The translations under genes were made by a program, and so were the position numbers. Shown here piece after piece: positions 1 through 64,000 of a stretch of 64,000 nucleotides of DNA (its first letter is position 1; the number at the start of each line of letters is the position of its first letter). A model generated the notes under the pieces. That model was not told where the DNA came from. It saw only the letters and a program-made list of their open reading frames with translations, and searched no databases. The stretch comes from Saksenaea vasiformis B4078. Its lineage: Eukaryota > Mucoromycota > Mucoromycetes > Mucorales > Saksenaeaceae. The DNA is taken from positions 51,374-115,373 of the forward strand of contig JNDT01002373.1 in NCBI GenBank assembly GCA_000697055.1, given 5' to 3'.

Positions 1-283
1 AAGTTACGAGAAGTTATGGAGGTAATTTATACTTATGAATAACTTATATATATCTATAGTTAGATAGGAATTGTCGTGGGTTTAGAAAACATCTAAAAAC
101 TTATCCTATAGGTGAATGAGAACATGACCAAAGAATACGTGCGCGCTAAAAAGAAGATTCGAACATTAACCTTTGAAAGAAAGTAAATGAACGCGTCTTT
201 TTTTTTTTTTTTTTTTTTTCTTGGTAGGTGTACTGATTGTCCATTTTGTTGTGTGTAGTCTGTTATTGGATAATATTGCACGA
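1..283. other. Upstream flank, no gene seen
   Basis: AT-rich flank before the first gene. It carries a pure T run (about 198-219). No open frame with coding character was recognised. The last part should contain the promoter and 5' UTR of the FYR-domain gene, but I see no specific element. Confidence 0.4.
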
Positions 284-445
284 ATGGAAAACTTGGGTCA
301 ATCATCCGATGATAACAGTAGTGATTTACCAACTGATCTTTCCGAAACTGAAAGTGAATTGGAAGAAGGTAAAAAAAAAAAAAAAGAAGAGAAGAAGTAG
401 TAGTAACCTTTTTTTCTTTCACACATACACATACACACACACACA

Positions 446-482
<37 letters not shown>

Positions 483-1658
483 CTTCGTCTCCCTGTTTTT
501 TTTCTTTTCCCCCAAAAAATTTTAGGATTACCTTCCACGTCATCCAAAACGTCGCGAATGATACGACGCGTGACACCATTAACACAAAAGACGAAGTCGA
601 CAACCGGTTCTCCTATCCAGAGTCCGAATGTTCAAAGGGATCTAGCCACTGTAGCCTCCGCTCCTCCTAAACGTTCAAAAATTTCCCGGATTGCAGTCAA
701 GACCCGAAGAGTTCAACCAATCGAACGAGATGATCAAGGTCAACCAAAATTACCTCAACAAATTGGTGTCCTGACCGTCCTAAGTCTTGGAAAAATCGTC
801 AATGATCGAGACACCTTTCATAATGAACGTTATATCTTTCCCGTTGGATATACCGTAAGCAGAACCTATCCCAGTATGATTGATCCTACAAGTAATACCG
901 TCATTACCTCCACTATTCTGGATGGTGGGGATGGTCCGAGATTTCACGTGGTAGCCGCTGATATGCCTGAACAACCTATTATCGCCAATTCTGCAACAGG
1001 TGCTTGGACCGTCGTCGTTCGTCGATCAAACGAAATTCGTCATCGTGAACATTCCAATTCTGCAAGTGGTCCTGATTACTACGGATTCAAACACCCCACC
1101 ATTGCAAAACTAATTCAAGATTTACCTGGAACAGATCATCTTAAGCATTATGTATGGCAAAACTTTGAAGAAATGGAACCAAGAGCTGCAAAAGGCGTGA
1201 TGGCTGCTGCTGAAAAGAAAAGAGGCAATTTGGAACAAATGGGTAACGCCAATCGACGCGCCCCACGCGCCGACGGTTCTCACATGGATGACGACTCCCA
1301 AGGTGACGAAGAACAGGATCAATTTCAACAACAACAACAACAACAATCATCATCGACACTCCTACCACCTCCATTACCTTCCACTTCCTCTTCTTCCTCT
1401 TCCTTAGTAGAAGAACAACAACAACAAGAACAACAACAACCAGAGGAAGAAACAATAACAGCGGTCGAATCGGATCCATTCCCTCCTCCTCCTCCTCCTC
1501 CTCCTCCTTCTTCTTCTTCTTCTTCGCACGTTCCCTTTCCCCCTCCTCCATCATTATCTTCACAACCATTAACGGCTCCACAACCCAATTCAGACGAATT
1601 GACAGGAACAGATGAAGAAGTGGATGAACTGGGTGCAAGTGACGCAGAACAAGCATAA
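284..1658 (+). CDS. FYR-domain (FYRN + FYRC) nuclear protein, TBRG1-like
   Basis: Two exons, 284-368 and 526-1658, with a GT-AG intron 369-525; predicted 405 residues starting MENLGQSSDD. Residues about 112-165 match the FY-rich N-terminal domain (LGKIV..., YIFPVGYTVSRTY) and about 167-245 the FY-rich C-terminal domain (PRFHV, GAWTVVVRR, YYGFKHPTIAKLIQDLPG, HYVWQNF). FYRN/FYRC pairs occur in chromatin-associated proteins such as TBRG1 and MLL-type methyltransferases; no SET, PHD or JmjC domain is present here, so a small TBRG1-like nuclear factor is the closest description. The stretch before the domains is basic. The C-terminal 150 residues are low-complexity: poly-Q, poly-S and a run of about ten prolines, then an acidic tail. 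The intron holds adjacent CA and CT microsatellites. The start is the first ATG in frame with the spliced product. Family call is firm; function is inferred. Confidence 0.82.
421..480. repeat. CA/CT compound microsatellite in intron 1 of the FYR gene
   Basis: The run of (AC)n followed by (TC)n lies wholly inside the predicted intron 369-525. It gives a long polypyrimidine stretch upstream of the 3' splice site at 524-525. Confidence 0.9.
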
Positions 1659-1920
1659 ATCTCTTTTCTCTTTTGTTGTTATTTTGGTAATTACTTACAT
1701 TTCTTTCTTTTTTTTTTTTTCTCTTTCTCTTTCTTATCATTATTATCATTATCTCTTTTTTTTGCTTTAGGATGGCCCACTTTTTCTTTTTTTTTTTTAA
1801 CTTTTTCTCTCTCATTGTATGTTATTCCCCTCTTTTTATTGTTGTAACTTCTTTCATTCTCATCATGTTACAAATAAAATAAAAGCAATAAAAAAAATGG
1901 AAAGTGAAAGTCTTTTCTTT

Positions 1921-3936
1921 TTAGGCATCAAACGCAACCACCACATCTGCATTACTTGTAATTGCAGATATTTTGCCTTGACGGGGTGCTCTGCCATAAC
2001 GTCGACCTTTTTTCATGGATTCTTCATCGATTTCATATACAAACGCATTCGCCGGATCCTTTACAATCGCCTTGTTATGGGACGTCTGCAATAAAACCTC
2101 GCCTGCAAATTTAGATGGCTAATGTGAGAGAGAGAGAGAGAGAGAGAGAGTATGTATGTTAGCATATATATATATCACATGCAATAATAATAATAATAAT
2201 AGGCTTTTCTTTTTTCTTTTTTTTTTTACCATGTACAAGTTAATAGCCCCATTGCTGGAATAGACATCTGCTACAACCGGATTATCCGCTTGCTCCATGG
2301 CTGCATTGATCGGTGCATTGGATGTTTTCAATTGTACATTCTCTGTCTTGCTATGGTTGACTTCGATCCATCCATTATTTGACTCGATCGCAACGGTTGG
2401 TGCTTCTGCTGTATCAACATGGACTGGTCCATTGGATGTTTTGATGTCGATACTGCTTGCTGCTGTCAACGCATGGGCACTCACTTGGCCATTGTTGTTC
2501 TCCAAATGAATGCGTTGATGGTGGGATACAACGTCTCCGAGAACAACTGCCCCATTGGCCGTCTGAATGTGTACGTTTTGTTCAGCTTCAATAACCTGCT
2601 CCACTCGGATATCGCCATTGCGTGATATCAGTTCCAGCTCATGCCCATGCCAGGCGCTATGAATAAAGCGTACATGTGCATTGCTGGTCTTGAGTGCAAC
2701 ATAATCTACATTCATGTTATCAACCACCTGGATATGGACATTGCTCATATCTACAGCGATCGACTCGGCCGTTCGGGGTAAAAAGATATCCATATCAAGA
2801 TAGATGCATGCACTGGTCTTGGGCATCTGTAACGTCAGACTTCCCGTGCTTTCATCCAACGTGTACCGCATCTGCTCCATCAAGTCGGCATGCTTCGTTG
2901 CAACACGAACACGGCTCTGTATCGAACCCTCGGCTTGCCCAGGATGGATGACCACACGGCCGCCAGACACATGACCTTCCAACGTCACTTGCACGTCCTT
3001 TTGCACTGCAATGGTCGATGGCAATGCCTCCCACAGTGTCGCAGGCCGATGGTCGCACTCAAGACCGCTCTGGGGCTCATTGGATGCAGGCGGTGAAAAC
3101 CAAATAATGTCGTTGTACTTGAGAAGAACAAGCCAGATAAGAATCGCCGCTAGTAAATATTTACACCATCGTCCACAACAGCCCGTCGAACGACGGCTCA
3201 ATCTTCTACTATTATTGCCACTATGGCCATCATTATCCGTCGCACCTTGACTCCAACCAGGAAGCAGCCATGAACGTTGTGGTCTGGACAGCCCTCTGTT
3301 TGCTGCTGCTGCTGCCGCCGCTGAAGCGGAAGACAGTACAGGCATAGATGGTGCGGAAGGAACAGAAGAGGAGGATGCAGGTTGTGGTGCCGAAGAAGAA
3401 GAAGATGCCGGTGCTTGACGATGATTATACCAGTCGCGAGGAATATCTATTTGCATAAGGTAAGATATCTCTTTCTTTATTCCCCCCCCCCAAAAAAAAA
3501 GAGGAAGAACACTGTTGCTTACGTGGATTGGGAATAGGCCAAGGTGTACCTCCGCTGGACTCTCCTTGTACATCTGCTACACCTCGATTCGGCACCAGTT
3601 GGCGGTGGGCTTTATTATCTCGTACAGGGTCTAGCAAACCGGCCTGTGCAGGTATGGAGCCATATTTAGGGTATTCCACCGACGACCGTCCTCCACCTGC
3701 GCCTGTTCCTCTTTCCTGTTCTTCCTGAGGAGACAGTGACGATGCCGAGTAAGGCGGAGGTGGAAGGAATGCCTCACCTGAAGCATCGTCAGGTTTGTGA
3801 ATCGCTTGGTTAGGATACCGTGCAGTCGACGGCGAGGTATATTCTACAGGGCAGAGTTTGCTCCTACTCAAAAGACGAATGATCTCTCACCTGCTTGATT
3901 GTAGTAAGCCTTTGGATTGCTATTGTATGACGACAT
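1921..3936 (-). CDS. Single-pass membrane protein with C-terminal DUF4097 beta-repeat domain
   Basis: Four exons read right to left: 3891-3936, 3523-3843, 2230-3446, 1921-2118; introns of 47, 76 and 111 nt, all GT-AG; predicted 593 residues starting MSSYNSNPKAYYNQ. Residues 1-215 are low-complexity (Ser/Pro/Ala-rich with PPPY) and basic near the end (RRLSRRS). A hydrophobic helix at about 218-236 (YLLAAILIWLVLL) is the only membrane segment, so a short-loop type II topology is likely. The remainder has repeated strand patterns around S-N-A/G motifs (ALKTSNAH, IKTSNGPVHV, IESNNGWIEV, LKTSNAPI, VYSSNGAINL) typical of DUF4097/putative-adhesin beta-helix domains, ending in the conserved PSKFAGEV block in the last exon. 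DUF4097 is abundant in bacteria and also known in fungi; its biochemical role is unknown. The gene is convergent with the FYR gene (262 bp between stops). Confidence 0.8.
2127..2150. repeat. GA microsatellite in last intron of the DUF4097 gene
   Basis: The run of alternating g and a lies within intron 2119-2229 of the minus-strand gene, immediately next to its 3' splice site. Read on the minus strand it is a CT-rich polypyrimidine tract. Confidence 0.85.
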
Positions 3937-5225
3937 GCAAAAGAGAAAAAAGAAGACCAAGGAAAGTGTAGTCAAGGGACAAACAAGAAATCATTAAAAA
4001 CCCAAAAAAAAGACAGGACCTCCTATCGCCTGACCTAACCCAACTGCCCCCAAAAACAAAACAAAGCAAGTGCTATGCATTCTCTCACTCGCAGGATTTC
4101 TTCTTCGGTGCGGTTGCGTTGTCATGCTTTGACCCTTCCTTGGCATGGTTACACGAATGGTTCTTAGGCCATTTCACCCGCTGGTGCGAAACTCCCTGTC
4201 CAAACCTATCCAGGAATCATGCGTCGGCGAGTCCGACTCTCCGCGGACACTTCCGTTGAAGCAGAAAAACGCTGACCCTTTGAAGCGCTGCTAAAATTAT
4301 ACGGTTCCCTGCTAGTACTGCCTCGCTCTAGTTTCTATCCAGAATCACCAGCTGAAACGGCTCCGCGTTGTTGCTCGCTGCAGCACGTTGGCGATCTCCA
4401 AAGCGGAAACGTAGTCGTCCCTCCACCACCATCATCAAAGAAAAAGATAAAAGTCCGAGATCCGACTCTCCCTCTTTAGAGGCCCTATCGGTCCGCCCTC
4501 CAAGCAGAACGTCTCCAAACCAGACACTGGCGATGGCCATGCCAAGGCGTACCGTTTCTTCTTGAACTTGATGTCACGTATAGTGGATTCCACAAAGTCA
4601 GTCCTCCACTCCTCCAAGTTAGACACGCTACTCCCGGACCACGACGTCGATCCAACCACCGTATGATCGTCCTGGCCCTTGATGTCAGTCATGTCGCGAT
4701 TTTGCGTGTATCTTATTCTCTTTTCCCTCATTCTTCTATGTTTGTGGTTTCTCGATCTTGGATCCTCTTCTCCATAAACTTTCTATCTTTTTTCCTTGCA
4801 CGACTAAGGTATTTTTTCCTCCTTTTTTTTTCTTCCGAAACTGGTTAGGTTATGCTAAAAGCGAAGCGCTCATCCGCTGGCAATAAAGTTCGAGTTCTCA
4901 ACCACAGTGATAGGAAACGGAAAAGTCCACACTTCTTCCGCTCAATTAATCGTAAGAACCAGCATACTGTGTTTAAGCTGGGATGCATGGAAGCTGAGCT
5001 GTCCCTAAGCAGGACTGACTTGTGGCAAAGCAGCAGTACATCGAATGGCTTTCCTTTATTGGGAATACCACCCACTTTCCTACTCCCGCGCATCTGCTTC
5101 CATAACAATAAGCATATGTAGACAATGGAAGACATTTGGTTAGGTCACACGACACGATCGATAACTGCGTACAAGGCCGTACAGAAGAGACAACTGTCCC
5201 AAAGCAATCCCATATTCTGATCTTG
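3937..5225. other. Gene-poor stretch; one coding-like minus-strand frame
   Basis: Upstream of the DUF4097 gene. The minus strand at 4435-4731 has a 98-residue open frame with varied composition (contains HTVVGSTSWSGSSVSNLEEW). It overlaps a second minus frame at 4328-4540, as if one exon were split by a frame break or an unrecognised intron. I recognise no family. No RNA gene or transposon end was seen here. It may be a decayed gene or chance reading. Confidence 0.3.
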
Positions 5226-5231
5226 GCCACT

Positions 5232-5267
<36 letters not shown>
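5226..5267 (-). rRNA. Isolated fragment of 18S rRNA 3' region
   Basis: The 42 bases are the reverse complement of the universally conserved 18S block that contains GTACACACCGCCCGTCGC and CTACCGATTGA, near the 3' end of the small-subunit rRNA. Only one base differs from the consensus I know. Both flanks leave rRNA sequence abruptly: the bases after 5267 and before 5226 do not continue the 18S gene. It is therefore a dispersed non-functional fragment, not an rDNA unit. Confidence 0.8.
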
Positions 5268-5749
5268 AAACCACGCTCCAGGCTCTCGTAGCTTTACGTC
5301 GGAAGCGACGTATCGAAGAGATCTATCGACAGGAGCGTTCTGCTAGTTTGCACTTATGCCAACCAGCAGCAATGCCATCGTAGGCATGAAATGAAATATA
5401 ATGCGCTGTTCCTTCTGATGCTGTTGTAGCCTCCGCCGTCGCCCATGTCGCTCGTAAAAGCAGAAGCAAGCAAGTTGCACCCAACTTATTCTTCCTTGAA
5501 TGTCCTGAAGCGTGCATTTTGCTTGTAAGGAATACTTCTACAAACTCAAAGAACTCACTATTAATGATAATACATGTCAAATCCTCGTTAGTCTTGCATA
5601 CAACTCGATTATTAACTTGTCCTTCCGTTTAAAAACGTTCGTCGACGTTGATAACGTTACATTGAAAGATTTTCGAGACAGAAAAGCCTTCATTCCGTTG
5701 GAGAATAATCATGATGAAAACGTGGTTGCAAACATTTCCCAAGTGTGTA

Positions 5750-5868
5750 CACTACGGGAAAAGATCTTAACTATTGCATCATCTTGGAAAAATCAAAACA
5801 AAAACTTAGCAAGATCTTGGATAAATCTTACAAAAACCAAGATTTTTCCAAGATGTTTTCCCGTAGTG
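5750..5868. mobile_element. CACTA-type MITE with intact 3-bp target-site duplication
   Basis: A 119-bp element starts CACTACGGGAAAA and ends with its exact 13-bp reverse complement. It is flanked by the direct repeat GTA (5747-5749 and 5869-5871). TIRs beginning CACTA with 3-bp duplications are the signature of the CACTA (En/Spm, CMC) superfamily. The interior repeats the motif ATCTTGGA-AAATC in direct and inverted orientation, like the subterminal repeats that bind CACTA transposases. It has no coding capacity, so it would need a transposase from elsewhere in the genome. Confidence 0.8.
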
Positions 5869-8688
5869 GTATAGAGGGAAGGTCAGATGCGCATAGCTAT
5901 CGGAGGATATCAGGAAACGAACTTAGGCGCCATCAGGGAGAAATATCGGAGCGGTATCTGGATTCGTTGGTCCTCATCACCATGGCCAAGACGGACCATG
6001 AACGACGCCTTTACCGTGTCTACAGTTACATGTATGTTCACCTATTGTGCGTTGCAGCATCTCAACGCTATGGGAAAGGATGATATTACTCCGTCACCTT
6101 TTCCATAGTGCAAAATAACACTATACTTATAGAATGGATATATTTGCACATCGCCAACGTCTCTTGGACAACTGGAAAGAGATGACAGAGATGGATATAA
6201 CCTCAAGACTCTATGGCACCCTCCTCGATATTCATTTCGAAGACTCAATGGTTGATCTGCGGTGGTAAGATACGAAGTTCAATTCGTTGTTGATTGGTGT
6301 TGAACACACGCGTAGGGGAGAATCTGAGAATCATGAGTCGCAGAACGTCGCAAGAATTCGAGATCATTTCAGCGAACCATCGAGAGGAGCATTTAAGGTT
6401 GACCTGCGCATTGTATTCCGGAAGAATAACAAGCTTTATGACGTCTCGAATGGCGAACTCACAAAAAATGGGTTAATTCGAAAGAAAAACACGACAGATG
6501 CAGTTAAAGTTATGGTCGAGGGGAAATGCATAGTCGATCAGCTAGTTAGAGTATGCCGTTGAAGCACGAAGAAGCCAAAAAAAATATGCGTTATTAATAT
6601 ACAAGCTTGTGGTGAGAGCAACAGGATCATGAAAGGATCCGTATCTGAAGCATGTATTTAGGAACGAAGGCCGCCCTGATTGGTATCAAGCTGGCTTCTG
6701 ATGGAAAAGGTTATGTTTCGCAGCAACTAAGAAAAACGCTCCGATTCCCAACAGAAGAAAAGCGTGTACCGGCTTTCTTTCAGATCATGGTTCCACAGTT
6801 GCTGCATCTAAGGGTACCTTTGAATTAGAGTTTTATCGGCGGAATGCCTAACGAAATAGTGCCATTTTTTTGTAGCATCAAACCGAAGAAAACGCAAAAA
6901 TGCTTCGGAAAGCTTCCAATCGAGACATGAGCGACTTTGGAAGCCAGTCGCCCGTGTTGGAGTACCCGTTCCTAAAAGATACTTGGCTGGGGTCCGAAAC
7001 CTTCCAAGCCAAACGTGGTCCCTTCTCTGCCGGACGACTTCCTGGAAGTGTAAACCGTTTTCTTTTTCTTTCTCTTACCACATGACGAAGACGTCGCTGC
7101 TGAGCTTATGCGCCTTCAGTTGCGACGGGTTTATGGGCGTTCCGTATTTCGCACTTTGGTTCTAATTGGTGTCTAACTTTGTAAATCATGAATCTACCTA
7201 TGCGCTCAATGCCACTTGAAAACAACCGTAAAAGCCGCTTGCATGCCTGATAAGTGTGATTTCAGATGCTCTATATGAGAATACATGTGAAGTGTATATC
7301 CGAAATACACCTTCCAACTTTTGAGTTGAATATAACCACCTGTGTACGAATATACCATCGTTTTGTTTGCAATTGAAGATGCATCGTTATTTAATAACGG
7401 CGATCGTTGTGTTTTTCAAACCATATGATGGCGTCCAGTCCATCCAGTGTAGAGAAAACGAACTCCAAATTTACGTAGACATCCAAGTAATATACTGGAG
7501 GAACCGTTGCGAATGAGTGGTGGGACTACATGTCTGATGGGACAAAGGAAGTCGACGACATGACTGTTACTCATTTCAACTTTGCGGAGTCATGCATACA
7601 TTCGTTCAATAGGTATCTGGGTCAGGGCAGGTAGATAGATATAGTAGAAGTCATGGGTTTAGAGGCCAGCATAAAGGCTGGAGCAGCTGCTTCCTGTTGA
7701 GGGACACTCGGCGTGAGTTGTCAAACTTTTCCAAGTTTGACTCATTCTTTCGCTACTGTACCAAGGGTTGAATGGGATAATTTTGGGTAAGTCCGATAAA
7801 ACCCAGTTAGGTGGAGGCAAGATCAGAGAAACTGTGTCTGCGACATGATGTTGGTCACATGAGTCGAGACGAAGACAGCGTTGAACGGCTGTTGTTGGTT
7901 CTGCTTATTTCTGAGTGTAGTGTTTAGCTCTTCTAACTTAGCTACCATGAGCTTGGCTGGGACTAGTTCAGTTCATAGACGCTTGAATTCAGCCTCTAGG
8001 TGGTCATGCTGTTCGAATCGACGTCTACGTCTATTGATTTTTTTTTTTTCCTTTTTCACGGTATTACACATGCAAGTCTGGGAGTTCCTCTTGCTGTTCA
8101 GATATCAGCGGTTGTTTATTCCGGGAAGCTTCGGCGCCCACTTGCTGAGTGGGGACCCATTCTTGTTTTTGAGCTGTCAGAGTAGTGTCCAAAGCTGGTT
8201 TGGAAACCGCTTTCAGTGGTACTGGCGCCCAGCAGCATGCAGTATATACTATCCGGAAAAACTTTGGGAAAGTAGCGGTATAGCTTGTACTGTTCCAGTT
8301 CCTCGAGCGCGACCAGCAACGGAACCCCACACTGGAGTTTTCGTTTCGCTGTTTCCATTTCTACGGACATGGCCTAAGGTACTACAAATCGAGATATGGA
8401 CAACAGGTTCTGTGGAGATATGAATCGAATTTGGTCAGGCAGTCAGTGACCTCTTCGTTATTTAATTGAATTTGTCTACCTATTTAGCTAACTTCCTTCA
8501 TCACAATGGCTGCACATGGATAATAGATACTGCGGCAGCAGTGCCACCTTGTTACTGGCGTTAGTGATCTAGAGTTGAAGCATAGTCGGCGTTCCAATAT
8601 GGGGAAGTTCACTGTCAATGGTCCGACCTAGATCTGGGCTGCTAGAATGCAGAGCTTCACATATGCGTTATATCGCCCAAAGAGCATT

Positions 8689-8717
8689 CCACGCTTGGAC
8701 TGTTACAATTACGGTGG
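8689..8717 (+). repeat. 29-bp direct repeat, copy 1
   Basis: The 29 bases beginning CCACGCTTGGACTGTTAC are repeated exactly at 8912-8940. The copies are 223 bp apart and both lie downstream of an AAGAGC/AGAGC motif. No coding context. Confidence 0.9.
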
Positions 8718-8911
8718 ATTCCTGAGTAACAGCTTCAAGTGACAAAGAACAGTTGGGCAACTATTGGCGGTGGCCTGAGCCTTCTGTTACTTTATGGGGT
8801 GCGCAACCCGAAAAGAAGTCTGTAGTGCTAAAGTAAGCGAATCTATTATTCCTATATTGCGTTTTCTAAACCACAGTATCGATTAGCGACATACACGATG
8901 CTAAGAGCGCC

Positions 8912-8940
8912 CCACGCTTGGACTGTTACAATTACGGTGG
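8912..8940 (+). repeat. 29-bp direct repeat, copy 2
   Basis: Exact second copy of 8689-8717. The spacer shows no open frame or TIR that would make the pair the ends of an element. Confidence 0.9.
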
Positions 8941-9385
8941 GTTGTGCCTTGTACTAGATTCAGAGTGCGTGAATCGTTTCCGCTTTACAGCTTAACAGCG
9001 TATACCATAGAAACGGGATAGAAGCATTTAATTGAGGACAACACACGAAGTAGGAACTGGCTAGCATCAATTGTTAGATAGATATTAAATAATGTCGTAA
9101 GAAATTTATATGTGCCTCTGTATGCTGAGGTGTTGCTTCAACAGTGTTAATGAAAAGAAGAATATATCCGATTTACGACTAAATTTTGACAACGTCAGGG
9201 TCAAACCGCGAGTTATAAAGATTACGTTGGTAAGTTAGAAATCGCAGCACCGTCTTGCCAAAACGGTTTGTCGATGACTATCTCTTCCGGCACCAAATTG
9301 TTACTTAGACCGTACAAAGTAGCATTGACTTTGGTATATGCTCAAAATTTTAACGGCAGAGTATCTCAAAAGTAGAACATCTTAT

Positions 9386-9560
9386 AGGGGAATTACTAAG
9401 GGCACTCTACTTTCGAGATATCTCACTATAAAGCATTTCAATGAGATACCTTATATGGAATACTCTATTACAAAAGCCTCTACTAAAGCACTTTGATGTG
9501 AACTATTCTATTACAAGATACGCTCCGTAATACAATTCGACTATAAGACACCAAAATGGA
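9386..9560 (+). repeat. Decayed ~16-bp tandem array starting with a transposon-like terminus
   Basis: It begins AGGGGAATTACTA followed by GGGCACTC, close to the end sequence of the 562-bp element at 44806-45367 (AGGGGAATTACTAGGGACACTCC read inward). It then continues as a degenerate series of about 14-17 bp units of the general form g-a-t-A-C-T-C-T-A-C/T-T-A-t-a-a. The same unit style builds the arms of the 44.8-kb element. I found no matching opposite end, so this looks like a solo, eroded copy. Confidence 0.6.
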
Positions 9561-9714
9561 ACAGCACGTTATGGTGCGTTCTACGTTAGAATACTTCCTT
9601 CAGGATGATCTGGTGTGGGACACTTCTGCGTGACGAGACTTTCTGTGGCTTAGTTGCCAAGCAGTTAGCGGACAAGTCCAACTGCCCTGGTCCTGTTTCA
9701 TTTTGTCGTCAACC

Positions 9715-10668
9715 ATGTACCGTAACAAAGCTGTTATGGATGCGTACTTAACAGACGTGTGTAAGCGAATGTTCGCTACACACGTCGTTACCAAGCCAAA
9801 AACTCCCTTTACTCTCGGTAATCTGGCTGATAATGCAGGCGCTGTGACCCAGGTGAGAAAACATGACCGATGCGCAAACCCGATTCCGAACGAACACCTT
9901 ACATTTTCAAATGTTTAGCGTCATCGTGTTGGTCGTGGTCCCGGTACTGGAAGAGGAAAGACTGCTACACGTGGTCACAAAGGTCAAAATGCTCGTTCTG
10001 GCAATAATGGTCCCGGCCCTCACTTTGAGGGTGGTCAGACCCCTCTCGTGCGCAGCGTCCCCAAACGTGGATTTAACAACCTGTAAGAAGAAAAACAAGA
10101 AACATTGCGGGACAGCCGCCTTCTGAAACAGACTATCTTCTTCGTAGGCATAGTAAGGGTTACCAGGAAGTCAATTTGGACCGTCTGCAGCATTGGATCG
10201 CCACTGGTCGTCTTGATGCATCCAAACCAATCACAATGAAGGAACTTGTGGAAAGTCGTTGCGTACACAAAGTCGAGCATGGCATCAAGCTGCTTGGTGT
10301 GGTACGTCTGATGATGATGATCGTTCTACGAGGTGGTTGGAGTACTCACATTATTATTTTAGGGTGCAAAGACGTTCAATACAAAGGTCACAGTTGAAGT
10401 GTCGCGCGCTTCGCAATCAGCTATCAACGCAATTGAAAAGGCAGGAGGAAAGATCACCACCCGTTATTACAACGAACTTGGTTTGAAAGCATTGATCCAT
10501 CCCGAAAAATTCACAAAACTGCCCGAGTTCGCGGCGCCATTGCGAAAAGAGGATATCAGTACGTAACCTCCACACCCAAGAAATACAAAGTTTCTAACCG
10601 TAGCCATAGAATATTACACCGACCCGAAGAATCGTGGTTACCTGGCCGAACAGACAGCCTCCATGTAA
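9715..10668 (+). CDS. Mitochondrial large-subunit ribosomal protein uL15m
   Basis: Five exons: 9715-9852, 9919-10082, 10148-10301, 10363-10558, 10610-10668; 236 residues. The uL15 signature is clear: [10 protein letters not shown], then [20 protein letters not shown] with GQNARSG and FEGGQTPL, then KRGFNN, and a C-terminal half with [24 protein letters not shown] and [11 protein letters not shown]. The family protein sits at the peptidyl-transferase side of the mitoribosomal large subunit (yeast MRPL10 / human MRPL15). The N-terminal 30 residues should be the import presequence; the start at 9715 is the first ATG in that frame but is the least certain point, since ATG 9736 or an upstream exon could serve. 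All introns are 60-66 nt or shorter and GT-AG. Confidence 0.9.
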
Positions 10669-11319
10669 AGATAAATCAACTACAACGTTGAGAAACACAA
10701 ATAGCACTGGAAATGAGATAAAAAAAAACAATATATTCTCATGGCCATCTTAAATAAACAACATTCACCATTAGCCTGTATGAAATAACATCCTTTGCGT
10801 GAAAGTCTAAGAACCACGATGGTCGGCATCGAAACCTCATTTATTCGACATAAGCGTGCGTTCATTCACTATTAACCCTTCCTCCTGTCACCTTTCGTCT
10901 TGCAGATCGCGTAGCGGTGCTTTTCCATGTCTGGAGCGCTTTGATACCACAGGTTTGCCTTGTGATCATTGTAAACAAAACAAAAAAAAAAGAGGTGAGC
11001 GTCAGGTTCAAGAGCTACACTGTGATTGTTTCCTATTCTTGCCGTGAGGGCGGCAGGTGCAGCAAACTTAAACGGGAACCCCGCAGCACAGTTACCGATG
11101 ATTGGTGGCATAAGAAATGCAGTCCCACATCTCCAAATGATTTTCTCATTTTTTTTTCCGATCATCTTTTTTTTTTTGACGCGGTGGATTGACTCGGTGG
11201 AAAAGCATTACCTCTTTTAGGTCGTGTGGAAGTGGTTGACGTTCCGATATTTATAACCAACCTTTATTCACTGGTACCTCCCTTATCCTTCTTGTTTCGT
11301 TTTATTCTATATCTCGACG
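10669..11319. other. Intergenic, no gene seen
   Basis: Between uL15m and SHMT. Holds A/T runs and short frames without coding character. A TATA-like ATATTTATAA lies near 11250, about 70 bp upstream of the SHMT start, a plausible promoter element (inference). Confidence 0.35.
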
Positions 11320-13343
11320 ATGCTTCGAACTCTGTTGGTTAGCTCCAAGCCTGCTTTGCGTCTTGCAAGACCTGCCGTGCAACAAGCAGTAAGTCGTTCA
11401 TGCTATCAATGATTTCATGAGAACCTAACATTTCCTCCTTCTCGTCCCCCCTTTCACAGCGCCACTATGTGTTCCCTGCCGGCCAGCGAGAGGTAAACAA
11501 ACAAAGATCGCAATGTCTGAAACTAAACGAGATACATGTTACCTACTTGTTAGTTTCTCAATGAACGTTTGGAGAAATATGATCCGGAGATGTTTGACAT
11601 TATCGAGAAGGAAAAGAAGAGACAGCGGGAAAGCGTCGTACTGATCCCATCAGAGGTAATTATGTTTTTCTTTTGTTTATTGATTTGCTTACATCCGTTG
11701 TTTTAGAACTTCACTTCACGCGCTGTGATGGATGCTCTGGGCAGCGTCATGCAAAACAAATATTCCGAAGGCTATCCTGGAGCGAGGTAAACGCTCTCTT
11801 TTTCTTTCCTGCTGCTGAAACTGAACATGGACATGGACATCTAGATATTATGGAGGCAATGAATTCATTGATATGTCTGAAAGACTTTGTCAGAAGCGGG
11901 CCTTGGAGGCCTTCGACTTGGACCCGGCAAAATGGGGTGTGAATGTCCAGTCCTTATCAGGTAAGGAAAAGGTTGGCCACCGTTTGCATTCCGTACTGAC
12001 TACTGGCTGGTTCGATGTCTATAAGGTGCCCCCGCTAACCTGTACGTCTATGGTGCTCTGATGAAGCCCCACGACCGTCTGATGGGTCTTGACTTGCCTC
12101 ACGGTGGACAGTAAGTCTTTGATAGAAAATGGGAAGCGTGTCACTTATCTTGCGTTAGCTTGTCGCACGGTTATCAGACACCTACCAAAAAGATCTCGGC
12201 AGTGTCTTCGTACTTTGAAACATTGCCCTACCGTCTCAACGAGAAGACAGGTTACATCGATTATGATGAACTAGAGAAGAATGCTCTTCTCTATCGACCC
12301 AAGATCATTGTTGCTGGTGCAAGTGCCTATGCTCGTCATATTGACTATGCTCGTCTGCGTGATGTAAGGAAGCGAAGAAGAAGAAAAAACGAATAACGGA
12401 AAAAATCTGGGGAACCTTTTAGATCGCCAACAAATGCAACGCCTATCTGATGTCCGATATGGCTCACATCTCCGGTATGGTTGCTGCTGGCGTCATGCCA
12501 GGTCCATTTGAACATTCGGACATTGTCACCACCACAACACACAAGACACTTCGTGGACCGCGCGGTGCCATGATCTTCTTCAGAAAGGGTGTCCGAGGTG
12601 TAGATAAGAAGGGCAAAGGTAAACGGATAATAACGCATGGTTGCTTTTCGAGTCACACACTTAAACAATGACATTTTAGAAACTTTGTACGATCTAGAAA
12701 CGCCCATTAACCAGTCTGTGTTCCCTGGTCACCAAGGCGGTCCTCATAATCACAGCATTTCTGCATTAGCTGTTGCACTGAAGCAGGTACAGAAAAAAAA
12801 AACGCTCGACTTCTTTTTACTTACTCGCCCTTGCAGGTCAAGTCACCCTTGTTCAAAGAATACCAACAAAAGGTTTTGGACAATAACCAGGCCTTTGCCA
12901 AGGCATTCTTGCAGCGAGGCTATGAACTTGTTTCCGGTGGATCAGATAACCATCTGTTGCTCGTCAATTTGAAGCCCAAGGGTGTGGACGGTGCTCGTGT
13001 TGAACGTATCTTGGAACTCGTCAACATCGCCGCAAATAAGAACACCGTTCCTGGTGACAAGAGTGCATTGATTCCCGGTGGTCTCCGTGTCGGCACCCCA
13101 GCCATGACAAGCCGTGGTTTCAAAGAGTCTGATTTCGAGAAGGTCGTTGGCTACATCGACGAGGCTGTCGCAATCGCCATTGAGGAGAAGGCCAAGGTGG
13201 AAGGCAAGAAGTTGTCCGATTTCAAGAACCACATTGGTGATGGAGAGCATATTGAATCCATCCAAAAACTGAAGGATCAAGTTGCCGCTTTCGCCCGAGA
13301 ATTCCCCACAGTGGGATTTAACGAAAGCGAGATGAAGTTCTAA
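11320..13343 (+). CDS. Serine hydroxymethyltransferase, mitochondrial
   Basis: Ten exons: 11320-11388, 11460-11492, 11554-11655, 11707-11786, 11845-11960, 12026-12110, 12159-12363, 12423-12618, 12680-12786, 12837-13343; 499 residues. Interconverts serine + tetrahydrofolate and glycine + 5,10-methylene-THF, with pyridoxal phosphate. Seen motifs: [53 protein letters not shown], and the PLP-lysine block [14 protein letters not shown] (Lys about 271). [11 protein letters not shown] and [11 protein letters not shown] follow. The first exon ([20 protein letters not shown]) is Arg/Leu/Ser-rich without acidic residues, a classical matrix-targeting peptide, so this is the mitochondrial rather than cytosolic isozyme. 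Length matches the family. All splice sites are GT-AG and keep frame. Confidence 0.96.
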
Positions 13344-16300
13344 GCAAATCATTGTACCAAAGTAAATAGTCCACAATCAACATATACATATAAATTTCTA
13401 ATGATTTCCAAACACGTGCTATAAATCTCTCTCTCTCATCACTCTAGAACAAGGGATGTGCGAATTGTGAATCATCCTGTTACTTTACCAAGATGACTCG
13501 AATGCTACCCTATAGTCCGTGTGGTTAAAAAAACGATCGGATCGAGTACAAGAAGTAGCGGTTACGCTGTTCTCATACGACAATTGCTCACTTTAGCCTC
13601 CGCTCCGTACCCATCCTGTAAAACAATGTGAGTTAACGGGGTTTTGCAATTTGATAAGTTGCTCGTATGTTACATAACAAGATCCAATTTATTGAACTGC
13701 CGAGTGATGTTTCGGGGACAATGTTTGTCGTACTATTATCACTCTTGTAAATAACCCTTCTCCATGGTGCCGTTCCAATGTCGTCAGCTGCCGTGTTTTC
13801 ACTGTGTCATATGAAGCAGGCATCTGCAGATTTGCAGCACATCAGCCTGTTGCAATCAATAGCATTGCGTCATAGCCAAAACCAACGTATGTCAGAATAA
13901 ACATCTTCTGATGTTAGAATTCTTTCACCGCGGCAAAAAAAAAGGAGGGTGCTAGCGTTCCGCGGTGCCAAGGCAAACCTTAACGGCTTCGCGCACAATA
14001 GTTACAATGGATATATTCGCAAGCCAGCGAGCTATTCGCTCAATGGGTGCATGGGCGATTGATGGGTTGCACAGCCTACTTCGTGTGTACTGTGCAGATG
14101 CATCAGGGAATTGAGCGCTTCTTGTATACATCCGGCCATCCATCTTGGAATGCATTGCAGCTGCTAATTATGTTTACTGTCCTTGTTCTACCATGCTTGA
14201 TTTTATCTAGTAGATGGTTCTAAGTACATTATGCTTTGCTGTCAACTTGAGAAAAAGCTTAACCTTATTTTTTTTAAGTGGTTATCTTGACAGCAGTAGA
14301 GGAGAAGCTGCATCCGAAAAGTTACTTGTATCCTTCCATGCATCCATGAGACGAGTTACCATTATCTTACAGGAGGAAATAGCTTCGTAAGGGATGGGGA
14401 GGGGTTCTTTCGAACCAACTTTCAAGCAGATCATAAACTTAACCAACAAGACATCTAGGTAAGATGCTAATTGCGTTAACGCCAACTAAAAAAGGGCGGC
14501 GGGTTATCCAGTTAGTCCTCTGTAGCTGTGTCAGAAATGCAGAACTGGGTACAACTAGAAATAACAGGTAAATCACCTACCACCACACGGCGTTCGCGTC
14601 TTTACAGTCGAGGCACTTGTGTGTTTGGAGAACAATTAGCCATGTGAGAGATGGGTGATGCATGCATGTGAAAGGAGAAGGTCGGGAAAGCGTACGGTAC
14701 ATACAACGACAACAAGGGGTGGGATTGCGCGGGGGTTGGAGCTTCCGCGATCACCAGAGACAGTTAATCCTTATCTACCGCAAAACGGGTGGCAAAGTAG
14801 GTGACATTATGAGCCACTGTTCCGGAAATGCGCTCGCAACCCCCTTCGCTCGTTCCGTCCTATCGTCATTTTTGCACATCGTGGGACTTTTTCTTTGCTA
14901 CTGATCAAACCTGATGATTTCCTTGCTTTTTTCATGATCTGTTGCATTACTGGGTACGGTACAGGTTCCGCATAAAACGTATGCATGATTTTGCCTACGA
15001 AATTATAGATCCACGCCACGCCTGGAAAGCAAAAAAAGAAAAAAGGGAAAAAAAAGAAAAAAAAGTGATGCATCCTTTTTTCTTCCTTTCCTTCTGTTGA
15101 ATATACTTTATTACTTGCTATATATAACCCACACCAAATGGGTTCTCGTAGAAGGTATCCATCAAGCTGGAAAGATATCCATGCACCGCGGTCATGCATG
15201 GTTCCCAGTCGAACGGATTTGGTCGATGTACAGGTAAAGAACAAGACCAAGGATTCCTTTTGTAACGCAAGAGCATCATCATGCCTTCTCAGTAGGATGT
15301 TTCTCTGATGGCGATTCCGTTTGAACAAAGGTAAGCGGTACAGATTCCTCATAACATTGTGGACCCGTCTTTGCACTAGAAGGTCTTTTCTTTTTTGGCC
15401 AGTCAAGCGCAACGGACGCGTGCCGGATGCCTGATCGAATAGTCCTGAAACACGACATATGATTCATGCCTTGTCCCGCCTATGGAGACCGGCCTCATCT
15501 TCGAACTGGTAGCCCATACCATGACACTTCTTTTCAGCAAAGCCGTAGCCGGACTACATACAGTGGATGTTCGTTCCGGATCCTTGCGTTGACCCAAGGC
15601 CTTGCACGGAACAAGGCCTCGAGCGTTCCTTGATAGCGACATAAAACAGATGCATGCATTAATCAATCCTACTGATCGAGACGTTTTTATGCCATCGTCC
15701 GTTTCCCGTGCCGATATATATTCCGTCTTCGACAACGGTACCTCTGTCACGTCCCGGTTCCGCATTTCTCTATCGACATGACAATGAATATCTCGGTTTG
15801 ACGATGAATCTGGCCACCTGATATACATGTGCAATTGCACGTGTAGAACGAGGAGATCAGTGACGCGTAGCCCTGGGAATAAGATGTCCTTTTCTAAAAG
15901 AATCAACATAACCAAAAACCAGCTGCTGCTGGCGACCGGTGAGCTTTCCGTCATAGGCTGTGCATCAACGTAATCAGCATCACCAGGTAAATGTTGCGGT
16001 TAGTGGTGTCATTGGTAAATGTCATGGCGCCATGGAGGGCTCCTTGGCATGGTCAATGGTTGGGGGAATAGTTGAATGGCTTTTTCGCCAACCGCTTTTA
16101 ACCGCTGTTCCATTGCACTCATTCATAGCTCATGACGATTCCTCTTTTCCCCCGAGTTCCCCGAGTTCCCCTACTGCTCCTCATTTTCCCCTAGTATGGC
16201 TACCTAACTGAGGCTGTTTTACATGGTTTTACTGTTTATTATCATTTCCAACATTTCAAAGCAGGATAACGCATAGCTACAAAATCACAGAGATAAAGAG

Positions 16301-16345
16301 AGAGGGAGAGAAAGAGAGATAGAGAAAGAAAAAGAGCGAAGAAGA

Positions 16346-16350
<5 letters not shown>
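13344..16350. other. Long gene-poor stretch with coding-like minus-strand remnants
   Basis: No complete gene was found. On the minus strand, 15403-15954 carries a 183-residue frame starting MTESSPVASSSWFLVMLILL. Other minus frames follow at 15279-15467 (ends KKKRPSSAKTGPQCYEE...) and 14807-15412 (contains YNFVGKIMHTFYAEPVP). Their changing frames suggest a multi-exon or decayed gene running 15.95 to 14.8 kb. I could not assemble a convincing product or name a family. 13344-14800 shows nothing. Confidence 0.3.

Positions 16351-16402
<52 letters not shown>
16351..16402. repeat. (AG)26 microsatellite
   Basis: An uninterrupted AG dinucleotide run just beyond the 3' end of the Ubc6 gene, preceded by about 60 bp of imperfect AG/AAAG. 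On the Ubc6 (minus) strand it is a CT tract in the likely 3' UTR or terminator region. Confidence 0.95.
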
Positions 16403-16407
<5 letters not shown>

Positions 16408-16444
16408 AAAATTTATTTGGCACATAACATCATAGCCTTTTCTT

Positions 16445-17475
16445 TCACGATGCACCTTCGCCACCAGCAGATGATCGTGCAGCCAGTTTGGACATCACAA
16501 GATACACAAAGACGACCAAGATCAGTAACCATCGCCTCCATTGGCTAACCGTCCTTGCCAATGCATTTTGATTTTCATTAGCAACCGCTTCTGTCCGTGG
16601 TTTTGCCGCCACCACAGGCCTTTGTTGTTGTGGTGGTGGTGGTGGCTGCTGTACCCGTCGTCGATTCAATGCAGACGTTGTCTCTGTGTTTGGCATATTC
16701 GGTAAAGGAGCAGGTTCCAATGTACATAACTCCGGAAACACGTCTAATCAAAATGAATTCATCAAAAAAAAAAGATCCCAAAGTAGTGTATTATCGATTT
16801 TTTTTTGGTCTTTACCCCTAAACTTTGCATTCTTCAAATTCGTCTTATGCGACCGGGCGGCGTACATACGTTTTTCGGAATCCGTTGTCTTGATACTTCC
16901 AGTCGTCGTCTCATCCGTCGTCTGTTATAGGTGATGAGTTCCCAAAAAAGAATATCATCCTTACTATTTATTACCATGAAACTCAGCAGTCCGTTTAGAA
17001 TAGTAGCGACAGACCAACTGGGATTCCATAGACTGGGATGAAAGTCGCTCATGGTTAAGCAAAGTCGAGTATCAGGTTGAAATCGTCCCGATGGTGTAGT
17101 CATGCGAATGGCGGGTGGTTTGTAAGGATAATCCGACGGAAACGTTAATCGTCCATAATACTCTCCACCATGATAAGGGGTATCGGGAGGGCCCCGAATG
17201 ACATAGTGCCTAAATGGAAGAGGCTTTAGTACGAAACGACTGACTTGTTTGCTATATTTATACCATTCGAGGATGTTGCTTTCCAATGGTTTTGCAAGGA
17301 TGAAAGGAGGCGGGCTGGAAAACAAAACACACAGAAAGAAAGAAAGAAAGAAAAAAAGAAAAAAAAGAACAGAAGGCGTTAATTTCAAGCTCTATTTTTC
17401 TTTACGATTCTTTTACTTTTTCTGAATTTCCATGTACTCCTTGGTCAATCGTCTGTATGCTGCCTTGGTAGCCAT
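16445..17475 (-). CDS. UBC6: Tail-anchored ubiquitin-conjugating enzyme E2 (Ubc6/UBE2J type)
   Basis: Five exons right to left: 17417-17475, 17264-17314, 16975-17209, 16816-16921, 16445-16743; 249 residues starting [18 protein letters not shown]. An ER-membrane E2 of the ERAD pathway. The UBC fold shows [56 protein letters not shown] and the catalytic-site block [13 protein letters not shown] with the active cysteine near residue 87, the same number as in yeast Ubc6. As in this subfamily the canonical HPN motif is absent upstream of the cysteine. The C-terminus has a Pro/Gln linker and one hydrophobic anchor ([17 protein letters not shown]) with a very short tail, matching the tail-anchor topology. 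Splice frames all agree. Confidence 0.95.
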
Positions 17476-18090
17476 GATGTACGCAAAAAGGGTTCCCGCC
17501 AAGTTAAAAGTGTTTTTTTCACCTCCAACAAAACTGGAAGGCTCAAAATCCTGGCGGACTTTCGCAAGTCACATGCATCAGACGTCATGAATCAATAGAG
17601 TAATTCTTTGTCTCTCATGTATATACTTTACAAATGTATTACGCGAAGACAGTAGAAAATACATAATCATAAAGTATTACTAAAAAAGAAAAGGAATATT
17701 CGCGGTACATGTCTACGATTTATTTCATGGAGATCAATCGAAATTCTAACGAAGAAGAGTAATTATGCGTAGTTCTTTTTTCTTTTCAATCGAAAATGGA
17801 TACTTAACATTTGGACCAAGAAATAGCCTGACTGCTCCATCATACTTCTAAAGAACTACTCGGCCCATTTTCCGGCAATTGATTCTGAGCATCATATGGA
17901 CTGTTTTGGAAAACATCATCTTTCTTTGCTATCAACGGAACTGTTGCAGTACCGGTTTTAATAGTGATGGATTTCACGTGTCTAAATATGATAAAAAAAC
18001 ATACCGCCCAGTTAGAAAGCTACCCCAACGCTTTTCTGTACATCACACAATCCTAAAGTGCGATAAAGCTTATAGTTATAGTAGCAGTTG
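17476..18090. other. Intergenic, no gene seen
   Basis: AT-rich sequence upstream of the Ubc6 gene. Only short frames without coding character. Confidence 0.35.
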
Positions 18091-18967
18091 TTAGAATATT
18101 ACAGAACGAAGAAATGATGTTATGGATGCGATTGTGTACAAACGCACAATATCGTTAGGAGAAACTTTCCGGATCCTAAGAAGAAAAAAGCTTGCAGTTG
18201 CGTTCACGAGAACTGACGTGACACAGACATTAAAAAACATGAATCTGCCCTGAACTAAGTCATAGCGACATCCGTTTCGGATAAACGTGGCACTAGGATG
18301 GGACCCAGTAGGCATTAAACGGAGCGAAATATCCCTTATTTTCAAATCCATTGCAGACATAACGCGTAAGGTCAGCAAAAATAAAGAAAAAGTAGAAAAC
18401 CTTTACAAAGCCATAGTTTACAGTACGTACGTCTTGCGTTGATGCATCCAGTCTCTTGAAAGTCCCGACGACATTCATAGGAACCTTCGATAGTTTATCA
18501 TTCAACCTTCGTATTTGCACAGACATCTGATCAGTCAATGCTGTGTAATTTTAAAAAATCTGGAAAACAAAAAAAAAGTAGATTCATTACCTTACGGAAG
18601 ACAAGAAGTTGGAATACAACCCTTGTTTCTTGTTTTTTTTTTTCCTTTTTACGAAGACTAGGTTTTACCGACAAAGTTGGATTTTCTGGACTTTTCCTAT
18701 TATCCTGCTCTACTTTTAAACTCTTTGGCGTCAGCTCCAAATAAACTTTACGTTGGATAGATTCCTTTTTGCCTACTGTATTCTTGAAGCTCGTGTGGGA
18801 AGGCAAACCTTCCTCTCCACAGGCGCAGAATTTATAGAGATTAGCATAATGATACGTTCAATACACAGACAAGACAACTGTCGCCGGGGAAAACACATAG
18901 TGGTAGCCTTGTCACTCATGCAGGTATCCCCCATACAAAGAGGATTCAGTATCTCCGACTTTTGCAC
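18091..18967 (-). pseudogene. Decayed OB-fold-like locus, weak resemblance to telomere ssDNA-binding (POT1-type) proteins
   Basis: Minus-strand blocks that read like one protein but do not join in frame. A block near 18800-18660 contains RKVYLELTPKSLKVEQDN. A block at 18538-18430 contains SKVPMNVVGTFKRLDASTQD. A block at 18365-18260 contains MSAMDLKIRDISLRLMPTG, and a last block at 18175-18091 contains RKVSPNDIVRLYTI. The order V-x-V-V-G-x-F ... M-D-L-x-I-x-D ... P-N-D-I-V-R-L resembles the OB1 domain of telomere-end-binding proteins. The gap before the third block lacks an AG acceptor that would restore frame, which argues for a broken copy. The resemblance is from memory of the family only; unrelated origin is quite possible. 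Confidence 0.25.
18686..18746 (+). repeat. Dispersed repeat, copy related to 56130-56191
   Basis: About 61 bp beginning CTGGACTTTTCCTATTAT are roughly 80% identical by eye to 56130-56191. Shared core: TTTGGCGT followed by CTCCAA and TAAAC. On the minus strand this is the block reading VYLELTPKSLK. Confidence 0.6.
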
Positions 18968-19242
18968 GACAGGTTACTTAATGATCGTCTCCTTATGAAC
19001 GCATGTTTTTGACAAGCCTGAAGAACAGGCTTTTTCGTAAATTTATCATATTTCATCAAAAAAAGAAAAAAGTACAAAGCAATAATATGTTTTTTTGGAA
19101 CAGTTTGAGGAAAAAAAAAAAAAAAAAAAAAAAAGGTTGTGAAAAAGAGGAAGAAAAGGATTTTCGTCTATAGAATCGCGCAAAATAATTTTTTTTCTGG
19201 GTTTTTTTTTTCTTTTGGAGAAGGTAAGAATGTTAACATCGT
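18968..19242. other. Short intergenic stretch with A-tracts
   Basis: Lies 3' of LARP1. Contains a run of about 24 A near 19111-19134 and a T run near 19203-19211. No gene seen. Confidence 0.4.
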
Positions 19243-21883
19243 TTAAGCATTGACAGCGGCGGGAACAGCAGTAGTGGCGGCGGCGGCACCTGATGGTCCA
19301 CTAACACTTCCTCTCTGTTTCTATAGCAGCAAGTTAATTCATCTCCTTGTTTGGTTGTTTTCCTGTTTTAACTTACGCCGTGATGAGGGACCTTGTAGCA
19401 TTCACCTTCTTCTTTTTTCGGTGCTTCAGCATTTCTAAAGTCCTGAACCGACTTGTACTTTGCAAGGAGACCAGACAAACGTTCGTTGACTTCTCTCTTC
19501 TTCTTATCCTTGCGGTAGTAGAGATAGGCCCAGAACTTCTCGAGACCGTAGAGATGTCCATTGTCATAATCAGCCAAGGTCAGCTCCTGGAAATCTTCAA
19601 ACACTTCGTTACGGAAACGCTTCTCAAGACCGTACGAATAGAGACGGAAGAGACATTCAAGACCGTATCGGTAGTTTTGGTTCGCATCTTCGACAGCCAA
19701 CTTCTTGAATTCGTTGTACATGCGCTTGTTGAAGTGGTCACGCAAGAAGTGGGACCAGAATCGGAACAAGGTGTTCATTTCTTGGGATTGACCGACACCC
19801 AACTGTTTGCGTTCCTTCAGTGCCTTGGCGTGGTACTTGAAGTATTTGTGCTGAACAAATCCGTTCTCACGCAAGAGTTCGTGGCTGGGATGTTGGAAGT
19901 TGGGGAAGGAATGGGCCATATCCATGGAAGTCGACAGCATGTCGGTCATAGCAGGCGATTTACCCAAGCTGGTAGACAACAGATCCGCAGGGTTGTAGTG
20001 ATATGGCTGATCACTGAGAACCCAACCGACGTGGCCGTGATCGTGATCCTTTTTGCTACCTGATCGAGGTGTAGATCCGTAGAAAGCGCTGCTGGGAAGC
20101 GATTCGGGACGGACTGGGTAGAATCTAGGAGCCTTCTTGGAAGTCTTGATACTAATAAATTACATATGCTACAGTTCAGCCAATGTCTTTACCGTAGACG
20201 AAAAAAAAATAATAAAAATAATAAAAACTTACGGTTTGGCCTTATTGCTAGGCTTGGGCACTTCGCTCTCACGCTTAGCGCTGGCGCTAAGTTGTGCAAA
20301 CTGCTCGGAATCGATTGTACCGACCTTGACATTATTTGACTTGAACTCGCGCATACCACTTTCGTACTCATAAAGACCTTCGTTGATCATTTCTGAGATT
20401 TCGTCGTTCATCTTTGCACGATCAAACGAAGTGTGTGTCTTATCCCGTTTACGCTGAGTGACAATCATAATTCGTGCAACCATATCATCATCCATTTCCA
20501 AATCATCATCATCGTCAAATTCGGAGTCATCGTCAGACAGATAGTACTTCTTCACAGTATTTGCACGGCTGCCATCCACCCAGTCATCTTCAAAGTCAAA
20601 TAAATCATCCTCCTCCTTCTCTGCTTCCTTCACATGCGACTTGCGGCGCTCAGCACCGTTGAGCACAGGCATCGGGGGTTTCTTGGACTGAACAATAGAA
20701 GGTCCGCTACCAGCCAAGGAGGCCAGGGTTGGGTGAGCAGCGGCGGGTTTGGGGACTTCGCGCGTGGTTTCTTGGCTTGCCACGGCTGGAAGGACCCATG
20801 TTTGCCATCCTTCCTTTCTACGGATCTTGCCATTGCTGGTCTCCAGCAATTCGCTCTGCTGCAGTGCCTCAACAATCAAGTTGACATCAGTAGTCAATCC
20901 CTTGACACGATTAAAGTTGGCAAGCAACTTAAGATCTACATAACCCTGTGCATCCATTTGACCACGCAAAAACAGATCTTTGCAAAGATTGTCGATGCTG
21001 AAGTAGTACTCGCTGGATAAGAAGTATTATTAGCGACAGGCTCCTTGTCAAAGAGAACCATTTGATAACGTACATTTGCTGCAAGATGTACATCTTGAGG
21101 GTTTCGGCATCAACGTTGACATACACCGGTCTTGAACGCGTGGGAAAACCGAATTCATGACGACGGAAACCGCCGCGACCACGGCCACGACCACGGCCTC
21201 GGAAGGAAGTACGAGAGAATCGGATGGCAGCTGCTTCAGCTTCCTGGGCGTCATTGGTTTTACATTCACCGGCAGGAACATCAGCCTTGCTTCCCTCCTC
21301 CTTCTCCTTCTTCGTCAGTGATGGTTGACTTCCACGACGAGCCTTTCTATCCTTGCCAAGCGAAGAACGTCCGCCACGAGTGCTACGCGAGCGGCCGGTA
21401 GGAGTGGGAGTAGAATGTGTGATGGTCGGGGTATAAGGTTTCCACTGACCTCTGCCTTTAGGGGAAGTTGTCAGTTACATACAAACCCCACAATTAGATA
21501 ATCAAACCACGTTACCCTTGGGCAGAGAGAGCTTTTCCTTCTTTTGTTCTACAGTTTCTTCTGCTTCCAAGGTTTCTTGAGGAGCAGGCCATGCTTCTGA
21601 CCATAGTTGAAAAAAAAATAAAAAATAATGAGCAACAAAAGAACTGATTCACCCCCTGTCTCTTCTTTGAATTTTTACCGGAAGCTGCAGCTGCGAGTGG
21701 GGTGGATTCCGAGGCTTTTCCATTTTCTGCCACCGTCGACTTGCGCACCTCCCACACATTGACAGGAGGGGCAGGTGCAGGAACGGTTACTGGTTTTTCA
21801 GAGTCTTTCTTGGTGGTATCGTCATGTTGTTCGACAACAACGGCCTCGGGTTTTTCTGCATTGCAAGGTGTGGTGCTGACCAT
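19243..21883 (-). CDS. La-related protein 1 (La motif + DM15/LARP1 region)
   Basis: Six exons right to left: 21679-21883, 21516-21596, 21074-21455, 20233-21012, 19377-20151, 19243-19314; 764 residues starting [18 protein letters not shown]1 binds mRNAs, notably 5'-terminal oligopyrimidine messages via its DM15 region, and controls their translation and stability downstream of TOR. An RG-rich patch ([14 protein letters not shown]) precedes the La motif at about residues 205-290: [56 protein letters not shown] long acidic linker ([18 protein letters not shown]) follows. The C-terminal DM15 repeats occupy about 560-715 ([52 protein letters not shown]). The exon join QQ|IEYYF restores the La motif exactly, supporting that splice site. 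An Ala-rich tail ends the protein. Confidence 0.94.
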
Positions 21884-24307
21884 AGTAGGCGTTTGGATTA
21901 GTGTTGAATTGGGCCTTCTCCAGTGAAGAACAAGGTTACCCGAGGTGTGAGTGTATGAAAAAAAAAGTCGAGCAAATTTTAAGGTGGCTAAGCACCAACA
22001 GTCCTCAATTTTCTGGTGCCGAGGACATCCGTTCAGGAGATTCAAACCCAGTTCGAATATCAGGGAAAACGTCAAAGATAAATTCATCATAACCGCTGAG
22101 GGATCGATTCTTTTAATTGCGTTCCAAATTGGAATTCAACGGTTTGGCTCTATTAATTTTCTATGGTTTCCGTAAATTCTTATGAGAGGATTTGAAAGCA
22201 AACGTGCCGGTTGGAGAACCAGCTATATCCTGAGATATAACATCATTTTAAAAGCACTGGATTTTGAATATGCATTTGCATCATCCAAACAATACTTTGC
22301 GTTGACATCACTTCAATGCTGCACCGAGAAGCAGTAGATCTTTGCGCAGAGAAGTAGATACCTTCACATCTAGATCAAAGATGTATTGCGCTGGTCCATT
22401 GTAATAGGTTCCCCAACGTACCAATCGGAACGCGTAAAATGGGCAGCATTTAGAGGGACGCATGAATTCCTTCTTTTTTTCTTTGGCTCTGTTCATTTTT
22501 TATCCCCGGTATGTACTTTTAAAGGGATACGCATCCAGGACCGCTCATGTCTTTTGATGTATTGTTTAGCATGTATGACCTCTGTCCCGAACCGTCTCGG
22601 CTGTGGTGGCGTCTTTACCCATCACTTAAATAAGTAAAATAAATAATATCGCGTTCAGCATCACTCATCTTATACAATAGATCGCTGGACGCTGTATCGC
22701 TTCAAGTCCTCTGCGATGCGTTTCGATTGGTCACTGTCAGTGCCAATCTCCTCCTCCCCCACTCCCACCCATCACGATGCGGTGTTTGGGGGGGTAAAGT
22801 AAACTGACGTCCAAATATTATTCCATTTACTAACCATGAACAAATTTTTATGCTGTCTATATGAATTCCGCGTCCATCGAAGGGCCGTATCGATGTAAGT
22901 AGTGTATGAATTTGTTGCCAACTTATGTATTAACGGACACATACTGGATTCTTTTTTTAGCGTAAAAGTGGCCCCTCATGAACGCAAAATTTGTGTAGAT
23001 TAGCGTAAAAACTTGTTCAATAAACAGTGTAACGGTGTCTGTCAATCATTCGCAGAGAATCTCTGCATGCTTAAAATAATTATATACTCTGTAGGTAAGA
23101 CAATTAAACTCCAGCTGAGAATGGTCTATTGTACAAGATGTGCTAAGCCTAGAAAATGGGGCTAGGTTGACGCAGCAAAGTGCAACTGGTTGCTTTGATC
23201 CGCCATCTGAATATGAGCAATGAACAGATCAAGAAAGCAGTATATCTCATGTATAACGATATTTCTATGCTATGTTGCTTCGTTGCTACCTTTATGATAA
23301 TGGTAGCCTTATTTAACTAGGCTTAGCGGAAATGCCGAAACATTGAGCGGATCGCCCGATTCGGATCGCGTTTCTCACGTTTGAAGGAAGCAGCCGTACA
23401 TGGAAAAGGAGTTGTAAGGTTATAAACCGCATGAAGTACAATTTTGTAGTCATATTAATAGTGGCCGTGACAATCGCTCGTATTATGTACTACAGCTCGT
23501 ATGTCCATGGCCAGTGCCTTAATGTGGCACGATTTCTAAGGTAGGCTGAAGGAGCCTCCGCACTGTGTAACTTAGGGTCCCTAAGGGTCTATGGCCCAAC
23601 TTGTTGGGTTCCTTGCAAAATCTATTCATGACGTGGTGTGAACCTGACGGACAGTGACAACACCTACTATCATTCCATCAGCGACATTACTTTCCCCACC
23701 TATTCCCGTTGATGGTTTGTTCCTTCCTGTCCGTCTACTGTATTTTTTTTCAACAGTAGAAATTCAAGAACTATAGTAAGACGATGCCTATCCTGAACAC
23801 ATCCAGCCCACCTCTGGTGGACCGCATGAGTAGGTTAATTCTCTTCAGATCACAACGTCTCCAAAGATGAGCAAAATTGGGTATCTGATTTTCTCTCTGT
23901 CGACCGTACACAACTGACAAGGGGAAAGTAATGAAAGTCATCGTTGTGGTTAAAAACATATTTCAATTTTTCGAGCGAGAATTCTTTCTTGCGCTATCTG
24001 AGAATTTACGCTCCCAGGTGTCCATCATGGAGACACTGGATGAGCCAAGGAGACACAAACTCCTATGTACCATCGCTGGATTCAGTTATTTGTACCCCAG
24101 ATGGAGGTCCAAAGGGAGAGCAAACTGCCTCCGAGTATCGAGCCCTCATGTGGAAACCACAATTACTGTCCACAAGAAAAGACGTTGCATTTTTCATTTG
24201 AGGATGGAAGACATTTTTCGTTTATTGTTAGGGCAATTACTGCATCATTTTTCATTGGGATGGTCCAGATGCCCTTCCAGAAATGTCATGAATGTGAAGT
24301 AGTCGGT
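21884..24307. other. Gene-poor stretch with a dispersed repeat
   Basis: Upstream of LARP1. No complete gene was recognised. Plus-strand frames at 23931-24538 overlap one another (one contains GRHFSFIVRAITASFF, another PDGGPKGEQTASEYRALMW) and look like a frameshifted remnant of unknown kind. A repeat related to 57137-57256 lies at 22583-22718. T-rich tracts elsewhere. Confidence 0.35.
22583..22718 (+). repeat. Dispersed repeat, copy related to 57137-57256
   Basis: Two blocks match the 57-kb copy in the same order and similar spacing. TGTCCCGAACCGTCTCGG at 22583 corresponds to TGTCCCAAACTGTCTCGG at 57137 (23 of 26 bases over the full block). ATCGCTGGACGCTGTATCGC at 22681 corresponds to ATCGCTAGATATGCATCAC at 57219. 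Differences are mainly transitions. Confidence 0.55.
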
Positions 24308-25150
24308 TTACTCGCGTTTCAACCTCACATCGTATACCATCCTAGCATGGAGCATGCCATGATAAAATTCGATATTGCTGCGAAGTTGTTTAGGATAATC
24401 GTCTGCGGACCGACATTCAAGATAACCGGGTTTGTGGTATCTCCCGAGAAATTTGCAAATTTTTTTATGTTCGGTCCAATTGTTACGTTGGCAATCGCCG
24501 CTGCAGTAATAGCAGTAGCAACATCTTTGGCATCGTAACGTACAGTTCGGCTTTTCACAATTATCGCATGTATCACTGGGACGACCAATACGCTTCATCA
24601 TACGCTTTGTGATTTCAAATATTCTTCGATAACAAACGGCAGGAACTCTGAATAAGTGTTGTCAATTAGGTGGAGTACTGCGCCTTCAGCATATGCCCGC
24701 AATTCCTCGTCATTGAGCGTGATATCATCGTCGTCAATACCGTATGGATGATACTTTATCCAAAAAGCTAGCTGGATGGCGTGCCGATATACAATTTCTG
24801 CAATAGGTCGTGCTGTATAGTTTTCGTCGTCAGCTTCAATACCTAGTTCCTTTTCAAAAAGGACATACATAACTGGATCTATCCATTCCATAATGATCGA
24901 CGTCGATGGTATACATATAATGGGTAAAGGTTTGAGGATGCCGTAATGCAAAGATTACTGTCTGGTTGAAGATGCGTGAAAAACTTATTCACCATGCGCC
25001 GACGCGTAATGGTGGAAAACCGTGAGCGTTGTCTCCACGAATGAGAATTGCGACGAGGACTGAAATCCCGGCGGGTGTACAGTACGCCAACGTAAACCGC
25101 TTTCATCATAAACAAATCCATATTTGTTACTGGTGGCAGTAGCCACTCTT
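24308..25150 (-). pseudogene. MYND zinc-finger locus split between two overlapping frames
   Basis: The C-terminal frame (24308-24601, 97 codons) has a full MYND finger: CDNCEKPNCTLRCQRC, then YYCSGDCQRNNW, then EHKKIC, i.e. C-x2-C ... C-x2-C ... C-x3-C ... H-x3-C. Immediately upstream, 24598-24951 is open in another frame (contains YGIDDDDITLNDEELRAYAE). Its TGA overlaps the ATG of the MYND frame (ATGA), so one base of slip would fuse them. Further upstream, 25000-25150 continues in the frame of the 24598-24951 segment (RWRTVHPPGFQSSSQFSF) but is separated from it by two stops. MYND fingers mediate protein-protein contacts. Either undetected introns or, more likely, a decayed gene. Confidence 0.5.
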
Positions 25151-26326
25151 TTGAATCTAAAGGAGTTGTTTTTGACGAGTTAGAGATATAAATCTACTCG
25201 ATGACGCTTGTAAGCACGTTTACTTTTGTATGCTTTACTTGAAATAACGCTTTTCCACGAATTTTTTTTTTTTTGGTTGATGAACGGTAATACGCTCGGG
25301 GGTTGCTGTGATATTCGTTCCACCTCAATCATTGACAGCATGCTTTTATGATTCCCTCTATATTGCCTTACCACCGGCATAGAAAGTGTAAGGAATCTTC
25401 GGGTTTACTTCCAGGGGATTGCTTCCAATCTGGTGTCATTTACCGAACAGTCAAACCGAAATAGGTTACAAACTGGACGCAAACTTTCGTTGATTAATTC
25501 TTATCCACATGCTCCGTTAGATGACAGAAACGAGATCGCACACTGGGATAAAGTTCCCCGAGCCGAAGACACCATTATCTCTCGCATACTATTTGGATGA
25601 CCTGAGCACAACTGATAGGGAGATAAGATTATGTATAAGCCGTGGCCCTTGTGCCTTCAATGCATTTTCTGATGCCTTCACTCCAGAAATAGCGCTGTTC
25701 CGACATCTTCTCCTTTTCTTTCTTCCCTTCCATTCATACAAAGTAGCTTCCATTTTTCAGCTTAAATTATTACGACTAACTTCATTATTAAAGCAACAAC
25801 TGAACAGAAATCACAATCTAAGTCTCACCGGAACATAGATCTATGGCTCATTTTGTTGGGTTTATAAGCAACGAGGACAACAGGAAGAATTATAGCTCCA
25901 AGATAATTAAAGTCCTTTAGTAGCGAGACAGCGTTACCAGGTCTTCGATCCAACCATTAATCTAGTGCTTACCGCTGAATTGAACCGTTTTGTGGTTTGG
26001 CACGCCGCCTAAAACCGTCCAAACCATATTCAAGTTGCGAGCTGTTCTCGCGAGCAACTTTTTTACCTTGTGACAACTTTGCAGAAGCTATGATCACTAG
26101 AAAAAAAAGTGTTGGCCTCCTTAAGGAGTACTTTAAAAAGGAAAGTTTTCCCCTAACTTTGCATGATAGAGTCTGTCAAACTTAATAGATAGCTCATCTA
26201 CTTTGCTGGAACGTCTATTTACGCACACCCCTTTTTCTTTTTTCTTCCTCTTTTTTCTTTTCCTCTCCACCTTTTTTCTGTTTACCTTCCTTTTATTTTC
26301 TTTCTTTTTTCTTTCTTTCCTTTCGA
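25151..26326. other. Intergenic, no gene seen
   Basis: Precedes the tetraspanin. Contains a frame at 25521-25838 (+) without recognisable domains and a strongly pyrimidine-rich tract at about 26228-26322 just before the tetraspanin start. That tract is typical of fungal promoters lying close to the transcription start (inference). Confidence 0.4.
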
Positions 26327-27366
26327 ATGGCGTGTTGTCAAAGGTATTGGAAAAAAGGTGCTTCACCTTAAAAGAATTTATTTTGATAGATATTAAATTA
26401 ACAAACAAACAGAAAAAAGATCGCTCACACACATGATCTTTTGATAAATATATAGACTGAGTAGATGTTACCTCATCGTTACGAATCTACTCTATGCATT
26501 TTTCGGCTGCGGGTTAACGACCTTTGGCATTATGGGAAGTCATAATTACATTGACGGTTCCGTGCTATTACCAATCAACGTACTCAAAAGTAAAAAGGCT
26601 TATTCTATATATATCCACCTAAATGTGGCCAGATCATTCAATTTGTTCTCTTTTTTCTCCATAGTGATAAGCATTTTGGGCGTGATTTTGTTGTTGACAG
26701 CGACCGTCGGGATTCTTGGTGCATTCTACCCACAACGACAATCCATCCACGTTGTTTATACAATTGTCGTCTTGATCGCTTTTGTCTATCAAATCTCCGT
26801 TGCCGTTATTGTATACGATCAGGCCGCCCACACCCAATCCTGGCTGAGTACTGTATGGGCCCACTCATCCGAAGAATATAGAGCTTACGCCGAAGCAAAG
26901 GTAAAAAAAAAAAGAACAGAACAAAATACAATGAATCGTGCATCTTATCTCAACTTGTTTTCTTCAGTTCAATTGTTGCGGGTATTCACACGTTCTTGAT
27001 AATCCAGTTCCTTCCGCCAGATGTACAGACGAAATTGTCAACTCGGCTCCACCTTGCTACGATCCTCTGACGCATTTTGTGCAAAAACAGCTATCCTTTG
27101 TATATCTCGTCATGTTTGCTGCATTGAGTATAGAGATCCTAGCTCTGTGCAATGTGATAACCCTGCTCTGTGCACGCACAATGTACCAATCCCGGCAAGA
27201 AACCCCAATTTCGATGGATCGTTTGGCGTCAAATCCAGAATGGATCTATGGGACAGGAGATAGGGGCGGGTCATCCCCTACCTTGGTCGACTCGGCTATC
27301 TCGGAATCGATCGCCAAGGAGGATCCAGCAGATAAAAAATATGCATATCATCAAAGACAGTATTGA
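26327..27366 (+). CDS. Tetraspanin-like four-helix membrane protein
   Basis: Four exons: 26327-26343, 26465-26589, 26665-26900, 26968-27366; 258 residues. The first exon is only 17 nt (MACCQ plus two bases) and was placed because it alone gives an in-frame ATG to the first helix (CYLIVTNLLYAFFGCGLTTF). Helices 2 and 3 follow (ISILGVILLLTATVGILGAF; VVYTIVVLIAFVYQISVAVI). A short large loop holds the hallmark CCG (FNCCGYS, about residues 129-131) and two further cysteines (SARC, PPC). Helix 4 is FVYLVMFAALSIEILAL. A 70-residue cytosolic tail contains Ser/Pro. Fungal tetraspanins act in membrane organisation and infection-related morphogenesis; the role here is unknown. The loop is shorter than in animal tetraspanins. 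Confidence 0.85.
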
Positions 27367-30300
27367 TAATAAAATATTATTATATTTATAACATCCTGTC
27401 CATTAATGACGTGCCATAGGTCTTCTACAAGGCAAATCAATGTAGGGCTTTTACTCGAGCAACTTTATTCAACGATGGAAAAGGATTACCCCTGAGTCGG
27501 GCAGCCAAATCTGCCGCAACGTTGGATGAACGTAGCACACCTATCGTATCACTTGGCTAGCACACCAGGGGGAGTCTCTTATCTGCTTGCAAATGGCACA
27601 ATGTTCATTTTTAAGTAATTATCAAGGGATCCAAGGTCCAACATTCCGGGAAAAAGAAAAGAGTTTGTGCTATTCAATATTAACCGTCCTCCAAAAAGCT
27701 TGGCCTGGGATCGAGTAAACCCCAATTCAGACCCCATAGGAACATGCAACCTTGTAATATGACTGATCAACATCTGTCGGCATGTGTCGAAAGTCCGTGG
27801 CACAAGTGATGCAACGTCATTCAATCAAGGAGCGGCTAAGGGCCACTTTTAAGATATGAAAGCAACATTTTATCAAAAATAGCTTGAGCTTTTCAGGATC
27901 TGCGTAGTGCGCAGAGTAGATTAGTAATTTCTTGGCAGCGCATTTAGATCAACTTGCAAGGAAAACGACACTCAATGATATCAATAACGAATTTCGAAAA
28001 TGAGGAACATGCCCAAATCCATAAAGCATGCATATCAAAGCGGTTAACGCCACTGGCTTATTTTCCAAGACATGGCCAGACCATCTGTGCCCGATACCCG
28101 GTCTTCTTTACCAGATATAGGGCTACAATGAATCTACTCGTCCTTGCATTCAATTCCATGACGTTTGACATTTGATATGCACCGATTAAACCAACAAATT
28201 CATGACTTATGTGTAACTAGTCTTTCGTCACTGTACCGTAGAGTGACTTGTCTACTATAGGGAGCCGTGTTAGTCTGGAAGATGACGAATAAATATGCAA
28301 TGTCTGAGCAATTCAAATAAGTAGGGTTGATTGAAATGATTGCCGCTGTTCGATAATATAAATGTTTCTGAAGAAAATATACTCGTTTTATTTAGAAAAA
28401 GGTCTTTTGAACGAGGTGATGTGTAATGTGCGAACACGCAGCATTTGCTCAATTTTTGGACATTTTGGAAGACGCAATCATTCTCCTATCAATTCTTCCG
28501 TTGTGATTCCCGCTCTACCACTACGTGAACATCTTTACATGAGACTCGTCGTTTTCACAACGACGCAGTACTGTACATCTGCCACTAGTTGGAAGAGATG
28601 GGAGATATGCAACCCAAGCCTCCTTTTGTCATGAATACTTGCAAACTTAAGCCGTCCGCTATTATCTACGCCAATGGGATCGAGCAAAATGGACTACCAC
28701 TGACTGTCGTCAAGCCATCATTATCAATACAGCTGAAGCGTATGGACGCGGGAGAAAGAGATATCCTTTTTCTATGGAGGCAGGTCCTTGACATATGGCC
28801 ATAGCGATGGCATTGCCAACGCCCTTTGTTTCGTCGGACCCATGACCCGAATATATTTTGCGTTTGAGCTTGTCGGACTTCTCGTTTTTTATGACACGTC
28901 GATCAGCATATATGCGTTGCCTATGAATATACCGACAGATTTGTCCGTACAAGTACTGATGTTTTGATATCGCTCCAAATCATTTCAGGTTTTCCTGTAA
29001 TCTCTGAAGTAGTGCTCCTCTCTCTATTAAAGGGAGATTTGAAAGAGTCACATAGACCACCTCCAGCGCAGGCGCACCGTCCAGGATGGTTCTCGCCCTT
29101 GCAATTTAGCTTGCATGGCGCCACTTTTTCTGGCTAAAGTTTACTTTCATGCATGGCGTTCGTCCTTCCCTATGGAAGAGCACACCATCGATCCTGGTAA
29201 CCTGCTGGTGGAAAAGTTCGGACAGCTCAGCTTGACGCTAGCTTCGTGTTCGTAGATCAAAAAATTGGGATCCTTCGGATCTTCTGAGTTTAAGAATGTT
29301 TTTTTTTTCTTTTTTTTTTTTTTTTTTTTTGCTGGGTACATCCATCGTGGAAAGAGAATAATGTACGAATCTCTACTATTTATTTTAGAGGACTGGGTAG
29401 CACGTCACGGGTAATGATGAAACTTTTTTGTCATTGTGATATATTTCTCAAATATATCACAATGCATAAAGTGCGTAGAAACTGTATTAATTATCATTAT
29501 TATACATCTATAGTTCTTGCAGCGGGTCTTTCGTCATTGACTTTTGCAGATGCAAGTAAAATCCCCCCAAAAGAAAGAAGCGGGTGCGGCTGGGTATTAG
29601 TCTGAAACAGCAAACAACGTTCTTCTACCATTATACACCATGCTGGATGTCGGAAGCGATTACGAGTCTCGCTTTCCCTGGTTTGTTTGCTGTCCCCTCT
29701 AAAGAAGTGTCTTGCTGGACGGGGACAGGTGGGGGAGTAGAGGTTTCTGTCACTGATACGACTGTTAAACATTGCTTGCCTCACTTCTAAGCAGAGACGG
29801 GAATAGAAATAAGTTGGACTCTTTCTTTTTCCTTTTCTTATCATTTTACGACGACCGGCAAGCTAGTGAACTGTAGGCAATTATATCTTTGATTAGTATA
29901 ACGTCTAACCGAACTGACGATCATAGTTTGCGTTGCGTTTATGCTTTGGAAATGATACGTTTTTCCGGGCCCTGTGGATGATTATTACAAGTTATAAAAT
30001 CTATAAGGGAAGTATCTTGGATTATATGTACCATTACCACATGTAAGCATTTACCGCTAAATATTCATACAGATGCATCACTTCTGATCCTTATTTTGTG
30101 ATGCTTACCATCTCATGTGATCATGTTTTTCTTTGTAGATGAAGTAAGCCAGGTGGCACATCCGCCAAGAGACTTTTTCACAAGCTATCCTTGTTCAATC
30201 CCTTTCGTGACCTACTGACAAATTTATTTATTTTATGCTTTATCGGCAAGTGAGCAGCAGCGCTCTATATTGTTTTTTGATACAGAGTTTTCAAGGATAT

Positions 30301-30918
30301 AAGAAAGAGCACAATAGTCTTCCTTTCAGAGTGATACTGGCTTTGTCTTCATGGAGCTACTACACAGCTATCGTGCACAAAACGACAACTTGAAAGTTAA
30401 CTAGCTTTTTTATGTCCAAAAACGATTAACTGCGGCTATATGTTGACTTTACACCGCTTGCGGAGTTTTTCCCGTATGATGCAACTACGTACTTGACAGG
30501 AACCTCCGTAAGCGATCGGCCCTAACCAGCGCCTTTCTTTGTAAGCATCCGCCGTTTCATTTTATTGTACAGCCTCCAGAAACCTGAGCAGGGACTCCTT
30601 GGAGTCTACAGCGAAGGCAACCAGCCAAACCTTAAGATAGTCAGGCGCAGAAAACTGGTTAGGACCATCCCAAAATCACTTCCAGAGTAGTACGGCGGTT
30701 AGAGACTTGTCATCCTAACCTCCTTGTTAAGTCCATTTTTATTTGATCCTTCCGCCACTATTCTCGGTTGATTATCCGGAGATTGGCGCTGCAACGTAAT
30801 GCGCCAATCACACTTCATTGTTTGGCTGACGTCATTTTCCGGGGGCTGTTTTGGTAAATCGCCCCCTAGGCTGTTCAATTTTTTCACTCTCGTACTTTTT
30901 CAAACCGTACAATCGAAA
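27367..30918. other. Gene-poor stretch
   Basis: 3.5 kb between the tetraspanin and ATP18. Frames here are short, change strand and show no domain. A perfect palindrome lies at 29432-29464 and a long T run at about 29300-29330. The last 100 bp should hold the ATP18 promoter. Confidence 0.4.
29432..29464. repeat. Perfect 15-bp inverted repeat with 3-nt loop
   Basis: CATTGTGATATATTT, then CTC, then the exact reverse complement AAATATATCACAATG. The AT-rich arms could extrude as a hairpin. No flanking target-site duplication and no gene in a position to use it as a terminator. Confidence 0.9.
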
Positions 30919-31210
30919 ATGTTTGGCATGCGCAAGTGGTCCACTCCTGTCCTTCGCCCCGCTGCTCCTTTCATCGTTGCCGGTGCTACTGTTTTCTTCT
31001 TGGTCGCCAAGGCTCAGGATGCTATGATTAACTGTAAGAATAAATATGAACGCGAACTTTTCAAACGCTTAACACCACCTTGCTTTATCTAGCCGAGGAG
31101 TACAAGAACGATCCCAGAAACCCTGCTTGTACGTGTTTCTTTGCAAAAGCTGCTCGAAATACTAATTTCTCCTTTGTTATCTAGTGGCTACTGGAAAGAA
31201 GGCTCACTAA
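30919..31210 (+). CDS. ATP18: Mitochondrial ATP synthase subunit i/j (Atp18)
   Basis: Three exons: 30919-31033, 31093-31128, 31185-31210; 58 residues. Reads MFGMRKWSTPVLRPAAPFIV, then one membrane helix (GATVFFLVAKAQDAM), then the family signature EEYKNDPRNP and a short basic end (GKKAH). Yeast Atp18 shares the layout: short N-terminus with a TPIL-type motif, one helix, and NDPRNP. It sits in the Fo membrane sector of complex V at the dimer interface. Phases (1, 1) agree across both introns. It converges with DPH7, with only 145 bp between the stops. Confidence 0.93.
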
Positions 31211-31355
31211 AGGAAATCAGACAAAAAGGATCCCTTGAACAGTCATAATAAACCATAGCAACCACGAAAAAAAAAAAAAAGCAAAGACGCGAAAATAGAA
31301 TAATCTGTTTGTATTATGGCATACGGGAGTATTTTTATTTTTTTCTGTGATGTTT

Positions 31356-32405
31356 CTATTGTGGAGACCAAAGGTGCATAATGTGATCATAAAAGGAGCA
31401 GGAGGCTACCAAATCAGAGCGGAACGACCAGTCGGCACCGTAGGCCATACTCTTATGATCTAGAAAGCTCTTGACGACTTCACCTTTTTCTACATCCACC
31501 ACAAACGCGCCTGCATGCATAGAAGCCGAGAGTAATAGCGTAGGGTTGCTTGGATGCCATTTCAACCGCCAGATGCCACCACCTTCGGTGTGGATATCAT
31601 GCAAGGGTGTACGCATTGATCGTGTGTCCCAAATACTGATATGCTCGTCATAACTGCCAGTGGCAAGTAAATGGTTGTGTGGTGATGATTGGATGGTTGT
31701 TACACCCATCATATGGCGCTTCTTAAAGGTGCTCATTTGTGTACGAGTATCCCAACGCTTTAGAAATCCGTCGTCTGCGCCGGAAAAGATAGTACGACTG
31801 TCATGATAATCAAACGCAGCAATCCAAGCTTCTAGTTCATGAGCATTCCAATTATCAACTGTAGCCCATTGACCAGCGTCCGTGGGTTGGACAAGCGATA
31901 GATCGCCGTTAGAATGAGATACAACCACTGTCTTGGTCTGATCAACCCGTCCAGACCAATCAAGGGATAGACAAAGCACTTCTGGGTCAGAAACCTGGAC
32001 ATGACCAACCTGCTGGAGCATGCCATCCTCATGTTGTAACGCGTACATGGTCAATCCACCCACGGAATCCGCGACACCAAGTACTTGCTGATCGTGTACT
32101 GGAACATGGCTCCATTTCATGTCCAGGATGGCTGGTGTCTCAATCACCTGTCGCTGTGTAAGTGGTGACGGCGTCTCAGGCTGGACGTCGAATAAGTATA
32201 GCTTGCCCTTTCGAACTCGACCTGTCTCCGCCGTCTCATCGGTCAATTGGTAAGTGCCACATGCAAGGTACTGAGAATGATCAGCAAACGGGCAAAACTC
32301 TGTAGAATCTGCACTGTAAATCGTGTCAACAGACGCGATCGATGAAGCCTGCATAGAGAAAGGATTTGCTTTCGGACAGCCAACACGGTCACGGATGTCC
32401 ATCAT
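31356..32405 (-). CDS. DPH7: Diphthine methylesterase Dph7 (WD40)
   Basis: Single exon, 349 residues from the ATG at 32403-32405 (a GTG in the same frame lies just upstream but is an unlikely start). Dph7/Rrt2 removes the methyl ester from diphthine on eEF2, so that the final amidation to diphthamide can occur. The family N-terminus is clear: STEFCPFADHSQYLACGTYQ. WD-type blades follow (ILDMKWSHVPV, VLCLSLDWSG, WIAAFDYHDSRTIFSGADDG, KRWDTRTQ, LLATGSYDEHISIWDTR, GGGIWRLKWHP) ending SFYDHIMHLWSPQ. GGGIWRLKWHP, which carries the conserved catalytic-site tryptophan/histidine context, is intact. Length fits the family. Confidence 0.93.
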   Translation of the reverse strand: MMDIRDRVGCPKANPFSMQASSIASVDTIYSADSTEFCPFADHSQYLACGTYQLTDETAETGRVRKGKLYLFDVQPETPSPLTQRQVIETPAILDMKWSHVPVHDQQVLGVADSVGGLTMYALQHEDGMLQQVGHVQVSDPEVLCLSLDWSGRVDQTKTVVVSHSNGDLSLVQPTDAGQWATVDNWNAHELEAWIAAFDYHDSRTIFSGADDGFLKRWDTRTQMSTFKKRHMMGVTTIQSSPHNHLLATGSYDEHISIWDTRSMRTPLHDIHTEGGGIWRLKWHPSNPTLLLSASMHAGAFVVDVEKGEVVKSFLDHKSMAYGADWSFRSDLVASCSFYDHIMHLWSPQ

Positions 32406-34072
32406 CAGCCTTCTTTCGCCCACTGGAAGTTATGGGAACCCTATGGTGCACTACATGCGCAAAGAGATCAGCTCGTACCACCACCGCCACCGCCGCCACC
32501 AAACATACAGTACTGTACTATAGGCTGGGATAAAATTGGAACAAGTACAGCATTAGTTAATCAGTTTCTGATCTGCAAGCTTCACCTGCGGATACCATAA
32601 GGCGGTTCCAATGTTATCATAGTATCAAGAACTTCCAGTACAACAGCGCGATGTCATTGGTCTTCATCTTGATCATTGCATATCAGATTTCTCGTATGTG
32701 AAGTTTACCGGCGGATGTTATCATGGGGATTTGTCATTTCATCATTCGATGACAGAGTAGTGACTAAACAGAAAGAAAACAGAAACAAGAGGGAAAAAGG
32801 AAAGACGAGTCGACAGCCTTTTCCTTTACTTCACCATTCTGTATGAAGCGCCACAATTTTCACAACATTTAATACACAGTACACACGCTTTCTTGACCCT
32901 GGCTTTGAGCTACCAAAAGCGGGGTCCCTTTCCAGAGCTTCTTCAACTATGTTCAAAGAAATGTACGAGTGCACCAAGGATCGTCCACTTCCAAACGAGA
33001 ATCTTGCGGTATGTTCTTTTTTATTTTATTTGTTGTCGTCAACATTTACGTAGAAGGCGCTGAAAGAGTTATAATTCAAGTTCGCGTTAGAAGCACAAGA
33101 TGAGGTATGGTCACAATCACACTAAATGAATAAGTAATCAAGCAATCAATAGCTCAAAGCTCGACAGAGCGTGTCATGCCATTATTGAATCTACAAATAG
33201 GATGCATCAGCAACTACTCCTTGTTCGGCCAGCGATCAGAAAAACCCTACTGTTTCTGCATGGGTGGCATTTCCAACAGGCATCGATCAGAGGCTTCATC
33301 CGCTATAGATATTAGGCTAATAAACACACTACGACGGCGTGCCAAAGCCTGCGACTAACAACACCAGGTACGCAACGCGTCAAGTTCCTGGTCCGGCAGC
33401 TAATCACCTGAAGCGGAATATAATTGCGCCGGGCTGACTGATGAATTTGCATATGGTATATTGCTTCATTGAATGTATATCCTCTCAAAATAAACTTTCT
33501 CTTCCATGAAATGTCGAGTTTTCACTAAGGAAAGAATTGAGTATGTCGTTTATACATATATTTAGTTGCATCAAATTGCTCCTTCAGCAGACATAAATTT
33601 AACCCGAAGAGCATATATAAAAAAACTTCGTGGAATAATACTTGGATGTCATCTCATTTACGCACAACGCGATTCGACGCATTGGTAGCGCTCTCCTACC
33701 GCGTCCGATTCGGTGGGAGCAATTGTTTGATAAGGGCTTCGTGAGGTGAGACAAGAGAATCCTATCACTGACATGTCTTTCACTATATCCAAGAGCGGCA
33801 CCTGCATCATCTTCTTTTGTTCCTGCAGTTCTGCTTCCTCGTAAGATGTGATATGTGAGCTGAGGCTACAATTTCTTATTCTGTGGTTGCATACATGGTG
33901 CCATCCAGACACTACATCCCGACAAAAACATAGCGAAGATACACACAGAGAATACGTATAATGGGAAAAATAAAAATAAAAAAGGAGGGGGGAAATCATC
34001 TATAGCATCTTTTCCTTCTGTTTGCTTTATATAGTGCAACTACTTTCTTTCTCGAAAACCCTCATCTTCATT
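32406..34072. other. Intergenic stretch, one possible micro-gene
   Basis: Between DPH7 and ETF beta. Apart from the small spliced frame at 32949-33188, no gene was recognised. 33660-33725 has tRNA-like words but does not fold (see rejected items). Confidence 0.35.
32949..33188 (+). CDS. Possible very small spliced gene, unknown
   Basis: Three exons can be joined in frame with GT-AG introns: 32949-33008, 33081-33104, 33153-33188. They give about 39 residues (MFKEMYECTKDRPLPNENLA, then ALEAQDE, then LKARQSVSCHY). It could instead be the 5' end of a decayed gene. I recognise no family. Tentative. Confidence 0.22.
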
Positions 34073-35106
34073 TTACAGCACCTTGGCTTCGTTCTTCAAC
34101 TTGTCCAACAACTCGTCGACATTCTCAACCTTGCGACCGCCCTCACGCTTGGCTGGCTCCTCAACCTTGAGGGTCTGAAGACGGGGGGTGATATCAATAC
34201 CCAATTCCTCGGGAGTAATCTTGATCAAAGGCTTCTTCTTGGCCTTCATGATGTTGGGAAGCGAAGCGTAGCGCGGTTCGTTCAAACTAAAGCAAGGAAA
34301 CAGTTTATTAGTAAATGGCTCTGCCGAGACACGCTTTCTAGCACGTACCGCAAATCAGTGGTAATGATAGCGGGCAACTTGGTCTGTACAGTTTCCAAAC
34401 CGCCATCGATTTCACGTGTGACCTTGAGCGACTGGTTCTCAATTTCGACCTTGGATGCAAAGGTTGTCTAACCCGCGAAAGTCAACCGTGGGAAAAAATA
34501 TTACATGGTCTTTTTTTTTCTACCTGAGGCCAGTTCAACAAGCCAGCCAACATTTGGCCAGTCTGGTTGCTATCATCATCAATTGCCTGTTTGCCCAAGA
34601 TCCACAGATCGGGGTGCTTCTCCTTCTCGGAATAAGCCTTCAACAACTTGGCAACGGCCAATGGTTGCAGAGTGGCGTCGTCCTTGACTTCGACATGCAC
34701 TGCACGGTCAGCACCCATAGCCAAAGCTGTGCGCAGGGTTTCCTGAGCCTTGGCCGAACCGCAAGAGATGGCAACGACCTCGGTCTTGGGTGCCTTTTCT
34801 TTGATGCGCACTGCCTCCTCCACGGCAATTTCATCGAAAGGATTCATGCTGTGCTTCACATTACGATCGACATCCGTCTTGGCAGCATTGACACGAACCT
34901 TGACAGCTGAGGTAGACAGAAAACACAATGAACACCATGCTTGTTACCTCACCGAAAACACACACACACGCACACGCACACGCACACACGCACGCGATAT
35001 ACACTTTTGTTTTCCTTCCCCCCCCCCCTGTTACTTCGTTTTTTGTTCACTTACCAAAGTCAATGACACGCTTAACGGGAACAAAAATACGCAAAGGGTT
35101 GGACAT
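34073..35106 (-). CDS. Electron transfer flavoprotein subunit beta
   Basis: Four exons right to left: 35055-35106, 34524-34906, 34349-34467, 34073-34286; 255 residues starting [17 protein letters not shown]. With the alpha subunit it carries electrons from mitochondrial acyl-CoA and amino-acid dehydrogenases to ETF-QO. Seen: [50 protein letters not shown], the AMP-site and signature region [20 protein letters not shown], then the conserved [20 protein letters not shown] with IMKAKKKPL. No obvious N-terminal presequence, as is usual for ETF beta. All phases agree. Intron 1 (34907-35054) contains a CA microsatellite and a C run. Confidence 0.96.
34959..34994. repeat. CA/CG-rich microsatellite in intron 1 of ETF beta
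   Basis: An (AC)n run interrupted by CGCACG units lies inside the first intron of the minus-strand gene. It is followed by a run of nine C near 35021-35029. Confidence 0.8.
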
Positions 35107-38100
35107 GGTGGGGAATGTGGAGAAAAGGCGAAGAAGAGAAAAAGGTAAAGCAGGAAAAGAAAAGGAACCAGTCAGCGTCATGTGATAATCTTCGCCCAAA
35201 GTTGCGAATGCAAATTGTTTTACCGCCAGTGACTGATGGTTTCTCGGTGAACATCTCGGGAGCGTAGAGCACCCTTATGTCGTCTTCTGTATCTTTCGCT
35301 CCTGCCACTTCCATAACGGCAGTATGTTTAGTTAAATGACCTTTGATACCTCTATATGTTAACACTATCATACAATTTCTCCAAAAATTCATGTTGCTAT
35401 TTGTAGAAGTTTGCAATAGATAATGAATCTCATGTGCAGGAAGTGACTTATGCCCCTTTCGCCAGTCAAGAGGAGGACATACTCTCTTAAGGTAAAGATA
35501 GAGAAGTGTATAAGGGCTTTTACTTCAGCAAAACGATGGGTACCTAGACTTGCACAGCCCAAGAGTGGATTGGACAGCATGAGGAGCGTCCGGATAATAT
35601 CCTATTTAAAGCAAAAAGGAAGGTCAAAGCGCATCAAAACTGGGGGATGTAAACGTCGCTATTGATTTCAATGACATTAGCTCCTCTGCTGCTGGCACTG
35701 AAGTGACTAAGCATTTACTGCACTCTTTCTAACTTCATGAGGACAGAGTGTAACTTTCCGTGAAACGAGCGGAGTTCCAGTTTCTGGAGCGAAAAAGCCT
35801 AGGAACGACATGGCCGGGCCCGCAAGTGGGAATAAACCGTTATGGACTTCTTGAACGCAAGTTTTGCCTAGTATTCCTTGAGAACGAGACTGCTCATTCT
35901 CTATTTTCCTGGTCAGATCATTATGGTTGATAAATCCTTCAAAACCTTGTTAGCTCGGCTAACGCCTTCGGTAACCACCAGCTCTAGCGCAGACATACAC
36001 AAGTTTACTCTTCGGATCACAATATCACAGGACATGCTTCCAAAATGATTTCGATCTACGACCTGATAGTCATGCCGTGCAAGGATATCCGAGACATTGG
36101 GATGCGCAGCCGGATAGCAATCTGTCGAATGCTAAGTCCAGAAGAAGCAATACTATTCTGGAAGATTGTAATATCTCACATGGTAACATGTCTCCAGCGA
36201 TGGGATACTCCTCGGGATTTACGAAGCAGTATGGCATATTTAGCTATTTCACTCGTATTATCGTTAAATTGGAACCGATAAAGGATCAATGCAGGCAAGA
36301 AAGATTCGATCCAACGACCATTAGAAAGAAAGAGATTGTCTGATAGAGTAACTGAACGCGTAATAAAGGACGGTGCATCACTTAACATATCTATCTATTT
36401 TTCCATACGCGAACCACGTGGCACAAGTCGTGTGAATTGCTTAGCGTTTCCGTAGAAGTCAGAGCTTGTATAGTTGAATGTCCAAAGCAACATGAACTTG
36501 GTGCATTATATAAAAATTACATAGCCATAATAAGAATCCAGATCAATCCATTATGCACAGAGGTTATCGTCGTCCGAATCCGTTTATTTCGGCGGATGTC
36601 AGCTGTAATCACCAGGAGCCTCTAGATCGATTGATGCTTGAAGTTAGGTAATCAAGACCGCGCTATCTTTCTTCTCGTATTTTCGTGTAGACTTGAAGGG
36701 CAGCTGTTATAGGCAACAACTGTATATATAAATAGATTAGATCCATTGCACATGGATAGCCATGCTGCCGTCTCGAATTTGTTGCTTCATTTTTTCTTTG
36801 TAACCCATTGATGCCATTATCGAATTGCTTTGTATTAGCGCCAGGCAAGATCATATCTCCTACAGCCTTCTTTTATTTAGAGGCGATCTTGCTATAAGAC
36901 TTCCGTTTATCATTAGCAACAGCAATTGTATACCTGTCATTGTATTTCTATTAGCTTGAGAATTGCTCGTCATGTCAATTTCTTGATTACGTCTAAACGC
37001 CAGCAGACATTTGTGCAGAGAAATACGATAACTTGCTTATGACCTTATATACCCGCCATCCTATGCTGCGTGCATTTCTGTTCTATCAATGTGACGATCG
37101 ATCCATGTGATTTTGTCGTAACCTGCAGTAAGAAAATGTTGCGGGAATACTCAAGGTGCCAATATCAAAAAGGTTGTTGTTCTGTGTTACGGTAAACCAT
37201 TTGTACTGAATGGATTCTTATGTTGATCTGTATAAATCTGGCATCTGTCAAGAGACAAATCTGCGCTAATGAATAATAATGGGATATGCGATCATTAGCA
37301 TATAGACGGTGACAAGATCGTGCGCTACTTACGTCAACTTGGTTCCTCGATGGACAAGAATTCATAGAGTAGCGTAAACGTACATCCGCTGCCAGTAGAT
37401 GGAATGAAAAGGTTTACTTATTCTCGAACAGTAATTCTGCTCACAGCAGAGGGCGATTCTGCAATCATGACCGGTGGGAGCGACATGGGCAGGGCATATC
37501 GGACTTTTATACAGTGCAGATTTTATGAAGCGATACAACACCTGTCGCAGACAATGGATGAGTGCATGACCACATCTACTTACTCCAATGATAGGCAAAA
37601 AGCACCATCAAAACCAAATGAGTTCTAGAGAGAGATCAAGCAGGTTAAAACGGCACAAAAAGAAATGAATGGTCCTGGATGTTTATTCCATCAGAAGGTA
37701 CATACCAGGCATATTTAGAGAGAAACAGGGCCAAAGGAAAAAAAGAAGTTTATACGTTCCCTTAAACGCAAAACCCATGCTATTATCTGAGGCATATATT
37801 GCAATTGGACACCCAGCATTAACGCCCGTCGAGTTGGTGCTTCCCACGCAAAAAGGACCTCATGTTAAGTTTGCTGGGGGCCGACACAAAATAGTTTAAG
37901 TAGCATAGCGACTATAAGAGAACTCATCCTTCTTTCCATTTCAAGCATTGAGACAGCTGATGGGTAAGAGGCATGAAACTCTTTGCGTGCATTTCTAGAA
38001 ACCGTATAAAGTTCGAATTTGTCATACGTGCTTTCACGCTTCAAATTTCTCTTGCACGCATCTATCTGCACGTCGCATCTAAAAAAGTTAAAATTGAATT

Positions 38101-38516
38101 GTGTCAACTGAAAATCATGTATAGAAACGTAGTCGCGCTTTACTTCGTTTGAACTAGTACGTACGTTTTAAGAAAGTGAAAAGTACTCGTTTCGCGCGAT
38201 GAACTGGTAAAACCGGGATGTGAATCCAAATTCGGAGATGCGCTCATTTCAGTCTCAGTAACGGGAGTGCCGTAAGATATCATGTTGCTGCACTGCGGTG
38301 ATCCGAGATGTGTTATTTTTTTTTTTATCAATGAAGCGATAGCAATGAAACAAGCAATTTATGAACAACAGGCAATGTTTTTTATTGATTTTTGTAATGA
38401 TTCGATAGCTCATCTGTTTCATCGTTACGGTAGTCATAGTGATGCAAGGCCGCCATCATGTCTCTTTGTTTTTGCTATTTTTCTTTTTCTCTCAAGATAA
38501 ACACAAACAACCACAA
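35107..38516. other. Gene-poor stretch, no gene recognised
   Basis: 3.4 kb of AT-rich sequence between the ETF beta promoter side and the acetyl-CoA synthetase stop. Frames are all short, on mixed strands, and carry no domain. No repeat with clear ends was found. A T run occurs at about 38314-38324. Confidence 0.4.
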
Positions 38517-40799
38517 CTATTTAACTTTGTCAATCAAAGCCTTGATTACTGTTGGATCAGCCAATGTAGAGGTGTCGCCCAGTGAGTCTGACTCCTTGTT
38601 GACGATTTTTCGAAGAATGCGGCGCATGATTTTTCCGGATCGTGTTTTGGGCACTAAGAAAAAAGTGGTTCAATATCGCTGTCGTGCAAACCATGACTTT
38701 TTTTTGTCTTACAATCATTTACGACGTAAATCTTCTTGGGTGTTGCAAAAGGACCGATCACCTTGCGGACCTGCAACGACAGTTCCCGCTCCAATCCTTC
38801 TGAATCATCCACGTTGGGTTTGAGTGTACAGAATGCATGAATACATTGACCAGTCAAATCGTCATGACCTCCCACCACGGCTGCTTCGGCAACATAATGA
38901 TGCAAAATTAATGCAGATTCGATTTCGGCTGTCGATAGACGGTGACCAGACACGTTAATAACATCTAAAATATTAACGTTAGTACTTCTGTACGTGCTCT
39001 GTGTGAGAGTGTTCTCTTTTTCTTTTACCATCCACACGACCCTGGATCCAGATGTATCCGTCCTTATCACGATGGGCACCGTCACCAGTGAAGTAGTAGC
39101 CCTTGTATGGGTTGAGGTATGTATCAAGATAACGATGATGATTGTTGTACACTGTACGTGCCATGGATGGCCAAGGCTGAGAAATGGCTAGAACGCCCGT
39201 GACATCATTTCCAGTGAGCTCTGCACCGGACTGGGGGTCGAGGATGGCGGGTTTGATGCCAAAGAAGGGGAAGGTCGCTGAACCTGGCTTCATCTTTGTT
39301 GTGCCAGGCAGAGGTGTGATAACAATCGAACCAGTCTCTGTCTGCCAATAGGTGTCGACCACAGCGCATCGATTCTTTCCCACATGCTCGTTGTACCATT
39401 CCCATGCCTCCGGATTAATCGGCTCACCAACAGATCCGATAACTCTCAAACTAGACAAGTCATAGCCTTGCAGCCATTTGTTTCCCAGCCGACGCAAAGC
39501 ACGGATGGCTGTAGGAGCAGTATAGAATTGAGTGATCTTGTGTTTCTGCACAACTTGCCAGAATCGAGAGGGATCAGGGTACGTTGGCGTTGATTCAAAC
39601 AGAAGTGTGGTTGCACCAACAGCGAGGGGTCCATAAACTAGATATGTATGGCCTGTAATCCAGCCAATATCGCCAAGACCTAATTAAAGGAAAAAAAAAG
39701 TTAACCAAATGGATGCTCTGATGGAGCGAAGGTGTACTCACAGGCAAAGATGTCCTTCTCATGATAGTCAAATACGTATTTAACTGTGATTGCTGCACCA
39801 AGCAAATAACCTGCAGTTGAATGCAGAACACCCTTTGGCGTGCCTGTGGAACCGGAGGTATAAAGTAAAAATAGAGGATCCTCCGAATTCATAGGTGTAG
39901 GTGGGCAGTAAGGACGTGCCTTGGCCAGTTCTTCGTGCCACCATAAATCACGGCCCGCGGTAAACGGCACGTCTGATCCAGTTCGACGGTACACTAACAC
40001 ATGTTCAACACTGGGACATCCCTTTAGCGCCTCGTCAACAATGCGCTTGGTTGCGATATTTTTGCCGCCACGGCGACCTTCATCTGCGGTCAAAACTACA
40101 CGAGCACCACAGTCTAGAATACGGTCACGCAGCGATTCGGAAGAAAAACCGGCAAAGACGACAGAGTGCACAGCACCCACGCGTGCACAAGCCAACATGG
40201 CGAATACAGCCTCAGGAACCATCGGCATGTAAATGGAAATATTATCACCCTTGCGAACATCTAATGACTTCAAGACATTGGCAAGACGTGATACTTCTTG
40301 CAGCAACTCGCGATAAGTGATATGACGAACACTATCAGGTTCATCGCCTTCGTGAATGATAGCAATCTTAAAATGCAAAGTAAGTTTTTTTTTTTTTCCC
40401 TTCACGGTCCTGTTGTGTTACCTTTTCTGGTGTTGCCAATGCGTGTCGGTCGATACAATTGTACGCCGCATTCAATTCGCCTTCCAAAAACCAAGAGACG
40501 TCTCCTTGGTGGAAAGAACCGTTTTGTACGGTGGTGAATGGTTTGGACCAGCTCAAGGTTTCTTTTGCCAACTAGAAACAGGCAAGATTTTTTTTCATTG
40601 ATTTGTGTTCTGTTTGAGAATCACTTCTGCTTACTTTGCCAAAGAATTCATTAGGGTTCTTCACACTTTCTTCCCACAGCGCCTGATACTGTTCCATACT
40701 AGTGACATATGGTTTGGGGCATTCTGGACCAAGCAATCTTGCAGGAACAGGGAAGATAGGATCCGGATGAGGCTGGGGAGTATCTGATTGAGCTGTCAT
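38517..40799 (-). CDS. Acetyl-CoA synthetase (AMP-forming)
   Basis: Six exons right to left: 40635-40799, 40422-40571, 39742-40366, 39029-39679, 38713-38964, 38517-38653; 659 residues starting [14 protein letters not shown]. Converts acetate, ATP and CoA to acetyl-CoA via acetyl-AMP; cytosolic/nuclear in fungi (facA/ACS type). Motifs in order: [20 protein letters not shown], the P-loop [35 protein letters not shown], the acetate-pocket block [33 protein letters not shown], the hinge [20 protein letters not shown] and the C-terminal [14 protein letters not shown] with the acetylatable catalytic lysine near 622. The length matches the family. The splice joining GRVD and DVINVSGH reproduces the invariant hinge, supporting that site. 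No mitochondrial presequence. Confidence 0.97.
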
Positions 40800-40846
40800 C
40801 TTTGTTACGCTGAAAAGAGAAAAAAAAAAAAAAGAAAAGAAAAGAA

Positions 40847-40879
<33 letters not shown>

Positions 40880-42259
40880 AAAGACGCGGGGGGGGAGAAA
40901 AATACGTGAGCGCTTTTATAGGTCGCTTAAAAAAGGTGGGGAATGCCTGTGGTTTAACAAAAAAACGCTTATTTGCGGTGTCGATCAAATCATAAGGTAT
41001 CCATGTGACCTTCAGCTCACAAGCTCACAGTCCCAGTCTTTTTCCCGTCATCTGGTTCACCACTTTCCTTAGATAAGCGGACGTTTGATCCAATAGTTGA
41101 ACATAGCTTCACTGCTAGGTCGCTCGTATCCATGCTTTGGTCAGTTTGTGCCACATTACGTTTCAGGCTACGCTTCGCCAGTTCGCCGTGACACATCAAA
41201 CCGAAGATACCAGGCTCCGACAAGGTAAAGAGGAACCAATAGAACAATCTGTGGATACCGTCTTTTTTTGTATGTGTGGGGAAAAAAATGTTCGATGGAA
41301 TATTCCCACGTCATGACACGTCCCCCGGTAACCCGGTAACATCAAGCCATTGTATCAAAGGCTGCGTATGTCGTAGATGAAGTCAGACACCTGTTTCAAG
41401 ATGAAAGGACCAGAAAACGTCTTCGCACGACATAATTAATTTCATGAGATGAGAGCAATCCCTGGAACAATGATTGCCTATAAGTGGTATAAAGACACCA
41501 TATATGCAAATCATCCCGGAAAGGGTAGAACAAACATGATTCCACCAAAGAATTCCATTGATCCCTGCTTAGTTTCAACAACCTCTGTATACTCTGTCTC
41601 ATTATGGTTTTCATCTACACAGTCACTATGTGTCTCCATATTCATAACTACGAGCATGGAGGACGTATTTCTTGCTGATAGAACAACAATGTTCTGTGAA
41701 CGAGGTTGGAGAAGACATTTCGTAGATGAACTAGACTGGTACTCTCAGTACTGAAAGCAGATTTGCACCACATCGCGAATGGTGGTAAGATCGATTCGAA
41801 TGGCATGACCAGAGACAAAGTTTATGATACGGCCGTGCGCATAAAGACTGTGACGTTTCGCATCATTCGGGAACAGGCCCCGTCATGCGTCAAAGCCTCC
41901 CCACTGTGATACAATGTTTGCAGATAGAGGAGGTTTACATCGAGCAGTGTCGATTACTTTTGAATATAACTTTTAAGTTGTGCGCGGATAACTCAGTTCA
42001 TGTACCGTCTGGATTCTGCACGATTTCCGACAGTCTTTTCAGGCATCTGAGCCACTCATTATCACAGAACGTTGGATTCAAAGGTGATAGGAGAAACTTG
42101 TCTTATTGGTCAACACAGAAGGAATATCCGCAGAAAGAGAGAATGTATGTAGAAGAACAAAATGAAAGGAATCATAAATCTGTTTGTGTTTTTTTTTTTC
42201 TTTTTTTTCTTTTTTTAGAGTGATGGTAAAATCATAGAAAGAAACATAAAAAAGAAACA
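40800..42259. other. Intergenic stretch
   Basis: Promoter side of acetyl-CoA synthetase and 3' side of TUP1. Near the Acs start there is an A/GA-rich tract (about 40811-40892), i.e. a CT-rich promoter on the Acs strand. A 76-residue minus frame at 41017-41247 (contains VKLCSTIGSNVRLSKESGEP) has coding-like composition but no family. A T run is at 42188-42216. Confidence 0.4.
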
Positions 42260-44468
42260 TTAAACAATCATTGGCTCATAACTCCAAATCCTTGCACGAT
42301 TGTCACCCGAACCTGTGGCAAACAAGGGTTTCCGTCCGGGACTTGTGGCAACGGAAATAACTAAAAAACTATTGCGTGAGAACTTCTTTTTCTTTTTGGT
42401 TGCTGTAAAAGCTTACCAGAGTTCTTGTGGCCCTGCAACATAAATTCGGTTTGACCTGTTCTTGGATCCCAGAACTGCACACCACGATCTTTAGAACCAG
42501 ATACGATCCAATGACCATCAGGTGTAGTTGCTACAGACAATACAAAATCCTGAGAAAAAAGAAAGTGAGTTTACAATGCTTCTAGTCGTACTGTGGCGTG
42601 TACCTTATGACCAGTGAAAACTTGTGTGCATGCGCTTCTGTTGTTACGGTCATAGCGTTCACTGGTACCCAACTGCCACATACGAAGTGTTTTATCTAAG
42701 CTACCGCTGACCAAGGTCTTGCCGTCGGGCATAAAAGCAACGGAATACACACTATCCTTATGTCCTTCCAAACGCTCGAGCATGTTACCTGTGACAGCAT
42801 CCCAGACTCGGACAATCTTATCCAAACTGCCGGCGGCCACAAGCCTATTGTCAGGCGAAATCGCAACGCTAGTGACGCCAGGATCCTTTTGATCCTGTTC
42901 TTTAACACGGAGAACATGGGTACACTTTCCCTCAGCCCAATCCCACAAACGGGCGGTTCGGTCGCCAGATCCAGATACTAAAATACGTCCATCGCGACTG
43001 AATTCAAGCGAATAGATATCTTGGTCATGACCTTGCAAAATACGTCGAATGCGCTTCTTGCCAATTTCCCAAATCTAAGTTTATAGTTTAAGCATCGATT
43101 GGCAGATATGGCCAAAATAAGAAAAGAAAATACCCTGATTTGCTTGTCCTCTGCACCAGTAGCCAAATACTTTCCATCCGGACTGAAGCTCACAGATCGA
43201 ATGTACAAGTCGCCATCTCTACCCGTTGCTTCATCTTGAAGAACACTGTAGACTTACAGTTAGCTCGACCTTTAAGTATCCTTCGTTTCACTTACGCAAC
43301 GCGTGCAGCAGTAACAACATCATAAATGTAGGTCACTTGATTACATCCTGCAGCTAGATATCGACCATCTGCACTGAACTTAACACAGCAAACCACGCTG
43401 CGATGGTCAAAGCTATGCACAAGTTCGACTTTGAGATAGCGAGGCTTTTTAGGGTTAAACCTATCACAAACATTTATCAGTTCGCTACATCCTTCGTGTT
43501 TTACTGAAATGCCGTACAGTGCAAACCAGTCATCTCCTTCGGTCTTCATGTTTGCTGGAACACTCTCAGGATCAATATCACCAAGAGCCCCGGGTACATT
43601 TGGCGTGGTGCTGCCGCTGTGAGGACCAGCCCCGGGCTTAACAGCGTTTGTTGGTCCCCGTACAGGAGCTACGTCGTATTGTTTGTTTAGATACTAGTGA
43701 TGTTATCTGCTTTGCTTACCTTGTGGTGGTTGTGGTGGAGGGGGCGTATTTCTGGGGAGAGGTGCGCTACCATTCATGTAGGGTGTACCACCAGGGTGAG
43801 GTGCACCGGACATATGGGGAGGTCCACTTGGTGGAGGAGGAGCGCTTGAATAAGCTGGGTGAATCGGCTTGGAGTCCAACATAGGCGGTGGTGGAGGTGG
43901 CTGTTGCTGTTGTTGCTGTTGCTGTTGTTGTGGTGGGTAACCTCCTGGTTCTCTTAGTATTCAGTGACTCACAGAAAGGAGACTTACCGCCATAAGCACT
44001 CGCATTACCCACGGCTGCTGGAGGAGGAGGAGGAGGACCACCATGCTGAATCTACTGCAAATTAAGCCTACTTGCGCCATTGTTTGTTACTATACCTGCT
44101 CCAATTGCTGGCGCAGATGCGCAATCTCTTCTTCATATCTACGTTGCCTTGTCAACATACATCCGCTGACTTCTTACAGACGACATACTGTTTTTTAATG
44201 ATCTGCTGCGTTCTTTCGAGATCCAAAAGGTTCTGTTGGAAATGGTTCATTTCTTGGATCTGATTATTCACTAATCCAAACGCGTCAAGTTTCGTCATCT
44301 GAAGCATCTGTTGCACTTGTTACTTTTGTGTTCGTATTCGTCTCTCTGGGCCTTGACGGCAATCGCGTCCTGCGCCAGCTGGTCGTATTCCGCCTTTACT
44401 GCATCCAACAGCTCCATGAGGCGGCCTGGATTCGCAGGCACCATGGGTCGATGATTATAAACCGACAT
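42260..44468 (-). CDS. TUP1: Transcriptional corepressor Tup1
   Basis: Eleven exons right to left: 44324-44468, 44189-44270, 44096-44138, 43988-44051, 43720-43950, 43518-43668, 43296-43460, 43134-43245, 42604-43074, 42417-42549, 42260-42360; 565 residues. The N-terminal tetramerisation/Ssn6-binding helix is clear: [69 protein letters not shown] Pro-rich linker with a poly-Q tract follows, then the bridge [20 protein letters not shown]. Then the seven-blade WD40 propeller ([98 protein letters not shown]) to a [13 protein letters not shown] end. Tup1 with Ssn6 represses glucose-, mating- and stress-regulated genes. All eleven phases agree. Confidence 0.96.
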
Positions 44469-44805
44469 GTCTCAATTGGACAAGGGGAAAATGGAAAAAA
44501 AAGTACGGGTTTTTCTTCGGACACCATGAGTAGGGATTTCTTCGTGCTCCGCTACGGGCACGACACGGGCGCATCGATTCCAAAATGACGTCAGTAAAAC
44601 CATCCAATCACGGGAGTTTCTAACCTGTGCGAGTAGCACCCGCCTTTATTCCACTAATGAGGTCGCACAGCGCAGGCTCAACGAAGATACTAGGATGACG
44701 AGTATCTGGCCACCGTATCTCTCTACGAGAGATATGGATAGGTCCTAACTAGCTTTTTACACCAGGTTGCCTAAGACTTGGTTGCCTTCGCTTCTGACTC
44801 TGAAA
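44469..44805. other. Promoter side of TUP1
   Basis: No gene seen. Ends at the 8-bp target-site duplication of the transposon that follows (CTCTGAAA, 44798-44805). Confidence 0.4.
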
Positions 44806-45367
44806 GGGAATTGCTGGGGACAGCCCAACGGGACACTCCAGTCCCCCAAAATTGGTCAAAAAAGGATGGAGTGTAGTACCTAATGCTTAACTCGGTTACA
44901 GTGGAGTGTCCCATAGTGCGATGTCCCAAAGTGAAGCGTCCTGCAGCACAGTTTTCGTTGCTGGATCCCAGCAGTTACCTTCAAATATACTGCAGCAGAT
45001 GCTTGATATAAGAATATTCTAGATAGACAGGGAGTTTATCATTTTCTCGAGAAGATTTGCTAGTAGGGCTTGTAAGATACTGCCTACCAAAATTGTTCCC
45101 TAAAATAATTCTTATCTTATGCGTTTTATCAAATATTCTTATATATAATACTTACTGTAGTGTATCTGACTCTGCTGCAAGGTGTTCAAATAACGGACAC
45201 TCCACTACAGAACATTTCACTATGGGACACTCCACTGTGAGACGCTTCGCTATCTCTGCACTACACTACACCTAAGCATGGCAACTGGTGATACTTCTAG
45301 TTTATTATCCGCTCAGAATTCGGGGGGGGGACTGGAGTGTCCCGTTGGAGTGTCCCTAGTAATTCCC
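44806..45367. mobile_element. 562-bp non-autonomous DNA transposon with ~42-bp TIRs and 8-bp TSD
   Basis: The left end reads GGGAATTGCTGGGGACAG and the right end, inverted, GGGAATTACTAGGGACAC. The inverted repeats match over about 42 bp with 4 mismatches, both reaching CAACGGGACACTCCAGTCCC. Exact 8-bp duplications CTCTGAAA flank it (44798-44805 and 45368-45375). An inner pair of inverted blocks (about 44900-44945 and 45190-45250) is made of units such as GGAGTGTCCCATAGTG. There is no open frame large enough for a transposase. Eight-bp duplications are typical of hAT and P superfamilies; the TIR sequence is not diagnostic, so the superfamily is open. Confidence 0.85.
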
Positions 45368-45375
45368 CTCTGAAA

Positions 45376-48300
45376 AGTCGCTGCCGTAGTCTTATGAAGA
45401 CTGTGAATCACTTGTGCACGTATTGTACACTGGAAGTTTACTAAAAGGCGCTGGTTAGAACCGACCGCTTACAGATGCTCCCATAAAATATGGGTTGACG
45501 TCTTAATAGGATGCCTTCCGCAGCGGTTCTTTTACCTACTAGAAGAATAAGCTGTAGTTAATTGCTCCTTCGAATAAAAAGACACTACATTCGTTTCAAA
45601 CTATCGTGAACTGCATGATTCTTGACTTCTTGAAAGAAAAAATCTATATGTATACTTCAAACCAACAGATGGCATGGGACTTGAAACATCAGCTACTACA
45701 CCATGTAGCAAAAGGATTACACCCTTTTGCACACTTACGTACAAATGGGGTAGAGCCGGGTTTCTGGAAGGCGACGAAAGTAAAGAGGAGAAACGACTCC
45801 ATGGAAACCTTTTGTTCTGTACTTGTCACACATCTTCTCGATATGTTTAATGAAGAGATTTTCGTGGAGCAACCCCGTAAGCACTCCCTTGAGCACTCCC
45901 CCGCAATAGTTAGAATTTCTTTAGAACTTCTTAAAAGGTGTTTCTGGATTCCGCCACTCGTCTACTTGTGATAAAAGATAACTCGTATTTTGATCGTGTG
46001 CCTTTATCGGGGTTGGTAGAAGCAGATACAAGAAACCAGAGTCATCGGAGTGCCTGATGAGTAGATTATTGTACCTTAATCGTTGCTAGTTATCGTACTG
46101 CACGTATGAATACTTTTCTCTTCATTCTCTTTCTTTTTTTTCTAAAAAACAAAGATCTTTACCGATAAAAGTTGGTGAAAAATCAGCTAATGGCATTCAT
46201 TTGCGCAAGTAAAAGACGTATTAAAATACGTCTGACGTCTCCGGGAACAGTGACGCATGGTATTATTTTTGACAGCCGTTGTTGACAACATTTCCTATTT
46301 CAATTCCAGAACAATCCTTTTCTTCCTCTTATTGTTATCCTGTTCGTCAAAACTACGTGTATACATTATTACCTTCTTATTCATGGAGCACAATTTATAC
46401 AATCATTTTGCAGTCGCTTAGGGGTGGTGCACAGAGCCAGAGCGCGTATTTCGATATTCCGAAGCACTGAATCCTGCAATGGTGGCATTTACCGAGAAGA
46501 TTGAGGGAATATAGCAAGCGAGTAGACCGTATCCGCTAGCAAACGAAAGTGCAAAAGCTGCGTTGGAAAGATTGCACCGTCATGGTTTGTTGATAGACAA
46601 GTTGCCCAACGATGTCGCCTTTGACGTTCTTCCTGCGCTGACGTCTCGTACATTGAAATTTAACAACAGACTTGAACCCATTTCTATCACCGAACCGCAC
46701 GTACTGTTATATTTGATAGCAAATTACTCAAATCTCCAAATATACTTACTTTCCAGTCTTGGAAAGACCATTACATATGACAGCGGATCAGCCATGGTGG
46801 CTCTGTTTCACGATATATCGTCGTATGAAGGTCCATCGTCTTTTTATGCGCTACGTAGTGGGACGAAAAAAAAAAGCAGCCAAAACAATGAATGAACAGA
46901 CCAGAAACCCTTTATAATATCCCGGTGGCGAGGCTATGTGAAACCCAATAAGTGAAAAAGAAAGCAATCAGAATTGCTGCAGACGGATGTTTGCGAAGAC
47001 ATCTTCCCTTTCTACCGAGGACTGTATTCGACCAATAAATAGAAAGTGGTAAGTTGTGCCTTCTATTTTCTATACTTCGTCTTGTATAATCGTTACTCTT
47101 CATAGCAGGATAAATAGATATCGTTTTAGATTCTCTAGGCAGTGAAGCATAACCGCGCTTACCTGAACGGACGATATGTAAAAGGCCTTTGTATCTAGAA
47201 TGTTTGCTCAATTGTAATAAACTACAACAACATGTAATTTTATCATAACAAGTCGTACAAAGTGTGGGATACAAGATATCTCTGCGTGTAGTTGACTCAT
47301 ACAAAATGTTGGCTTGATCTTAATGAGTCCATTGAATATAGAGAGCTATATGAGCTTCATCTAATGTGCCATTGATCCAAAGATATTGCATATTGTATGA
47401 TGTGCGAAATGCACTTTCTTATGTCATTTATTTGATACATAGATGAGTTAGCTCAGTCCTTGACGAAGCGGTTTAAAGATTAGATCTTTATATTGCTCGT
47501 GTCACATTGGTGAAACACGAACACAAAAAGAAAAATCCGAGATTGGCGAAGGAATATGAAAAAGGAAGTTTTTCAATAAGTGTAATCTAACCGTCTGATA
47601 TCATTAAGGACTGAGAACGGCTTATATCTCCTATAAAGACGAATGTGTCACGTCCAAATGTGCTACAGCGAATCGGACGGTAAGAGTTCCAATCCGATAA
47701 CGTGCTCTCTTCCAAGGTGGCTAAAGCTACAAAGATGGAGAGTCTATTGGATGTTCAGTTAATCACAGAACCTAAGAGAGCACGTCTTACAGGGGTATGA
47801 CAGTCAATGCGTTCCAAAAATAAAGTATTGATAATGAGAAGTTGAATGCCGGAAACAGATTCCGTGGAGTCGGAAGCTACCTCCGCTGAAAAGGCCAATC
47901 GGAGATCCACAAAGGATACAAATGAGATGGGAACTACAGACAACTATGTAGGAAAATCAGTGCGCTGTTTCGCAAATGAGCCGCAATATATTGGCAAATT
48001 ACATCAATTGTATGGACATTGCAAGCATTTAGCTGTTGATCGCATTCTATGGCATATCAGACGTTGTAGTGCCTAAGTCACCAGCCATACGCTGCAATCT
48101 TGAGATCAAGATGGAAGAAGGTGCCCAAGGAAAGCCCCAGTGGGATATCCAACGATATAAACACAGTGGATCGTGCAAGATAAGTAAAGACTATTATCAT
48201 GTTCTGCGGTGTGTCAACATATTTTCCATTGTTCCTTTTTCTATTTCATGGATTGGCCTTACAGTGTGGCCAAACCGAAGGCGTGCATTTGCACGGATGC

Positions 48301-49682
48301 GCAGGCGACCACAGGCACACCAGCTTGGTCTGACATGTACCTGTCACTTTTTCGATGCTCAGGAAGTGTTTCGTTATCTAACATAATACAGGCAGAGTGA
48401 CCACGAATAGGCTATGTCCACGTAGGTTGTGCCCTCTTTTAGCGTATTCGAAAGAAACACTTGAGAGGAATACCGACAACAGAACAGAATCGGAGTGGGA
48501 CATAGCTGTCTCAAGCACCTCTTTTTTCTCTTATCCTTATTAAGAGACCTGATCTTTTCTGCTTTTTCTTGGACGAAGCCGGAACAAAAGACCTTACAAG
48601 ATTTTATGTAACGCGAGGCCACGACAGCCCAATGTAGCACACTCTGAAATAAATGGGTGATATGAACCTCTCCAAGGCTCCCATTTGCTCATCAAAAAGC
48701 ACGCCAAAACGGGATGCCAAAGAGCGAGATTTTGCGCATACCTCGTACGAGATGCAGCTCCAAATTAACTGATTAAAGTATCTCTAGTTTGTTGCCATCG
48801 GATCAAAGATATGAACTAAAAAGGGTGCCTAATTGTGGTAACGTGGCTTTATTGAACTACTGGCTCGGAATCTCCTAGCTGGACGACCACAAGCCCAATT
48901 CGCCGGAGAATGAAGGCAACGCGAACAGCATAGCGTGTCTTGGCCAAAATTCAGCCAGCGGATATCCATTTTGATACAGCATTTTCAACGTTTCTGTCAT
49001 GTAGGTCTGAACTTCGTTTCATGGTAGATGGTGTTAAAGAAATGAGTGGGAGTCAATGATCTCGCATGAAAGACATCGTGAAATGGCAGAATGAGTTTAC
49101 AGATGATGTTTTCGTAGAAGGCCAAGTTCAGGGTAACTCTCCTGCTTTATTTGGAGATAGTACCTCCGAACAGTGCCTGCAGAATCCCAGAAATTTGATC
49201 GGATGAGCATGGAAACTCGAATAAGCGTGTGCTCGCGGCGGCAATAAACAGGTCTTACTTTCGACTGCCTTATATGGAGAGAGTACCTGCAAAAATACTC
49301 ACATTCACTTTTTGTTCGGTTTTGCTGGATACTCGGGAAGTTTGGGTTCGTAAATACACACGTGGCTGAAGAACAAACAAAAGGAGGAACTATGGAACAC
49401 GGACCAAGTTACTCTTATCAGTTTTGCTCACTCGGCTCTTTTGGTTTTAGAAACCTTTTGCTGCACGTCATTAAAATTTCAATAAATTTCTGTGTTCAGT
49501 GCTAACTAAGCCATTTCTAAACCATTGTTGCTCCTTCGATGTTCTGAGTTTTTGTTCCAGAGGCTGGCGGATATAAGGTTGCCAGGGTGACACCAGTGGC
49601 AATTTTTATTCTTCCAGTTGATCGATCAAAAACGTTTCTTTTTTTCCCAATAATCTCCCCTCCCCCCTTTCCTAACTTGGCC
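45376..49682. other. Gene-poor stretch with remnants of unknown open frames
   Basis: Plus-strand frames 45606-45971 (contains HHVAKGLHPFAHLRTNGVEP and FCSVLVTHLLDMFNEEIF) and 46563-46895 (contains MERLHRHGLLIDKLPNDVAF) have coding-like composition, no introns and no family I recognise. They could be mobile-element or multigene-family leftovers. The rest of the stretch shows nothing beyond short frames. Confidence 0.35.
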
Positions 49683-51018
49683 ATGGGTCTACTGAGTACT
49701 TTGCGTCATATACTTCATCCTCATCATCCTCGTCATCATTCCCATCATCAGCATTATCGTTCGCATTCTCATCATAGCAGTGACAACGCATCTTCAAAGC
49801 ACTCAGCCCCGGAAAAATCAGCCTTTACAAGCTCCAAAAGTAGTAGCAACTTTAGGTATCTCGATGGACGACGATTTAACACAACGGAAGAGGTAACTTA
49901 TGTACTTCCGAGTGATGATCAAGGTAAAGAAAAAAAAACAAAGAGATTGAAGACAAATGTGGTCCTTACTCACATATTTCATCGTTTAGAATTAGATCGT
50001 ATGCATCAACAACATTGGGTTCTACGCTGTGCGTTTGATAGGTAACAAAAAAAGAAAGTCGATCCATGTTGGTTGCGATTAAACAATGATATAATTAGCA
50101 ATTTTCATGCACCTGTGAATTATCTACTAGAGAATGGGTGCACTGTTCTTGATTCTGGTTGTGGTCCAGCAACATGGACATTGGAGATGGCCGAAATGTA
50201 TCCACGTTCCGAATTCCATGGTGTCGACGTGAGCGCGGTGTTTCCTGAAGATATCAACCCTGCCAATACTCATTTCTATTTGGCCAATGTGTTACAATTA
50301 CCATTCCCGGATAACCATTTTGATTATATTCATCAACGAACTTTATCATTCGGCTTGAGCCAAGATGATTGGGCCAAGGTACCAAAAAAAGAAATGAGTG
50401 TTTGAGTAATCTGACATGGAGCTTGTTAGGCAATCCAAGAGTTAATAAGGGTACTGAAACCGGGAGGATGGCTCGAGTTGACAGAGGTAAAGAAAAAAAA
50501 GAAAAGCATGAGTCCCTTGGTCTAACCAATCCAAAAAAGCCCGATATTGAACTGCAGCGAGCTGGGCCAATGACCAGCAAATTATCGACAACCAGTTAAG
50601 TGGGTTACACAAAGTGATCTCTGCCACTCAAACATGTCGATTAGTGATTGACGTACTTACGTCTAATTCTCTGCATCCAAATATACCGCATGAACTTGCC
50701 AAGCGTCTAGAGAATGCGGGCTTACAAAATGTACATACAAAAAAGACGACAATTCCTTTGAAACACGGTGGGAAATTGGGTTCCCTCTATTGGTAAAACC
50801 CATCTTAGCAACCATAAAAGTCTTTTGTCTGACGCAAATACTGTAGGGACGATTTTAGAGAAACTTGTCATTCGATGAAACCACATATGGTTGTAACCTG
50901 CCCAGAATGGTCATCGATAGACATGTACAATGACTATCTAGACCAATGCGGAGTTGAATGCGCACAAAATGAAACCCTGAGCAACTGGTACACCTCATTT
51001 GCTCAAAAGTCATCTTAA
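49683..51018 (+). CDS. SAM-dependent methyltransferase (class I), one-base frame break in exon 5
   Basis: Exons: 49683-49923, 49990-50041, 50099-50378, 50430-50486, 50540 to about 50792, and about 50848 to 51018. The N-terminus is His/Ser-rich. Then FRYLDGRRFNTTEEVTYVLP, LDRMHQQHWVLR, the SAM-binding motif I VLDSGCGPATWTLEMAEMYP, GVDVSAVFP, LPFPDNHFDYIHQRTLSFG, and LIRVLKPGGWLELTE. Exon 5 opens with PDIELQRAGP, then must move to the -1 frame at about 50569 to continue DQQIIDNQLSGLHKVISATQ. The last exon ends NETLSNWYTSFAQKSS, the usual C-terminus of this fungal family. No alternative splice choice restores the frame: the candidate acceptors at 50556-50561 have the wrong phase. Either a base was lost (in the genome or the assembly) or the gene is inactive. 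Substrate unknown. Confidence 0.8.
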
Positions 51019-51275
51019 AACAAATCACCTCCTCTATTACTCATACTCTCTTTTTCTTTTTTCTTTTTCCTTTATTTCTACAAGCCCAGAAGACTTCTAT
51101 GTCCATATGTTATTTCTTTAGGACAACAAAACTGTTAAATTATCATCAACTTTTTTTTTTTTACGTATACACATAGGCAGGAATCGGAGATCATTACAGT
51201 TTCTTATCGCAATATTTCTATGGTTGCATGTAAAAAGGGAACACAAATGTTAGAAATGAAAAACATACGTTTTGT
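51019..51275. other. 3' intergenic spacer
   Basis: Convergent 3' ends of the methyltransferase and PTPA. T-rich. No gene. Confidence 0.5.
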
Positions 51276-52429
51276 TTATTCGTTAAATGGAAAGAGATGG
51301 CCAAACTTAAAATGTTGGACAACCGGCACCTTTTTGAGTACTTCGGCAATGTACATCTTGGCCATCCCAGAATTAACTTTGTTCCAAGACATCACCGCGG
51401 AAATATCGTGCAACATCGGTGAATGTTCATGAAATGGTCCTCGTTTAACCTAGCACCGATCTTAATTCTTTTTTCCTTTTCTTTCCTTTTCCCCTTTACC
51501 TCATGAATATACTGAATACATCGAAAATACATGTAATCTTTGGCCATGGCATCGACGATATCTTTTTGCAAAATGGATTTGGGTTTCAGTCGAGGGTGAT
51601 CTAAATAAATAGTGGGTTATAGCCCCTTCCCTTTTCTTCATGGTGTCTGTGATTCCTTACCTAGAAGCTGTGCGCTTCCCCATACATAAGGAAGAAATTG
51701 ATGATCGTCTAATCCCCAAACACCATGGCTTCCTGCTGGCTCAAGGGTATACCGTCGCTGGATCTTACGTACCAGCTCTAAATAACGTACGAAGATTCTG
51801 GTGACAATGGCCTGATAATCCCTCTCTTCAAATCCACCTAACATTGCTACTCCGCAAAGCCAGGCAAAGAAGTTAAGCTCGTGGCCAGATCCATAGTCAA
51901 TCCTCGTTCCGTTGCCAAATCCATTGACAAGATAAAAGCTGAGTTCTGGGATAGCCACATGCAGCTCCAATGCCAAACTCTGGCGCATCAACGCATCTGC
52001 ATGCTTGTTTTTCTTAACACCTGCCTTAACCAGCTATTTCCTTTTTTTACCTCTTCCAGCTTTTGTAACCATTGTCGAAAAGCCTTGTTGCCAAATCGCT
52101 GAGGATTCTCCAATGGCGGAAACTCAGCTAACCAACCATCGAGTTTATCCAACATATCCAGAATGCGCAGTGTTTGCTTGTAATAATAAACAAGATCAAT
52201 TTTTTTTGAAGAGCAATAATAACAGACTTACAGGAGACATATGACATGCGTCAGATATTGTTTTCTTCGAGACACTTTGATTAAGCAAAACCATAAATGT
52301 CAGCAATCGCGCAAAAGCTTTTGAACGTGTAAATGGGTCAATGTCGATTTGGGTATGAATGCATTTCTTCGGCTCTTCACAGGTATAAGTAGGTAGTAAT
52401 TGAGGCAACTTGTCTTGTATAGCTTCCAT
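51276..52429 (-). CDS. PP2A phosphatase activator PTPA (Rrd type peptidyl-prolyl isomerase)
   Basis: Five exons right to left: 52232-52429, 52051-52176, 51661-52003, 51500-51600, 51276-51449; 313 residues starting [24 protein letters not shown]/Rrd proteins activate PP2A-like phosphatases and show prolyl isomerase activity. Family blocks: [33 protein letters not shown] with [52 protein letters not shown] and [35 protein letters not shown], and [16 protein letters not shown]. The third exon's start is ambiguous: acceptors giving introns of 26, 38 or 47 nt are all in frame. I chose 47 nt (52004-52050) because shorter introns are not seen elsewhere in the window. It shares a 209-bp divergent promoter with the orphan at 52639. 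Confidence 0.94.
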
Positions 52430-52638
52430 GGTTGTCAATTCTGACGAAAACGGAAAAGCCAACAAGAAAAGGAGAAATCGTCCGTCGGCCGAACGTCACA
52501 CTGCTGAAATGGAGTTTCGCGCTTTCGGACCGGATCAGCATAACAGGCCCTTTCAAAGGGTCGTCTTTTTTTTCCCTATTTATATAATGGTGATCCCTTT
52601 TTCGTTTTCTTTGTTCTTCTTCTCTTTTTATATCAAAC
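52430..52638. promoter_or_regulatory. Divergent intergenic promoter (PTPA / 82-residue orphan)
   Basis: Only 209 bp separate the two divergent starts. It contains a pyrimidine-rich plus-strand tract (about 52565-52632) immediately upstream of the orphan ATG and a TATTTATATAATG word near 52576-52588. Bidirectional use is inference from spacing. Confidence 0.45.
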
Positions 52639-52991
52639 ATGTCTAGAATTACTCCAGCAGCAGAAGCATTAGATATTATCATTACTGGCAACGTAAGACG
52701 ACTTGCATTAAAGCATACCATACTGATACTGAAGCATTCTTCAGTATGCTATCCCACCAATCAAACCATTTCCTACTCCACAATGGTTATTTGATCGTCA
52801 GGTAGAAAGCTAATATAGAGCATCACTTTTCCTTACTCATGTTGTTTTCTCAGTCAAACTATTACCACAATCGAAGGCCGAAACAACTCAGAACTCATTC
52901 CATCCACCACTGCGACCGTGATAAATCTTATGACATTATCGATTTTGACACCGTGATAAGTGGGTGTGGACAAAAAACGGGTCTAGAGTAA
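52639..52991 (+). CDS. Small orphan protein, 82 residues
   Basis: Three exons: 52639-52692, 52745-52801, 52854-52991, joined in phase 0 by two 52-nt GT-AG introns. The product starts MSRITPAAEALDIIITGNYA, continues PPIKPFPTPQWLFDRQ and ends SGCGQKTGLE. It has no signal peptide, helix or motif I recognise. Well-formed introns, the T-rich leader and the divergent arrangement with PTPA support a real gene. The 3' end lies 66 bp from the stop of the convergent Nudix-CCCH-W2 gene. Confidence 0.5.
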
Positions 52992-53057
52992 AAAAGAACA
53001 AGATAGACGGACAACTTCGGACCGAATACCCAAAAACACGCATTTCGTTATTTAATC

Positions 53058-55593
53058 TTAATCTTCTTCCTCTTCTGCTGTACTAAGCCATTCAATAAAC
53101 TTTGCACTCTTCCTTTCGATCTCACTGCCTTGTTCCAGTGATTCATACCACCAGTGATACACATCTTCGTCCACTAAATCACTATCATACCAGTGAGATA
53201 GTACAACGGCCGACTTCGATATAAGTGTTGTGTTCCTCTGCGTCACAAACTTTTCCCAAGCTTTTAATAGAAGTCGTTGATCAGCTGCGGTTTTAACAAA
53301 CTAATCTGATGTGTCAGAAATATGTGCTACATATACAATGCGTATGACGTACCGTGCGGAAAAGAGTGCTACGTGCCTTAAGCACCGCCAGGACGTTACA
53401 CGGCGCACCGTCCTTTCCTGCATCTCCCAGTAAACTGGAAAGAAGGATATATAGCAATTGTGGTTTGGAGATATCATTACGCATTTCGATCTTTGTCACT
53501 TCCTTGACATCATCTGACAATTTTCCGTTGACTGTCGAAACTTGGTTATGTTGCTTAAAGAATTTGTTGAGGTCTGCAATGATGGCTTCCTCCTGGGAGA
53601 TCTTAATCGTCGTTGGCGAGGCTGTCTTGGGAGGTGAAGGTGTTCTATTTTTCGGCTGAATGAGAAACATAGCCTCAAAAAAATTTTTTTCTTACATCTG
53701 CAATTTGGCCTGTTCTTCCTTCGATAAATGCAAAATTTTCATCCAAGACTTATCTGTCTCCTGTACATGACGTTAAAGAACCACGTCCTTCTTTTTGATT
53801 CTTTTACTTACAACAACGTCACCATCCAGAATCTTCTTTAGAGATTTGGCATCATCTGCAGGTGCCTTAGGCACAGGTGCCACAATTGTTCTCGGAGCGG
53901 AAGGCTTTGCAACTTGTGTAGACAATTTCGAAAAATCATCAATGGTTAAGTCCAACTGACGACTGACGTCTTCAGCACTAAATCCAACACGTATTTTAGC
54001 TGATATTCCCTGGTGACGTGCCGTATTACTTGCCTGTGTGAGGGTATGGAAGGCGGGGTTGGCGCCTTTTGAGGGCTCGATTGACGTTCCAAAATGCGCC
54101 CGCTGTCGTTAGTGGGGCGTGCTCTCCATGAACCTTCCAACTGTTCTGCCTTTTTTTCAACGGCAGCAGCAGCAGCAGCAACTGCAGCATCACCCTCATA
54201 CTGTTGCTTGGGTCTCGATTGTAAACGCTGTCCATTTTCACGTTCTTCTGGTTGACGATGGTTGAATACAGGTCGCTCCTTCAGTTCGTGTTCACCATGG
54301 GCTAGCGTAAATGACAAGTGTCAGTCTTGTTGGATCCACTCTATTCCACTTACCAAAGTGGCATTTTGGACCATACTGACAAAACTTGTCCTTCATGAAA
54401 CGCTCACACAACTTTGTCTTGTAGAGCGGATTACTGTCGTTGAAGGTGGGAGCGACGACGACTTGCGGTTTACCATTGGTTTCTTCCGTTCGCTCTCGGA
54501 GCTCAGTAATCCCATGTGCAAACGTGCACTTGCCACCATAAGGACATTCACCTTCCGTTTCAAAACGCTCGCAAAGACGGGTCTTGTAGAGGGGATTGGA
54601 GGTATTGTCTTGTGGAGCGGCACGCTGACGCTGCGAAAAAGCCTGTTGCGCAGTATCCTGGGACAGGCGGGGTTGAGCGGGCTCGGGCCGCGGTCGTTGC
54701 TGGAGTTCTGAATCCCCATTTGTATATCTGAATCTTTCGGGCTCGCGAGCGTTCCCGTTGCTTCGCGGCTCGTATGGCTTTCGGCGTGCCTGCTGTCTCA
54801 CCTTTGGCTTTGCCTCGATAAATGACTGGGCATATTTGAACACGTCCTGCATGCTTTTGAAAATGACCTTTTCGGTAGCAACATGTTGGTTACACCACTG
54901 CAAATGCACACCTTCTGCGCTGGGTAACAGACGAGCATGGTTATCAAGGACCTGAGCGAGACGGTATATGACTTTTTTCGGGCTTTAAGCGCTTCTGTAT
55001 TTAGTCTCTATGTTTCATTATTAGTTCAACTTACCGGGTTCCTGAAAGATATTTAAGTTCAATTTTAAAACCTTCTTCAATACGAAGTTCTTTGGGACTC
55101 AATCCTGTCGTTTCAAAGGTTTCGCGAAGAGCACATCTATAATCCGAGGTGACATGAGACGACGAAAAGGATGATGCCATTTCCGCTTACTGTATTTCGT
55201 CTTCTTGACCAATGACCTGCCCTTTGGGACAAAACCAGTGCTTTCTGTTGCTAAAAGAGTCGTTTAATAGTAAAAACTCGACGTTTCGCTGCAATCGATA
55301 TATGAGTAATCCGGCGTATAGATTCGGTTGGGAAGGTTTGTCCATGTGGTGAATAAATTAATAAAATAAACAGAAAACGGCAGCAAGACGAAAAGAGAAG
55401 AAAGAAATGGCCAATTCCGTTGACTGTTGCGGCGTAGAAAAATGGGTGTCCAAGGATGAATGAAGAATAGAGAGGAAACAAGGGATTGCCTTCGTTTATT
55501 TGTGACCTCAAAGACCAAATCCGAACTCAGCTTCCAGCAACCAATAGAATCAACTTTGGTTTTTGCTGGTATGAAGTAATAGGCATCTTTCAT
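53058..55593 (-). CDS. Nudix domain - tandem CCCH zinc fingers - W2 domain protein
   Basis: Nine exons right to left: 55507-55593, 55191-55288, 55035-55136, 54354-54982, 54034-54301, 53812-53977, 53696-53760, 53353-53644, 53058-53300; 649 residues. Residues about 10-135 form a Nudix fold of the Ap4A-hydrolase style: VDSIGCWKLSSDLVF, VEFLLLNDSFSNRKHWFCPK, Nudix box GQVIGQEDEIQCALRETFET (Gly52 to Glu70; T71 replaces the second Glu of REUxEE), KVIYRLAQVL. Two TTP-type C-x8-C-x5-C-x3-H fingers follow a YKT-R/K-LC lead-in (Cys233-His252; Cys288-His307). After a low-complexity linker, about residues 490-649 match a W2/eIF5-C HEAT domain (SKPQLLYILLSSLLGDAG, SHWYDSDLVDEDVYHWWYES, FIEWLSTAEEEED with Trp and acidic end). 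Intron 53978-54033 is GC-AG. Domains are firm; the combination and its function are not known to me. Confidence 0.85.
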
Positions 55594-56129
55594 TCCGGTA
55601 TAGATGTTGCTCCCGCCAATTTGATGCAGTTGCTAGTCTTTCTACTGGTTAATCTTTTAAAACAATTGGTATCGACTCTATAAATCTGGTAGTTATAAAA
55701 CGACTTTGTTTCTACGCAGTTCACGTGTACGGGGGTTCACGTACCATTGCCTGTGTTCAGGAACTGTGTACAGCAATGGCATCTAATATAACATTGATAT
55801 TTTTCGATGAATAAAGATCATTATACGGACTAATGCTGATAAAATGACATTTCTCAGTTGACATTTGCTCTGCTCGTACGCGAGTGTTTTCTATCAACGT
55901 CAAAGCACACAAGACTCCTTTATTCGTATTGTGGATGCCACTCAGGTACACTAATAGGCGTATAGGTGTGTCACACTTTTAATATTCAATAAGACATTGA
56001 TGCTATTCGTCCCAATGAGCAGCTGAGTGAGATGTAGCTCACGAATATTTCATTCATTTGCCGACTTCTTATAATTGGTAATAGGATCATCCATCATAAA
56101 CTCACACCTTGCTTCAGCCTATCTATTTA

Positions 56130-56191
56130 CTGGATTCATCCTATTATTCTGCCTTCCCTTTTAAATTATTTGGCGTTGACTCCAAGTAAAC
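56130..56191 (+). repeat. Dispersed repeat, copy related to 18686-18746
   Basis: Begins CTGGATTCATCCTATTAT. About 80% identical by eye to the 18.7-kb copy over 62 bp, with many of the differences being transitions. Confidence 0.6.
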
Positions 56192-57136
56192 ATCAGTTTG
56201 GGCGTATCCGTTCTTCCATGCTGAAGCTCCGAACCGTGCGTGAGAAGGATCAACTCAAAGTGCGTCGCGCTGACGTGTTATTGGTTCCAGTGTCCAACTG
56301 CAATCTATATCAACTACAAAACAATGTAAATCTTAGCTCATATTCTACATCAAAGAATTTGCCTTGATACAGGCTAACTCTGATTTCTCGATCGTCATTT
56401 CTGGTCATGTAACACGTTATAATATTACCGCCACACTAGCCAGGAACCAACGCAAAGCTAAAACTGTCCCTGTAGCTCGTGCCATGGATCGTGCAATAGA
56501 CAAACTAACCACCTATTAAACGTATTGCGTGATTGGCCTAAACGTCCGTCATTTTTGCAAAATTGTAGCACGCTTGAAATCAAGTGGACATATAAAGGAA
56601 ATTACTGGATCTATTCGTGGTGCTTTACTCTTATATTTTGACATGTATAACAGGAGTTGATTTGCGTGGCTGTGACTTTCGCTCTCAATCCAAATGGAAA
56701 CGCGTCCTCAATAGAAGGCCATGCGTTTGCAAAACCTGCGGTTGTGTTGAGAAAAGATTGAGTATGTGGCTATTAGTACATAAATTGGCAATAAACTCAT
56801 ACTATACTTATATCAACCTAGTCCTTCGATGGATACAAAAGTCATACGGAGCAACATAAATATGCATCTTAATTGACATAAAATTTATTCAGAATAGCAT
56901 GAATTTTTGTGTAATAAGCAGTAAGACATTGAAATGAAAGAGGAGTATTGACGTATTTCCCTTGTGCTGAGTCAACCATCATGTCAGATACAAGATTCCT
57001 TATCTGACAGGGGAGGCGCAAATCTCTCCCTTCCACTTTGGTCCTGGTCCTTCTGATCGTATCCTTATATGCTCTTCATCTAGTGACACATGCAATATTG
57101 AGCAAGCCTATTACACATCATTTATCCTGCATGATA

Positions 57137-57256
57137 TGTCCCAAACTGTCTCGGCTGTAGTGTAACTTACTCATTTAGCGCTAAGCAAAGACTGTATTAC
57201 TCAGAATATTCGTCATCTAATCGCTAGATATGCATCACTTCAAAGTCGCCTGCAAT
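57137..57256 (+). repeat. Dispersed repeat, copy related to 22583-22718
   Basis: Matches the 22.6-kb copy in two collinear blocks. Relative to that copy the changes are mostly G-to-A and C-to-T (for example CGAACCGTC to CAAACTGTC). Confidence 0.55.
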
Positions 57257-58311
57257 CATTCAGGTGAATCTGTTTGCTCTCGGAAGTCGTGCATCGTCAA
57301 CTTCCTTACTCACTGTTTGAGGCGTGTACTTGGCGCCTGCAAATACCCGATGCTGCGCTCTGTGGTATATAGATAACATGTACTGACCACAAATGTGTCC
57401 TCTACTACTAGAATAAGGCTTACATCCGCCCAAGACGGAGGTCATATGATATTGTTAGTGAATTACTGGTACATGTCCAGCATAGACTGTGCTTTTTGGG
57501 ACGCAAATATTATGCAGGCTTGTGCAGTAGGCATTAAAAACCAGAGAATCAATAATGATAAGGTCACATGAACGTCTTTAGTAAAACTTGCAAGTGCTAT
57601 TATCTCTGGCGCTATTGGCGCCAGGTTTAAGTCGTGCTATTAGGTGTCGTTTCTCCTCATATCCCGGCTTTATGCCCGAGTGCAGTTACTATGTACGAGT
57701 CCTATGGGTCCACATCGCAGATGTTTGATTTTGTTAAGCACAGGTGACTACCTTACCTTTCATTGGCAATACTTCAAAAGGGAAGCCGAGTCATTCATTC
57801 CCCTTTTTGGGTCAGCGAACACAGAGATACAGTGTTTGATGGTCTCACCATCCGTTCACTCGGTAAGATGCACCATTCCATTGTATATCTCTGTTCGAAA
57901 AAAATCCAAAGCCTCTATCGCCGATGAGAGCACATACTTCGATTATTTTCTTTGAGTAGCAAATCCTCACTGACATATCTGTGCTGTCGATCGTTCCATC
58001 TCTGCAAGTTAGGCATACGTGAGAAGATTTCGCAGGAATATTTCACTGTCAGACCGCTGGCAGGAATGTACGGATAAATATACTTCCTGACGTGGGGAAA
58101 AGAAAAATGATGTGTTAATTATTCATAACAGAGGAAATACTTGGTCGAAAAGATGAGTACTGTTGCTACATCGAAATGCGGCGATTTCATTGGACAGCCT
58201 TGTACCGCATCAGACTCAATTTTTCCACGGCCTCTTTTTTTTTCCCACGCAGAAAGATTCAAATAGCTTTGACGTACCTTCTCTCTTCCACTTCTTCTTT
58301 TAACCCTTATC

Positions 58312-59950
58312 ATGGCTACTGATACCTACACCTACCACGAAGGATTTGGAAACCACTTTACCTCGGAAGCGTTACCAGACGCCCTGCCTAAAGGTAAGCT
58401 TATCAGTGATCAACCATCGTGAACTGACGTCGTTTAATAGGCCAAAATACTCCTCAACAATGTCCTTACAATTTGTACGCTGAACAGCTGTCTGGAACAG
58501 CATTCACCGTTCCTCGCACGCATAACCGTCGAAGGTACGTACCTTGGAATCCCCGATTTTGATTAATTAAGATCCGTTTAATAGCTGGCTCTATCGTATC
58601 CGGCCTTCTGTGGTTCACACCCCGTATCAACCCGATAAGAACGAACTTTTAGTCTCCAGATTTGGCGGCAAGGACGATGTGATCACACCCACGCAGATCC
58701 GCTGGAGTCCTTTCGACCTACCTGGCGACAACGAAAAGGTCGACTTTGTGCAAGGTCTAAAAACATTGGCTGGTGCTGGTGAACCTTCATGCCGCTCTGG
58801 ATTGGCCGTTCATATCTACACCGCCAATCAGAGCATGGGGCGTAAAGCATTTTACAATAGTGATGGCGACTGGTTGATTGGTAATGATCGGAAATCGAGA
58901 TAATGGGTTCCTAACGGTACGGTCTGTTTACAGTTCCTCAGCAAGGTCGTTTGGATATCACGACCGAATTTGGAAAAATGATGGTGGCTCCCAACGAGAT
59001 TTGTGTCATCCAACGCGGTATCCGGTTCTCGGTTTCTCTGCCAGATGGACCAGTGTAAGTTTTGCAGTCATATAAGAGACGGTTTGATTCCTAAAGAAGG
59101 CGTTCAGGCGTGGCTACATTCTCGAAATATATGGTTCTACATTTGAATTACCCGATCTTGGCCCTATTGGCGCTAACGGTCTTGCAAATCCTCGCGATTT
59201 CCTAACACCTACCGCGGCCTACGTAAAAGAGGATGGTGTGGCATGGAAGATCGTTACCAAGTTCAATGGCGAGCTCTTCGTCGCTAACCAGAATCACACA
59301 CCATTCGATGTGGTTGCTTGGCATGGAAATTATGCGCCGTACAAGTACGACCTCGCAAAGTTCTGTGTTATTAACACAGTCTCTTATGATCACATTGTAA
59401 GGGAAAAGGAACTCCGACTGTCTGGAAAAGCAATGTTCATTTTTGGTATACTAGGATCCTTCTATTTTCACCGTGTTGACGGCCAAATCAAACACACCTG
59501 GTGTCGCCATTGCCGATTTCGTTATCTTCCCACCCCGTTGGGCAGTCGCCGAGAAAACTGTACGTGGTATACAAATATACTGCAATCCTGGATTAACCGT
59601 TATATGCATTCGTTTTATATTAGTTCCGACCACCTTATTTCCATCGTAATTGCATGTCCGAATTCATGGGATTGATCTTGGGTGATTACGAAGGCAAGTC
59701 TGGCGGATTTCTCCCTGGTGGAGGCTCTTTGCACAGCATGATGACTCCCCATGGCCCTGACGCCAATGTCTTTGAGGCAGCCTCTAAAGCCGAGTTAACG
59801 CCTGTGCGTGTGGGTGACAAGACCCAGTCCTTCATGTTTGAGACTAGCTTAATTCTGTCGTTGACAAAATGGGGTTATCAGACTTGTGGCAAGGTCCAGG
59901 AGGATTACTGGAAGGCATGGGCCAACTTGGAAAACAAATTTAGCGGTTAA
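58312..59950 (+). CDS. Homogentisate 1,2-dioxygenase
   Basis: Seven exons: 58312-58393, 58441-58534, 58585-58880, 58934-59054, 59108-59396, 59455-59559, 59624-59950; 437 residues starting [20 protein letters not shown]. Opens the ring of homogentisate to maleylacetoacetate in tyrosine/phenylalanine catabolism (fungal hmgA). Family blocks: [150 protein letters not shown]. The iron ligands His336, Glu342 and His372 (human 335/341/371) are present. Length fits the family and all splice phases agree. Its partners fumarylacetoacetase and maleylacetoacetate isomerase are not in the window. Confidence 0.97.
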
Positions 59951-61101
59951 ACCCGTCGAACAATGTACAGCTTTTACCCCTTGAGATATAGCGCGAGCCC
60001 CTCTAAATAAAATAAACATATCTTTTGTGCATTAACTCCGCAAGCTGTTACGTTTCACAGCACGAAGTCATCCTGATACGGCACACTGCAGGTTTCATCT
60101 CTCAGAACTTACAGTAACTGATCGGTCTTTATGCCAGGTGCTCCAACAATCATTCGCTCAAAAAGATCTATTACCGCAGTTCCAGCTACTCTTATTTTGA
60201 AACAAAAAGTTGCTGTCACACGACGATAGCTTTTTGCTACGCGAGTTTCCCGTATTGAAATCGTTCTTCGAAGTCTGATATGACACGCTGTATTGTCAAT
60301 TGTGACAGCCCCTGGGACTCGGCAAGCATTTACTCCGTTTTGTTTTGTTCATGCAATATGGCTTAGTGTTCTAACAATTCAGCGGGAAAGAAGATTCAGA
60401 GTCCGGTCGACTATATTTCATTTGCTTTTCAGTGGATGTGCTTGCTTCCCCGTTTCCTCCACTTCGCTCTATCTTAATATGTTCGGTTTATCTTAGTGTG
60501 TGAAAATAATCGATTATTGTGAAAAGAGAGAGCGTCCAAGAGACAACCGCATTTCCCGTTTCTGTTCGCCTAAGAAGATACTGTTAGAGCAGAAAGAGTC
60601 ATATTTACCCAGCCTATAGTACCACCTGTGGAGAGTCCTCCATAAATGATAATTGTATAAAAGGTGCCCATATTCCTTTTTGTGATACCGCTAGATCTTC
60701 ATGTAACATAGTCAGCTAACGATGGTCGATTATTGGAGAAGCCGAATAGGTAACACACAAATCAGAGTCTCACAAAGGCGGCAGATGATGACAACCTGCA
60801 CCGTTTCACCACCCAATTTCCTAAAACTTTTTACATCTGTAGTAAAAAAAGTAATACATTTACACTTGAACGAAGTTGTCAAGGATACTGTCATTTTGCG
60901 GCGGGTGACCTTATTTCGTCGCGTGGTGGCTTTCGTCCTGCGCCATTTGGGCTTAGGAAAAAATAAAGTTCGTGCCTCCCTGAGCGTCGGTGCTTACCAC
61001 GTTCCCCAGGAGCAACATCCATACCGAAAGAAAACTATATATTTCAGCCTAATTGATCAGCTCGTTCGTCCTCTTTTCTGTTTCCCATCCGACAGCCGGG
61101 T
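59951..61101. other. Intergenic, no gene recognised
   Basis: 3' of HGD and promoter side of the Kelch gene. A plus frame at 60722-61105 has no domain and overlaps the Kelch start region, so it is probably chance. Confidence 0.4.
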
Positions 61102-63173
61102 ATGAAACTTTTCTGTTTACTCTACTCGGTGATATCCACCGTCACTGCCGTTTCAATACCTACCAGACTTAATGGAGGTAAATCCTTCATTGTCGTGGTG
61201 AGATAAACTGCTGATATCTATCTACAGGCTGCGTTCTTTTAAAACAGAAAGTATATTGTTATGGCGGCCGTACACTTGTTAGCAACATTGACTATGCCTC
61301 CCTAGCTGATCACTATTCACTCGACGTATCGAATGACTTTAACGTTGCCGACGCCAATGCCAACTGGGTAAATATCCCAGGACGAAATTATCAGCTCCAA
61401 CCAAATTGCCTTTTTGCTATGGTTCCATTACGGAAGTTTAATGGTTACATGGTATATATGGGACTGGGTGCGAACAACACACAACATCTTGACAACGAAA
61501 TATCAACTTACAATGCTGACACGGATACTTGGGAGAACGTGCCTACAACTCTTTATCAAGTGTAATGATGCTATATCCTCGTACCACCGCTAAGCAGCTT
61601 TCATTGACAGGATTGATGCCATGGCTGTCATGGATGATCAAGAGCGTATCTGGATCTGGAGTGGTATGAGGTAATTTACACAGATGCTTCTCTTTGCTTG
61701 AGCTTACTCCTATAGCAATTCGTGGGTGGGAAATCCGCAACCTGCCTCCATTCGTCAGTGGATTTGGTACATGAATACTACAGTAGGTTCAATATTCCAG
61801 GGACTATTGTTTTGTAGCTAATATACAAATAATAGTTACAATCTGGACCAGAGGTCGTAAATGCGCGTCAGGTTCCACAAGATATAGCTCGTATGCAGGG
61901 CACTGCCACCGCGTCCAGGGACCGAAGAAAGATATACTACATCGGCGGCGTTGATGCATCTCCAAATCCGAACAAGGGACCAAATGGAACTGATCCGTTC
62001 AGTGTCCTCCCTGCGTTGATGAGTCAGATTCTTATTTTCGATACGACAACAACTTCTTGGGTATTAACCAACGCGTACGGTGATACTCCATCAGGCAGAG
62101 TTTATCATACTGCTGTCCAGCGTATGTTGTTATTCTACCCGCGAAAAATTTTTTCTGACTTTTGTCTCTCAGTGCCCACATGGGATGCTATACTGCTCTA
62201 TGGTGGAGCGCAGTATGGTAAAGTTATTTTCTGTGTGCGCTGAATTCGTGCGTCTGACATTTAGCCCACCTAGTTCAGAGCACACAAGCTCTAGGAAACC
62301 CCACGACTGTGGTAGACGATTATTGCTACTTGCTCAATCTGACTTCCATGACGTGGACGAAGATAACAGATTTAGGGCCTGTACCAGGTGCTGGTCCTCG
62401 ATTCGGCCATTCTGGTATGCTTTCAAAGTAATTCTGACGAGAAATTGAGTATTATCTGTTTAGCTGTTGTGCACGGCGATCGATCCATGTTTATATTTTT
62501 TGGGGTGGATAAAGCTGGCAAGGAGAACAGAGACTTCCATGTTATGGATCTCCAAAAGCTTCAATGGGTAGCAAATTATAGCGCACATGATCAGTACCCA
62601 GATACCCAAGCCAATACATCTTCTATCGTACCACAGCATCCTATCGAAAGTCAAGGTCTATCGGCTGGAGCAATCGCTGGTATTGTCGTTGGCTCCGTTG
62701 TCGGGGTAAGCATTGAATTTTTTTTTTTTTTTTGCTCTATCCTCATCAATGCGGTACAGGTGGCTGCCATTGCTATCATTGCCTTCCTATGGCTTAGGAA
62801 AAAACGAACCAACGCAAATGAAACTGCATACGTCGCTCCGTCCTCTGAAAACTCAGACGCAAAACTGCCGCAAGGACAGTACCACCGTATGGAAGAGACA
62901 GCTACGATTTACAAGGAGACCAGTGGAATTAAGGAAGGAAGTAGTTTCGCCATCAACAACAAAGAGAAAATTGTCGACGAAGGGACATCTTTCGCATCTC
63001 CTGCTCCAGCTTTAGATAGCAGTGAATCTCTGAAACGGAACGTCGTCACTGACTCTCACGCCGTTGTAATTCCTGCAACCAATAATTCTATCGGAAACCA
63101 CAGCTCTCAAACTGATAAGCCAGATGCCGTTCGTCGGTATGTCTTGCAACCAGTAAAACCTGATGGGATTTAG
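61102..63173 (+). CDS. Kelch-repeat single-pass membrane protein with signal peptide
   Basis: Nine exons: 61102-61177, 61228-61561, 61611-61670, 61716-61782, 61836-62121, 62173-62217, 62265-62414, 62464-62705, 62760-63173; 557 residues. Signal peptide MKLFCLLYSVISTVTAVS. The lumenal/extracellular part has Kelch-type strands: VYCYGGRTLV, YMVYMGLG, DTDTWENVP, KIYYIGGVDAS, SWVLTNAYGDTPSGRVYHTA, AILLYGG, TWTKITDLGPVPGAGPRFGH, MFIFFGVDK. A glycine-rich helix (SAGAIAGIVVGSVVG then VAAIAIIAFLWL) followed by RKKR spans the membrane, leaving a cytosolic tail of about 130 residues. The exon boundary splits the helix exactly between VVG and VAA. This architecture is common among Mucoromycota cell-surface or vesicular proteins and resembles attractin/Rager-like Kelch proteins; ligand unknown. 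Confidence 0.85.
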
Positions 63174-63657
63174 GACCCACAAGATAAGATGTGTCTGCCA
63201 CATTCCTTAATTAATTGTACAGTATCATCGGTCGGAGTCACAGATTTTTGCGACCTGAGTCACAGTTACCAGCGAAAATTCAGGCTCTGTCACAAGCTGA
63301 GTCACAACAACTTTAATCAAACTCTCGGTATTTTGAGCCAGTTGGCTTGTAGACGTTCAAAATACCACGGTATTTTACGGTCGGGGTCACATCTGACCTT
63401 GAAAGTCCCTTTTTGCTTATAATCTGAATGTGAAAAAAAGGTGGTTGCCGAATTTGGACTCTCAGTAATGCAGCTTGGGGGCAGGCTTCATGCTTGACCA
63501 ACTTGATTTGATTGTGTACAACGATTCCTACATCTTCTTTGACTGATAGATACTTTAATAACTTAAGTTTACTTCCATGTATGGATGTAATTCGCAAAAT
63601 TACCCACTCGTAATAGAGTCAAAATGTAGTAAAAGCAACGATAATAGATGGCAGTTT
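63174..63657. other. Convergent 3' spacer, no gene
   Basis: Between the Kelch stop and the Gcr1-like stop. It contains several TCACA/AGTCACA words (63237-63305) with no clear periodic array. Confidence 0.4.
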
Positions 63658-64000
63658 TTATTGCTTGCGCAATTCATTCGTCAATCTACTAAGCGACCAT
63701 TTGTTCTCCTGAAGTCTTGCATCTAATCTTTTCACGGCTTCCTTAATGTCTATGCCGCTGCTCAAAGCAATACGGTGGATTTCATGTATAATAGTTAAAC
63801 GTCTTGAGTAAAACTGACGTTCTGCAAACAAAAGTTAGTATATAACATGTCACTGCAAAGATGGTTTGATGTAGCAAACCTTTAGGACATGATCTCCATG
63901 AGGTTCCAAATTTCCTGTCAAGTTCCATAATTGAAGGCGAGTCTGATCGCAGTCCTTCGGACCATTCTCTCCACAAGTCGAAAACTGTGCTGATGTTCCT
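63658..64000 (-). CDS. Gcr1-like DNA-binding domain protein, C-terminal part (cut by window edge)
   Basis: Two exons are visible right to left, 63880-64000 (continues beyond the window) and 63658-63821, with a 58-nt intron (63822-63879). The product reads NISTVFDLWREWSEGLRSDS, then IMELDRKFGTSWRSCPKERQ, FYSRRLTIIHEIHRIA and ends LQENKWSLSRLTNELRKQ. The pattern V-x-D-L-W-x-E-W ... G-P/S-S-I ... W-R ... F-Y-S-R-R matches the Gcr1_C domain of yeast Gcr1, an activator of glycolytic genes, widespread in fungi as a single C-terminal DNA-binding domain. The N-terminal part of the protein lies outside the window. Confidence 0.88.

What the first reader, a model, noticed from the sequence alone, without database searches (positions are those of the whole stretch)
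53058..55593. Nudix + tandem CCCH fingers + W2 domain in one fungal protein
Seen: nine exons whose phases agree join a Nudix fold, two TTP-type zinc fingers and a C-terminal W2 (eIF5-C / eIF2B-epsilon / eIF4G type) domain. Known: Nudix enzymes hydrolyse NDP-X compounds including Ap4A and mRNA caps; TTP-type fingers bind AU-rich RNA; W2 domains contact eIF2/eIF3/kinases in translation initiation. Inference: a single-chain factor that finds AU-rich messages, acts on or senses a cap-like or dinucleotide substrate, and touches the initiation machinery. I know no characterised protein with this order.
Basis: partly seen in the sequence, partly recalled or inferred. Interest (0 to 1): 0.85.

Follow-up and report, generated by a model that had tools for sequence, protein, structure and literature searches.

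The report
Fungal dead-Nudix, zinc-finger, W2 protein
A real fungal protein joins a Nudix domain that has lost a key catalytic residue to two RNA-binding zinc fingers and a translation-factor-type domain; the combination was already listed in a 2025 survey, but its apparently dead enzyme with an intact binding pocket makes it a candidate sensor that controls translation of chosen mRNAs.

The parts
55191..55345 (-). exon 1 (start codon, Nudix N-terminal half)
   Evidence: start supported by relatives
55035..55136 (-). exon 2 (Nudix helix)
54354..54982 (-). exon 3: Nudix C-terminal part, disordered linker, finger 1 and most of finger 2 in one open frame
54034..54301 (-). exon 4 (end of finger 2, disordered region)
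53978..54033 (-). GC-AG intron, 56 nt, donor AG|GCAAGT
   Evidence: the reading frame continues in register with relatives
53812..53977 (-). exon 5 (disordered region)
53696..53760 (-). exon 6 (conserved K-x-W-M-K-V-V-E-L-S-type motif)
53353..53644 (-). exon 7 (first part of W2/HEAT domain)
53058..53300 (-). exon 8 (W2 C-terminal part, stop codon)
54811..55321 (-). Nudix domain, residues 9-143 (two introns inside)
55100..55222 (-). degenerate Nudix box GQVIGQEDEIQCALRETFETTGL (intron 55137-55190 inside); Thr61, codon 55109-55111, stands where the second Glu of REUxEE is expected
54514..54573 (-). CCCH finger 1, residues 223-242, lead-in YKTRL at 54574-54588
54297..54408 (-). CCCH finger 2, residues 278-297 (intron 54302-54353 inside), lead-in YKTKL at 54409-54423; 35 residues between the fingers
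53713..53751 (-). short conserved motif KSWMKILHLSKEE before W2, partner unknown
53070..53622 (-). complete W2/HEAT domain, about residues 470-636 (intron 53301-53352 inside); Pfam core 53061-53282

Best explanation
A non-enzymatic, mRNA-bound regulator of translation initiation. SHOWN: one gene with three folded modules; loss of one metal-binding Nudix glutamate in every readable relative while residues matching the ligand grip are kept; co-inheritance of the modules; a complete W2 HEAT domain with conserved aromatic-acidic boxes. INFERRED: (1) the Nudix domain binds but does not efficiently hydrolyse a dinucleoside polyphosphate such as Ap4A, or a cap-like or nucleotide end. (2) The fingers hold U-rich stretches of mRNA, with less discrimination and looser spacing than TTP. 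(3) W2 contacts the lysine boxes of the eIF2-beta tail (possibly eIF3c), as eIF5, eIF2B-epsilon and 5MP do. (4) Ligand occupancy of the Nudix pocket changes RNA or eIF2 binding, so that initiation on bound mRNAs follows a nucleotide signal. Step 4 is the least certain.
Against: No binding or activity data. The candidate catalytic base (first E of EE) is still acidic in 83 of 92 and this protein keeps three of four acids, so weak hydrolysis is possible. His36 is kept in only 74 of 90 and the adenine-contacting Glu130 of human Ap4A hydrolase is matched by Ser/Asn/Thr. Some relatives lack a readable Nudix domain (15 of 108 by occupancy; some are fragments), so it may not be essential. The survey's authors call the motif well preserved with at least two glutamates.
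Confidence: 0.5

Rival explanations
1. Scaffold reading: the Nudix domain is a protein- or RNA-binding surface without a small-molecule ligand, in the way CFIm25 uses a Nudix fold to bind RNA; fingers and W2 act as in the best explanation but nothing senses a nucleotide.
For: Catalytic decay with the fold kept; CFIm25 precedent, where RNA and Ap4A share a site (PMC4856261 passages). Several strongly conserved Nudix columns are not part of the known ligand grip, e.g. Ala137, Met130, Phe75, Asp29.
Against: The residues that match the phosphate and adenine contacts of Ap4A hydrolases are among the most conserved (Tyr81, Lys88, Lys41).
Confidence: 0.25
2. Active but unusual hydrolase: the Nudix domain still cleaves Ap4A, Ap3A or RNA caps with fewer metal ligands, and the fingers bring it to U-rich mRNAs for decapping or alarmone removal.
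For: Mucorales keep the RE Glu and first EE Glu in 27 of 27; the candidate base is acidic in 83 of 92; docking in print ranks Ap3A and Ap4A highly across the new subfamilies (PMC12210691). Nudix enzymes differ in base and number of metals (PMC5526541 passages); an entry titled 'atypical hydrolysis mechanism' exists (YmfB, 4nfx, title only).
Against: The lost Glu matches DHNTPase Glu60, ligand of two metals; it is lost in all 93, and 58 of 91 keep two acids or fewer.
Confidence: 0.2
3. Annotation or assembly artefact: neighbouring genes read together.
For: One intron has a GC donor and no RNA evidence was available for this genome.
Against: Nudix tail and fingers share one frame; all three modules in 83 of 108; long unbroken ORFs in relatives; 84 fungal proteins grouped independently, most with the same domains.
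Confidence: 0.02

Closest known systems
Fungal NUDIX subfamily A (Pasterny, Barua, Mancera, Muszewska 2025, PMC12210691)
   Same: NUDIX with zf-CCCH and W2, fungi only, NUDT2-related.
   Different: Nothing in architecture. The passages I read treat it as an enzyme subfamily with a well-preserved motif; I find the second EE glutamate lost in all readable members.
NUDT2-type Ap4A hydrolases (human 3u53, C. elegans 1ktg, Plasmodium 5cfi)
   Different: Second Glu of REUxEE absent; fused to fingers and W2.
TTP / ZFP36 / Tis11 zinc-finger proteins, and MEX-5
   Same: Two C-x8-C-x5-C-x3-H fingers with a YKTxL lead-in; TTP 1m9o is the best PDB match; basic lead-in as in MEX-5.
   Different: No lead-in Glu in either finger; linker 35 aa here (26-102 in the family) against 18.
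W2 domains of eIF5 and eIF2B-epsilon, and of 5MP/BZW
   Same: Complete W2 HEAT domain with conserved aromatic-acidic boxes.
   Different: No other eIF5 domain (PF01873) and no other eIF2B or MA3 Pfam domain found in this protein.
CFIm25 / NUDT21
   Same: A Nudix fold used for RNA and Ap4A binding (PMC4856261 passages).
   Different: Different Nudix family (PF13869 per PMC12210691) and partners; resemblance of function only, not membership.

Membership tests
Fungal NUDIX subfamily A (PMC12210691) | NUDIX PF00293 with zf-CCCH PF00642 and W2 PF02020 | tested here: met
   All three above Pfam cut-offs; table entry read
Fungal NUDIX subfamily A (PMC12210691) | distant relation to human NUDT2 | tested here: met
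Fungal NUDIX subfamily A (PMC12210691) | presence of this or a close orthologue in the authors' protein list | not testable with these tools
   Supplement not available (no look-ups allowed)
NUDT2-type Ap4A hydrolase | Nudix fold of the Ap4A hydrolase group | tested here: met
NUDT2-type Ap4A hydrolase | complete REUxEE metal site | tested here: not met
   RETFET here; second Glu in 0 of 93
NUDT2-type Ap4A hydrolase | hydrolysis of Ap4A | not testable with these tools
   Needs an enzyme assay
TTP/ZFP36 family | two C-x8-C-x5-C-x3-H fingers | tested here: met
   C223, C232, C238, H242 and C278, C287, C293, H297
TTP/ZFP36 family | fingers 18 aa apart | tested here: not met
   35 residues here, 26-102 in 108; 18 from PMC12710939 passages; PMC3616968 says about 10
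TTP/ZFP36 family | lead-in (R/K)YKTEL before each finger | tested here: not met
   YKTRL and YKTKL; no Glu in 108 of 108 for either finger. PMC3616968 allows E/K: finger 1, with Arg, still fails
TTP/ZFP36 family | C-terminal CNOT1-binding motif (recalled) | not tested
   No search made
W2-domain proteins | W2 HEAT domain above the Pfam cut-off | tested here: met
W2-domain proteins | binding of the eIF2-beta lysine boxes | not testable with these tools
   Needs a binding assay; lysine runs are present in both eIF2-beta genes
eIF5 | N-terminal eIF-5_eIF-2B domain PF01873 | tested here: not met
   No such match in this protein at E up to 1
5MP / BZW | N-terminal MA3-type HEAT domain | tested here: not met
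   No such Pfam match; the folded N-terminal part is a Nudix domain (P0001)

The most novel reading that the evidence does not exclude
A fungal alarmone receptor for translation: a dead Ap4A-hydrolase domain reads Ap4A (made by tRNA synthetases and raised under stress) and, in the same chain, gates eIF2 access to the U-rich mRNAs held by the fingers, so that tRNA-synthetase stress is coupled to message-specific initiation.
Probability: 0.18. Interest if true: 0.88.

Novelty: new member of a known kind. Interest (0 to 1): 0.58.

Why it matters
Ap4A is a proposed stress signal, and a 2016 paper says that for most of its protein ligands the significance of binding is not clear (PMC4856261 passages). 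A conserved fungal protein that keeps the Ap4A-type pocket, lacks a catalytic metal ligand, and ties the pocket to RNA-binding fingers and an eIF2-type contact domain makes the question testable with ordinary biochemistry. It also cautions against treating subfamily A as hydrolases.

Tried and rejected
A 20-nt intron in my first model was replaced by a 56-nt GC-AG intron that matches the size of the others. A two-gene reading. The idea that this is the genome's only TTP-like gene: five other TTP-type finger exons exist (L007, L008, L009, L010, L012), and four of these five also lack Glu at the lead-in position, so that feature is not peculiar to this family. The W2 subtype stayed undecided: single-sequence search favours eIF2B-epsilon, profile search favours eIF5, own-genome pairs score alike; the fold second look lists eIF2B-epsilon, and eIF5's absence from those rows excludes nothing.

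Led nowhere: a Nudix-only protein search returned 4 proteins among 9 candidates, which look like pieces of this family, so no closest stand-alone relative was found; an own-genome search with the Nudix domain found only this gene's own exons. Literature searches on MEX-5 gave the rule only at second hand, read in PMC3616968. Searches for a study of this protein listed none besides the survey. Limits: only 7995 candidates were scored in each, so absence from Dikarya or other eukaryotes is not proven. P0106 and P0107, probably not true members, are in the 107 hits and were kept in all counts.

Full report
WHAT IS THERE. The minus strand of 53058-55345 holds a gene of 8 exons and 7 introns (54, 52, 52, 56, 51, 51 and 52 nt in order; six GT-AG, one GC-AG with donor AG|GCAAGT), coding 639 aa. 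Pfam finds NUDIX (31.4 bits, residues 14-121), two CCCH fingers (68.2 bits together) and W2 (42.7 bits, residues 566-639), each above its cut-off. The Nudix tail and the fingers up to CHF of finger 2 lie in one frame, 54292-54984.

RELATIVES. A protein search returned 107 hits at E 1e-3 or better and a profile search 110 at 1e-30 or better; only 7995 candidates were scored in each. The named hits are early-diverging fungi (mucoralean, umbelopsid, glomeromycotan, mortierellid, basidiobolid, kickxelloid/dimargaritid, chytrid, neocallimastigid and blastoclad), apart from one ciliate zinc-finger protein (P0107). I saw none named from Dikarya. In the alignment of the 107 hits plus this protein, 83 of 108 cover all three modules, 11 fingers + W2, 10 Nudix + fingers and 4 fingers only; some of the incomplete ones are fragments. 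Of 70 of the 107 hits scanned with Pfam, 70 have zf-CCCH, 69 W2 and 57 NUDIX at E up to 0.001. Pairwise distances of Nudix and W2 correlate at r = 0.894 over 79 well-covered proteins, the largest of 1000 permutations being 0.15, so the modules have travelled together. The closest hit is from Apophysomyces ossiformis, 79% identical.

ALREADY IN PRINT. Pasterny et al. 2025 (PMC12210691; I saw the abstract, sections 13, 14 and 16, and passages) list fungal NUDIX subfamily A: 84 proteins, fungi only, most with W2 and zf-CCCH, distantly related to human NUDT2. [quoted passage not shown] I could not read their supplement. So the architecture is known; no function is reported in what I read, and searches listed no study of the protein.

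THE NUDIX DOMAIN LOOKS DEAD BUT KEEPS ITS POCKET. The box reads GQVIGQEDEIQCALRETFETTGL. The second Glu of REUxEE (position 61) is acidic in 0 of 93 aligned proteins (I 40, A 14, T 13, L 13, V 9, S 2, N 1, M 1) and in 0 of 93 boxes found without alignment among 126 proteins. Control: of 10 other Nudix matches in this genome, 8 of 8 boxes read have EE, and a ninth (L031), read by eye, does too; the tenth (L032) had no readable box. In DHNTPase the matching Glu60 ligates metals M1 and M2 (PMC5526541 passages). Other acids decay too: RE position E in 60 of 92, first E of EE E in 60 and D in 23 of 92, loop Glu E in 61 of 100. Of 91 readable at all four positions none keeps four acids; 33 keep three, 49 two, 9 one. 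Losses differ by lineage: RE is N in 20 of 20 Glomeromycota and A in 4 of 4 Umbelopsidales, while Mucorales (this one included) keep RE and first E in 27 of 27.

THE FINGERS ARE NOT STRICT TTP. Both have C-x8-C-x5-C-x3-H, and TTP is the best PDB match (1m9o). But the Glu of the (R/K)YKTEL lead-in (PMC12710939 passages) is R, K or Q in all 108 for each finger, and the linker is 26-102 aa (median 36; 35 here), not 18. In MEX-5 a basic residue there goes with little discrimination between an ARE and poly(U), changing it to Glu eliminated poly(U) binding, and in Tis11 proteins the distance between fingers sets the spacing of the A residues (PMC3616968 passages; that paper gives the linker as about 10 aa and the lead-in as E/K). 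So I predict relaxed U-rich binding with flexible spacing. Five other TTP-type finger exons exist in this genome, and four of the five also lack that Glu, so the feature is not unique to this family.

MECHANISM. Most likely a regulatory protein: fingers hold U-rich mRNA, W2 touches eIF2, and the dead Nudix pocket reads a nucleotide and adjusts one of the other two. The first parts rest on sequence and fold; the coupling is inference. Rivals: a CFIm25-like scaffold without a small ligand (0.25) or a weak but real hydrolase (0.2).

VERDICT. A real, conserved fusion whose architecture is already in print and whose function I found unstudied; the new points are decay of the metal site with an intact pocket, the MEX-5-like lead-in with a long linker, and the eIF2-type W2 domain.

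Noticed in passing
L005 (own genome C422, match 90566-90817, + strand): A long open frame (579 aa) with acidic and coiled-coil-like stretches carries a W2 domain (45.9 bits) and no other Pfam domain above its cut-off in the 330-aa part scanned: a second unexplained W2 protein.
   Followed up: partly
L044 (C61) and L045 (C601): Two eIF2-beta-like genes in one genome, each with three lysine runs beside the conserved domain.
   Followed up: partly
window 53713-53751, - strand: A short motif (K-x-W-M-K-V-V-E-L-S in consensus) in the otherwise variable stretch before W2 is conserved across most of the family; partner unknown.
   Followed up: no
window 51638-52033, - strand: Neighbour on one side: PTPA (phosphotyrosyl phosphatase activator) exon, 171.9 bits.
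   Followed up: no
window 58571-59950, + strand: Neighbour on the other side: homogentisate 1,2-dioxygenase; the 59088-59675 frame gives 139.7 bits, the wider extent is by eye.
   Followed up: no
L007, L008, L009, L010, L012: Five further TTP-type finger exons in this genome; four have R, Q or K where TTP has the lead-in Glu.
   Followed up: partly
L003 (own genome C593, match 41161-41391, - strand): A W2 exon that looks like an eIF5-mimic (5MP/BZW) protein; only the W2 match was confirmed.
   Followed up: no
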